DNA from: a virus
Direction: 5' to 3' (one strand)
IMG/VR virus record: IMGVR_UViG_3300042392_000527
Location: 1 to 32,508 of that record
DNA length: 32,508 bases
The position numbers and the translations under genes are program-made. A model generated the notes under the pieces. That model made no database searches. It was given only the letters and a program-made list of their open reading frames with translations, and had not been told where the DNA came from. Every line of letters begins with the position of its first letter. Positions within the stretch are counted from its first letter, which is position 1. Shown here piece by piece: positions 1 to 32,508 of the stretch.

Positions 1-105
1 CTCGTATATCATTTGCCCTTCGTACGGTGATGCAGGCCGTGTAGATGATGTACAAACGCCTGGTTTGATTATTGATGACGCGCCGATTTGTTGTGTGATA
101 CCCAT
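1..105 (-). CDS. Tail fibre/minor tail protein, N-terminal fragment (cut by window edge)
   Basis: An ATG at 105 opens a frame that stays open through position 1, so only the first 35 residues are present. They begin MGITQQIGASSIIKPG and contain TRPASPYEGQMIYE. Sequences of the type RPASPYEGQ-(V/M)-IYETD recur in phage structural and tail-fibre proteins, so I read this as the start of another tail or fibre component. Its ATG overlaps the stop of the upstream gene (TAATG), continuing the coupled fibre operon. Function is inferred from this short motif and from position only. Confidence 0.7.
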   Translation of the reverse strand, partial: MGITQQIGASSIIKPGVCTSSTRPASPYEGQMIYE

Positions 106-263
106 TAGTTACCTGTCCATTCTTCGGGTGTGTTACCTTCAGCAACCCACGCAAGATACGCCTGATAATCTCTATTGTCTTCAGACAAAGAAATAAATGC
201 TGTGTCTTCCAAACGGATTATTGCGGGTTCTCCTCGTTCAGGATTCCATGTTGCGTACATCAT
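105..263 (-). CDS. Small tail-associated protein (52 aa)
   Basis: The frame could start further upstream, but the ATG at 263 forms an ATGA overlap with the preceding fibre gene and removes an unlikely N-terminal extension, so I start it there. The product ends DYQAYLAWVAEGNTPEEW. An AYLAWVAEGNTPE-like ending is common in small phage tail or fibre-associated proteins. No enzymatic motif or membrane segment is visible. Position between two fibre-type genes supports a tail-tip role; the precise function is unknown. Confidence 0.75.
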   Translation of the reverse strand: MMYATWNPERGEPAIIRLEDTAFISLSEDNRDYQAYLAWVAEGNTPEEWTGN

Positions 264-1027
264 AACTCCGCATCTATTGTCCATGAAGCCAGGTCGGTTC
301 CCAATGATGACGAACCAACTGACCGTGAAAATGAACAACCTGAAATTGATTTTTTATATATTGTGGCTGCACCTAATGGTGTAGAGCCACTAGCCGTGTA
401 GGTATTTGTTCTTACTGTGCAAGGAAATTGAACAACACAATATCTCCCCGTTGACGGCGAACCTGCTTGGTCTACACACATTACAATTGCGTGGTCTAAT
501 TCTTTAATGTAGTACCTCTGGCATAGTGCTAGTTCTACACCGATAGGGCGTTGTTCAAACGGTGTCGGCTGACGATTCTGCTCCAACTGTGGCTTCCACA
601 AAGTTTTTGTAGCACCACTAGCCGTGAACTCAACCTCAACATTAGCCAACCCATCAAGCGTCACAATTATCGGTGAAGACGCAAACGAAGGAGGAGTCGC
701 ACCTGTGTTGTAGACCCGACCAGTCGCAGTACCAGTCCAAGACAACACATACGTGCCAGCAGAAACATTTTCTCGTTCAATGACCTGCTCAATAGAACCA
801 CCAGAGTTGATAGTCACCTGCTGGCCTTGTGGTGCAGAAGTAAAAGTCAAAGTTGTGTTTGTGAATGTAGATTTCCAACGGTCAAAACCATATGAACCTG
901 ACGCGAGGTTTGATGCTGATGCGTAGGCTCGTTGGTTGATACGGAACTCGCCGTTAATCAAAAGATTACGAAACCCCAAACCAGCAGGCAACAACGCCGA
1001 AGAACCCAACGCAGAAGAAATAGCCAT
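260..1027 (-). CDS. Tail fibre / receptor-binding protein (255 aa)
   Basis: The N-terminus contains NLLINGEFRINQRA, the typical opening of many phage tail-fibre and tail-spike proteins. Around residues 150-175 comes LWKPQLEQ followed by PTPFEQRPIGVELALCQRYY, a conserved block that ends a jelly-roll-like carbohydrate-binding domain in many tail fibres. The C-terminal ~80 residues are Ser/Gly/Thr-rich and probably form the distal recognition part. It lies in the fibre gene cluster, coupled by ATGA overlaps on both sides. A receptor-binding role is well supported as a family inference; the sugar or protein bound cannot be told. Confidence 0.85.
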   Translation of the reverse strand: MAISSALGSSALLPAGLGFRNLLINGEFRINQRAYASASNLASGSYGFDRWKSTFTNTTLTFTSAPQGQQVTINSGGSIEQVIERENVSAGTYVLSWTGTATGRVYNTGATPPSFASSPIIVTLDGLANVEVEFTASGATKTLWKPQLEQNRQPTPFEQRPIGVELALCQRYYIKELDHAIVMCVDQAGSPSTGRYCVVQFPCTVRTNTYTASGSTPLGAATIYKKSISGCSFSRSVGSSSLGTDLASWTIDAEL

Positions 1028-1361
1028 CAGATTTCACGGTCCCAACCTGTGATAGTCACAGTCACCTTAGAAGCCGTATCCGACAAACCCTGAACAGTCT
1101 CAGCAGCCTCCAACACAAGTCCAGTATCCACCACAACCGTATCGTAACCAGCCACAGGAAGATTATATGTGAAGCAGTTAGCCGCAGTAGCAGCAGTACC
1201 ACGAGCAAGTGTTATCAACCTGTCAACACTATCCGTGTTGCAAATCACAATCTGCTTAATCGTATACTGATGACCCGAAGGCACCGTAAACAACGTCGTA
1301 GTCGTAGTACCTACCTGTGTAGGTACAGTCAACATTTTTGGGAATACATCACCAGCAGCCA

Positions 1362-1362
<1 letters not shown>
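1027..1362 (-). CDS. Small beta-rich virion protein (111 aa)
   Basis: The product is rich in Thr, Val and Gly (TTTTTLFTVPSGHQYTIKQI and later VTVTITGWDREI), with alternating hydrophobic residues suggesting a beta-sandwich. Similar short proteins occur in phage tail-fibre clusters, but I cannot name the family securely. The ATG overlaps the stop of the collagen-like gene (TAATG), and its own stop overlaps the next fibre gene (ATGA), so it is made with the fibres. It may be a fibre trimerisation or decoration component; that is inference. Confidence 0.8.
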
Positions 1363-2462
<1,100 letters not shown>

Positions 2463-2464
2463 TG

Positions 2465-2803
2465 CTACCTCGTTACGTCAGCAAGTACAGTTACTGTTCC
2501 AGCCAAGACAGTTGAAATTGTGCCTGACGCGTTTTCTTGGAGGTCCCAATAATAGAAACCTGGGGACAGTTCAGCAGAGGCTGTAGATGCCATTGTGCAT
2601 GTCACTTCCCCACCAGCACCGTTGGTGACTGTACAAGTAAAAGACGCACTAATGACGGCAATATCAGGGGTAGAACGAAGCTGGGCTGTGTAGGTTCTGC
2701 CTGTAACGTCAATAGCAGTAGTTCCATCGGTCGTCAAGGTAACCACAATTGTTTCGGTGTCTCCACGCGTAACGGTTAGATCTTGAGTTGCTGGAGCTGC
2801 CAT
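2465..2803 (-). CDS. BppU-like baseplate/fibre-base protein (112 aa)
   Basis: The sequence has [16 protein letters not shown] near the N-terminus, [13 protein letters not shown] in the middle and [10 protein letters not shown] near the C-terminus. This pattern matches the N-terminal domain of BppU-type baseplate upper proteins and other phage fibre-anchoring domains, which join fibres to the tail. Its stop lies only 2 nt before the collagen-like ATG, consistent with an anchor for that fibre. The family call is moderately sure; its position in a particle without a visible long-tail module is inference. Confidence 0.75.
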
Positions 2804-2807
2804 AGAA

Positions 2808-3059
2808 CTACCACTTTACCTTATTTGCCCAGTACGCCGCCGACATCTTACCCTTAGCAATATTTTGGGCATGTCGAGCCTTAAAAGCTTTATTACGTTT
2901 ACTGCCATCAGGAGAACCAGTAACACCCTGCTGACCAAACCGGATCAATTTAACGGTAGAACCTTCCTTAGCCAAAACAGCATGGGACTTCTTGCCATCA
3001 GGTGTTTTCTTAGGTTTGTTGTATCCAGCGAACTTTTCGCCACGGTATTCAATAGTCAT
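2808..3059 (-). CDS. DUF6321-like small basic protein (83 aa)
   Basis: Visible blocks are GEKFAGYNKPKKTPDGKK, RFGQQGVTGSPDG, FKARHAQNIAKGK and a terminal YWANKVKW. I recognise this as the small conserved phage family resembling DUF6321, whose function is not known. It is strongly basic (about 20 Lys/Arg of 83), so nucleic-acid or capsid contact is plausible. The ATG at 3059 overlaps the glycosyltransferase stop (ATGA), which fixes the start. Confidence 0.8.
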   Translation of the reverse strand: MTIEYRGEKFAGYNKPKKTPDGKKSHAVLAKEGSTVKLIRFGQQGVTGSPDGSKRNKAFKARHAQNIAKGKMSAAYWANKVKW

Positions 3060-4138
3060 ATTTTCTCCAGTAAGCCAGCATCAAATAATACCTGATGGAC
3101 ACCCTCGCTGATTTTGTATTCTACGCCAGGAACAAAATTATAATGATGTTTACCTATATCGCAAGACACTTTGCGTTTGACCCTCACAGTTAACTCAGGC
3201 ACCAAAACCACAGACTCGGCGTTACCCATCTCATAACCCACAGGTAAACCCTTAATCAATTCCTTCGTGGCGTTCTTCCAAGAAAACTCAGCAACCCGAG
3301 GAACATTAGCCAAAGCTGTATCAACTGGATTAGCCCTGTAATGATCAAGCATCAAAGTGATAAGCGCGTCTTCAGATGGTTCATCCCACTTACCAACAGA
3401 TTCTGCTTTGCTTTTGCCACAAGGAATAACACCAGTTGCCAAATGTTTAAACTGCGACTGGCCAGTTGAATCAGAAATAATTGTGGGGATACCCATAGCG
3501 ATAGCCTGCAAAGGCATCAACCCGAAACCTTCACCCCTCGAAGCAGCAATAAAAACATCTGCCTTACTGAACCACTCACGTTGCTGATCAATTGTCATCC
3601 AATCCCGATTAAGAACAATATTGTCACCAAGATATTTAGTTGGAACATCCTTCGCATGAGGTGCAGCTTTAATATGCAATTCAGCATCAGGAAGGTTCAA
3701 TCTTTTAAAAGCCCGAACCACAATGTCCAAACCTTTCCGATGCCACAAAGAACCACCAGCATGAAATCTAAAAACCTTGTTCCGATTAGCAACTGGATAC
3801 CAACGTTGCATATCAACACCCAAAGGAACAAGACTCACATTTGGATGCCATTGAGAAAACAAATCAACATTATGTTGACAAGGAACAATGATTTGGTCAT
3901 ACAAAGATATGTACCTAATAAAAGTACCAGGAAGAGTATCTGTTTCCCACATGGTAAAACACGCACGAAATTGATCTTTTAACCAAGTATCACGCGACTG
4001 AGGCACACCCATTTGAACATGCACAGACGCTGTATCAGAAAGTTTTACATTACGAGGAACAGCAGAAAGAAAACCTTCAAGCATTGCTCCGTAACCAAAC
4101 TTGGAATCTTCAACACCGTCCCATGTTTGTATGTTCAC
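3056..4138 (-). CDS. GT4-type glycosyltransferase (360 aa)
   Basis: This is a GT-B fold glycosyltransferase. The C-terminal nucleotide-sugar half carries LWHRKGLD (~131-138) and the signature SRGEGFGLMPLQAIAMGIP (~200-218). The usual E-x7-E pair reads E203-x7-Q211, so the second Glu is replaced by Gln. The last ~60 residues (VSCDIGKHHYNFVPGVEYKI and onward) look like an added module. The start is a GTG overlapping the upstream stop (TAGTG); the next Met is at residue 19, inside conserved sequence. It may modify virion fibres, capsid or host surface sugars; its place among fibre genes favours a virion target. Confidence 0.9.
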   Translation of the reverse strand: MNIQTWDGVEDSKFGYGAMLEGFLSAVPRNVKLSDTASVHVQMGVPQSRDTWLKDQFRACFTMWETDTLPGTFIRYISLYDQIIVPCQHNVDLFSQWHPNVSLVPLGVDMQRWYPVANRNKVFRFHAGGSLWHRKGLDIVVRAFKRLNLPDAELHIKAAPHAKDVPTKYLGDNIVLNRDWMTIDQQREWFSKADVFIAASRGEGFGLMPLQAIAMGIPTIISDSTGQSQFKHLATGVIPCGKSKAESVGKWDEPSEDALITLMLDHYRANPVDTALANVPRVAEFSWKNATKELIKGLPVGYEMGNAESVVLVPELTVRVKRKVSCDIGKHHYNFVPGVEYKISEGVHQVLFDAGLLEKI

Positions 4139-4404
4139 TAGAGACGGCCAGTTTCAATCTGTTGAACGGATGTGGCTTTAGATTCAAGGTTAGCTGCACC
4201 ATCAATACCTTTAGGTTGAATACCATTCTTACGCAGACGCTTGTATGCCGGCATATCTTTATCCCAACCTTTAGCGCGCTCATTAATTTTTGCTACCTCA
4301 GCACCACGAGTTGTTGAAGGATTAGAACCAAAACGAATCCCCGAAACTCGACATGCAAAGCAACCCTCAACATCTAAGTCAGGGTGTGTCTCCTGATGTT
4401 TCAT
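4138..4404 (-). CDS. Hypothetical protein with N-terminal CxxC (88 aa)
   Basis: The product begins MKHQETHPDLDVEGCFACR, with a CFAC pair and nearby His residues, followed by a charged, helix-prone segment (AEVAKINERAKGWDKDMPAYKRLRKNG). The N-terminal part could bind one metal ion. I believe relatives occur in other actinobacteriophages as hypothetical proteins, but cannot name a function. It is coupled to the genes on both sides by ATGA and TAGTG overlaps, in the region between capsid and glycosyltransferase. Confidence 0.8.
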   Translation of the reverse strand: MKHQETHPDLDVEGCFACRVSGIRFGSNPSTTRGAEVAKINERAKGWDKDMPAYKRLRKNGIQPKGIDGAANLESKATSVQQIETGRL

Positions 4405-4658
4405 TGCGTAATAAATTCTCCATAGCCAGCAGAAGTTAACTCAGCTTCTTCGTCAGCAGTTAATTGATATATATGACCACCGTAGTAAGCCTGAGCAACT
4501 TGAGTCATATATGCAGGTTGATTCTCCGTAAATGTCCCATCAGTCAATTTCCACACATTGCGACCACGAGGTCCAGGTTTAAGATACGACAAAATGCCAG
4601 TATCCCAACCGTCAGACCACACCACAAAATCATCTGTAGGTGTAGAAAAAGTTGCCAT
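4401..4658 (-). CDS. Hypothetical virion-region protein (85 aa)
   Basis: The product is rich in aromatic residues and Gly (VVWSDGWDTGILSYLKPG, YYGGHIYQLTADEEAELTSAGYGEFI). The ending resembles short C-terminal segments in other phage proteins of unknown role. No catalytic motif, membrane helix or metal site is visible. It starts 3 nt after the stop of the preceding Lys-rich gene and ends with an ATGA overlap, so it belongs to the post-capsid gene string. It could be a head-completion or connector component; there is no direct evidence. Confidence 0.75.
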   Translation of the reverse strand: MATFSTPTDDFVVWSDGWDTGILSYLKPGPRGRNVWKLTDGTFTENQPAYMTQVAQAYYGGHIYQLTADEEAELTSAGYGEFITQ

Positions 4659-4661
4659 TAC

Positions 4662-4994
4662 TTATCGAGCAGCTGAACGATTCATGTCGCCACGGCTAGC
4701 GGCCTTCTTAAGACGCGCATGAACTTTACGTGCCTCAGCATCAGCTAGACGCTCAAAACGATTACGACCAATCTTGGTTACCAAAGCACCACCTGGATCG
4801 ATACTGTCACCAATTGCGTTAATCAAATCTTTAGCCTTTGGAAAATCACGAACACCTTTGCTACGAGCCATAATGTCGGTAAGCGCATTGTTCAACATTT
4901 GCTTTGCTTGGGTATCAGTAACTTGCTTTTTAACAGCAGGCTTAGAAGCCATCTTTTTTGCTGGGGCTTTAGAAGCCATCTTTTTTGCAGCCAT
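4662..4994 (-). CDS. Lys/Ala-rich basic protein, post-capsid (110 aa)
   Basis: The first ~25 residues are a histone-tail-like run with a repeated KKMASK(A/P) unit. The rest is helical and basic (KARLADAEARK-type composition near the C-terminus). About a fifth of the residues are Lys or Arg, so contact with packaged DNA or with the capsid interior is plausible. It has a good Shine-Dalgarno (AAAGGAA) 7 nt before the ATG at 4994. It is the first gene after the terminator that follows the capsid gene, so it should be made at lower levels than capsid. Function is not recognised. Confidence 0.8.
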   Translation of the reverse strand: MAAKKMASKAPAKKMASKPAVKKQVTDTQAKQMLNNALTDIMARSKGVRDFPKAKDLINAIGDSIDPGGALVTKIGRNRFERLADAEARKVHARLKKAASRGDMNRSAAR

Positions 4995-5032
4995 GATTAT
5001 TCCTTTAATAGAGGTGAACTAAATATAGCAAA

Positions 5033-5056
5033 AACCCCTGTCCGAAGACAGGGGTT
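5033..5056 (-). terminator. Rho-independent terminator after the major capsid gene
   Basis: A perfect 10-bp stem (AACCCCTGTC with GACAGGGGTT) closes a 4-nt loop that reads TTCG on the minus strand. It is followed by five T residues on that strand. It lies 38 nt after the capsid stop and 39 nt before the next start. This is a textbook intrinsic terminator in the minus direction, and should reduce transcription of the genes after capsid. Confidence 0.93.
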
Positions 5057-5093
5057 AGAGCCATTTGTATTTTGCTAAAAAGCAACAACCAAA

Positions 5094-6068
5094 TTAGTTT
5101 GTGCCGATGCTCGATGCTGACTCGATGCGGCGAAGTGCTTCCTGACGGAAAATGCCGTAACCAACGAAGTGCTTCCAACCAACAGGCTGGAAACGCTTGA
5201 GAACGTCAACCACTTGGCCGTACACCATTGTTGGCTGTGAACCGTAGCCACCAGCGTTTGAAACAGCCTTAGCAAGAGCCTGACGACCCATGATCAGCGT
5301 TCCGTAAACGTCAACTGTTGCACCACCACCGGTAGATGAACCAGATCCGTCTGAAGCGTTTGCGAACAATGGAGCGCGAGATGACTCCATGAAGCGAACG
5401 CCTTCAAACATTCCGATTTCACCGTTGTAGATGCCTTCAGGGTTGACGTAGTTAGCAGGGGTACGCCATGCTGCTGCGTCTGTTGCTGAACGGAAGTCGT
5501 AAGACACGTCTGGGTGAATGAATCCAACATACGAACCGTTGATGGTTGGCACGTTTGCAGTACGAAGCTGTGCGACAACACGGCGAACGTCGTTTGCGTC
5601 AAGAGTGTCTTCAGGCTGAACTGTGGCACGGCTTGATGGAGTAGTTGCTCCACCACTTGCGTAAAGCACATTTGATCCTGCTTGAAGAACTTCCTTACAA
5701 ACTGTGTCAATGCTGATACCAGCGTTGTAACCAACAGCGTTTGCAGCTACAGGGTCAACATCAATGAAAGATGTTGCACGAAGCTTTGCTGTGGTCACAA
5801 CTGCGTTACCGTATTCCTGCATTGTTACTGAAACTTGCGAGTCGCTCAAAGCAACTGGCGTTACATCAGTAACTTCAGAAAGAGCAGACGAAGCTACAGC
5901 CAAGTCTTGGAAGATTGTGAATGTGTGTGTTGCGCCAGGGTTAGTGGCGTTTGTTGCTTCAACTTCAGCGAAACGGTCAAAGTAAAGCTCAGGACGCAAT
6001 GCGAAATAAGCGAGCTTTTCAAAGGCTGTCTGGTTGAGGTCAAGCGATGATACCTGTGTGTAGGCCAT
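5094..6068 (-). CDS. Major capsid protein, N4-gp56 family (324 aa)
   Basis: The protein has the layout of the HK97-fold N4-gp56 capsid family: an N-terminal arm (MAYTQVSSLDLNQTAFEKLAYFALRPELYFDRFA), an early TFTIFQDLA strand, VSVTMQEYGNAVVTTAKL, a middle GSYVGFIHPDVSYDFR block, GEIGMFEGVRFMES, and a C-terminal VYGTLIMGRQALAKA followed by GWKHFVGYGIFRQEALRRIE. The length of about 320 residues is normal for the family. It follows a scaffold gene by 27 nt, has AAAGGA upstream of its ATG, and is followed by a strong terminator, as expected for the most abundant virion protein. Confidence 0.95.
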   Translation of the reverse strand: MAYTQVSSLDLNQTAFEKLAYFALRPELYFDRFAEVEATNATNPGATHTFTIFQDLAVASSALSEVTDVTPVALSDSQVSVTMQEYGNAVVTTAKLRATSFIDVDPVAANAVGYNAGISIDTVCKEVLQAGSNVLYASGGATTPSSRATVQPEDTLDANDVRRVVAQLRTANVPTINGSYVGFIHPDVSYDFRSATDAAAWRTPANYVNPEGIYNGEIGMFEGVRFMESSRAPLFANASDGSGSSTGGGATVDVYGTLIMGRQALAKAVSNAGGYGSQPTMVYGQVVDVLKRFQPVGWKHFVGYGIFRQEALRRIESASSIGTN

Positions 6069-6095
6069 GATTGGTTTTTCCTTTTGTAAGGGGGT

Positions 6096-6536
6096 TTATT
6101 GAAAACGTGCCTCTGAAAGAATTTGAAGAACCTCGGCTTCAGAATCAGCAGCGGCTAACCGGGCTTCCAAGTCTGGAATCAGACTTGCAGAACCTGCTCC
6201 TGCGGCCACCTGATTAGTGCGCGACCAAGCATTCTGCTCGGCCTGCAATTCTTCTGATGGTGCTGGGGACAACAACCGTGCTTCGACTGCGGCTTGTTTA
6301 ATCGCATCGGCAGTCAATTCACCATCGTAACCTTTGACAAAGTATTTAGCTGCGCTATCAGCAGGATCAATTCCTGCCTTCACGAAAGCTAATTCACGCT
6401 TTGCCTGTTCGGCTTCGATCGCTTGTTGACGCATCGATTTGATTTCCGTTTCAAGTTCTTTAATCCTGGAACGCAACGGATTGCGTGTCTCCTGGACTTC
6501 TTCACCTGAATCGTTGTATTCATCGAATTCGGACAT
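6096..6536 (-). CDS. Capsid scaffolding protein (146 aa)
   Basis: The ATG at 6536 is preceded by AAGGAGAG at good spacing, which excludes a longer upstream frame. The product opens with an acidic stretch (MSEFDEYNDSGEEVQE), then a charged coiled coil (SRIKELETEIKSMRQQAIEAEQAK, ~22-50), a short domain (FVKAGIDPADSAAKYFVKGYDGELTADAI), and an Ala/Glu-rich C-terminus. This matches phage scaffolding proteins, and it lies directly upstream of the capsid gene. It would guide procapsid assembly and then leave or be degraded. No protease gene is next to it. Confidence 0.88.
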   Translation of the reverse strand: MSEFDEYNDSGEEVQETRNPLRSRIKELETEIKSMRQQAIEAEQAKRELAFVKAGIDPADSAAKYFVKGYDGELTADAIKQAAVEARLLSPAPSEELQAEQNAWSRTNQVAAGAGSASLIPDLEARLAAADSEAEVLQILSEARFQ

Positions 6537-6660
6537 ATGGCACTCTCCTTGTAAAAGCCCACATCTTGCCGGAGGAGCGAGATGGCTGCTTAGTTGTTGT
6601 CTCCCCATATGTACACGACTAGCTCGGGGGGCGGCTAATCGGTTCTTCCCATCGGGATCA

Positions 6661-6695
6661 AAAGTATCGTAACAGAAAGTTTATTGCAAATGCAA
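6661..6695 (-). promoter_or_regulatory. Putative promoter for the scaffold-capsid unit
   Basis: On the minus strand two overlapping sigma70-like pairs can be read: TTGCAT with TACGAT at 18 nt, and TTGCAA with TACTTT at 17 nt. They lie in the only real gap (about 165 nt) in the structural operon before the capsid terminator. A transcript from here would have an untranslated leader of roughly 120 nt with short hairpins (for example TCCC-GAT-GGGA) before the scaffold Shine-Dalgarno. Confidence 0.5.
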
Positions 6696-6702
6696 CTACC
6701 TC

Positions 6703-7530
6703 TTAAGCGATGCCAGTTATTCCTGCTTGACCAGTTGCGAAGGAACCTCCACCTTCAAACGCTGCAGCACGTTGACGTTTGCGTGTAGCAACGCGTTGCT
6801 TGGCGGCTTGATCGGTGTTGAACTGTGAAGCCACGAGATCTCGCTGTGTCACATTGGTTTGTTCACCAGGTAAACCACCAAGAAGTTCTTGTTGTTGAGC
6901 GATGTTGCCGAAACCAGTTTGGGCTTCAGACTGGGTGATTTGTTCAGTAGCTAACGCTTCAGCTTCCTGTGATGTCAATGTGATACCAGCCTGACGAAGA
7001 CCTTCAGAAGCGATCTGTGAGGCTCGAGCCTGCTTAACCAGCAAAGGTGTGGCCTTCTGTGGGTCAAGGAAATAAGCGGCTAACTCACCTTCGCCAACAC
7101 CATACAACTCTTTCATTTGAGCAATGACTTGAGGGTTGGCATCAGCAACAGCCTTGTAGCCTTCGTTAACTCGAGACTGGACTTCAGCAACAGAGGTATC
7201 TGAACCAATGAATGCTGCAAAGTCTGTCGGGTCATCGTAAAAGCCTGCTGGCAAACCAGATCCTTGCATGGCGGCCTTGTAGCCACGTTCCAAACCGATG
7301 TATTCAGACACAGTCAGTTCAGGCAAACCAGCCTTCACGCGTTGAGCGTTAGCCGGAAACCGTGCTGCAAACTCAGGTGTGTCACGAATTGCGTCACCAA
7401 TGGTGTCAATATCGGTATTGGCTGCGATGGTGTCGTCCGTATACAACGACCAAACTTTGGTTGACAAAGTACCCAAACCGTATCGATCAAGAGTTGATTG
7501 AAGTATTTGTTTAGCGTCTTGTTCAGCCAT
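6703..7530 (-). CDS. Putative virion/ejection protein (275 aa)
   Basis: This soluble, mainly helical protein has blocks such as GYKAAMQGSGLPAGFYDDP and LYGVGEGELAAYFLDP, then a long Gln/Ala/Thr-rich C-terminal helical stretch and a Gly-rich end (AAFEGGGSFATGQAGITGIA). It is the last of three medium-sized proteins between the giant protein and scaffold, joined by TAATG overlaps. Their helical make-up and location recall the internal or ejection proteins that accompany a large core protein in podovirus-like particles. I see no enzymatic motif. The family name is not known to me; the structural role is inferred. Confidence 0.75.
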   Translation of the reverse strand: MAEQDAKQILQSTLDRYGLGTLSTKVWSLYTDDTIAANTDIDTIGDAIRDTPEFAARFPANAQRVKAGLPELTVSEYIGLERGYKAAMQGSGLPAGFYDDPTDFAAFIGSDTSVAEVQSRVNEGYKAVADANPQVIAQMKELYGVGEGELAAYFLDPQKATPLLVKQARASQIASEGLRQAGITLTSQEAEALATEQITQSEAQTGFGNIAQQQELLGGLPGEQTNVTQRDLVASQFNTDQAAKQRVATRKRQRAAAFEGGGSFATGQAGITGIA

Positions 7531-8408
7531 TAGAGAACCTTTCCGAAGGATTTAGCAATACTAGAGGCTAAAGACCTGGCATCTTGGATGGCTGTCTTAG
7601 TTTTTGAATAACCATATTGGTCATCAGTTTTCAATTTAGATTGCCATTCAGATAGCGACAACTGTCTAGTGTTTCCCTTTTCATCCCTTGTAGCAATCGC
7701 TTGCATGAATTGAGGCTTAGTGAAGTCAATCTCGTTGGCACTTTTCTCAAGGATATTGGCAGCCACACTCTTATAGTCCGACACGATATCTTCAAAAGTT
7801 AAACCAGCATCAAACTGGGAAGCTAAATGAGGATGCAAACCTTTGGCTTTTTCAACGTACTTACGCGAAACCGATTCAGGCGATTCACCCTTTTCAAGAT
7901 ACGACTGAACAGTTGCATCATCAATGCTGTAGCCATACTCTTTAGCGATCTTACGGATACCCATAGCATTGCTAGAATTCAATGCTTCAGTTGCGGCTTG
8001 AGTAGCGAGGCCATTCTTAAATACCAGGCTATACGCTAAACGCTTCAGGCTTTCACCAGCTACACCACGTCGAGCCATGTCTCGTGTGAACTTAGACAAT
8101 TCTTCTGCTGGCAAAGCGTTGATGTCGGTAACACCCTTAAGTTCTTCAAGGGTTGCATCAATTTTGGTTTGCTGGTCGGCAGGTGCGGCGGCATCAAAAT
8201 TCTTTGCTGATGAAACCGTGGTTTGCCAATAGATAGTTTTTTGAAGTTCGCCTCTGAACCGTTCAAGGTTGTATTCGGATTTGACAGCCTTTTTAAACAA
8301 GTCAATCATGTCCTGACCAAACAACTCAGGTTGTTCTAGTAAATATGAAAACTGAGGAAAGTTCTTTTTAACTGACTCCTGCAATGATTGTTTGTTTTTA
8401 GCGGCCAT
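7530..8408 (-). CDS. Putative virion/ejection protein (292 aa)
   Basis: The protein is helical with blocks FSYLLEQPELFGQDMIDLFK (~20-40), YWQTTVSSAKNFDAAAPADQ (~60-80), FDAGLTFEDIVSDYKSVAAN (~200-220) and WQSKLKTDDQYGYSKTKTA (~254-272). The last pattern, a WQ..L..D..YGY.KTK block followed by a helix, recurs in phage virion proteins encoded near large internal proteins. It is coupled by TAATG to neighbours on both sides. I treat it as a component of the internal or ejection apparatus. No catalytic residues stand out. Confidence 0.75.
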   Translation of the reverse strand: MAAKNKQSLQESVKKNFPQFSYLLEQPELFGQDMIDLFKKAVKSEYNLERFRGELQKTIYWQTTVSSAKNFDAAAPADQQTKIDATLEELKGVTDINALPAEELSKFTRDMARRGVAGESLKRLAYSLVFKNGLATQAATEALNSSNAMGIRKIAKEYGYSIDDATVQSYLEKGESPESVSRKYVEKAKGLHPHLASQFDAGLTFEDIVSDYKSVAANILEKSANEIDFTKPQFMQAIATRDEKGNTRQLSLSEWQSKLKTDDQYGYSKTKTAIQDARSLASSIAKSFGKVL

Positions 8409-9067
8409 TATGCACCTCTCATCATCTGTTCAAATACATCAGCAAAACCAGCGAACTGTGCTGCTTGACGTTCACTTGTGTTCGCTGACACAATCTGTTC
8501 TTCAGCTGCAGCCGTTAAAGACGGAGCATTACCACCAGCTTCCAAACTTGAATAAGCCTGACGGAATTTAGCCATCTCATCAGCTCGAGGTGCGCGACCC
8601 AAGTCACGTTGCATCACTTGTTTAAACAATGAGTCAACATCACCAGCAGGAGTCTTTTGTGCCACCCGAGAAGTTTCAACTAAGTCAGGGAGTTCAGCAA
8701 TGGTTTTAGTTAATTGACTTGCATTTAAATTAGCGGCCTCTTGATAAATCAACAGATCCCGATAGACAGTTATGTCTTCATTTGTCAGACCGGATACAGA
8801 TGGTTTGTTTCCTTTGTACCAACCCTTTTTGTACAGTTTGTTGAGTAAATCTAATCTTGCCTTAATAGTTGGTATTGATTTTAGAGCGACAAATGCTGCA
8901 CCGAATTGTGCTTCCATATAGGTCTGATAATCATTAGTAACACCCAAATCAGTCTTACCTTTAGGGACAGTTCCACTACCAGCAGGGGGAATTACAAAGT
9001 CACCAGTTTGTGGCAATGTAGTTGTGGTTGTTGGTGTTGATTGCTCAGTAATTTTTCTTGCTGCCAT
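8408..9067 (-). CDS. Putative virion protein (219 aa)
   Basis: The N-terminal ~45 residues are Thr/Pro/Gly-rich and probably disordered (STPTTTTTLPQTG). A helical domain follows with WYKGNKPSVSGLTNEDITVYR near the middle and FKQVMQRDLGRAPRADEMAKFRQAY (~146-170). The short LGR.P..DE...F...Y motif is frequent in phage proteins coded beside portal or core proteins. The ATG lies 2 nt after the stop of the giant gene. It probably acts with the giant protein in the virion; this is from context only. Confidence 0.75.
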   Translation of the reverse strand: MAARKITEQSTPTTTTTLPQTGDFVIPPAGSGTVPKGKTDLGVTNDYQTYMEAQFGAAFVALKSIPTIKARLDLLNKLYKKGWYKGNKPSVSGLTNEDITVYRDLLIYQEAANLNASQLTKTIAELPDLVETSRVAQKTPAGDVDSLFKQVMQRDLGRAPRADEMAKFRQAYSSLEAGGNAPSLTAAAEEQIVSANTSERQAAQFAGFADVFEQMMRGA

Positions 9068-9069
9068 TA

Positions 9070-12000
9070 TTATTCCACCTCATAAGATAGTTGTTCTTCC
9101 CAAATTCTACGGAAATCAGGATTGTTAGTAGCTAACTGCTCTCCGTATCCAAACAAATTACCACGCAACTCATTAGCGCGAAGATTATTTTCGGCTTGCA
9201 ACGAAACACCTTCTTCGCTTTGAACAGCATTTTCAGATTGCGTTCTGGCATCAAGATACTTCTTAATGTCCCTAGCAACAGTATTACCCTCAGTACGCTT
9301 GTCTTTGACTAACCGATTTAGGTTGCCAATAAAAGTATCAAACTCTCCTGGATCAAAAGATGCCTTAACAGGAAAGCCCGGATATTTATCGTTAAGTCTT
9401 ACACGAAGATCTTTTAATTCTTGACGTGCCTCCTTGTTTAGAGTGTCACCATATTTTCTGCGCTCTGCAAAATACAACGCAGAACCTAAACGTTTCTGTG
9501 CCTCATTAAGACGGTCAATAGCATCAACTCGATATCGTTTCCCAGTATTTATCTGCTTAGACCAAACCACCATAGACAGATCTCGTGCGCCAACAGGAGC
9601 AAGATAAGGAGCTGTAGATTTAAATGTTGCAACAAGATCTTTATTGTCATCAGCCCAACTACCAAATTCGGCAGATGCCTCTAACCCTTGATATTGAGGA
9701 TTAGTTTTTGTTTTACCAGCCAAATAAATCAAAGCTTCATCACCAAATGTGTTGATAAATTTTCCAGTTGCAGTCTCATAATCTTCTGCTTGCCACTCTG
9801 AATATTGCTTAATCATTTCGTTGACATAGTAATAATCACTTAATTCTGTTTTGAAACGATACTCAGGTTTTGCAGCAGTTGGTCCAATAAATTGAGACAA
9901 TGCACGAAGCAAAGCAACGCCTCGAGACTTAGTTTTTGCGTCATCAACTAGACGAGAAACATCATTTGAATCAGCTAAGTCGTATTCACCACTAGTAGAC
10001 AAAAAAGAAAACACATCAATATATGTTTGGCCGTAAACAGTATTTAACTTGTCAGGACTATCAAAGATGGCACTATACGCTTTGGAAAAAGAACCAGGAA
10101 CTAAGTTAGCGAAAGTTGTATTTCCGTATGGATTAACAACCTTTCTCAATTGGTTAGTATCCGGCACACCAAGTTGATCAAAGATTTTACCTGCCGCAAT
10201 TTGCACCATAGGACCCACACCAGGTACCACAGCGATACCAGCAGAAAGACGTTTAACTGGTGCGGCCAATTCAACACCCGAAACACCAGTAAACATTTTG
10301 GCAATTCTTCCCGACAATGGGAACGTAAACATCATCTCACCAGTTTGGGCATCTTTATAAACCAAACCACGACCATCTTGATCTGGGTCAAACCCTTCTG
10401 CGCCTCGATACAGTTGTTGTGTTTTTCTAATTCGAGAAGGATCTTGAATAATTTCACGCGTGTAACGTCCTGCAACTTCAGCCCATGCCGCACCGAACGG
10501 CGCAATAATTCGCATGGCATCAGCAAAGTTTGACTTTTCAACATTGTTGAAGAACAATTCTTCCATGTCAACTTTGGCTCTTGTACCTGAATATGTTTCC
10601 AGTTGTTCAACAGTTCCTACACCAGTTGCTTTTGAAGCGGCCTCAGTTGTTGATGTTTTGATGTCATTCCAAATATTTCTTCCACCGATATATTTTTCAA
10701 TGGCTTTTGTTGGATTAGTTGCGTACAACTTAGGAAACGTCAATTGAGCAAATGTGTCAATATTGTCAATAAGTTTTTGTGCTTCAACAGGTGACAGGAG
10801 TCTGGCATTTTCTGCGATGTTACGGTAATAACTGATACGGAATGCTGGTGACCGTTCTGCTAGTTGACCGAATGGTTGGACGATGTGTGAAAAAAACCAT
10901 TGAGCAGGAGCTGCCGCCGCTTTTAAGGCTGCACGACCACCCTCGGTTGTACCCTGATCAACTACTGGTTTAACACGGATCTGACCACGCACCCATTCAG
11001 GAACCAATGGAGTACCACCAGTACCCAAAGCTTCGGCATGAGAACCCAGTCGATCTTTAAGGAACTTCTGTGCTAAATCAGAACCCTTTTCTCCAGTCAA
11101 AGCACGATCCAAATCATCAACTTGAATCACTTTGAATGTTCGATTCATTTTTCCTGTTGTAGCACTCTTAACAGCGTCACTTTCAAGCACAAGCCAATGC
11201 TCAAACCTAGGGAAAGCACCACCAACATCATTGCTAATAACTTCTCCAACTTTAGGGCGAACACCACCAATAGTCAACCCACGAATAGTTGCTTCATCCC
11301 ACACTTCTGATGTACCCACAGGAACATGGTTATATCCAACTACAGCGCGCAACTCGTCTAAACCATCAACAGTAAATTGATTAACTTGAAACTTACCAGC
11401 AGTATCAACCCAAGCTGTAATTAACTCATCATCAGTCATTGTTGCAGCATCTTTAATCGGCGCACGTGTCATGGCTCGACCATTGTTTTTGTTCACCACT
11501 AGTGGCCCATCAACTAAATAATCAACAATAGTTTTTCTAATTTCTTTTGACTCACTAGTTCCTTTAGAAATAGCGTCAATTAAAACTTGTTTCTGACGAG
11601 GATCAGGTAAATGCATAATACGTGAATACAAACGCAACAAAGGATCAGCATAAATCTGGCGCGCCGAATCAACGAAAGCACCAAGATAGTTTGGATCTGC
11701 TGTGTTAGCCACAGTTGCTTCACCATTCTTAACCAAACGTGTCAAAGCTTCTGCCGGATCATCAACCAAATAAGCAGCACGATTTTTTACAAACTGAGTA
11801 AATGGCAACAGATCATCTTCGCCCATAAATGTCTCTTTGCCAGCTTCTGTCCACCGTCGACCTTGAGAAACTGTGCCAACACCACGCTTACCAAGAAGCA
11901 TCATCAAATAGTCAATAGGTCTATCGGTACTAATGCCATGCAAAGCCATACGAAGGTTAGCGTCCATTGTGTTACGCATAATGTAACCAAACGACATCAA

Positions 12001-13890
12001 AGCATAAGGTCGCCAAAGATCATTCTGAATATAACTAACAATAGCCGTAGCTTGTAATTGGTCACCATCTGGGGTTAGACGGAAAAAAGGATTGTTTGTT
12101 AAACGGCGAATCTGACGAGGATCAGGCAAAATCTGAACATTGTTTAACATGTCAGAAATAGCAAGTGGACCCCACGTTGTTATCTCGCCAGGTTCAAGAT
12201 TTTTAACAACATCATCTAAATCTGCGCGAGTCATACCTGGTGTAATTTTGTATGGGATTACATCTTTCAGCAAATCGTAAAGTTCAGTATCATCCATGAA
12301 GCCAGTCATGTGGACGATAAAACCATTGTCATCTGTACGGCCAGCAGCATCAATAGCGTTCTTACGAAATGCATCTAAACCAGTACGAAACTGTTCAGCA
12401 ATATCATCAGTAATGGCTCGATCAACCCCTGCATTGTCAAGAGCAACATGCAAAATTCCATCTGACTTGGTTCGAGTATCTCCCATAAACATTCGGAATA
12501 ACTGATCGGCTTCAACACGTGTACCGTTAGCTCCGTAAGCATCAAAAGCTTTAGTCATCAACGCTTTACCTGCACCTGAATACGGATCAATGTCCATAAG
12601 CCTCAACCAGTTACCAATGTTCTGAACTGCTGCAGCTTTTTCATCATCAGTACCATTAACTAACAAAGTGTTTTTTGGTACTTTAGAAAGCCAACGACTA
12701 CTGTTTTTCCATTTGTAAACAGGAATGCGTTGTGTAATAGGAAGTTGATCTGCTGAAGTAGCGAACGGAACCATTCCTTGAACAGTTTCATCATTTAACC
12801 GAACAGCTTGTTCAGCAATAATGCCTCGAACTTCATCGGTTGTTTTAGCATTGGCAAGACGGCGCGCTTGTTCCGGTGTTATTTTCCCACCATAAGCTTC
12901 AAACATTTTGAACTCATCAGTCTCTTCAGCACTTCGCTTAACAACAGTTTGACCCCACCTAGAGTTGTCCAACCAGTTAAAAAATTTACTGTTATCAATT
13001 GCGTGTTGTTCTGCTGTAGACAAAAGACCAGCAGAACCATTAGCCAACTTTGATGCAGCAGCAATTTCGTCTGCTGATTCTAAAGCAGGAATAATTTTCT
13101 TGGCTTTTTGAATTCCAGCAATAATTTCAACTGGCTTATTCGTAGGATCTATATACCAAGATTTTGCAGCGTCGATAGTTCCGGACAAAAATTTATATGG
13201 TTTTGAACCAGGAGCAAAAACCACACTTGCAGCACCACGACCAATTGTGTAGTTTTCACCGTTGATGTCCCACCGAAACTTTTGAACAGCTTCTAACCGT
13301 TTTTGTTCTGCAACACCACCAAGTGTAAACCCTGAACCAGTATCACCGAAGTTTTTAAAGTATTGGGTAATCGGTAAAGTATCCCAAAATTGATCCATAT
13401 CGTCAGATTTGTTTTCAGGATCTGTCAATGCAGAACCCAAACTGTCAACATAAGCAGTACCAGTTTCTGCAACGGTTGAAATAAATTTGATGTTGTCTTT
13501 AACATCTGCCGAAATAATAGGAATATTTCCTAATGTTTTGCTTACTACTTTTCCGACACCACCAGCAATCCAGTTGAGAACATTACTTTTTACCGTTCTT
13601 TTGCCTAAAATTTCATTTGCTTTCTTTTCTTCAGCAGTTAAAGCAGTAGTTGCGCTTTTAACGTACTGATTCAAAGAAGACTTTTTAGCAGCCTCATTAA
13701 CAGTTTCAGGATCTGCACCAGCTTCAGCCAAAGACAAAACAACACCAGTAGGCATATACGGATGCACCCGATAAATATCAGCAATACGTTTAGCAACTAA
13801 CGCGTCATTAGGGTTCTGTGTTTTAGATCTCTTTAAACGAGCCGATACATCTGGCAAAAGTTGAGGGTCGCTGTAATCAATCCAACCCAT
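9070..13890 (-). CDS. Giant virion protein, putative internal/ejection protein (1,606 aa)
   Basis: This is by far the largest gene, about 15% of the window. The product is soluble and helix-rich. A few amphipathic or weakly hydrophobic stretches might insert into a membrane: NVLNWIAGGVGKVV (~104-117), AMRIIAPFGAAWAEVAGRYTREI (~1125-1147) and LSAGIAVVPGVGPMVQIAAG (~1215-1234). I see no complete lysozyme, peptidase, transglycosylase or polymerase signature. Coupling to the preceding gene by ATGA and its place between portal and capsid suggest a virion component. Very large proteins in tail-poor phages are often injected core or trans-envelope channel proteins, so that is my preferred reading. 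A long-tail tape measure is less likely because the hydrophobic repeats and tail-chaperone pair are absent. Confidence 0.8.
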   Translation of the reverse strand: MGWIDYSDPQLLPDVSARLKRSKTQNPNDALVAKRIADIYRVHPYMPTGVVLSLAEAGADPETVNEAAKKSSLNQYVKSATTALTAEEKKANEILGKRTVKSNVLNWIAGGVGKVVSKTLGNIPIISADVKDNIKFISTVAETGTAYVDSLGSALTDPENKSDDMDQFWDTLPITQYFKNFGDTGSGFTLGGVAEQKRLEAVQKFRWDINGENYTIGRGAASVVFAPGSKPYKFLSGTIDAAKSWYIDPTNKPVEIIAGIQKAKKIIPALESADEIAAASKLANGSAGLLSTAEQHAIDNSKFFNWLDNSRWGQTVVKRSAEETDEFKMFEAYGGKITPEQARRLANAKTTDEVRGIIAEQAVRLNDETVQGMVPFATSADQLPITQRIPVYKWKNSSRWLSKVPKNTLLVNGTDDEKAAAVQNIGNWLRLMDIDPYSGAGKALMTKAFDAYGANGTRVEADQLFRMFMGDTRTKSDGILHVALDNAGVDRAITDDIAEQFRTGLDAFRKNAIDAAGRTDDNGFIVHMTGFMDDTELYDLLKDVIPYKITPGMTRADLDDVVKNLEPGEITTWGPLAISDMLNNVQILPDPRQIRRLTNNPFFRLTPDGDQLQATAIVSYIQNDLWRPYALMSFGYIMRNTMDANLRMALHGISTDRPIDYLMMLLGKRGVGTVSQGRRWTEAGKETFMGEDDLLPFTQFVKNRAAYLVDDPAEALTRLVKNGEATVANTADPNYLGAFVDSARQIYADPLLRLYSRIMHLPDPRQKQVLIDAISKGTSESKEIRKTIVDYLVDGPLVVNKNNGRAMTRAPIKDAATMTDDELITAWVDTAGKFQVNQFTVDGLDELRAVVGYNHVPVGTSEVWDEATIRGLTIGGVRPKVGEVISNDVGGAFPRFEHWLVLESDAVKSATTGKMNRTFKVIQVDDLDRALTGEKGSDLAQKFLKDRLGSHAEALGTGGTPLVPEWVRGQIRVKPVVDQGTTEGGRAALKAAAAPAQWFFSHIVQPFGQLAERSPAFRISYYRNIAENARLLSPVEAQKLIDNIDTFAQLTFPKLYATNPTKAIEKYIGGRNIWNDIKTSTTEAASKATGVGTVEQLETYSGTRAKVDMEELFFNNVEKSNFADAMRIIAPFGAAWAEVAGRYTREIIQDPSRIRKTQQLYRGAEGFDPDQDGRGLVYKDAQTGEMMFTFPLSGRIAKMFTGVSGVELAAPVKRLSAGIAVVPGVGPMVQIAAGKIFDQLGVPDTNQLRKVVNPYGNTTFANLVPGSFSKAYSAIFDSPDKLNTVYGQTYIDVFSFLSTSGEYDLADSNDVSRLVDDAKTKSRGVALLRALSQFIGPTAAKPEYRFKTELSDYYYVNEMIKQYSEWQAEDYETATGKFINTFGDEALIYLAGKTKTNPQYQGLEASAEFGSWADDNKDLVATFKSTAPYLAPVGARDLSMVVWSKQINTGKRYRVDAIDRLNEAQKRLGSALYFAERRKYGDTLNKEARQELKDLRVRLNDKYPGFPVKASFDPGEFDTFIGNLNRLVKDKRTEGNTVARDIKKYLDARTQSENAVQSEEGVSLQAENNLRANELRGNLFGYGEQLATNNPDFRRIWEEQLSYEVE

Positions 13891-14279
13891 CAGTAACCAT
13901 CTCGAATATAAGAATCAAGAAGGTCAGCTAATTCATCATTCGGGTATTGTTCAAAAATAACTTTCAAACGATCCAACACAGCGTCCTCAGTACGAATCGG
14001 TTGATTCACACCAGCCTGAATAGCATTAAGGCCGTCACCGAAATTAACGCCAGCAGTAATAGGTTCCGTAGCACGGTCAGTAGGGCGATTAAACGCACCT
14101 AAACCACCAGGTGCAACACCCTGAGATGGTGTCACATCAGCAGGTGAAGCACCAATAGGCATAGCTTGTTGAGCGCGCCGCTGTTCAGCAGCTTTTCCGT
14201 ATGTTTGACCTGTAGCTGTTTGCACAGCGACTTTTTTGTTCATAGGGTTATTCAAATCTGTTCTGTTGCTATATGCCAT
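13890..14279 (-). CDS. Portal-adjacent hypothetical protein (129 aa)
   Basis: The sequence begins MAYSNRTDLNNP and contains TATGQTYGKAAEQRRAQQAMPIGASP, then a Pro/Gly-rich linker and a C-terminal acidic helix (YPNDELADLLDSYIRDGY). I have seen this arrangement in proteins coded just after the portal in other actinobacteriophages, always without a known role. It directly abuts the portal stop (TAAATG) and overlaps the giant gene by ATGA. It may be a portal-binding adaptor or a chaperone for the giant protein; both are guesses. Confidence 0.8.
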   Translation of the reverse strand: MAYSNRTDLNNPMNKKVAVQTATGQTYGKAAEQRRAQQAMPIGASPADVTPSQGVAPGGLGAFNRPTDRATEPITAGVNFGDGLNAIQAGVNQPIRTEDAVLDRLKVIFEQYPNDELADLLDSYIRDGY

Positions 14280-16028
14280 TTACTGTCCTCCGAGTTGAGC
14301 CAAAAGCCCTTCTAAACCACCAGCACCTTGAGGGGCAGGTTGTTCAGCACCCATACCTGGCATAGCCAAACCTGGCATTGCTTCAGGCGGCATACCACCT
14401 AGCATTTCAGGAGCAGGGGCAGGTGTTGCTTGACGTTCCTGTGCGCGTTTCTGAGTGCGTTCAACAGCATCATAAATTGGTGCGTTTTCAACCAACACAA
14501 GTTTAGTGAGATACGCCAAATCATCAGGTTGATACGGACCATTCGGGTCAGAAGCTTGTTGTTGAATTGAAGCCAACAAAGCAGACTCCATTGTTTCAGC
14601 AACGATACGGTCACGTTCAAGTTCCGGATCGGCAACCAACGGATCAGCCTCTCGAGCAGACTCTTTAGAAATAAGACCAGCACCCAAACGCTGACCCAAA
14701 GCAACAATCAAACTGTTCACGTCAGAACCTGAAGCAGAATAAGAAACATTGTGATAGTCAGATTCCCACAGTTTGTTCGGTACATAATCAGCGCGTCCAC
14801 CATTACGGCCTCGCATATAGAAAGACTTAGATTGGTTACCCCAATATGATTTCTCGATAGCGATAGCAATCTTGTCTTCTTCCATCATTGACTGTTCAAA
14901 AATAGCTTGTGCTTCTTGAACACGGAAGTCAATGGTTGCAGACAAAATGTTTTCGCCTCGGCGGCCAGTACGAATGTTCGTTCCAGACTCTCCACCGAAC
15001 TCGGCAGGGATAGCACTTTCCAAACGCTCTTGACGTTCTAAACGGTCAAGCGCAATATCTGTTTTATAACCAGGGTTGGTTTGAAGTTGCGTAATGTCGC
15101 CACCTTTAACCACACCAAGCAAACCAAGTTTGCCATCAGCAACTTGGATGATCTGTGGGTTTTCACCTGGACGAGCAACAAGGTACTCATCAGGGAAAAT
15201 GCCACGCTCGATAGCGATCTCAGTTAAAGCTTGCAGACGAGAACGCGTGTAGTACATACCAAGAGAACCATCAAACTGTCCTCGTGGTTTGTCAATGTTG
15301 ATGCGTTGAGGGATAACAGCCAACGGACGACCTGTACGGTTAGGGATTCTTTCCAACTCAATGGGTGGAAGGTTTCTTAGTTTGCTTCCTTCCGTGTCTG
15401 CCGAGGTGACCAAAACAACAATTTCATTGTCACAGACATACTCCAGCATCGTAATTTTTTCATCCCATGCCGTAGGAGGAATACCAGGAAGTACATGTCC
15501 ATAAGTGTTCATCAACCATTTGTATGTTTTGGAATAAGAAAAAATGACGTTGTTTGGGACAGGGTCATCAGGGTCCTCCATTGGAGAAGCGAAAGTGTCA
15601 AGAGGGTTACGGATATGCCATTTGGGTGTGTTGGTACGGAAATCAGGTTTAATAATGACAGGAGCAGAAGAATACGCCAACATGTGGCGTGAACGGCGGC
15701 GCATCTTGGCTGACATTCTGTTGTCATCCCAAATAGACAACATTGCTTTCTTGCGTGTCCGAGCTAGTTCTTTGGCTCGTTCTTGGCCTTCACGCAACGG
15801 AGGGAAATACGGAACAGGCATAGTAGATGCAATACGCATAGACATCTGTTCCAACCCAATAGATACAAGGTTCGCTACAGAAGTTTTAGCGTTTCGATCT
15901 AATTCGTTCAAAGGTACAATTACTTCACCATTGACAAGATCTTTGATTTCTTGCATTTGACGCATCAAAGGTCCTTGAGCATCGCGCCGAGTTTTGTAGA
16001 GATTTACAATTTCTTCAGCTGTGATCAT
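14280..16028 (-). CDS. Portal protein (582 aa)
   Basis: The size and features fit a phage portal: an N-terminal helical region (MITAEEIVNLYKTRRDAQGPL and onward), a wing with KPDFRTNTPKWHIRNPLDTFASP, the stem/clip part with MYYTRSRLQALTEIAIERGI, SAIPAEFGGESGTNIRTGRRGEN and a following long helix (ATIDFRVQEAQAIFEQSMMEEDKIA), and a Pro/Gly/Met-rich C-terminal tail. It forms the dodecameric DNA channel at one capsid vertex and docks the terminase. It lies 45 nt downstream of TerL, with CCGGAG as Shine-Dalgarno 7 nt before the ATG. Confidence 0.92.
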   Translation of the reverse strand: MITAEEIVNLYKTRRDAQGPLMRQMQEIKDLVNGEVIVPLNELDRNAKTSVANLVSIGLEQMSMRIASTMPVPYFPPLREGQERAKELARTRKKAMLSIWDDNRMSAKMRRRSRHMLAYSSAPVIIKPDFRTNTPKWHIRNPLDTFASPMEDPDDPVPNNVIFSYSKTYKWLMNTYGHVLPGIPPTAWDEKITMLEYVCDNEIVVLVTSADTEGSKLRNLPPIELERIPNRTGRPLAVIPQRINIDKPRGQFDGSLGMYYTRSRLQALTEIAIERGIFPDEYLVARPGENPQIIQVADGKLGLLGVVKGGDITQLQTNPGYKTDIALDRLERQERLESAIPAEFGGESGTNIRTGRRGENILSATIDFRVQEAQAIFEQSMMEEDKIAIAIEKSYWGNQSKSFYMRGRNGGRADYVPNKLWESDYHNVSYSASGSDVNSLIVALGQRLGAGLISKESAREADPLVADPELERDRIVAETMESALLASIQQQASDPNGPYQPDDLAYLTKLVLVENAPIYDAVERTQKRAQERQATPAPAPEMLGGMPPEAMPGLAMPGMGAEQPAPQGAGGLEGLLAQLGGQ

Positions 16029-16073
16029 TCAACACTCCGGACATAAACATAGACGGCTATGATATTACACCTT

Positions 16074-18047
16074 TTACGCTGTCAACCACGAGGGTCGCCA
16101 TTGTCGAGGTGGTGCTTGAGGTGAAATAAGTTGAGGCATGTGCAACTCTGCAAACCAATGTGCCATCACCGTGTCAGTACCATGCTTCTTATCTCTAGTC
16201 CAAGAACACATCTCATCTACTAACGCAAGAGTTTTCCAGTTGCCACGCATAGATGGCAAACGCACAGAACCAGATCTCCACAACGGAGGAAGCAAAGCTT
16301 CAACACCCAAGGATTCATCTAGTTTGTTACGGCTAGTGGTGTGAGGCACAACGTTCACCACATTTGCAGCTTGCCAACGGCGCACAAAGTCATGCGCCAA
16401 CAAGAAACGCTGGGCGGCGTTGATTTCTACAATCCAATGGCTAATCGGGTAACCCAATCGTTCGGATCGTTCCTGCCATTCTTCCATCACACCTGAATAT
16501 TCCCTTGTAGACACGTCATAACCAAGTAGTTCTTCAGCGTTTAACTTGCGTCTTTCAATGTCCACAAGGTATCGAAGGTTCGTTTCAGGTTGGTACAGCC
16601 ACCATTCAATAGCCCAAAACTGGGTTGGGGAAGGGTCAACAGATGCTATAGAGATAACAGGATGACTTAAGCCTTCAGGGATGTAGCCAGGTGGGCGTTC
16701 ATTGTCGATACAGCCCGGATACAGCACACCATCTGTTCCCAAGCCCCCTGTAGCCCATACGCGTTCAATGAGAGTGTTTGACATGTCAATGTCTTCTTGT
16801 TGATACACCACTCGGAACTTGTTTGGGGTGGAATGCTTGATGAACGACAAGTCTTTCCATGAAAGTCTGTAAGGATCTAGCAAAGGACCGTCTGGCCAAG
16901 GCAAAGAAAATTTTTTCCTAGAGGTAGGTCCTGTATCTAGCTCTTCATAATAGGCTTTATAGGTCAGGTGTTTGTACTTTTTGATTCGGATGGGTTCTTC
17001 AGCTTGGGATTTGTCTTTGACATCAGTACCGTCATAGTCCTCATCGGTGTCTGCGAACGTTTCTTTGGATAGGCAGTAGGCGTATAGGTCGCCTGATCCG
17101 AGTCTTTGTCCGATTACAGATATAAGACCACCTGGGTCTACACGTGCTTCAGCCATGGAGTCCCATCGTTCGAGGAGTCTGTCTCTAGCTGTGGACTCTT
17201 TGGCGTTTTCGGGGGAGGCTACGTCGTCAAAGAGGACTAGGTCGGCTCGGTGTCCGATGAATTCAGAGTCGAAACCGTATGCTCGGACGGTTGGTTCTTT
17301 GTTGTCAAGCCCTGATTGGGTGTGTTGTTCTACGATGAACTCTTCTGCGCGCCATAGTGCGCCTTTGTCGGTGGGTCGGAATCGGCCGTAGTCAATGGCG
17401 AGGCATCCTTCGGCGTTCATTGCTAGCCCTTTGCGTACTAACTCAGGGTCGGGTTCAATGGGGACTGGGCGTTCAAGGGTTTCACGGATACGACGTGAAT
17501 ACATCTTTGCTAGGTTGAGTGAGATTGAGCCGTATAGGACACGGATTCCACGGTTACGCACGATGCACCACACAGCCACATCATGGAACAGGGTGGATTT
17601 GCCGGCACCAGGAGCGACGTTTACTACGAGGTGTTCTTTGTCTTCTGATTCAAGGAGTTCAACGATTTTGTAGGCGGCGTTTACCTGCCATGGGCTGGGG
17701 ACACGACCCAAATAGTATTTACGGAAGAAGTCGAAGTCCACTAACCCTCGTTTGGCTTCTTCACATAGTCGATCATCGGGGATGACAGGTGGCAAACTGG
17801 ATACTTCGAGGAGATCCTGTTGCAGTTTGTTGCGCGCACCCCCAGATCGGTTGGTGGCTACGAAGCGTTCCTCTAATTTGGCGACCTCATTGGCGGCCAT
17901 CGCTGCTTTTTGTTTAGCTTCCCATTTGGATGCTGTGTTTTTGTGGATGCCAGCGACCCTTGCAGCGTCAGCAAGAGACATGCCCGAGTTGCGAGCCTGC
18001 CAAAACAATGCCACGTCCCTTGCCGGAACGACCCTTTTAGTACCCAA
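16074..18047 (-). CDS. terL: Terminase large subunit with N-terminal HTH (657 aa)
   Basis: The ATPase carries Walker A APGAGKST (145-152) and Walker B LVLFDD (270-275) followed by an ENAKESTARDR coupling region. The C-terminal nuclease half shows IASVDPSPTQFWAIEWW for the first acidic cluster and KHGTDTVMAHWFAELH for the last. Before the ATPase, residues ~12-45 form a helix-turn-helix (MSLADAARVAGIHKNTASKWE) like those of small terminase subunits. No separate small-terminase gene is seen nearby. The start is a TTG just after the upstream stop with AAGAAG before it; a GTG at residue 12 would cut into the HTH. It packages DNA into procapsids. Confidence 0.93.
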   Translation of the reverse strand: MGTKRVVPARDVALFWQARNSGMSLADAARVAGIHKNTASKWEAKQKAAMAANEVAKLEERFVATNRSGGARNKLQQDLLEVSSLPPVIPDDRLCEEAKRGLVDFDFFRKYYLGRVPSPWQVNAAYKIVELLESEDKEHLVVNVAPGAGKSTLFHDVAVWCIVRNRGIRVLYGSISLNLAKMYSRRIRETLERPVPIEPDPELVRKGLAMNAEGCLAIDYGRFRPTDKGALWRAEEFIVEQHTQSGLDNKEPTVRAYGFDSEFIGHRADLVLFDDVASPENAKESTARDRLLERWDSMAEARVDPGGLISVIGQRLGSGDLYAYCLSKETFADTDEDYDGTDVKDKSQAEEPIRIKKYKHLTYKAYYEELDTGPTSRKKFSLPWPDGPLLDPYRLSWKDLSFIKHSTPNKFRVVYQQEDIDMSNTLIERVWATGGLGTDGVLYPGCIDNERPPGYIPEGLSHPVISIASVDPSPTQFWAIEWWLYQPETNLRYLVDIERRKLNAEELLGYDVSTREYSGVMEEWQERSERLGYPISHWIVEINAAQRFLLAHDFVRRWQAANVVNVVPHTTSRNKLDESLGVEALLPPLWRSGSVRLPSMRGNWKTLALVDEMCSWTRDKKHGTDTVMAHWFAELHMPQLISPQAPPRQWRPSWLTA

Positions 18048-18050
18048 AAG

Positions 18051-18620
18051 TTACTTCTTCTTGATAACGATTTTTGTTTTATTCGTAGATTTCATTGATT
18101 TAGAAATATCTTTACGCAAATCATTAGGGCGGCCATACAACTCTGCCCTAGCAGTAGGATCCATTTCTGACCGGTATTCACCTTCAGCTTGGCGTTCGAG
18201 TTTTGACATTCTTTTCATTGAATTATCTTTTTGATGTTTGCTTAGCTCACGTTGCAATTTCTTGGTGCCTTCGCTGACAACAACTTTTCTTGCAACTTTA
18301 AAAGTAGAAGCAGCCCTAGATACAGCACCAACTCCTGTGGCCGCTATAGCAGCGTTCATGATCTGCTTCTTATTCAACGGATTAACACCCATAGACGCAC
18401 CCAAAGGCGTACCTGAACCAGCAAACCCAGATGTTGCACCCTTAACTTTAGTTTTAGCCGTAGAAGAAAACCTGTCAGAAGACTTAGATTTAGCTAAACC
18501 AGTCGCCTTCTGCCCACGCTTAGTAACAGCCTCAGTAGGTTTCATACCTTTAGATTTGCTTAAAGCAGCAAGTTGGGCTTTAGTACCCTTGCCATCATTA
18601 GGAGATTTCTTAACAGCCAT
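18051..18620 (-). CDS. Lys/Ser-rich basic protein (189 aa)
   Basis: About a quarter of the residues are Lys or Arg. The N-terminal ~70 residues are low-complexity (KSPNDGKGTKAQLAALSKSKG). A short Ala/Gly-rich, weakly hydrophobic stretch (MNAAIAATGVGAVSRAAS, ~88-105) is followed by a charged helical C-terminus ending KTKIVIKKK. No known domain is recognised. It lies immediately before the terminase and is coupled by TAATG to another basic gene. It could be a virion-packaged DNA-binding protein or a terminase accessory; neither is shown. Confidence 0.75.
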   Translation of the reverse strand: MAVKKSPNDGKGTKAQLAALSKSKGMKPTEAVTKRGQKATGLAKSKSSDRFSSTAKTKVKGATSGFAGSGTPLGASMGVNPLNKKQIMNAAIAATGVGAVSRAASTFKVARKVVVSEGTKKLQRELSKHQKDNSMKRMSKLERQAEGEYRSEMDPTARAELYGRPNDLRKDISKSMKSTNKTKIVIKKK

Positions 18621-18892
18621 TATTTCTTTCCTTTTTTAGATCCCCGAGTAGGAGGCATAGAAGCACGATATGCACGATCGCCGACCTTATCGGCAGCACG
18701 AAAACGACCCTTAGTTTTCATAAACCACCCATCCCCATCCTGTACATAACCCATAGGATTAATCACCTGAGAACGATTAGTTGGTCCATCCAAATACTGA
18801 TCAACAGCTTTCTGTGCTTTACGTTGAGCAACCTTACGCGTAGCAGAACCCGAACCAGAATCCCGACTAGAAGGTTTCTTCTTAGCAACCAC
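18620..18892 (-). CDS. Small Lys-rich protein (90 aa)
   Basis: The start is a GTG overlapping the previous stop (TAGTG). Both ends are basic and low-complexity (VAKKKPSSRDSGSGSATRK and RGSKKGKK). The middle is more ordered (AQKAVDQYLDGPTNRSQVI, GYVQDGDGWFMKTKGRFRAAD). It is the third of four consecutive small basic genes upstream of the terminase. The ordered core suggests a real small domain with charged tails, possibly nucleic-acid binding. No family name is known to me. Confidence 0.75.
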   Translation of the reverse strand: MVAKKKPSSRDSGSGSATRKVAQRKAQKAVDQYLDGPTNRSQVINPMGYVQDGDGWFMKTKGRFRAADKVGDRAYRASMPPTRGSKKGKK

Positions 18893-19011
18893 TATTTCAT
18901 TTTCTTTTTAGGAGCCATCTTCATTTTTTTGCCGGCCTTCTTAGCAGCCATCTTGGCATCTTTCAATCCAGCTGCTGTATAAGGGAACTTCTTTTTTCCA
19001 ACGTTCGGCAT
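18892..19011 (-). CDS. Very small Lys-rich phage protein (39 aa)
   Basis: This gene is easily missed because of its size. It reads MPNVGKKKFPYTAAGLKDAK, continues with Ala/Lys repeats, and ends KKKMK. The MP-V-GKKKFPYT opening is a recurrent small-protein family in tailed phages. The ATG at 19011 overlaps the preceding stop (TAATG) and the TAG overlaps the next GTG, so it fits exactly into the coupled operon. The function is unknown; a basic peptide of this kind might associate with DNA or the capsid interior. Confidence 0.82.
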   Translation of the reverse strand: MPNVGKKKFPYTAAGLKDAKMAAKKAGKKMKMAPKKKMK

Positions 19012-19178
19012 TATTTCTTTCCTTTGCTTCGAGAAGCAGCCATATTATCAACCAAGTTCGGATAAGGGCGACCAGCCTTCTTAGCACGAGCTTTCGCAAC
19101 AACTTTCTGCCCAGGGGTTAACGGCTTCGACTTCTTACTCGGATTAGGTTTATCCCAAACATTCTTTTTCTCAGCCAT
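19011..19178 (-). CDS. Small Lys-rich protein, first gene of the late operon (55 aa)
   Basis: I start it at the ATG at 19178 (MAEKKNVWDKPNPSKKSKPL), because the five residues before it in the frame are hydrophobic and unlikely. It continues with TPGQKVVAKARAKKAGRPYPN and ends RSKGKK. About a third of the residues are Lys or Arg. It is the first gene of the structural operon after the large non-coding region. No strong Shine-Dalgarno is visible. Similar short basic proteins occur next to phage terminases, with unknown function. Confidence 0.78.
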   Translation of the reverse strand: MAEKKNVWDKPNPSKKSKPLTPGQKVVAKARAKKAGRPYPNLVDNMAASRSKGKK

Positions 19179-19227
19179 AAAAAACAATACCACAACCTGC
19201 TACACTCAACCACGCAAGTGAATCAAG

Positions 19228-19483
19228 ACCTCCACGATGGGAATCGTCAAGGCAACCAAGGCCACATAGGGAATTGCACTCTGTTGGTATTTCACACCAG
19301 GGAACTGGGGTAGATGAACCCTGCAATCAAGTCAACAACGAGACATTTGAAGACCCCTATTGCGTCAGAGGTTCAAGCAGCGCGATCAACGACTCAAGAT
19401 CAAACACTTCGGGTGTCGGCTAAAACAAACTGGCTACGGCGACCCTGGTATCACACCGATACCTAAACCGTGGGGGGAAGCCA
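19228..19483 (+). ncRNA. Candidate structured non-coding RNA
   Basis: Several stems can be drawn. CCT-ACGAT pairs with ATCGT-AGG around a GGGA tetraloop (19,229-19,252). CCAG-GGAA-CTGG (19,297-19,308) lies inside an ATTG/CAAT closing stem. TTTGAA pairs with TTCAAG (19,346-19,377). ACAC pairs with GTGT around TTCGG (19,404-19,416). A three-part nested element has TGGCT/AGCCA (19,431-19,483), ACGG/CCGT and GGTATC/GATACC. The two GNRA loops exist only on the plus strand, so the RNA may run opposite to all genes. It could instead be a leader of the late operon. No known RNA family was identified, and no promoter is obvious. Confidence 0.35.
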
Positions 19484-19873
19484 ACACCAAACCCACGATC
19501 AACAAGACACCACTAACGCCCCTCGCTACGCATCGGGTTGTTCACACAAAACCACCCAGCCAACCCACACAAAAAACCAAACCAACCGATGCATAAAAGA
19601 GTGACACCGTACAAACACAGTAATGTATATACCCCCCGAGGGGGACGTGGGGCAGACCCCCGGTTGTGTATGGGCCGTGAGCGCGAACGTAGGGAGTGCG
19701 ATACGGAACTGGTGTGCGCCGAACGAAGTGAGGTTCGAGCACAGCAGAAATGTGGGGTATGTGTTTGGTAAGTGGGGGTGTGGTCGGCATGTGCAGCTTG
19801 AATGCCATCCACATTCGCAAAGCCTGCGTGTGTGATGGTTTACGCCTATACAGTCATGGTGTGTGCAATGTGC

Positions 19874-20018
19874 GAGCGTTGCGAGCTGGTATGCCCGAGC
19901 GTGAGCGAGGTGGTGTGGTTTTGTGGTGTGAGCGTAGCGAGCTCGTTTGGGTCAGCGTAGCGAGCCTTTGCTCTTGCCGAACGTAGTGAGGTGAGAGGTC
20001 GAGATCGAGCGTAGCGAT
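19874..20018 (+). repeat. Array of GAGCGTAGCGAG-type repeats (iteron-like)
   Basis: Six copies of a 12-nt element lie in one orientation, starting at 19,874, 19,897, 19,930, 19,953, 19,979 and 20,007. The steps are 23, 33, 23, 26 and 28 nt. Sequences vary around GAGCGTAGCGAG (for example GAGCGTTGCGAG, CAGCGTAGCGAG, GAACGTAGTGAG). Two more diverged copies lie at 19,685 and 19,721, and one inverted copy is near 19,522. The unit is close to a mirror repeat (GAGCG then GCGAG). The array ends next to an AT-rich tract, an arrangement seen at iteron-type replication origins. Confidence 0.6.
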
Positions 20019-20026
20019 GATCGGAT

Positions 20027-20051
20027 GCGCCGAAGGCGCGAAAATTTTTTT
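20027..20051 (+). terminator. Terminator-like hairpin on the plus strand
   Basis: GCGCC-GAA-GGCGC (20,027-20,039) is followed after five bases by seven T residues on the plus strand. No gene is read in that direction, so if it works it would end a non-coding plus-strand transcript. The gap between stem and T-tract makes it less than ideal. The A/T run also belongs to the AT-rich stretch beside the repeat array. Confidence 0.35.
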
Positions 20052-20074
20052 GGTATATAGCTGCATATGCAACG

Positions 20075-20108
20075 AAAGCCCCCCACCCTTGTATAGGTGA
20101 GGGGCTTT
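20075..20108 (-). terminator. Terminator hairpin at the end of the early operon
   Basis: AAAGCCCC pairs with GGGGCTTT and, after one mismatch, CACC pairs with GGTG, giving a 12-bp stem with an 8-nt loop. It begins 13 nt after the stop of the last early gene. On the minus strand the stem ends in CTTT with only three T residues, so it is a moderate intrinsic terminator; it is nearly symmetrical and might act in both directions. Confidence 0.75.
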
Positions 20109-20120
20109 GCTGGTGGGGTT

Positions 20121-20273
20121 TTATTTTGTGCCGTAGGTGCTTTCTAAGTGTCCTTGCTCAATTCCCCAATTAATTATGTCTTGCAGATTTTTTCTGAATG
20201 CTTGTGCTTGTGTCATTCCTTCTTCACGGTATTTCTGATAGTTGTCGGGCTTTGGTGTTTGGTTGTTTTTCAT
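20121..20273 (-). CDS. Small hypothetical protein, leaderless start likely (50 aa)
   Basis: The product is MKNNQTPKPDNYQKYREEGM, then TQAQAFRKNLQDIINWGIEQ and a short tail: a hydrophilic helical protein with no recognised domain. A longer frame exists upstream, but a strong promoter ends only 6 nt before this ATG, so the transcript should begin at or next to the start codon. No Shine-Dalgarno is present, which agrees with leaderless translation, a common mode in Actinobacteria. It is the last gene before the terminator at 20,075-20,108. Confidence 0.72.
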   Translation of the reverse strand: MKNNQTPKPDNYQKYREEGMTQAQAFRKNLQDIINWGIEQGHLESTYGTK

Positions 20274-20279
20274 GTGTTG

Positions 20280-20308
20280 ATTGTATGTTATGGGTGTGTC
20301 AAAGTCAA
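20280..20308 (-). promoter_or_regulatory. Sigma70-like promoter with TTGACACACCCA element
   Basis: On the minus strand TTGACT (20,303-20,308) and TACAAT (20,280-20,285) are separated by exactly 17 nt, close to consensus. The -10 ends 6 nt before the ATG at 20,273, predicting a leaderless mRNA. The spacer contains TTGACACACCCA (20,291-20,302), which recurs at 26,331-26,342 and 29,920-29,931 and may be an operator or activator site. Confidence 0.75.
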
Positions 20309-20314
20309 GTTTTG

Positions 20315-20440
20315 TTATCGGTTGTTTCGGCGTATTGCTAGGGCTGTGAGGATTACTACGGCCAAGATTGTGATTGTTACGCCATCCATAAACCCTGCAG
20401 GGTTTGCTACGCATGATCTGGCGATTTCGTTGGTTAGCAT
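20315..20440 (-). CDS. Single-span membrane protein (41 aa)
   Basis: The product has a short N-terminal part (MLTNEIARSCVANPAGFMDG), one hydrophobic helix (VTITILAVVILTALAI, ~21-36) and a basic end (RRNNR), suggesting N-out/C-in insertion. The ATG at 20,440 overlaps the end of the Cys-rich gene by 7 nt. The coding DNA of the helix resembles that of another one-helix protein at 23,003-23,194. A holin-like or accessory lysis role is possible but not supported by position, since the endolysin is far away. Confidence 0.68.
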   Translation of the reverse strand: MLTNEIARSCVANPAGFMDGVTITILAVVILTALAIRRNNR

Positions 20441-20670
20441 TGGCAGTCCCTCGCATAATCTCGGCATCGTGTGCATCGTCCGTCTTCGGTCATTCCTGGG
20501 GCGCAGTTTGAGCACCAGTCGGCCGCCATGCCGTTAATGATTGGAACGTTGAGCTGTTCGCAATAGTCGCAGGTTGTGAAGAGTTCTCCACACTCACAGA
20601 AGCCACAAGACGGCTCATCGCATTCTGGGCATATCGTGCAATTCGACTCGGCGCATCTTGTGCAGTTCAT
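20434..20670 (-). CDS. Extremely Cys-rich multi-zinc-ribbon protein (78 aa)
   Basis: Sixteen of 78 residues are cysteine, mostly in CxxC pairs (CTRC, CTIC, CDYC, CSNC, CTRC), with CGFCEC and a terminal CQC. This could hold about four zinc ions as tandem ribbons or knuckles. Such modules mediate contacts with nucleic acids or proteins; no enzyme signature is present. The ATG at 20,670 overlaps the GP88 stop (ATGA), which fixes the start and discards an upstream extension. Iron-sulfur binding is an alternative. Confidence 0.82.
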   Translation of the reverse strand: MNCTRCAESNCTICPECDEPSCGFCECGELFTTCDYCEQLNVPIINGMAADWCSNCAPGMTEDGRCTRCRDYARDCQC

Positions 20671-21539
20671 TTGGTTGCTCCTTTGTTGAGTTTGGATGCT
20701 TGTTGAATCATGGGATGCCATGGTTTCATTGTGTGTTTACGGCGAAGGATGACCACCGAGCCGACTGGGTCGGCTGTTCGGTCGTCGGTTTGGTCGCCAT
20801 CTACGGTCGGCATGTTTCCCCACGTTGAAGGAATCGGCCGCCACCCTTCTTTAGTTTTTCCGGAACGGATAGAAACAACTACGGCAAGATTTCTGCGCGC
20901 TTGCTTTGCGTTTTCGATTTCCTGTGCTGTTGTCTTTTCGCTGATCGAGTACGTTAGGCGATAATTTCCTGGGAGCGTGTTTGCAGGGCGTGAACGTGTG
21001 GTGTGTTTTGTGTAGTCGTAGTACTCGATGGAATAGGTGAACTCCATGAACGATTTGAATACGCGTTCCCATCGGATATCGGAATAAGTGTTTAGACGGA
21101 CAAGAGACTCGCCATCTGTGTACTCGTGGATAATTGTTAACTCTTCCATGAGTAGTAGGAGGAACTCATACGGATGATTCATCATAAAGTTAGTTTTAGC
21201 GAGTCGACTATTCATGGTTGAACTAAAGGAGCCATTGCCCGAGAACGCGACACACGTTTCAGCGCAAGAATCCGAGAACGCGCAAACATTGCCAAGGCCG
21301 GAGAACGTTGCAGGTAATAACGCGAGTCCGTAGGTTGGGATGCTGTTTTTTTCTAGTTTGCTTATGCTTTGCGTGAGTAGTTTGCCTGGGCTTTTTATTC
21401 CGTAACTAGCACGTACCTGACGATAGACAACGCGCGCGCGTTCTGTGTCTTCGATGTATTCGTTACGTGTCTGTAGTTGGTTCTCGTATTTCAAAAAAGC
21501 AGCGCGCAGGCTTTTCTCGATTTGGTTTGGTGTTTTCAT
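20667..21539 (-). CDS. GP88-family protein (290 aa)
   Basis: The sequence matches the actinobacteriophage GP88 family: SKLEKNSIPTYGLALLPA (~48-65), the Cys-rich core NVCAFSDSCAETCVAFSGNG, an RLNTYSDIRWE block, EYYDYTKH, and NYRLTYSISEKT. Family members are found in mycobacteriophages such as L5. I know of no established biochemical function; the conserved Cys cluster suggests metal or Fe-S binding. I start at the ATG at 21,539, which forms an ATGA overlap with the upstream gene; a longer frame without conserved residues was rejected. Confidence 0.88.
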   Translation of the reverse strand: MKTPNQIEKSLRAAFLKYENQLQTRNEYIEDTERARVVYRQVRASYGIKSPGKLLTQSISKLEKNSIPTYGLALLPATFSGLGNVCAFSDSCAETCVAFSGNGSFSSTMNSRLAKTNFMMNHPYEFLLLLMEELTIIHEYTDGESLVRLNTYSDIRWERVFKSFMEFTYSIEYYDYTKHTTRSRPANTLPGNYRLTYSISEKTTAQEIENAKQARRNLAVVVSIRSGKTKEGWRPIPSTWGNMPTVDGDQTDDRTADPVGSVVILRRKHTMKPWHPMIQQASKLNKGATK

Positions 21540-21787
21540 TTTGTTTCTACTTTCATTTGTTGGATTACTTCTGCTAGTGCGTCTTCGACGGTGGTGCATG
21601 TTGTGACGTGACTCCAATACGACTGCCAGTTTGTTAGTCCGTCGATGGTTTGCCAATAGCGAGCCCATGCGAACTCGTACGCGTGGCGTTCGTTGGTAAA
21701 CGTGATTTTGAGGAATCGCGCATACTCTATTTCTTTAGGGCCGGTTGGGTCGCCGACTCCTTCGAGGATTTGGTAGGTGCTTTTCAT
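21536..21787 (-). CDS. Hypothetical protein (83 aa)
   Basis: The product starts MKSTYQILEGVGDPTGPKEI and contains RFLKITFTNERHAYEFAWARYWQT, then a helix with an acidic C-terminal half (VEDALAEVIQQMKVETK). It looks like a small alpha/beta domain. The ATG at 21,787 has a GAAAGCGAG purine stretch in front; the extra 13 residues available upstream overlap the previous gene and lack such a site. It is coupled to GP88 by ATGA. No function is recognised. Confidence 0.75.
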   Translation of the reverse strand: MKSTYQILEGVGDPTGPKEIEYARFLKITFTNERHAYEFAWARYWQTIDGLTNWQSYWSHVTTCTTVEDALAEVIQQMKVETK

Positions 21788-21801
21788 TTTTTGCTCGCTT
21801 T

Positions 21802-22191
21802 CTATGCTCGGCTGTATCGATTGCATGGGCTTACTACATGAGTGAGATATCCATCGATGACTATCGCTAAATGTCGCGCTGTGTCGTCGTTTACTTTGGT
21901 GTAGTGGGCGCGTAGTTCTTCGAACGTCTGCACGATTTCGCCAGTTTCTACGCTGTTTGCTTCGCAGTCAAGTTTCGCTTCGTCACATTCTGAGCATGGA
22001 GGGTGGTTGAATTCTGAAACGCTTACAACGGCGCGTCCTGCGTCGTGTTCCAGCTGAGAAACATTTCCGTATGAGTTCGGTTCGTTGTCGTTGTATTGGC
22101 GCGCGATGTCGTGCGCTTGGCTTTCGTTGTTTGCTTCGATTAGTAATAGGTACTCTGTACCTATTACTACCTCTACTATGTATTGTTGCAT
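21802..22191 (-). CDS. Hypothetical alpha/beta protein with Cys cluster (129 aa)
   Basis: The N-terminal part (MQQYIVEVVIGTEYLLLIEA, then ESQAHDIARQYNDNEPNSYG) resembles small beta-alpha domains common in phages. A CSECDEAKLDC segment follows, then a helical C-terminus. Two starts are possible: GTG at 22,224, placed 6 nt after a promoter -10, or ATG at 22,191. I prefer the ATG, because the 33 nt between them can form a hairpin (GTGGC-AATCAC-GCCAC) followed by AAAGAAAGAG before the ATG. Function is unknown. Confidence 0.75.
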   Translation of the reverse strand: MQQYIVEVVIGTEYLLLIEANNESQAHDIARQYNDNEPNSYGNVSQLEHDAGRAVVSVSEFNHPPCSECDEAKLDCEANSVETGEIVQTFEELRAHYTKVNDDTARHLAIVIDGYLTHVVSPCNRYSRA

Positions 22192-22207
22192 GGTGTCTCT
22201 TTCTTTA

Positions 22208-22223
22208 GGTGGCGTGATTGCCA
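22208..22223 (-). promoter_or_regulatory. Hairpin in the mRNA leader before the 22,191 start
   Basis: On the minus strand GTGGC-AATCAC-GCCAC occupies 22,224 to 22,209, directly at the predicted transcription start. A 5'-terminal stem-loop of this kind can protect an mRNA from decay. A similar hairpin lies at the predicted start of the transcript at 23,722. Confidence 0.4.
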
Positions 22224-22230
22224 CGAAAGA

Positions 22231-22259
22231 ATTCTCCCATGATCTGGGCCGCAGGTCAA
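22231..22259 (-). promoter_or_regulatory. Sigma70-like promoter
   Basis: On the minus strand TTGACC (22,254-22,259) and GAGAAT (22,231-22,236) are separated by 17 nt. It stands in a ~250-nt gap and would drive the genes from 22,191 down to 20,315. The same gap holds a GC-rich inverted repeat (GCGCGC-GTA-GCGCGC, 22,293-22,307), possibly a terminator without a T-tract for the upstream unit. Confidence 0.6.
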
Positions 22260-22442
22260 GTTATTAGCATTCGGACATGTTTTAGATTTGGGGCGCGCGT
22301 AGCGCGCTGATTTGGTCGGCGACTTGGCGTTTCGATTCGGTTGCGCTTTGTTTTAGATCTGGTGGGGCTGTGTTGCGTTGTGTCGGGGCGTGGTGCAACC
22401 ATTAGAGAGCAAAACGAGCTTGCGAGTGCGCTAGAAGAAAAA

Positions 22443-23006
22443 TTAAAGACTGCGAAAAAGTTTTGCAAACAACCGAGAAATTAAAGATTGAGATTGTCTA
22501 GAAACTTGAGAAACCGAATCAGGAAAATGCAAAACAAAAGGTGCAGTAGAAACTTGACTAGAGAAAGTGTCAGTAGAAACCTGGTGCTTGTTTGTAACAA
22601 CACTTGAAGGGTGGTCGGCGGCAGTAGCATCGGAAGCCGAATTGTGGCGCGCCAGGCTTTGACGTGTGACACGGTTGCCGGCGACATGAAAGTAAGCATC
22701 GGAAGCTGGATTTTCGATAAGCAAAGTGTGAACGGCCAGAATCATGTCTGGGGCAATTCTGCGATCTCCGAGTTTAAATGTGGGTGTAAAAATTGATGTT
22801 GTGATGCCGGCTTTGTTTGTTTTGAATCCAAAAATTATGTGTGTGTCTGGGTTAATTTTGAAAGTGACCATAGCTGTGCCATCGGAAGTTTGACCGATGA
22901 CTCTGTCGGAGTTTGGATCGAGATGGAACGATAAACTTATTTTGCTTGAATAAAAATAAGTTGTGGTTCGGTTAAGAATTTGAAGTAATTCTTTTTGGGT
23001 TTTCAT
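22443..23006 (-). CDS. Hypothetical protein (187 aa)
   Basis: The N-terminal ~120 residues look like a folded domain (MKTQKELLQILNRTTTYFYS, FHLDPNSDRVIGQTSDGTAM, THIIFGFKTNKAGITT, GDRRIAPDMILAVHTLLIEN). The C-terminal ~65 residues are Ser/Thr/Val-rich and probably flexible, with repeated Q-V-S motifs. No known domain is seen. The ATG at 23,006 overlaps the preceding stop (ATGA), so the long upstream extension of this frame is not used. It is followed by a ~250-nt gap that contains a new promoter. Confidence 0.72.
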   Translation of the reverse strand: MKTQKELLQILNRTTTYFYSSKISLSFHLDPNSDRVIGQTSDGTAMVTFKINPDTHIIFGFKTNKAGITTSIFTPTFKLGDRRIAPDMILAVHTLLIENPASDAYFHVAGNRVTRQSLARHNSASDATAADHPSSVVTNKHQVSTDTFSSQVSTAPFVLHFPDSVSQVSRQSQSLISRLFAKLFRSL

Positions 23007-23194
23007 TTTGTTTTCTTTAGAAACATGGCTGCAAGGGCAATGAGGATTACTACGCCGAAGCCTATGGATGGTGTGGTGTTTTCGGTGGTTGTTGGTTTGT
23101 GGATTGATTGTGTTACAGCTTTGAGGTTGTAGCATTCTTGGTTGATCGGGTCGTATTCTGGATAGTGGGTGTCGGGGCAAAGTGGGTGGTTCAT
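23003..23194 (-). CDS. Single-span membrane protein (63 aa)
   Basis: The N-terminal 40 residues are polar with two Cys (MNHPLCPDTHYPEYDPINQE, then CYNLKAV); one hydrophobic helix follows (IGFGVVILIALAAMFL, ~44-59), then KKTK. The basic end suggests C-in, N-out topology. The ATG is coupled by ATGA to the upstream gene. Its helix (VVILIALA) and its DNA resemble the 41-residue membrane protein at 20,315-20,440 (VVILTALA). Role unknown. Confidence 0.72.
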   Translation of the reverse strand: MNHPLCPDTHYPEYDPINQECYNLKAVTQSIHKPTTTENTTPSIGFGVVILIALAAMFLKKTK

Positions 23195-23454
23195 TGTGGT
23201 TGCCCCAGATCTTCTAATCCGATGTCGGTGCTGACTACACGATTGCCACAGACAAGCTTGAGAGAGCCTGTGAGCCACGCTTCACGGCATTGTGGGTCAA
23301 CGTGGCGTAGTGCGTGGTAGGCGCGTAGGAATGCCGATTCGATAATTGCGGCTTCGTCTGACATTGCTGTAAAACCGACGTGCTGTTGGCATCCTGGGAT
23401 TACAGCTGTGAGTTGGTAGATTTCACCAACATAGGTTCTTGCTAAACCTGACAT
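23191..23454 (-). CDS. Hypothetical protein (87 aa)
   Basis: The product reads MSGLARTYVGEIYQLTAVIP, then GCQQHVGFTAMSDEAAIIESAFLR and onward, with three Cys (in PGCQQ, DPQCRE and LVCGN). The middle helix and flanking strands suggest a small alpha/beta domain. It starts 2 nt after the upstream stop and ends in an ATGA overlap with the membrane protein gene. No family is recognised. Confidence 0.75.
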   Translation of the reverse strand: MSGLARTYVGEIYQLTAVIPGCQQHVGFTAMSDEAAIIESAFLRAYHALRHVDPQCREAWLTGSLKLVCGNRVVSTDIGLEDLGQPQ

Positions 23455-23456
23455 GT

Positions 23457-23687
23457 TTAGTCCACCTTTCTTGTTGAACGATTTGTGTTGTCGGGATAAA
23501 AGTTTTGAACATTGTGTGCGAAGTTGATGAGTCGCCAGTAACGACCGTTTACTTTGCGAAACAGGATCATATGTTCGTCTTGCATGAACCAGCCTGTTGT
23601 TTCTCTCCAGTCACGCTTGTCACGGTCAAAGTGAACTAGTCGGCCGCGCTGTGGCGTGTCGTTGAGTGATGTCGTAATGCTGTCCAT
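23457..23687 (-). CDS. Hypothetical protein (76 aa)
   Basis: The start at 23,687 is set by GGAAGGG 6-12 nt upstream; the in-frame ATG five codons earlier overlaps that site. The product is rich in aromatic and charged residues (RLVHFDRDKRDWRETTGWFM, then HMILFRKVNGRYWRLINF), suggesting a small beta-barrel-like fold. It is the first gene behind the promoter at 23,729-23,757. No function is recognised. Confidence 0.75.
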   Translation of the reverse strand: MDSITTSLNDTPQRGRLVHFDRDKRDWRETTGWFMQDEHMILFRKVNGRYWRLINFAHNVQNFYPDNTNRSTRKVD

Positions 23688-23708
23688 CGGAGTCCCTTCC
23701 AATATGTA

Positions 23709-23720
23709 CGCCTTTTGGCG
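23709..23720 (-). promoter_or_regulatory. Hairpin at the 5' end of the 23,687 transcript
   Basis: CGCC-AAAA-GGCG on the minus strand begins within about 3 nt of the predicted transcription start and precedes the Shine-Dalgarno. It probably forms a 5'-terminal stem-loop in the mRNA. Confidence 0.4.
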
Positions 23721-23728
23721 ATACAGAT

Positions 23729-23757
23729 ATCTAAACAGAAGGGTGCAGCAATGTCAA
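23729..23757 (-). promoter_or_regulatory. Sigma70-like promoter
   Basis: On the minus strand TTGACA (23,752-23,757) and TTAGAT (23,729-23,734) are spaced by 17 nt. The site lies just before the WhiB stop codon is passed, so WhiB and the following genes can be transcribed separately. The -35 is a perfect consensus. Confidence 0.7.
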
Positions 23758-23758
23758 G

Positions 23759-24070
23759 TCATTTATTGAGGAACTCTGAAACCCAATCCCTGTAAGGGTT
23801 TGCCGAGTTCAGGTTGGTTCGTTCTCTGGGGGAATGGCCACCAAACATTCCGAACCTGCGCCATTGGTAGCGTTCATGATGCATGGCGAAGGCAAGACAT
23901 TGTGCGCTCACGTCACAGCTGTTACAGAACGATCGAGCCTGGTCATATACCTTGGGGCTGGACTGATGTGATTCTTCGGGGAAGAAAACTTCTAACGGTA
24001 ACGCTTTGCACGCGGCTTTCTCTTGCCAGTTGACTTTGGCGTACTCGTTATTTTTCGATGTTGATGACAT
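23759..24070 (-). CDS. WhiB-family transcriptional regulator (103 aa)
   Basis: The four cluster-binding cysteines are present: C21, then C49-x2-C52-x5-C58 (FCNSCDVSAQCLAF). They are followed by RRFGMFGGHSPRER, the turn motif normally written G-V/I-WGG with a basic segment after it. WhiB proteins bind a [4Fe-4S] cluster and act with the main sigma factor at actinobacterial promoters; they are restricted to Actinobacteria and their phages. The ATG at 24,070 gives a normal length. Its 5' end overlaps another Cys-rich gene by 79 nt in a different frame. It may redirect host or phage transcription. Confidence 0.92.
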   Translation of the reverse strand: MSSTSKNNEYAKVNWQEKAACKALPLEVFFPEESHQSSPKVYDQARSFCNSCDVSAQCLAFAMHHERYQWRRFGMFGGHSPRERTNLNSANPYRDWVSEFLNK

Positions 24071-24186
24071 ATGCAAGGGCAATTCTGGTGTACTTCAAGT
24101 GGATATTTAATTAGTGCGCGAGCGACTGTTCCACAATGGGTGCAGTCCGGATGGGCGCGTGTGAATTCAAAAGGTTCGATCAACAT
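23992..24186 (-). CDS. Small Cys-rich protein overlapping WhiB (64 aa)
   Basis: The product has CTHC (~15-18) and CPCIC (~36-40) with nearby His residues, so it can bind one metal ion, followed by a basic tail (TGKRKPRAKRYR). The ATG at 24,186 lies inside the last codons of the methyltransferase gene (20-nt overlap), and its 3' end overlaps WhiB by 79 nt. The metal-site pattern supports a true gene, but the long overlap lowers certainty. It could bind nucleic acid; no family name is known to me. Confidence 0.65.
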   Translation of the reverse strand: MLIEPFEFTRAHPDCTHCGTVARALIKYPLEVHQNCPCICHQHRKITSTPKSTGKRKPRAKRYR

Positions 24187-25777
24187 TGAGTATGTGTTCT
24201 GCGATCCATTGTGCTACTGGTGAGGCGACACCGTTTCCACACATTTTGTATCGTGTGGTGTCGCTGTTTTGTTTTCCATCGGCACGATGCAGCGTGTGGT
24301 TGTCAGGCCATCCCATGAGGCGTTCGCATTCAATTGGGGTTAGCCGGCGCACTACCATGTCTAACGTTTTGAATGTTGGTGCGATATCTTCTTCAATGAT
24401 GAGTTTGTTTTCAGCAACGTATTGGTTACCGATACCTTTGTAATCTCGGGCTTGTAACGTTCCTACTACATCGGCTGTTGTGTGGGCAACGCCGTGTGCG
24501 CTGATTGTATCTAACGTGTACATCGGATCACCGTCTTCACCTACACCACGCCCCTGTGGGCCTGCCTTGTCTGATCGACCAATGATTGTGCCTTGAATTG
24601 GGTATGCAACGGCTTGCGCGCCTGTCTGATCAAGCGTGTATGAAGGGTCGCCAGGGTTACCAACACCTAAACCATTTTGATGTTTGTCAATTTCTCGACC
24701 ATCTTGTATTGGTATAGCAGTTGCGTCTGTTGCGACCATTGGCACGTTGTTTCCACCTGTACCCATTCGAGCAGCAAGTGTTTGTACTGGTGATTGATAT
24801 ATACGCACATCATCTACGCGTGTACCGTCTATCAGCATTGGTTCTGCAATTACTACAGTTGCTCGTGATTCACCTGTGTTGTCAAAAACATTCAGCGTTG
24901 GTGCAACTTCGTTTCCACGCCACACTTCTGCCGGCAAGGTACCTTCGGCATCTCTAGCACCAGATCTAACAACTTTTACAAATGGTTCTACAACCAAGTT
25001 GTAATGCTCTGAACCACTAGGACCACCAGTACCTTTGTGCCATTTAGAAGTAACAGATGTTGTTAGAACATCATCATCGGTAGATCCGGCAGCCCAAGGT
25101 AGTTGTTCATCTATTGATTGTTGGCTACTCGGATCAATGCTTTCTCCAAGCGTGGCGGCAAGTGCTTTCCTCTTCGAGTTGCGCGCCGAAGTATTCCTTC
25201 TGCGGCCTTCGCTGACAGGTAATACCTCTTGTCCACCTCTTGAGAGGATTGCAGAATCGAAGCAAGCGATGACGAACACTCTTCTACGCCGTTGGGGGAC
25301 TCCAAAGAACTGCGCGTCCACGCAATGCCATTCGACGTGATGACCCCCGATGTCAACCATTTCTTGGAGGACTGCCTCAAAGTCGTTACCGTTGTTACTT
25401 GAGAAGGCTCCTGGGACATTTTCCCAAATAGCCCATCTTGGGGAAACATTTCCAGTTGCATTTCTCATCTCCTTGATGATTCGTGTTGCTTCAAAAAATA
25501 GGTTCGATCGTGAACCTTCAACCATGCCAGCTCTCTTGCCGGCAAGCGATAAGTCTTGGCATGGACTGCCAAAAGTAATTAGATCAACAGGTGGCAGTTC
25601 AGCACCGTTAACATCGGAAACATCACCCCATTTAGGCACTTCAGGCCAATGGTATTTCAATGTTTCTTGACAATGTTTGTCCCATTCAACTTGGAATTTG
25701 CATTCCCAGCCTCCTGCATTGTCGAATCCAATGTCGATCCCTCCGACACCTGCGAACAGGCTCCCAAATGTTGCCAT
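24167..25777 (-). CDS. dcm: DNA (cytosine-5) methyltransferase (536 aa)
   Basis: Motifs occur in canonical order: I FAGVGGID (8-15), IV GSPCQDLS with catalytic Cys73, VI ENV (119-121), VIII QRRRR (162-166), IX RRLTPIECERLMGWPD (477-492) and X GNGVASPVAQWIAEH (514-528). The long part between VIII and IX (about 190-470) is the target-recognition region and contains repeated YTLD or TLxAR units, including two ~38-residue tandem repeats (354-431). It transfers methyl from SAM to cytosine C5. With no partner nuclease gene beside it, it most likely protects phage DNA from restriction. It is coupled to SSB by TAATG. Confidence 0.95.
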   Translation of the reverse strand: MATFGSLFAGVGGIDIGFDNAGGWECKFQVEWDKHCQETLKYHWPEVPKWGDVSDVNGAELPPVDLITFGSPCQDLSLAGKRAGMVEGSRSNLFFEATRIIKEMRNATGNVSPRWAIWENVPGAFSSNNGNDFEAVLQEMVDIGGHHVEWHCVDAQFFGVPQRRRRVFVIACFDSAILSRGGQEVLPVSEGRRRNTSARNSKRKALAATLGESIDPSSQQSIDEQLPWAAGSTDDDVLTTSVTSKWHKGTGGPSGSEHYNLVVEPFVKVVRSGARDAEGTLPAEVWRGNEVAPTLNVFDNTGESRATVVIAEPMLIDGTRVDDVRIYQSPVQTLAARMGTGGNNVPMVATDATAIPIQDGREIDKHQNGLGVGNPGDPSYTLDQTGAQAVAYPIQGTIIGRSDKAGPQGRGVGEDGDPMYTLDTISAHGVAHTTADVVGTLQARDYKGIGNQYVAENKLIIEEDIAPTFKTLDMVVRRLTPIECERLMGWPDNHTLHRADGKQNSDTTRYKMCGNGVASPVAQWIAEHILNVDRTF

Positions 25778-26163
25778 TAGAACGGTTCTTCGAATCCAGC
25801 GTCAGGGAAAGCGTTTGTTATTGCTTTGACTTCTTTTTGTTCGTTGCCACGCTTCTTCCAACGTGATGAGACACCAGCTTCGTCAACAACGATTTGTGTT
25901 TTCTTTTTGGTGGTGCCATCTTTGCCTGTGTACTCTTTGATTTCGATGCGGCCGATGACGATGATGCGGCTGCCTTTGATGAAGTCTTCGCAGTAGTTCT
26001 CTGCTTGCTCACCGAATGAGACACAGTCAAACCATGTGGTTTCATCTTCATCTTTTACTTTGCGCGTTACGGCAACAGAGAATTCTGCTACTGCCATTCC
26101 TGATGTTGAGAATCTCAACTCTGGATCACGCCCAAGGCGACCTGTGATGTATATGTTGTTCAT
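25777..26163 (-). CDS. ssb: Single-stranded DNA-binding protein (128 aa)
   Basis: An OB-fold SSB: MNNIYITGRLGRDPELRFS at the start, then AVAEFSVAVTRK, TTWFDCVSFGEQAEN and GSRIIVIGRIEIKEYTGKDG. The C-terminus (FPDAGFEEPF) is acidic and ends in Pro-Phe, like the SSB tail that recruits other proteins. The usual spacer is short, so the total length is below the ~170 of bacterial SSBs. The ATG at 26,163 overlaps the upstream stop (ATGA). It would serve phage replication and recombination. Confidence 0.93.
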   Translation of the reverse strand: MNNIYITGRLGRDPELRFSTSGMAVAEFSVAVTRKVKDEDETTWFDCVSFGEQAENYCEDFIKGSRIIVIGRIEIKEYTGKDGTTKKKTQIVVDEAGVSSRWKKRGNEQKEVKAITNAFPDAGFEEPF

Positions 26164-26372
26164 TGTTTCTGTTCCTTCTCTTGAAGTGGTTTGTATTGGT
26201 TCGCTGCCTTTTGGCATCGATGGGTTGGCGGCTCTTTGACCGTTACGAACGTTGTTATTGCGACCTTGCATCGTGGGCAATGCCAGTCTTGACGGAGAGA
26301 TATTCCCTTCATGCCTTTCACAGTAGTACCTGGGTGTGTCAAAGTAGGGACTACTGACAGTTCCTTTTCCAT
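26160..26372 (-). CDS. Small zinc-ribbon-like protein (70 aa, or 50 aa)
   Basis: The core HCPRC - 17 residues - HRC (near QDWHCPRCKVAITTFVTVKE) can bind one zinc. The frame opens at ATG 26,372, overlapping the Rpf-like gene by 22 nt without a good Shine-Dalgarno. A second ATG at 26,312 lies 7 nt after a TACTGT hexamer, in the same arrangement as the leaderless promoter at 20,280-20,308; that would give a 50-residue protein with the zinc site intact. Both starts remain possible. Confidence 0.68.
   Translation of the reverse strand: MEKELSVVPTLTHPGTTVKGMKGISLRQDWHCPRCKVAITTFVTVKEPPTHRCQKAANQYKPLQEKEQKQ
26320..26342 (-). promoter_or_regulatory. Second copy of TTGACACACCCA-N5-TACNNT
   Basis: On the minus strand TTGACACACCCA (26,331-26,342) is followed after 5 nt by TACTGT. 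Fifteen nt are identical to the copy at 20,291. A normal -35 for that -10 would be CTACTT, which is weak, so the shared element may be the main recognition site. It lies before the SSB-methyltransferase-WhiB unit. Confidence 0.5.
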
Positions 26373-26824
26373 TTTTGTACTAGTGGATGTCGTGATTCGC
26401 AAATGTATTTTTGGATGGATTTACGAGCCTTAAGGCAGCCCCAGCCCCACGGACCTACGCGCCAAATTTTGGTTCCATCGGGTTCAATGTGGGATTTGAA
26501 AGCGATCGCATCTGCAACTCTGACTTGTTCACGTGGTGTCATGTTTTTAGCTGATGAATGATTACTCCACCTTTGAAAAGTTCTCCTGTGGATTCCTAGG
26601 CCACCTGTGTAACTACGTGTGGAATGTTTCCAGTTGGGTTTGTTGGTACCTGGCAATCCGGTTTCACAGGTCCCAAGTGCCTGGTAATAAGCGTCTGGAA
26701 GTACACCGTGGTATTCACGATGACCTTTAGTGTTTGACGGCACACTCTTAGCCTCTAAGCCTGGTGCTATTGCAAACAGGGAAATGGATATGGACATAAA
26801 AATTGATGTGGTGATACGTTTCAT
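26351..26824 (-). CDS. Secreted Rpf/transglycosylase-like muralytic enzyme (157 aa)
   Basis: Residues 1-25 form a signal peptide (MKRITTSIFMSISISLFAIA, then a likely cut after LEA). The rest fits the transglycosylase-like Rpf domain: YYQALGTCETG with catalytic Glu54, W65, SYTGGLGIHRRTFQRWS (71-87), MTPREQVRVADAIAF (95-109) and VGPWGWGCL (123-131). Cys53 and Cys130 match the conserved disulfide of Rpf proteins. Such enzymes cleave peptidoglycan outside the membrane and can revive resting actinobacterial cells. A strong AAAGGAGG precedes the ATG at 26,824. It is separate from the lysis genes, so its role may be wall remodelling rather than lysis. Confidence 0.85.
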   Translation of the reverse strand: MKRITTSIFMSISISLFAIAPGLEAKSVPSNTKGHREYHGVLPDAYYQALGTCETGLPGTNKPNWKHSTRSYTGGLGIHRRTFQRWSNHSSAKNMTPREQVRVADAIAFKSHIEPDGTKIWRVGPWGWGCLKARKSIQKYICESRHPLVQKWKRNCQ

Positions 26825-26910
26825 CACCCCTCCTTTAATCGGCGAACAGGACGTTATGAGTCGATAGAGCCTCCTCTGTTTGGGAAACTTCTATTTTATC
26901 AATCGCTGAT

Positions 26911-27087
26911 TTATTGCTTGAGTTGTAAGGGTTTCCACTCACCACAGAAGTGGTAGCACGGCACTATAGGAAATGACCAGTATGCAGGTGAAGTTTGTTT
27001 CACGCTTGGTGGATATCGCCGGCATTGGCCATCGATGTTGTCACCTACATAGTGGAAACATGTTTCGCATATTGGATGTTCAGCCAC
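26911..27087 (-). CDS. Small Cys-rich protein with CxxC...CRRYPP (58 aa)
   Basis: This short gene starts with GTG at 27,087, inside the end of the upstream gene. It reads VAEHPICETCFHYVGDNIDG, then QCRRYPP, and near the end CYHFCGEWKP. The C-x2-C ... CRRYPP ... CGEW arrangement is a recurrent small phage and bacterial metal-binding pattern. The GTG start overlaps the previous TGA by a few bases, in line with local gene packing. Metal binding is likely; function unknown. Confidence 0.75.
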   Translation of the reverse strand: MAEHPICETCFHYVGDNIDGQCRRYPPSVKQTSPAYWSFPIVPCYHFCGEWKPLQLKQ

Positions 27088-27319
27088 GATGAGCCTCGTT
27101 TTCTAATCTGGTTACTTCAGTTGTTAAGCGGCGATTCTCACGTCTGAGTTCAGCTATGTCGTTTCTCTTCTCATAGTCAGCGTTGAGCGCGTGTTGAAGG
27201 TTGTTGCCGAGTTCTGTGAGTCGGCGTTCTGCTATCTCTAGATCTGAAATAAGTCTGTTGATTTTTAATTGGTAGCCACAGATGCAACGACCATGTCCGG
27301 AAAATTCTGAATCAGTCAT
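27080..27319 (-). CDS. Small coiled-coil protein with Cys pair (79 aa)
   Basis: AGGAGAG stands 8 nt before the ATG at 27,319, which fixes the start. The N-terminus contains GHGRCICGYQ; from residue ~20 to the end it is a charged heptad-like helix (LISDLEIAERRLTELGNNLQ, IAELRRENRRLTTEVTRLEN), so it probably forms a parallel or antiparallel dimer. A role as a small DNA- or protein-binding factor is plausible but unproven. It lies between the recombination genes and the Rpf-like enzyme. Confidence 0.78.
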   Translation of the reverse strand: MTDSEFSGHGRCICGYQLKINRLISDLEIAERRLTELGNNLQHALNADYEKRNDIAELRRENRRLTTEVTRLENEAHRG

Positions 27320-27337
27320 TTGATTTTCTCTCCTATC

Positions 27338-27366
27338 AATACACCACATAAAAATACGGCACTCAA
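27338..27366 (-). promoter_or_regulatory. Possible weak promoter
   Basis: On the minus strand TTGAGT (27,361-27,366) and TGTATT (27,338-27,343) are 17 nt apart in the 69-nt gap before the coiled-coil gene. The predicted transcription start would fall inside the Shine-Dalgarno, so this call is tentative. Confidence 0.3.
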
Positions 27367-27388
27367 CATAATAATTTGAACAATGAAA

Positions 27389-27631
27389 TTACCCACGACG
27401 TTGCATCCTTGCGAACTCGGTGATCAATCGGCATGTATCACAACTTTTAACAGAGTCATGCTCATGCTTTTGTGCGGCATTAGCAAGACGGCTTGCCATA
27501 TCTTTCCATTGGTCACGATCATTTAATAGTTCCAAATAACGCGCAAACCAACGATACGCTTTTTTCTTTTCTCGTATTGCTTCTTGGTCATACTTTTTGT
27601 TGTCCACTTTTACTGTCCCTTTCTCGCTCAT
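27389..27631 (-). CDS. Small charged helical protein (80 aa)
   Basis: The product is highly charged and helical (YDQEAIREKKKAYRWFARYL, then LLNDRDQWKDMASRLANAAQ) with a single CDTC pair and a His/Asp-rich segment (KHEHD) near the C-terminus. It is coupled by TAATG to the resolvase-like nuclease upstream. It may be a partner of the recombination proteins; no family is recognised. Confidence 0.75.
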   Translation of the reverse strand: MSEKGTVKVDNKKYDQEAIREKKKAYRWFARYLELLNDRDQWKDMASRLANAAQKHEHDSVKSCDTCRLITEFARMQRRG

Positions 27632-27966
27632 TAGTATTGAGCTTCTTTTAATAATGCCACAAATAATCCAAACGGCAAAATCGCATACCAGTCACCAGGG
27701 TATGTGGTGCCACGTTTCTTAGCGACCACACACCCAGTCATAACATCGGCGTTTTCCATTTCAACTATAAGTTCTTTCACCCATCCAGCCAAGTCAAGTT
27801 TGGCGTGGTTCTTAACCTCGAATACAAGCGGCCCACATCCGGTGATATCACCTTTGTCGTAGTTACCTGTTAAAGCACGACGTTCTGCGTATGGGAAACC
27901 GTTCTCTTTAAGAAATTTCACTACTGCTGTTTCAGCAGATGTCCCTTTGGCTTTTTGTTTACTCAT
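27631..27966 (-). CDS. Holliday-junction-resolvase-like PD-(D/E)XK nuclease (111 aa)
   Basis: The catalytic pattern is visible: Glu12 in SAETAVVKFL, Asp40 in DKGDITG, and Glu50-Val-Lys52 in LVFEVKNHAK, as in small Hjc-type or phage resolvase-like nucleases. The C-terminal part forms a strand and helix (GDWYAILPFGLFVALL). It would resolve branched DNA before packaging or assist recombination. Its position next to the annealing protein and exonuclease supports this. Other nucleases of the same fold, such as nicking repair enzymes, cannot be excluded. Confidence 0.82.
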   Translation of the reverse strand: MSKQKAKGTSAETAVVKFLKENGFPYAERRALTGNYDKGDITGCGPLVFEVKNHAKLDLAGWVKELIVEMENADVMTGCVVAKKRGTTYPGDWYAILPFGLFVALLKEAQY

Positions 27967-28286
27967 TACCCAGCCAGCTCACTACTGCAGCCTTCATAGA
28001 AGTCAGCACCAAAGATCATGTAAGGGTGGTATCCAACCTTGATACAGAATTTATCTGCGTTATACACGCTGATACCGTTCTTAATCCATGAACGGTACAT
28101 GCCACGCGTAACTTGCGACATTTGGCCGTCACGAATTAAACGTGTAATCAATGGCGTAGGGTCAAGGCGAATGTTCATGTCTCCACCGTTAGCGAGTTTG
28201 TATTCTCTGCGATATACCTTGTTCGCTGTTACACAGATGTCGCATCGGCATTTGTGTTTGGTGTAACCATTGCGTCCGTGAATCAT
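27966..28286 (-). CDS. Zinc-motif plus HTH-like DNA-binding protein (106 aa)
   Basis: The N-terminus has HGRNGYTKHKCRCDICVTANKVYRREY, a His/Cys metal-binding pattern common in actinophage proteins. The C-terminal half (LITRLIRDGQMSQVTRGMYR, then AD-FCIKVGYHPYMIFGADFY) resembles a helix-turn-helix ending with the G-HP...-G motif seen in small phage regulators. I use the ATG at 28,286, whose A is the last base of the upstream stop (TGATG); a GTG one codon earlier is the alternative. It may regulate transcription or assist recombination. Confidence 0.78.
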   Translation of the reverse strand: MIHGRNGYTKHKCRCDICVTANKVYRREYKLANGGDMNIRLDPTPLITRLIRDGQMSQVTRGMYRSWIKNGISVYNADKFCIKVGYHPYMIFGADFYEGCSSELAG

Positions 28287-28942
28287 CACTCACCTTCTTC
28301 GTCTGAAGTTTTTTGTGCGGCAACAAGTACCTTGAATGATGCTCGAAGTTTGTCCAGGTCACCGACAGTTGCTTTCTGTAGTTCAACACCAGCGTGTACA
28401 GCAACATCGTGAGCTTCAATCTTTGCTTTGGCGCAAGCCTGAGCGAACTGTGTGATCTGTGTCTTCTTCAATGGTTCATCCGGTGATGGTGCTTCTGTCT
28501 TTGGCTTGACAGGTGCAGACTTGCTTGCAGCGTTGTGCGAAACATCTTCCCATTCTTGCTTCGTCCACAATGACAATGCGATACCGAAACGCATCGCTCC
28601 GTTACGCAACGCGTCACCGTAAAGAACTTTGTCCAGATCAGGGCTGTTGTCTTTGGCTGTGCCGACACACAAACGTGACTGGCCGAGGATGGAGAGTTCC
28701 CACCATGATGTTGCCATGCCATTAACGATGTGTACAGATGGGCGACCGTTGTCCCAGCCACATGGAACCATGCGCCAGTTTGGGTCAATTTCGATGAGGA
28801 TGCGCGTGATGTCTGCGTGTCCTACGAAGTCAAGTTGGATGCCGCCACGAGGCAGTTTGCCAACGATCTTCGGATCTGGAATCTTGTATTCATCTAACAC
28901 TTTGCGTAGTGCTAAAGCTTGGTTGATATTTTCGTTTGCCAT
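28286..28942 (-). CDS. Rad52/ERF-like single-strand annealing protein (218 aa)
   Basis: The N-terminal ~135 residues match the phage single-strand annealing type: GGIQLDFVGHADITRILIEI (~33-52), DPNWRMVPCGWDNGRPS, ATSWWELSILGQSRLCVGTA, DKVLYGDALRNGAMRFGIAL. A Pro/Lys/Ala linker and a helical C-terminal domain (QITQFAQACAKAKIEAHDVA) with an acidic end (SDEEGE) follow. It lies directly after an exonuclease gene (TAATG), the standard exonuclease-recombinase pair. It would anneal single strands in phage recombination and in making concatemers. The subfamily (Sak, ERF or Rad52) cannot be fixed by eye. Confidence 0.82.
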   Translation of the reverse strand: MANENINQALALRKVLDEYKIPDPKIVGKLPRGGIQLDFVGHADITRILIEIDPNWRMVPCGWDNGRPSVHIVNGMATSWWELSILGQSRLCVGTAKDNSPDLDKVLYGDALRNGAMRFGIALSLWTKQEWEDVSHNAASKSAPVKPKTEAPSPDEPLKKTQITQFAQACAKAKIEAHDVAVHAGVELQKATVGDLDKLRASFKVLVAAQKTSDEEGE

Positions 28943-29880
28943 TAGTTGGCTCCCTTCAAACGGAGAGTACGCACAGGTACTTCTCTTGTGTATGACGCAA
29001 CCAGGTCAGGATGCGCTTCTTTCAATGCCTTGGTGTCAAGGCTTGATCGACTTGTTGTTGTCCATGTTGCGACTACTTCGCCGGCAACGATGGCTGTGGC
29101 GGCTTCACCGATGAGTTCGCATAGTTCTGCTTTGCATGCATCTTCCATGGCTTCATAAGATTTGAGTTCAGATTTGATGTGGCGTAGTTGCGTTACAAGT
29201 TCTGAACCTTTAGGTCCGAGATCAACCACACCACCATCGTCTTGGGGGTGACGTGTTGTGATTGTTTCGTATGTCCAAGCAACACCTTCTGGTGTCATGC
29301 CCATGTCAATGTATGAAAGCCATGTTCCTACAGCGTTGATGTGTGTTTCTTTTTCATCGGATGAAACAAACTGTGTGTAGATGTTGAGTGTTTGTGAGCG
29401 ATCAAAGATGGCCCACACAACTTCATGCGCGTTGGCACATACTGCTTGGTGGATTCCTTGTACACGCCAGTATTCAGGTAGTTCACCTGTCCAGTCACGT
29501 GTGGATGTTTTAATCTCTAGAATCTTTTCACCGTTGAAACCATCAAGGGTTGCAATCATTCGTGCGTTGTCATCAGAGAAAACATAAAGCACGTCGGGTG
29601 TCACGAAGTTTTCACCAAGTCGATCGTTAGCCCATTCCAAAATGAATGGTTCAAGACGGTTGCCTCGTTCCATAGCCTCGTTCTGCTCCTGAGGGACTGG
29701 GGGTGTGTCCCTCAGAAGCTCTGCAGCGTAAGCGGCAGCCGAGGTGAATGGGTGCTTGTCGTAGATAGCAGCAGCTGTTGAGGCTGACACCTGCTTTTCT
29801 CCGAGCGCGTTAGCGAATCTTTGATTGAGCCAAGCTTGTGAGCCGTGCGTTTCTTTTTGTATTTGAGTCCAAGTTCTCAT
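28942..29880 (-). CDS. YqaJ-type recombination exonuclease (312 aa)
   Basis: A PD-(D/E)XK exonuclease: SQAWLNQRFANALG at the N-terminus, VSASTAAAIYDKHPF (~31-45), ERGNRLEPFILEWA with Glu71 and Glu77, Asp113 in ATLDGF, EIK at 122-124, and YWRVQGIHQ (137-145). It digests one strand from DNA ends to supply tails for the annealing protein coded next. AGAAGGG stands about 5 nt before the ATG, and a promoter with an inverted repeat lies just upstream, so it heads the recombination operon. Confidence 0.9.
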   Translation of the reverse strand: MRTWTQIQKETHGSQAWLNQRFANALGEKQVSASTAAAIYDKHPFTSAAAYAAELLRDTPPVPQEQNEAMERGNRLEPFILEWANDRLGENFVTPDVLYVFSDDNARMIATLDGFNGEKILEIKTSTRDWTGELPEYWRVQGIHQAVCANAHEVVWAIFDRSQTLNIYTQFVSSDEKETHINAVGTWLSYIDMGMTPEGVAWTYETITTRHPQDDGGVVDLGPKGSELVTQLRHIKSELKSYEAMEDACKAELCELIGEAATAIVAGEVVATWTTTSRSSLDTKALKEAHPDLVASYTREVPVRTLRLKGAN

Positions 29881-29901
29881 GGGGTCCCTTCTGTTGTGAA
29901 C

Positions 29902-29931
29902 TACGGTAACCGTAATTTATGGGTGTGTCAA
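29902..29931 (-). promoter_or_regulatory. Recombination-operon promoter with operator-like palindrome
   Basis: On the minus strand TTGACA (29,926-29,931) and TACCGT (29,903-29,908) are 17 nt apart. TTGACACACCCA (29,920-29,931) is the third copy of the shared element and is again followed after 5 nt by a TACNNT hexamer (TACGGT). A 13-nt perfect palindrome TACGGT-A-ACCGTA (29,902-29,914) covers the -10, a good place for a repressor. The element overlaps the stop codon of the upstream gene. Confidence 0.65.
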
Positions 29932-30197
29932 GTTAATAGTTTGGTTTCTCGTACCATGCCTATAGGGATGTAAAAAGGGTGGATTCCTTCCCCATCGCTA
30001 TAGGTCTGAAGTATCGTCAAATGGCCTTCTTTGCCTCCCTCGCCAGCCGGAATTAGGTATCCGACCGTTGATACCAGCATTTCACCATCGTCTTCTATGT
30101 GTTCCAGCTCAAGCCAGCCCTGATCGCCACAATGGGCATCTGCCCAGGTGACTAAAACAATGGGGTAGTTAATCTTCGAATCGGTCGAACTTGACAC
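29928..30197 (-). CDS. Hypothetical small beta-rich protein (89 aa)
   Basis: The conserved-looking part is IVLVTWADAHCGDQGWLELE, then VSTVGYLIPAG and GMVRETKLL, which resembles a small beta domain (W-DAH...GW and STVGYL) found in various phages. A longer frame exists upstream, but it runs across a separate zinc-ribbon gene in another frame, so I start at the GTG at 30,197 with GAGG 6 nt before it. Its stop lies inside the next promoter. Function unknown. Confidence 0.72.
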   Translation of the reverse strand: MSSSTDSKINYPIVLVTWADAHCGDQGWLELEHIEDDGEMLVSTVGYLIPAGEGGKEGHLTILQTYSDGEGIHPFYIPIGMVRETKLLT

Positions 30198-30306
30198 GTT
30201 CGTCCTCTTCCAATCCTCTACGGCCGCATTCAGGGCATATACGGCTGACCTTTGAAGACCATTCGGTATCGCAGTAGTCGCATGAAAGCCAATATTCTCG
30301 GGGCAT
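30169..30306 (-). CDS. Small zinc-ribbon protein (45 aa)
   Basis: The product is MPREYWLSCDYCDTEWSSKV, then SRICPECGRRGLEED and an acidic/basic tail. CDYC and CPEC, 12 residues apart, form a standard zinc ribbon. The gene is short and lies in a different frame from a longer but less convincing reading of the same DNA. It sits 12 nt after the metallophosphoesterase stop and overlaps the next gene by 29 nt. Nucleic-acid binding is the usual role of such ribbons. Confidence 0.8.
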   Translation of the reverse strand: MPREYWLSCDYCDTEWSSKVSRICPECGRRGLEEDERVKFDRFED

Positions 30307-30318
30307 GCATCCACTTTA

Positions 30319-31392
30319 TCACCATTTCTCTTTTGCTTTATCCATACAGAAAACAGGGCATTGCCATGTGATGTTGTGCTGTGGGGTCACAATGGCAAGA
30401 GCTTGCTGAGGCACTTGGAATTGGAAAGAGTTCATCATGGCGTACTCGTCGTAACCTTTCATCGATCCGTTCACCACTAGTTCTGGCGTTGAGATGTACT
30501 GATGCCAATGTCCCATCCAAATTGTTTTGAATGGTGCGCCTGTGTCGGCGTAGCGTTGCAGTTTCCTAGCGCGCAAACGCATAACTGTTGGCCAGATACC
30601 TCCGATGCCACCACCACCTTTGGCTTGGTCACCGTGTGTCAACAAATGCTTGTATCCATAAATGTCAACTACAGCGTCAGCTGAGTCGGGAACATTGAAT
30701 GTCACATTCTTGTTGCCAGCGAAATGGCGTTCAACCATTTTTGAAAGTAGCCAGTCAAAGTTTGTTTTGGCACGGAGTTTGGCACGTGGTTTGCGTGTCA
30801 TTCGACCGTGGTTACCTGGAACAGAAATGACATGAATCTTTTTGAATGTTGCAGAGAACAATTCAATTGATGCAGCAACTTGTTCTGACCAATACAGCAA
30901 TGATCCCAACATGGAATCTTCGTTGGTTTCAGCGAGTTCTTCATGGATGTCTCCTGAGAAAATGTCGCCACCAAGCATGAGAACCATACCGTCATAAGTA
31001 ACACCAGACAGGTAGTTCTGTGACAGATGAATAACATTCTGTGTCCACAGTTCAAGTCTTTGTGTAGCAATCTTGCGACTGTACGCATTTAGACCTTCCA
31101 TTTCGGAAGACAAAACAACCTCATCAAAGTGGGTGTCTGACAGCATCGCTACAACTGTTGCGTTGTTGCGTGTTTTGCTTGTTTTTGCTAGCCACTTAGG
31201 TGGGTCAATAGCAGAACCTTCTGCCATGTCAACAACATTTAAAGCTCGTTCAAGTTTTTCAATTTGACCTTCAAGTTGTACAACTTGGGTGGTAACTGAA
31301 TCTCGTTGCCGGCGCACCTTGTTCATCTCGACCTGTAAACGATCGTGATTTTTTCGTAGTTCTATTAATTCGGGGGAATCATTTATTGACAT
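30319..31392 (-). CDS. Calcineurin-like metallophosphoesterase with coiled-coil N-terminus (357 aa)
   Basis: The ATG at 31,392 has AAGGAG 10 nt upstream. Residues ~8-50 form a coiled coil (LIELRKNHDRLQVEMNKVRR and onward). The metal-binding motifs follow in order: LSDTHFDE (84-91), GGDIFSGD, PGNHGR, LTHGDQ and GHWHQ. This is the set of the calcineurin-like phosphoesterase fold that includes DNA-repair nucleases of the SbcD/Mre11 kind and nucleotide phosphodiesterases. The coiled coil may oligomerise it. Phage homologues are usually left unassigned; a nuclease role is possible near the recombination genes. Confidence 0.9.
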   Translation of the reverse strand: MSINDSPELIELRKNHDRLQVEMNKVRRQRDSVTTQVVQLEGQIEKLERALNVVDMAEGSAIDPPKWLAKTSKTRNNATVVAMLSDTHFDEVVLSSEMEGLNAYSRKIATQRLELWTQNVIHLSQNYLSGVTYDGMVLMLGGDIFSGDIHEELAETNEDSMLGSLLYWSEQVAASIELFSATFKKIHVISVPGNHGRMTRKPRAKLRAKTNFDWLLSKMVERHFAGNKNVTFNVPDSADAVVDIYGYKHLLTHGDQAKGGGGIGGIWPTVMRLRARKLQRYADTGAPFKTIWMGHWHQYISTPELVVNGSMKGYDEYAMMNSFQFQVPQQALAIVTPQHNITWQCPVFCMDKAKEKW

Positions 31393-31633
31393 GACAGCAG
31401 CACTCCTTAAAAGCGTGGCGATAAAGAGTGGCGTGGTTGATGATGATTCCATCTTCACGCAAAGTTCGTGCAAGCCAGGTTGTGTTGTACTCACCTGTGC
31501 CAGCAGCTATTTTGCTAAGAATCTCTTCAACTTTTGCACCTAGTTTCTTGTCCATTGATGAATGAACAACTACATATTTACAGACTCGAGGCTTACGCGT
31601 CGGTCCTTGTTCCAGTTTTTCCAATAATGTCAT
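31379..31633 (-). CDS. HTH-like small protein (84 aa)
   Basis: GAGGGG stands 8 nt before the ATG at 31,633. The C-terminal half (EYNTTWLARTLREDGIIINH, then ATLYRH) reads as a helix-turn-helix whose recognition helix contains ATLYRH, followed by ECCC. The N-terminal part is basic and contains VCKYVVVHSSMDKKLG. Such proteins occur in actinophages as putative DNA-binding factors. It overlaps the phosphoesterase start by 14 nt and the upstream gene by 41 nt. A small-terminase role is an alternative but is far from TerL. Confidence 0.75.
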   Translation of the reverse strand: MTLLEKLEQGPTRKPRVCKYVVVHSSMDKKLGAKVEEILSKIAAGTGEYNTTWLARTLREDGIIINHATLYRHAFKECCCHVNK

Positions 31634-31772
31634 GGGTGGTCCCCTCTAATTGCTGGTCGATCTTTATTACAAGATTGATCAGTTGATCCTCTTCTGTGTG
31701 TCCCCTAGTAACTACCCTGGTTAGGAAGTGCCTTAACGTACACAAGTCTAGTCTGTCAAATTTTGCCGTCAT
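31593..31772 (-). CDS. Small hypothetical protein (59 aa)
   Basis: The product MTAKFDRLDLCTLRHFLTRV, then VTRGHTEEDQLINLVIKIDQ and a polar tail, is mostly amphipathic helix. The ATG at 31,772 has AGAAGGG about 11 nt upstream; a TTG two codons earlier is another option. It overlaps the next gene by 41 nt, which lowers certainty, but the helical pattern and location in a packed operon favour a real gene. No function is recognised. Confidence 0.6.
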   Translation of the reverse strand: MTAKFDRLDLCTLRHFLTRVVTRGHTEEDQLINLVIKIDQQLEGTTHDIIGKTGTRTDA

Positions 31773-31808
31773 AGGCAAGCACCCTTCTAGTAGAGGAAGA
31801 AATCTACC

Positions 31809-31985
31809 TCAAATGTCGCCCTTCAGGTGGTCGTTAATGTGGCTATCTAGTTTGTTTTCAATACGGTCTAAAGACTGTCCGACCATGGCATGGTCATCTC
31901 GGTTCTCTTTACGCATCAATTGGACCAACGCTGCCAACACACCTCCCATTGAGGCGATTACAGCAACGATGATTGCCTCGCTCAT
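31809..31985 (-). CDS. Putative holin, one transmembrane helix (58 aa)
   Basis: This short gene begins MSEAIIVAVIASMGGVLAAL, a single N-terminal hydrophobic helix (~4-23), followed by a charged helix (RKENRDDHAMVGQSLDRIEN, then HINDHLKG). The ATG overlaps the endolysin stop (ATGA). One-helix proteins of this size with a charged cytoplasmic tail, coded right beside the lysin, are frequent holin candidates in actinophages. It could instead be a membrane-bound lysis regulator. Confidence 0.75.
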   Translation of the reverse strand: MSEAIIVAVIASMGGVLAALVQLMRKENRDDHAMVGQSLDRIENKLDSHINDHLKGDI

Positions 31986-32497
31986 GCTGGCTTCAGCGAT
32001 TTCCAGATAGCGACAACCTTGTTGGCATCGTCAGCTATAGATGGGTGAAGCTCGAAATGTAACCAGCGACCACCTTGTGATCCGGCATTGTCCTTAGAAT
32101 CATAAATCTTGACTGATTTAGGATCTGTGCCTTCGCCACGTGAACAGCGATAGCCACGGCCCCAACCTTTAACGTTGTCGGTTTTGTCTTCATCAAAGGC
32201 ATAGTCATGTGCCTCTTCTAACAGCCAAATTTTGCTGTTGTCAACCATGAAGTGCCACAGCTCCATTGCCTTCTTACGATCTGAATACCCCAAATCGCAT
32301 GCGCGTCCAGTTGCGTGGACACTCAACCATTTAGGGTCGCCCTTTTTAGCTTTAGGGTTATTCATTGAACGATTAACGAAGCCACCCAAGTTCGTCATAC
32401 CAAACTCTTTAATGGCTAACTCCATAAACTTTTTAGTGCCTGGACGAAGACCTGTGCGTGACAGTCCATCTGAGTTACCTGTGTATTTGCGTGGCAT
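31982..32497 (-). CDS. Endolysin, peptidase M15-type (171 aa)
   Basis: The zinc peptidase signature is clear: SVHATGRACDLGY (59-71), matching S-x-H-x2-G-x-A-x-D with His61 and Asp68, and RWLHFELHP (144-152) with the third ligand His147 and Glu149. These are features of VanY/L-Ala-D-Glu-type peptidases that cut the stem peptides of peptidoglycan. No signal peptide or separate wall-binding domain is present, so a holin is needed for export. AGGAG precedes the ATG at 32,497. The adjacent membrane protein gene completes a lysis pair. Confidence 0.88.
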   Translation of the reverse strand: MPRKYTGNSDGLSRTGLRPGTKKFMELAIKEFGMTNLGGFVNRSMNNPKAKKGDPKWLSVHATGRACDLGYSDRKKAMELWHFMVDNSKIWLLEEAHDYAFDEDKTDNVKGWGRGYRCSRGEGTDPKSVKIYDSKDNAGSQGGRWLHFELHPSIADDANKVVAIWKSLKPA

Positions 32498-32508
32498 AAG
32501 TTCTCCTG

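Follow-up and report, generated by a model that had tools for sequence, protein, structure and literature searches.

The locus analysed here raises a simple question: what lies in a long gap between two gene blocks of a phage all of whose credible genes point the same way? The window (the whole stretch of 32,508 bases analysed, a phage contig) carries every credible gene on its minus strand. The tail, capsid, portal and terminase genes are on the left, and the early genes, which encode SSB, a single-strand annealing protein, a RecE-like exonuclease, a DNA methyltransferase and WhiB, are on the right; among the early-gene products we recognise RecT, exonucleases, SSB, endonuclease VII and the methyltransferase. 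Between the terminase side and the early genes is an intergenic stretch of about 940 bases, and it is this stretch that holds the RNA described below. Two or three small lysine-rich proteins are encoded between the terminase and the RNA (18051–19193, for example 18620–18892 and 18051–18620) and are possible nucleic-acid-binding partners. Elsewhere in the window, a 1606-amino-acid protein beside the portal region (9070–13890) has no PHROG or Pfam match, nor does a 1523-amino-acid protein at a similar position in locus L429 have a PHROG match, and the genes at the early module's late end include one, at 20667–21668, for an uncharacterised GP88-family protein (PF17338).

We are nearly certain that the intergenic stretch contains a gene for a structured noncoding RNA of about 280 nt, encoded on the plus strand and characteristic of a clade of WhiB-encoding actinophages, whose promoter adjoins the first late gene and which reads toward the 3' end of the early operon. 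In the window it is the long variant of what we call type A and occupies roughly 19213–19489 (+), as judged from a covariance-model match and from covariation, with the 5' end placed from a -10 element (below). The model, R1, was built from 37 members with the window left out; it matches the window at 19256–19489 (+) with 91.5 bits (E 4.6e-26), and it also matches new members outside its own building set. Folding of the single sequence 19179–19483 was not significant on either strand (z -0.70 for plus and +1.01 for minus), and an 882-nt stretch reaching 20060 was the only one that folded better than its shuffles (z -3.25).

The comparative evidence is much stronger. In the type A alignment (A1), standard pairing holds in 95% of cells and 24 of 32 pairs have changed on both sides, giving a covariation score of 0.507 against 0.178 for shuffled alignments, and shifting the pairing partner by one to three bases destroyed the signal. 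The window with 23 relatives of its long variant (alignment A4) has compensatory changes in 27 of 47 pairs (score 0.441, control 0.169). The corresponding values are 7 of 22 pairs for type C (0.329 against 0.147) and 8 of 22 for type D (0.316 against 0.101). The intermediates expected of pair replacement also identify the strand: G-U outnumbers A-C by 40 to 15 in A1 and by 28 to 0 in A2, which makes the plus strand the RNA strand. An earlier note, made from the letters of the window, had proposed a structured noncoding RNA read from the plus strand, antisense to all of the genes, and had named covariation among homologues as its check; compensatory pairs far above controls in the relatives, the match to a model built without the window, the G-U/A-C asymmetry and a sense promoter-like sequence in most relatives all bear the proposal out.

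With the window terminase as query we collected 80 related loci from IMG/VR. A blastn comparison of the intergenic stretch with these loci found patchy conservation, in every case opposite to the terminase, and pattern scans with GGTGTCGGCTAAAA...ACGGC yielded many further members. The RNA is present upstream of the terminase in all 74 relatives that have enough upstream sequence (45 with type A or B and 29 with type D or a D-like form); the remaining six loci lack upstream sequence. A first count had left about 32 terminase relatives as RNA-free, a reading we discarded because 29 of them carry type D or D-like RNAs and the rest lack upstream sequence. The RNAs fall into several architectures. 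The RNA of the window belongs to type A. Type B has the same 3' domain with a different 5' domain. Type C, which some genomes carry as a second copy, is a shorter relative and shares with the others the layout of P1, GNRA hairpin and third stem as well as the terminal G-run; its model, R2, also detects type A. When whole records were searched with R1, nine of 31 had a second RNA, which shares the strand of the first and lies 10.8–11.9 kb from it. The pair thus brackets the early module, with type C at the distal end of the early genes about 11 kb from A/B. Type D came to light through G021 and G023, two genomes with no model match that nevertheless have the downstream motif GGCAGACCCCYAGTTG; upstream of this motif is a conserved RNA. 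It is very strongly conserved (GTGGCCTGAAAAGGGGACCG ... ACTTGGGGGG) and has compensatory pairs of its own. One member of the D set, L073, is mixed, combining a hairpin like that of B with a 3' end like that of C.

The window RNA begins with a hairpin, CCT-ACGAT-GGGA-ATCGT-AGG, with a GNRA-type loop (19229–19252; in A4, 87% of cells paired and 6 of 8 pairs compensatory). It is followed at 19262–19287 by a stem, CCA-ATAG / CTGT-TGG, whose loop contains TTGCA; its pairing in the window was read by hand and stands outside the counts, and its equivalents in A1 are 100% paired with 5 of 7 pairs compensatory, most relatives having the form NNN-GTA-NNNN / NNNN-CGG-NNN. The next hairpin, CCAG-GGAA-CTGG (19297–19308), again has a GNRA-type loop, is 100% paired in A4 with 2 of 4 pairs compensatory, and precedes a conserved GGTAGA; forms of it are common to types A, B, C and D. 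Two conserved helices that the earlier note missed come next: a nested stem at 19315–19375 (TGAACC/GGTTCA, GCAAT/ATTGC and GTC/GAC, with 4/6, 2/5 and 3/3 pairs compensatory in A4) and a hairpin at 19384–19401 (GATC/GATC around a conserved AACG loop, 4/4 pairs compensatory and 92% paired).

The 3' domain (19412–19483), GGTGTCGGCTAAAA...TGGCTACGG...GGTATC/GATACC...CCGTGGGGGGAAGCCA, is common to types A and B. Within it, ACGG/CCGT (19436–19441/19468–19471) is 98% paired in A4, with one pair changed from G-C to C-G, and GGTATC/GATACC (19447–19463) is 89% paired with 4 of 6 pairs compensatory. The outer TGGCT/AGCCA helix (19431–19435/19479–19483) is 94% paired in A1 with 3 of 3 pairs compensatory, and is poorly aligned in A4 (59%). 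A GGT/ACC interaction in this domain, both sides of which are invariant, would form a pseudoknot. The run GGGGGG at 19472–19477 is unpaired in the model, and each of the types A, B, C and D ends in such a G-run (alignments A1–A4). Five of the six elements drawn in the earlier note, the GGGA and GGAA hairpins among them, thus hold; the sixth, a TTCGG-loop hairpin at 19405–19415, fails, since it is not conserved (42% paired in A4, none compensatory).

The RNA appears to have its own promoter. Many relatives have the promoter-like sequence TTGCAA-N17-TGNTANNNT ahead of it, and the sense promoter score exceeds the antisense score in 103 of 146 A/B members (it is lower in 22) and in 25 of 31 D members (lower in 3); type C has no sense excess (12 against 14). 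In the window the putative extended -10 element is TGCTACACT at 19198–19206 (+), with a weak -35. A strict sigma-70 scan of the window returned no site, so this element is assigned by comparison with the relatives, and transcription would probably start near 19213. A conserved hairpin with a AAGGAAGGGAARAACCAAA loop is found ahead of the type C promoter region (L307, L248 and L254).

A plus-strand terminator-like hairpin, TGCGCCGAAGGCGCG (20026–20040) followed by AAAATTTTTT (to 20050), is indeed present as the earlier note had it, and may end a longer plus-strand transcript, but the scan gave two such sites with 1.4 expected by chance, so the transcript of about 800 nt proposed there is not supported; the conserved part is about 280 nt. 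Repeats of the GAGCGNAGCGAGC type precede this hairpin. Between the RNA and the hairpin (19870–20020) are several copies of palindrome-like repeats, GAGCGTAGCGAGC / CGAACGTAGTGAG, and repeats similar to the window's (CGCCCTCGCTACGCTCGGTTG) come after the RNA in relatives.

Does the RNA belong to a known family? The earlier note could match it to no known consensus, and a search of the window with Rfam 15 at gathering scores (GOLLD, ROOL, HEARO and tmRNA included) was likewise empty. At E values up to 10 the RNA region gave only short, terminator-type chance matches, and relatives with types A/C (L248, L307), B (L111, L079) and D (L067, L042) gave no credible match. Nothing real was found in cultured phages by blastn with types A, B, C and D and the window. 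In bacterial genomes, 80 stretches among the matches listed for a loose pattern were checked with R1 and none was a real member, which does not amount to absence from bacteria. In comparison with named families the RNA is therefore a class absent from Rfam 15; it may correspond to an unnamed prediction in one of the large catalogues of phage candidate RNAs. Of the two possibilities raised in the earlier note, a GOLLD relative or a new class, the second alone fits and kinship with GOLLD is not supported, as no credible Rfam match appeared in the window, the region or the scanned A–D relatives. Like GOLLD, ROOL and OLE, the RNA is extensively structured and of unknown function; GOLLD and ROOL are also phage-encoded, and GOLLD has a conserved 3' region and a variable 5' region (PMC12286853), as is the case here. 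However, those RNAs are 600–800 nt long and the present ones about 130–300 nt, GOLLD and ROOL lie near tRNA genes and the window has no tRNA or tmRNA (ARAGORN), and the present RNA has a fixed site opposite the terminase module and no sequence or covariance-model match to any of the three.

The phages that carry these RNAs are uncultured freshwater phages of actinobacteria; their hosts are very probably Actinobacteria because WhiB is encoded by 15 of 15 genomes tested and by one of 14 control genomes, that of an actinobacterium. The same 15 genomes had no match to family A DNA polymerase (PF00476) or DnaB-type helicase (PF03796), the two replication families searched, and many of the early proteins have no match.

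Our best guess at function, a tentative one drawn by analogy, is that the RNA is an origin RNA that primes replication as the ColE1 RNA II does. Host RNA polymerase would transcribe the RNA, whose fold and G-run would keep its 3' part annealed to the C-rich template strand in an R-loop; the host replisome could extend the RNA or exploit the opening, so that the rightward leading strand starts there; this would be a ColE1 RNA II-like route for a replicon without its own initiator. In ColE1 a noncoding RNA opens the origin without a replicon-encoded initiator (PMC5043065), and one account describes R-loop primers at T4 origins (PMC3016281). The present RNA resembles ColE1 RNA II in being a folded noncoding transcript with a putative host-type promoter in a replicon without an evident initiator, and would on this proposal likewise open the origin (PMC5043065), but we detect no sequence relation and identify no equivalent of the antisense RNA I, and unlike that of RNA II its link to replication consists of GC skew and DnaA-like boxes.

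In eight genomes with a single type A RNA (G000, G002, G003, G004, G006, G012, G027 and G028) the cumulative GC skew reaches its minimum no more than about 180 nt from the RNA 3' end, and past the RNA the plus-strand skew is positive over several kb, despite the minus-strand orientation of the credible window genes there. The argument from skew would be weaker in any single-RNA genome with genes on the RNA strand, and some may have them. Beside the G004 RNA, for example, there is a run of minus-strand ORFs (L429:53–3166), which is the strand of that RNA, and one of them matches phrog_18663 (unknown function). The skew signal is weak in G001 and G015, type D genomes have no clear switch, and two-RNA genomes (G007, G009, G030, G014, G011 and G016) have no switch at A/B and a weak one at most after C. 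A DnaA-box-like sequence, TTGTTCACA, lies at 19538–19546 (+), 62 nt beyond the conserved GTGGGG, and among 125 A/B members the bin 50–100 nt past the RNA holds 41 DnaA-like boxes with at most one mismatch, where 2.0 are expected; perfect TTATCCACA occurs in L010, L015 and L017. These boxes overlap a conserved repeat, CGCCCTCGCTACGTTCGGTTGTCCAC, in the same bin, and so their enrichment is not independent evidence. Measured against a ColE1-type primer, then, the fold is established by covariation, the promoter comes from relatives with an empty strict scan of the window, and the origin-like skew is confined to single-type-A genomes. A wider proposal is possible but more doubtful: these RNAs would form a new phage RNA superclass, comprising four or more architectures (A, B, C and D among them) and present at one locus in every clade member, and would serve as an RNA-based replication origin in dsDNA freshwater actinophages without a recognisable polymerase and replicative helicase.

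The main rival to the origin model, which we consider improbable, is antisense control of the late operon by the RNA, whose early transcription would block or destabilise late transcripts. Under this reading the minus-strand element CAACYRGGGGTCTGCC-N18-TAATACCCGTCC past the RNA 3' end would be the late promoter, and the late mRNA leader would include the full complement of the RNA. The motif GGCAGACCCCCGGTTG (19651–19666 in the window, beyond the RNA 3' end) has one site per genome where it is found, and on the minus strand, with the TATATA/TAATAC that follows, it is a possible late promoter. The element's single occurrence, where found, just beyond the RNA 3' end in genomes with A, B or D, its direction toward the late genes and the position of the RNA at the early/late boundary all agree with such a role; however, a simple antisense RNA needs less fold and less near-invariant sequence, and type C is at the other boundary, where a minus-strand gene abuts or overlaps its 3' end and thus leaves little room for a late leader. 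We also considered the minus-strand motif as a promoter for a T7-type RNA polymerase and rejected this, as each genome in which the motif is found has a single copy and the proteins searched include no phage RNA polymerase. Regulation of the late genes and an origin function could both hold.

Other roles seem to us unlikely in varying degree. A trans-acting RNA that takes over the host by binding its RNA polymerase or ribosome, or one that self-assembles as GOLLD and ROOL do (these form RNA cages of unknown function; PMC12286853), is an unlikely reading: the variety of architectures, the large conserved segments left unpaired and the GNRA loops suggest tertiary contacts, but the RNA is far smaller than GOLLD and ROOL, the window lacks tRNA genes, and a constant site at one operon boundary would better suit an element that acts in cis. 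Still less likely is a packaging RNA that works with the terminase or portal as phi29 pRNA does. Like pRNA, it is a noncoding RNA of a phage and, in the A, B and D loci, has packaging genes nearby, and it adjoins the terminase module in all 74 loci (with the small lysine-rich proteins between them in the window), but it is larger, matches no Rfam family, any pRNA family covered by the search included, and accompanies a different kind of terminase, the standard large subunit (phrog_38); moreover its paralogue C is about 11 kb from the packaging genes, at the far end of the early module. Kissing loops of the pRNA kind through the self-complementary TTGCAA of many type A members are not conserved, since other members have TTCGCA or GTCGCA, and contig ends near the RNA were left uncounted as packaging ends because assembly breaks at conserved sequence explain them equally well. 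Least probable, we think, is a ribozyme or processing element, or a cis-acting RNA that modifies RNA polymerase (put- or EAR-like processive antitermination) on a long plus-strand transcript; the near-invariant GTGGCCTGAAAAGGGGACCG and ACTTGGGGGG of type D do look like an active core, but the RNA is unlike any Rfam ribozyme and no plus-strand gene is evident downstream in the window for antitermination to serve.

Whatever its role, the RNA is likely to be important to these phages, since it has been kept by every examinable phage of the terminase clade in compact genomes of about 38–40 kb. With the four alignments it can be put to the test, also in isolated phages of Nanopelagicales (PMC10202952) should any of these have it. 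An origin role would account for replication in phages that have no evident polymerase, helicase or initiator, whereas a role as late-gene switch or packaging RNA would add a new case of RNA running a phage life cycle.
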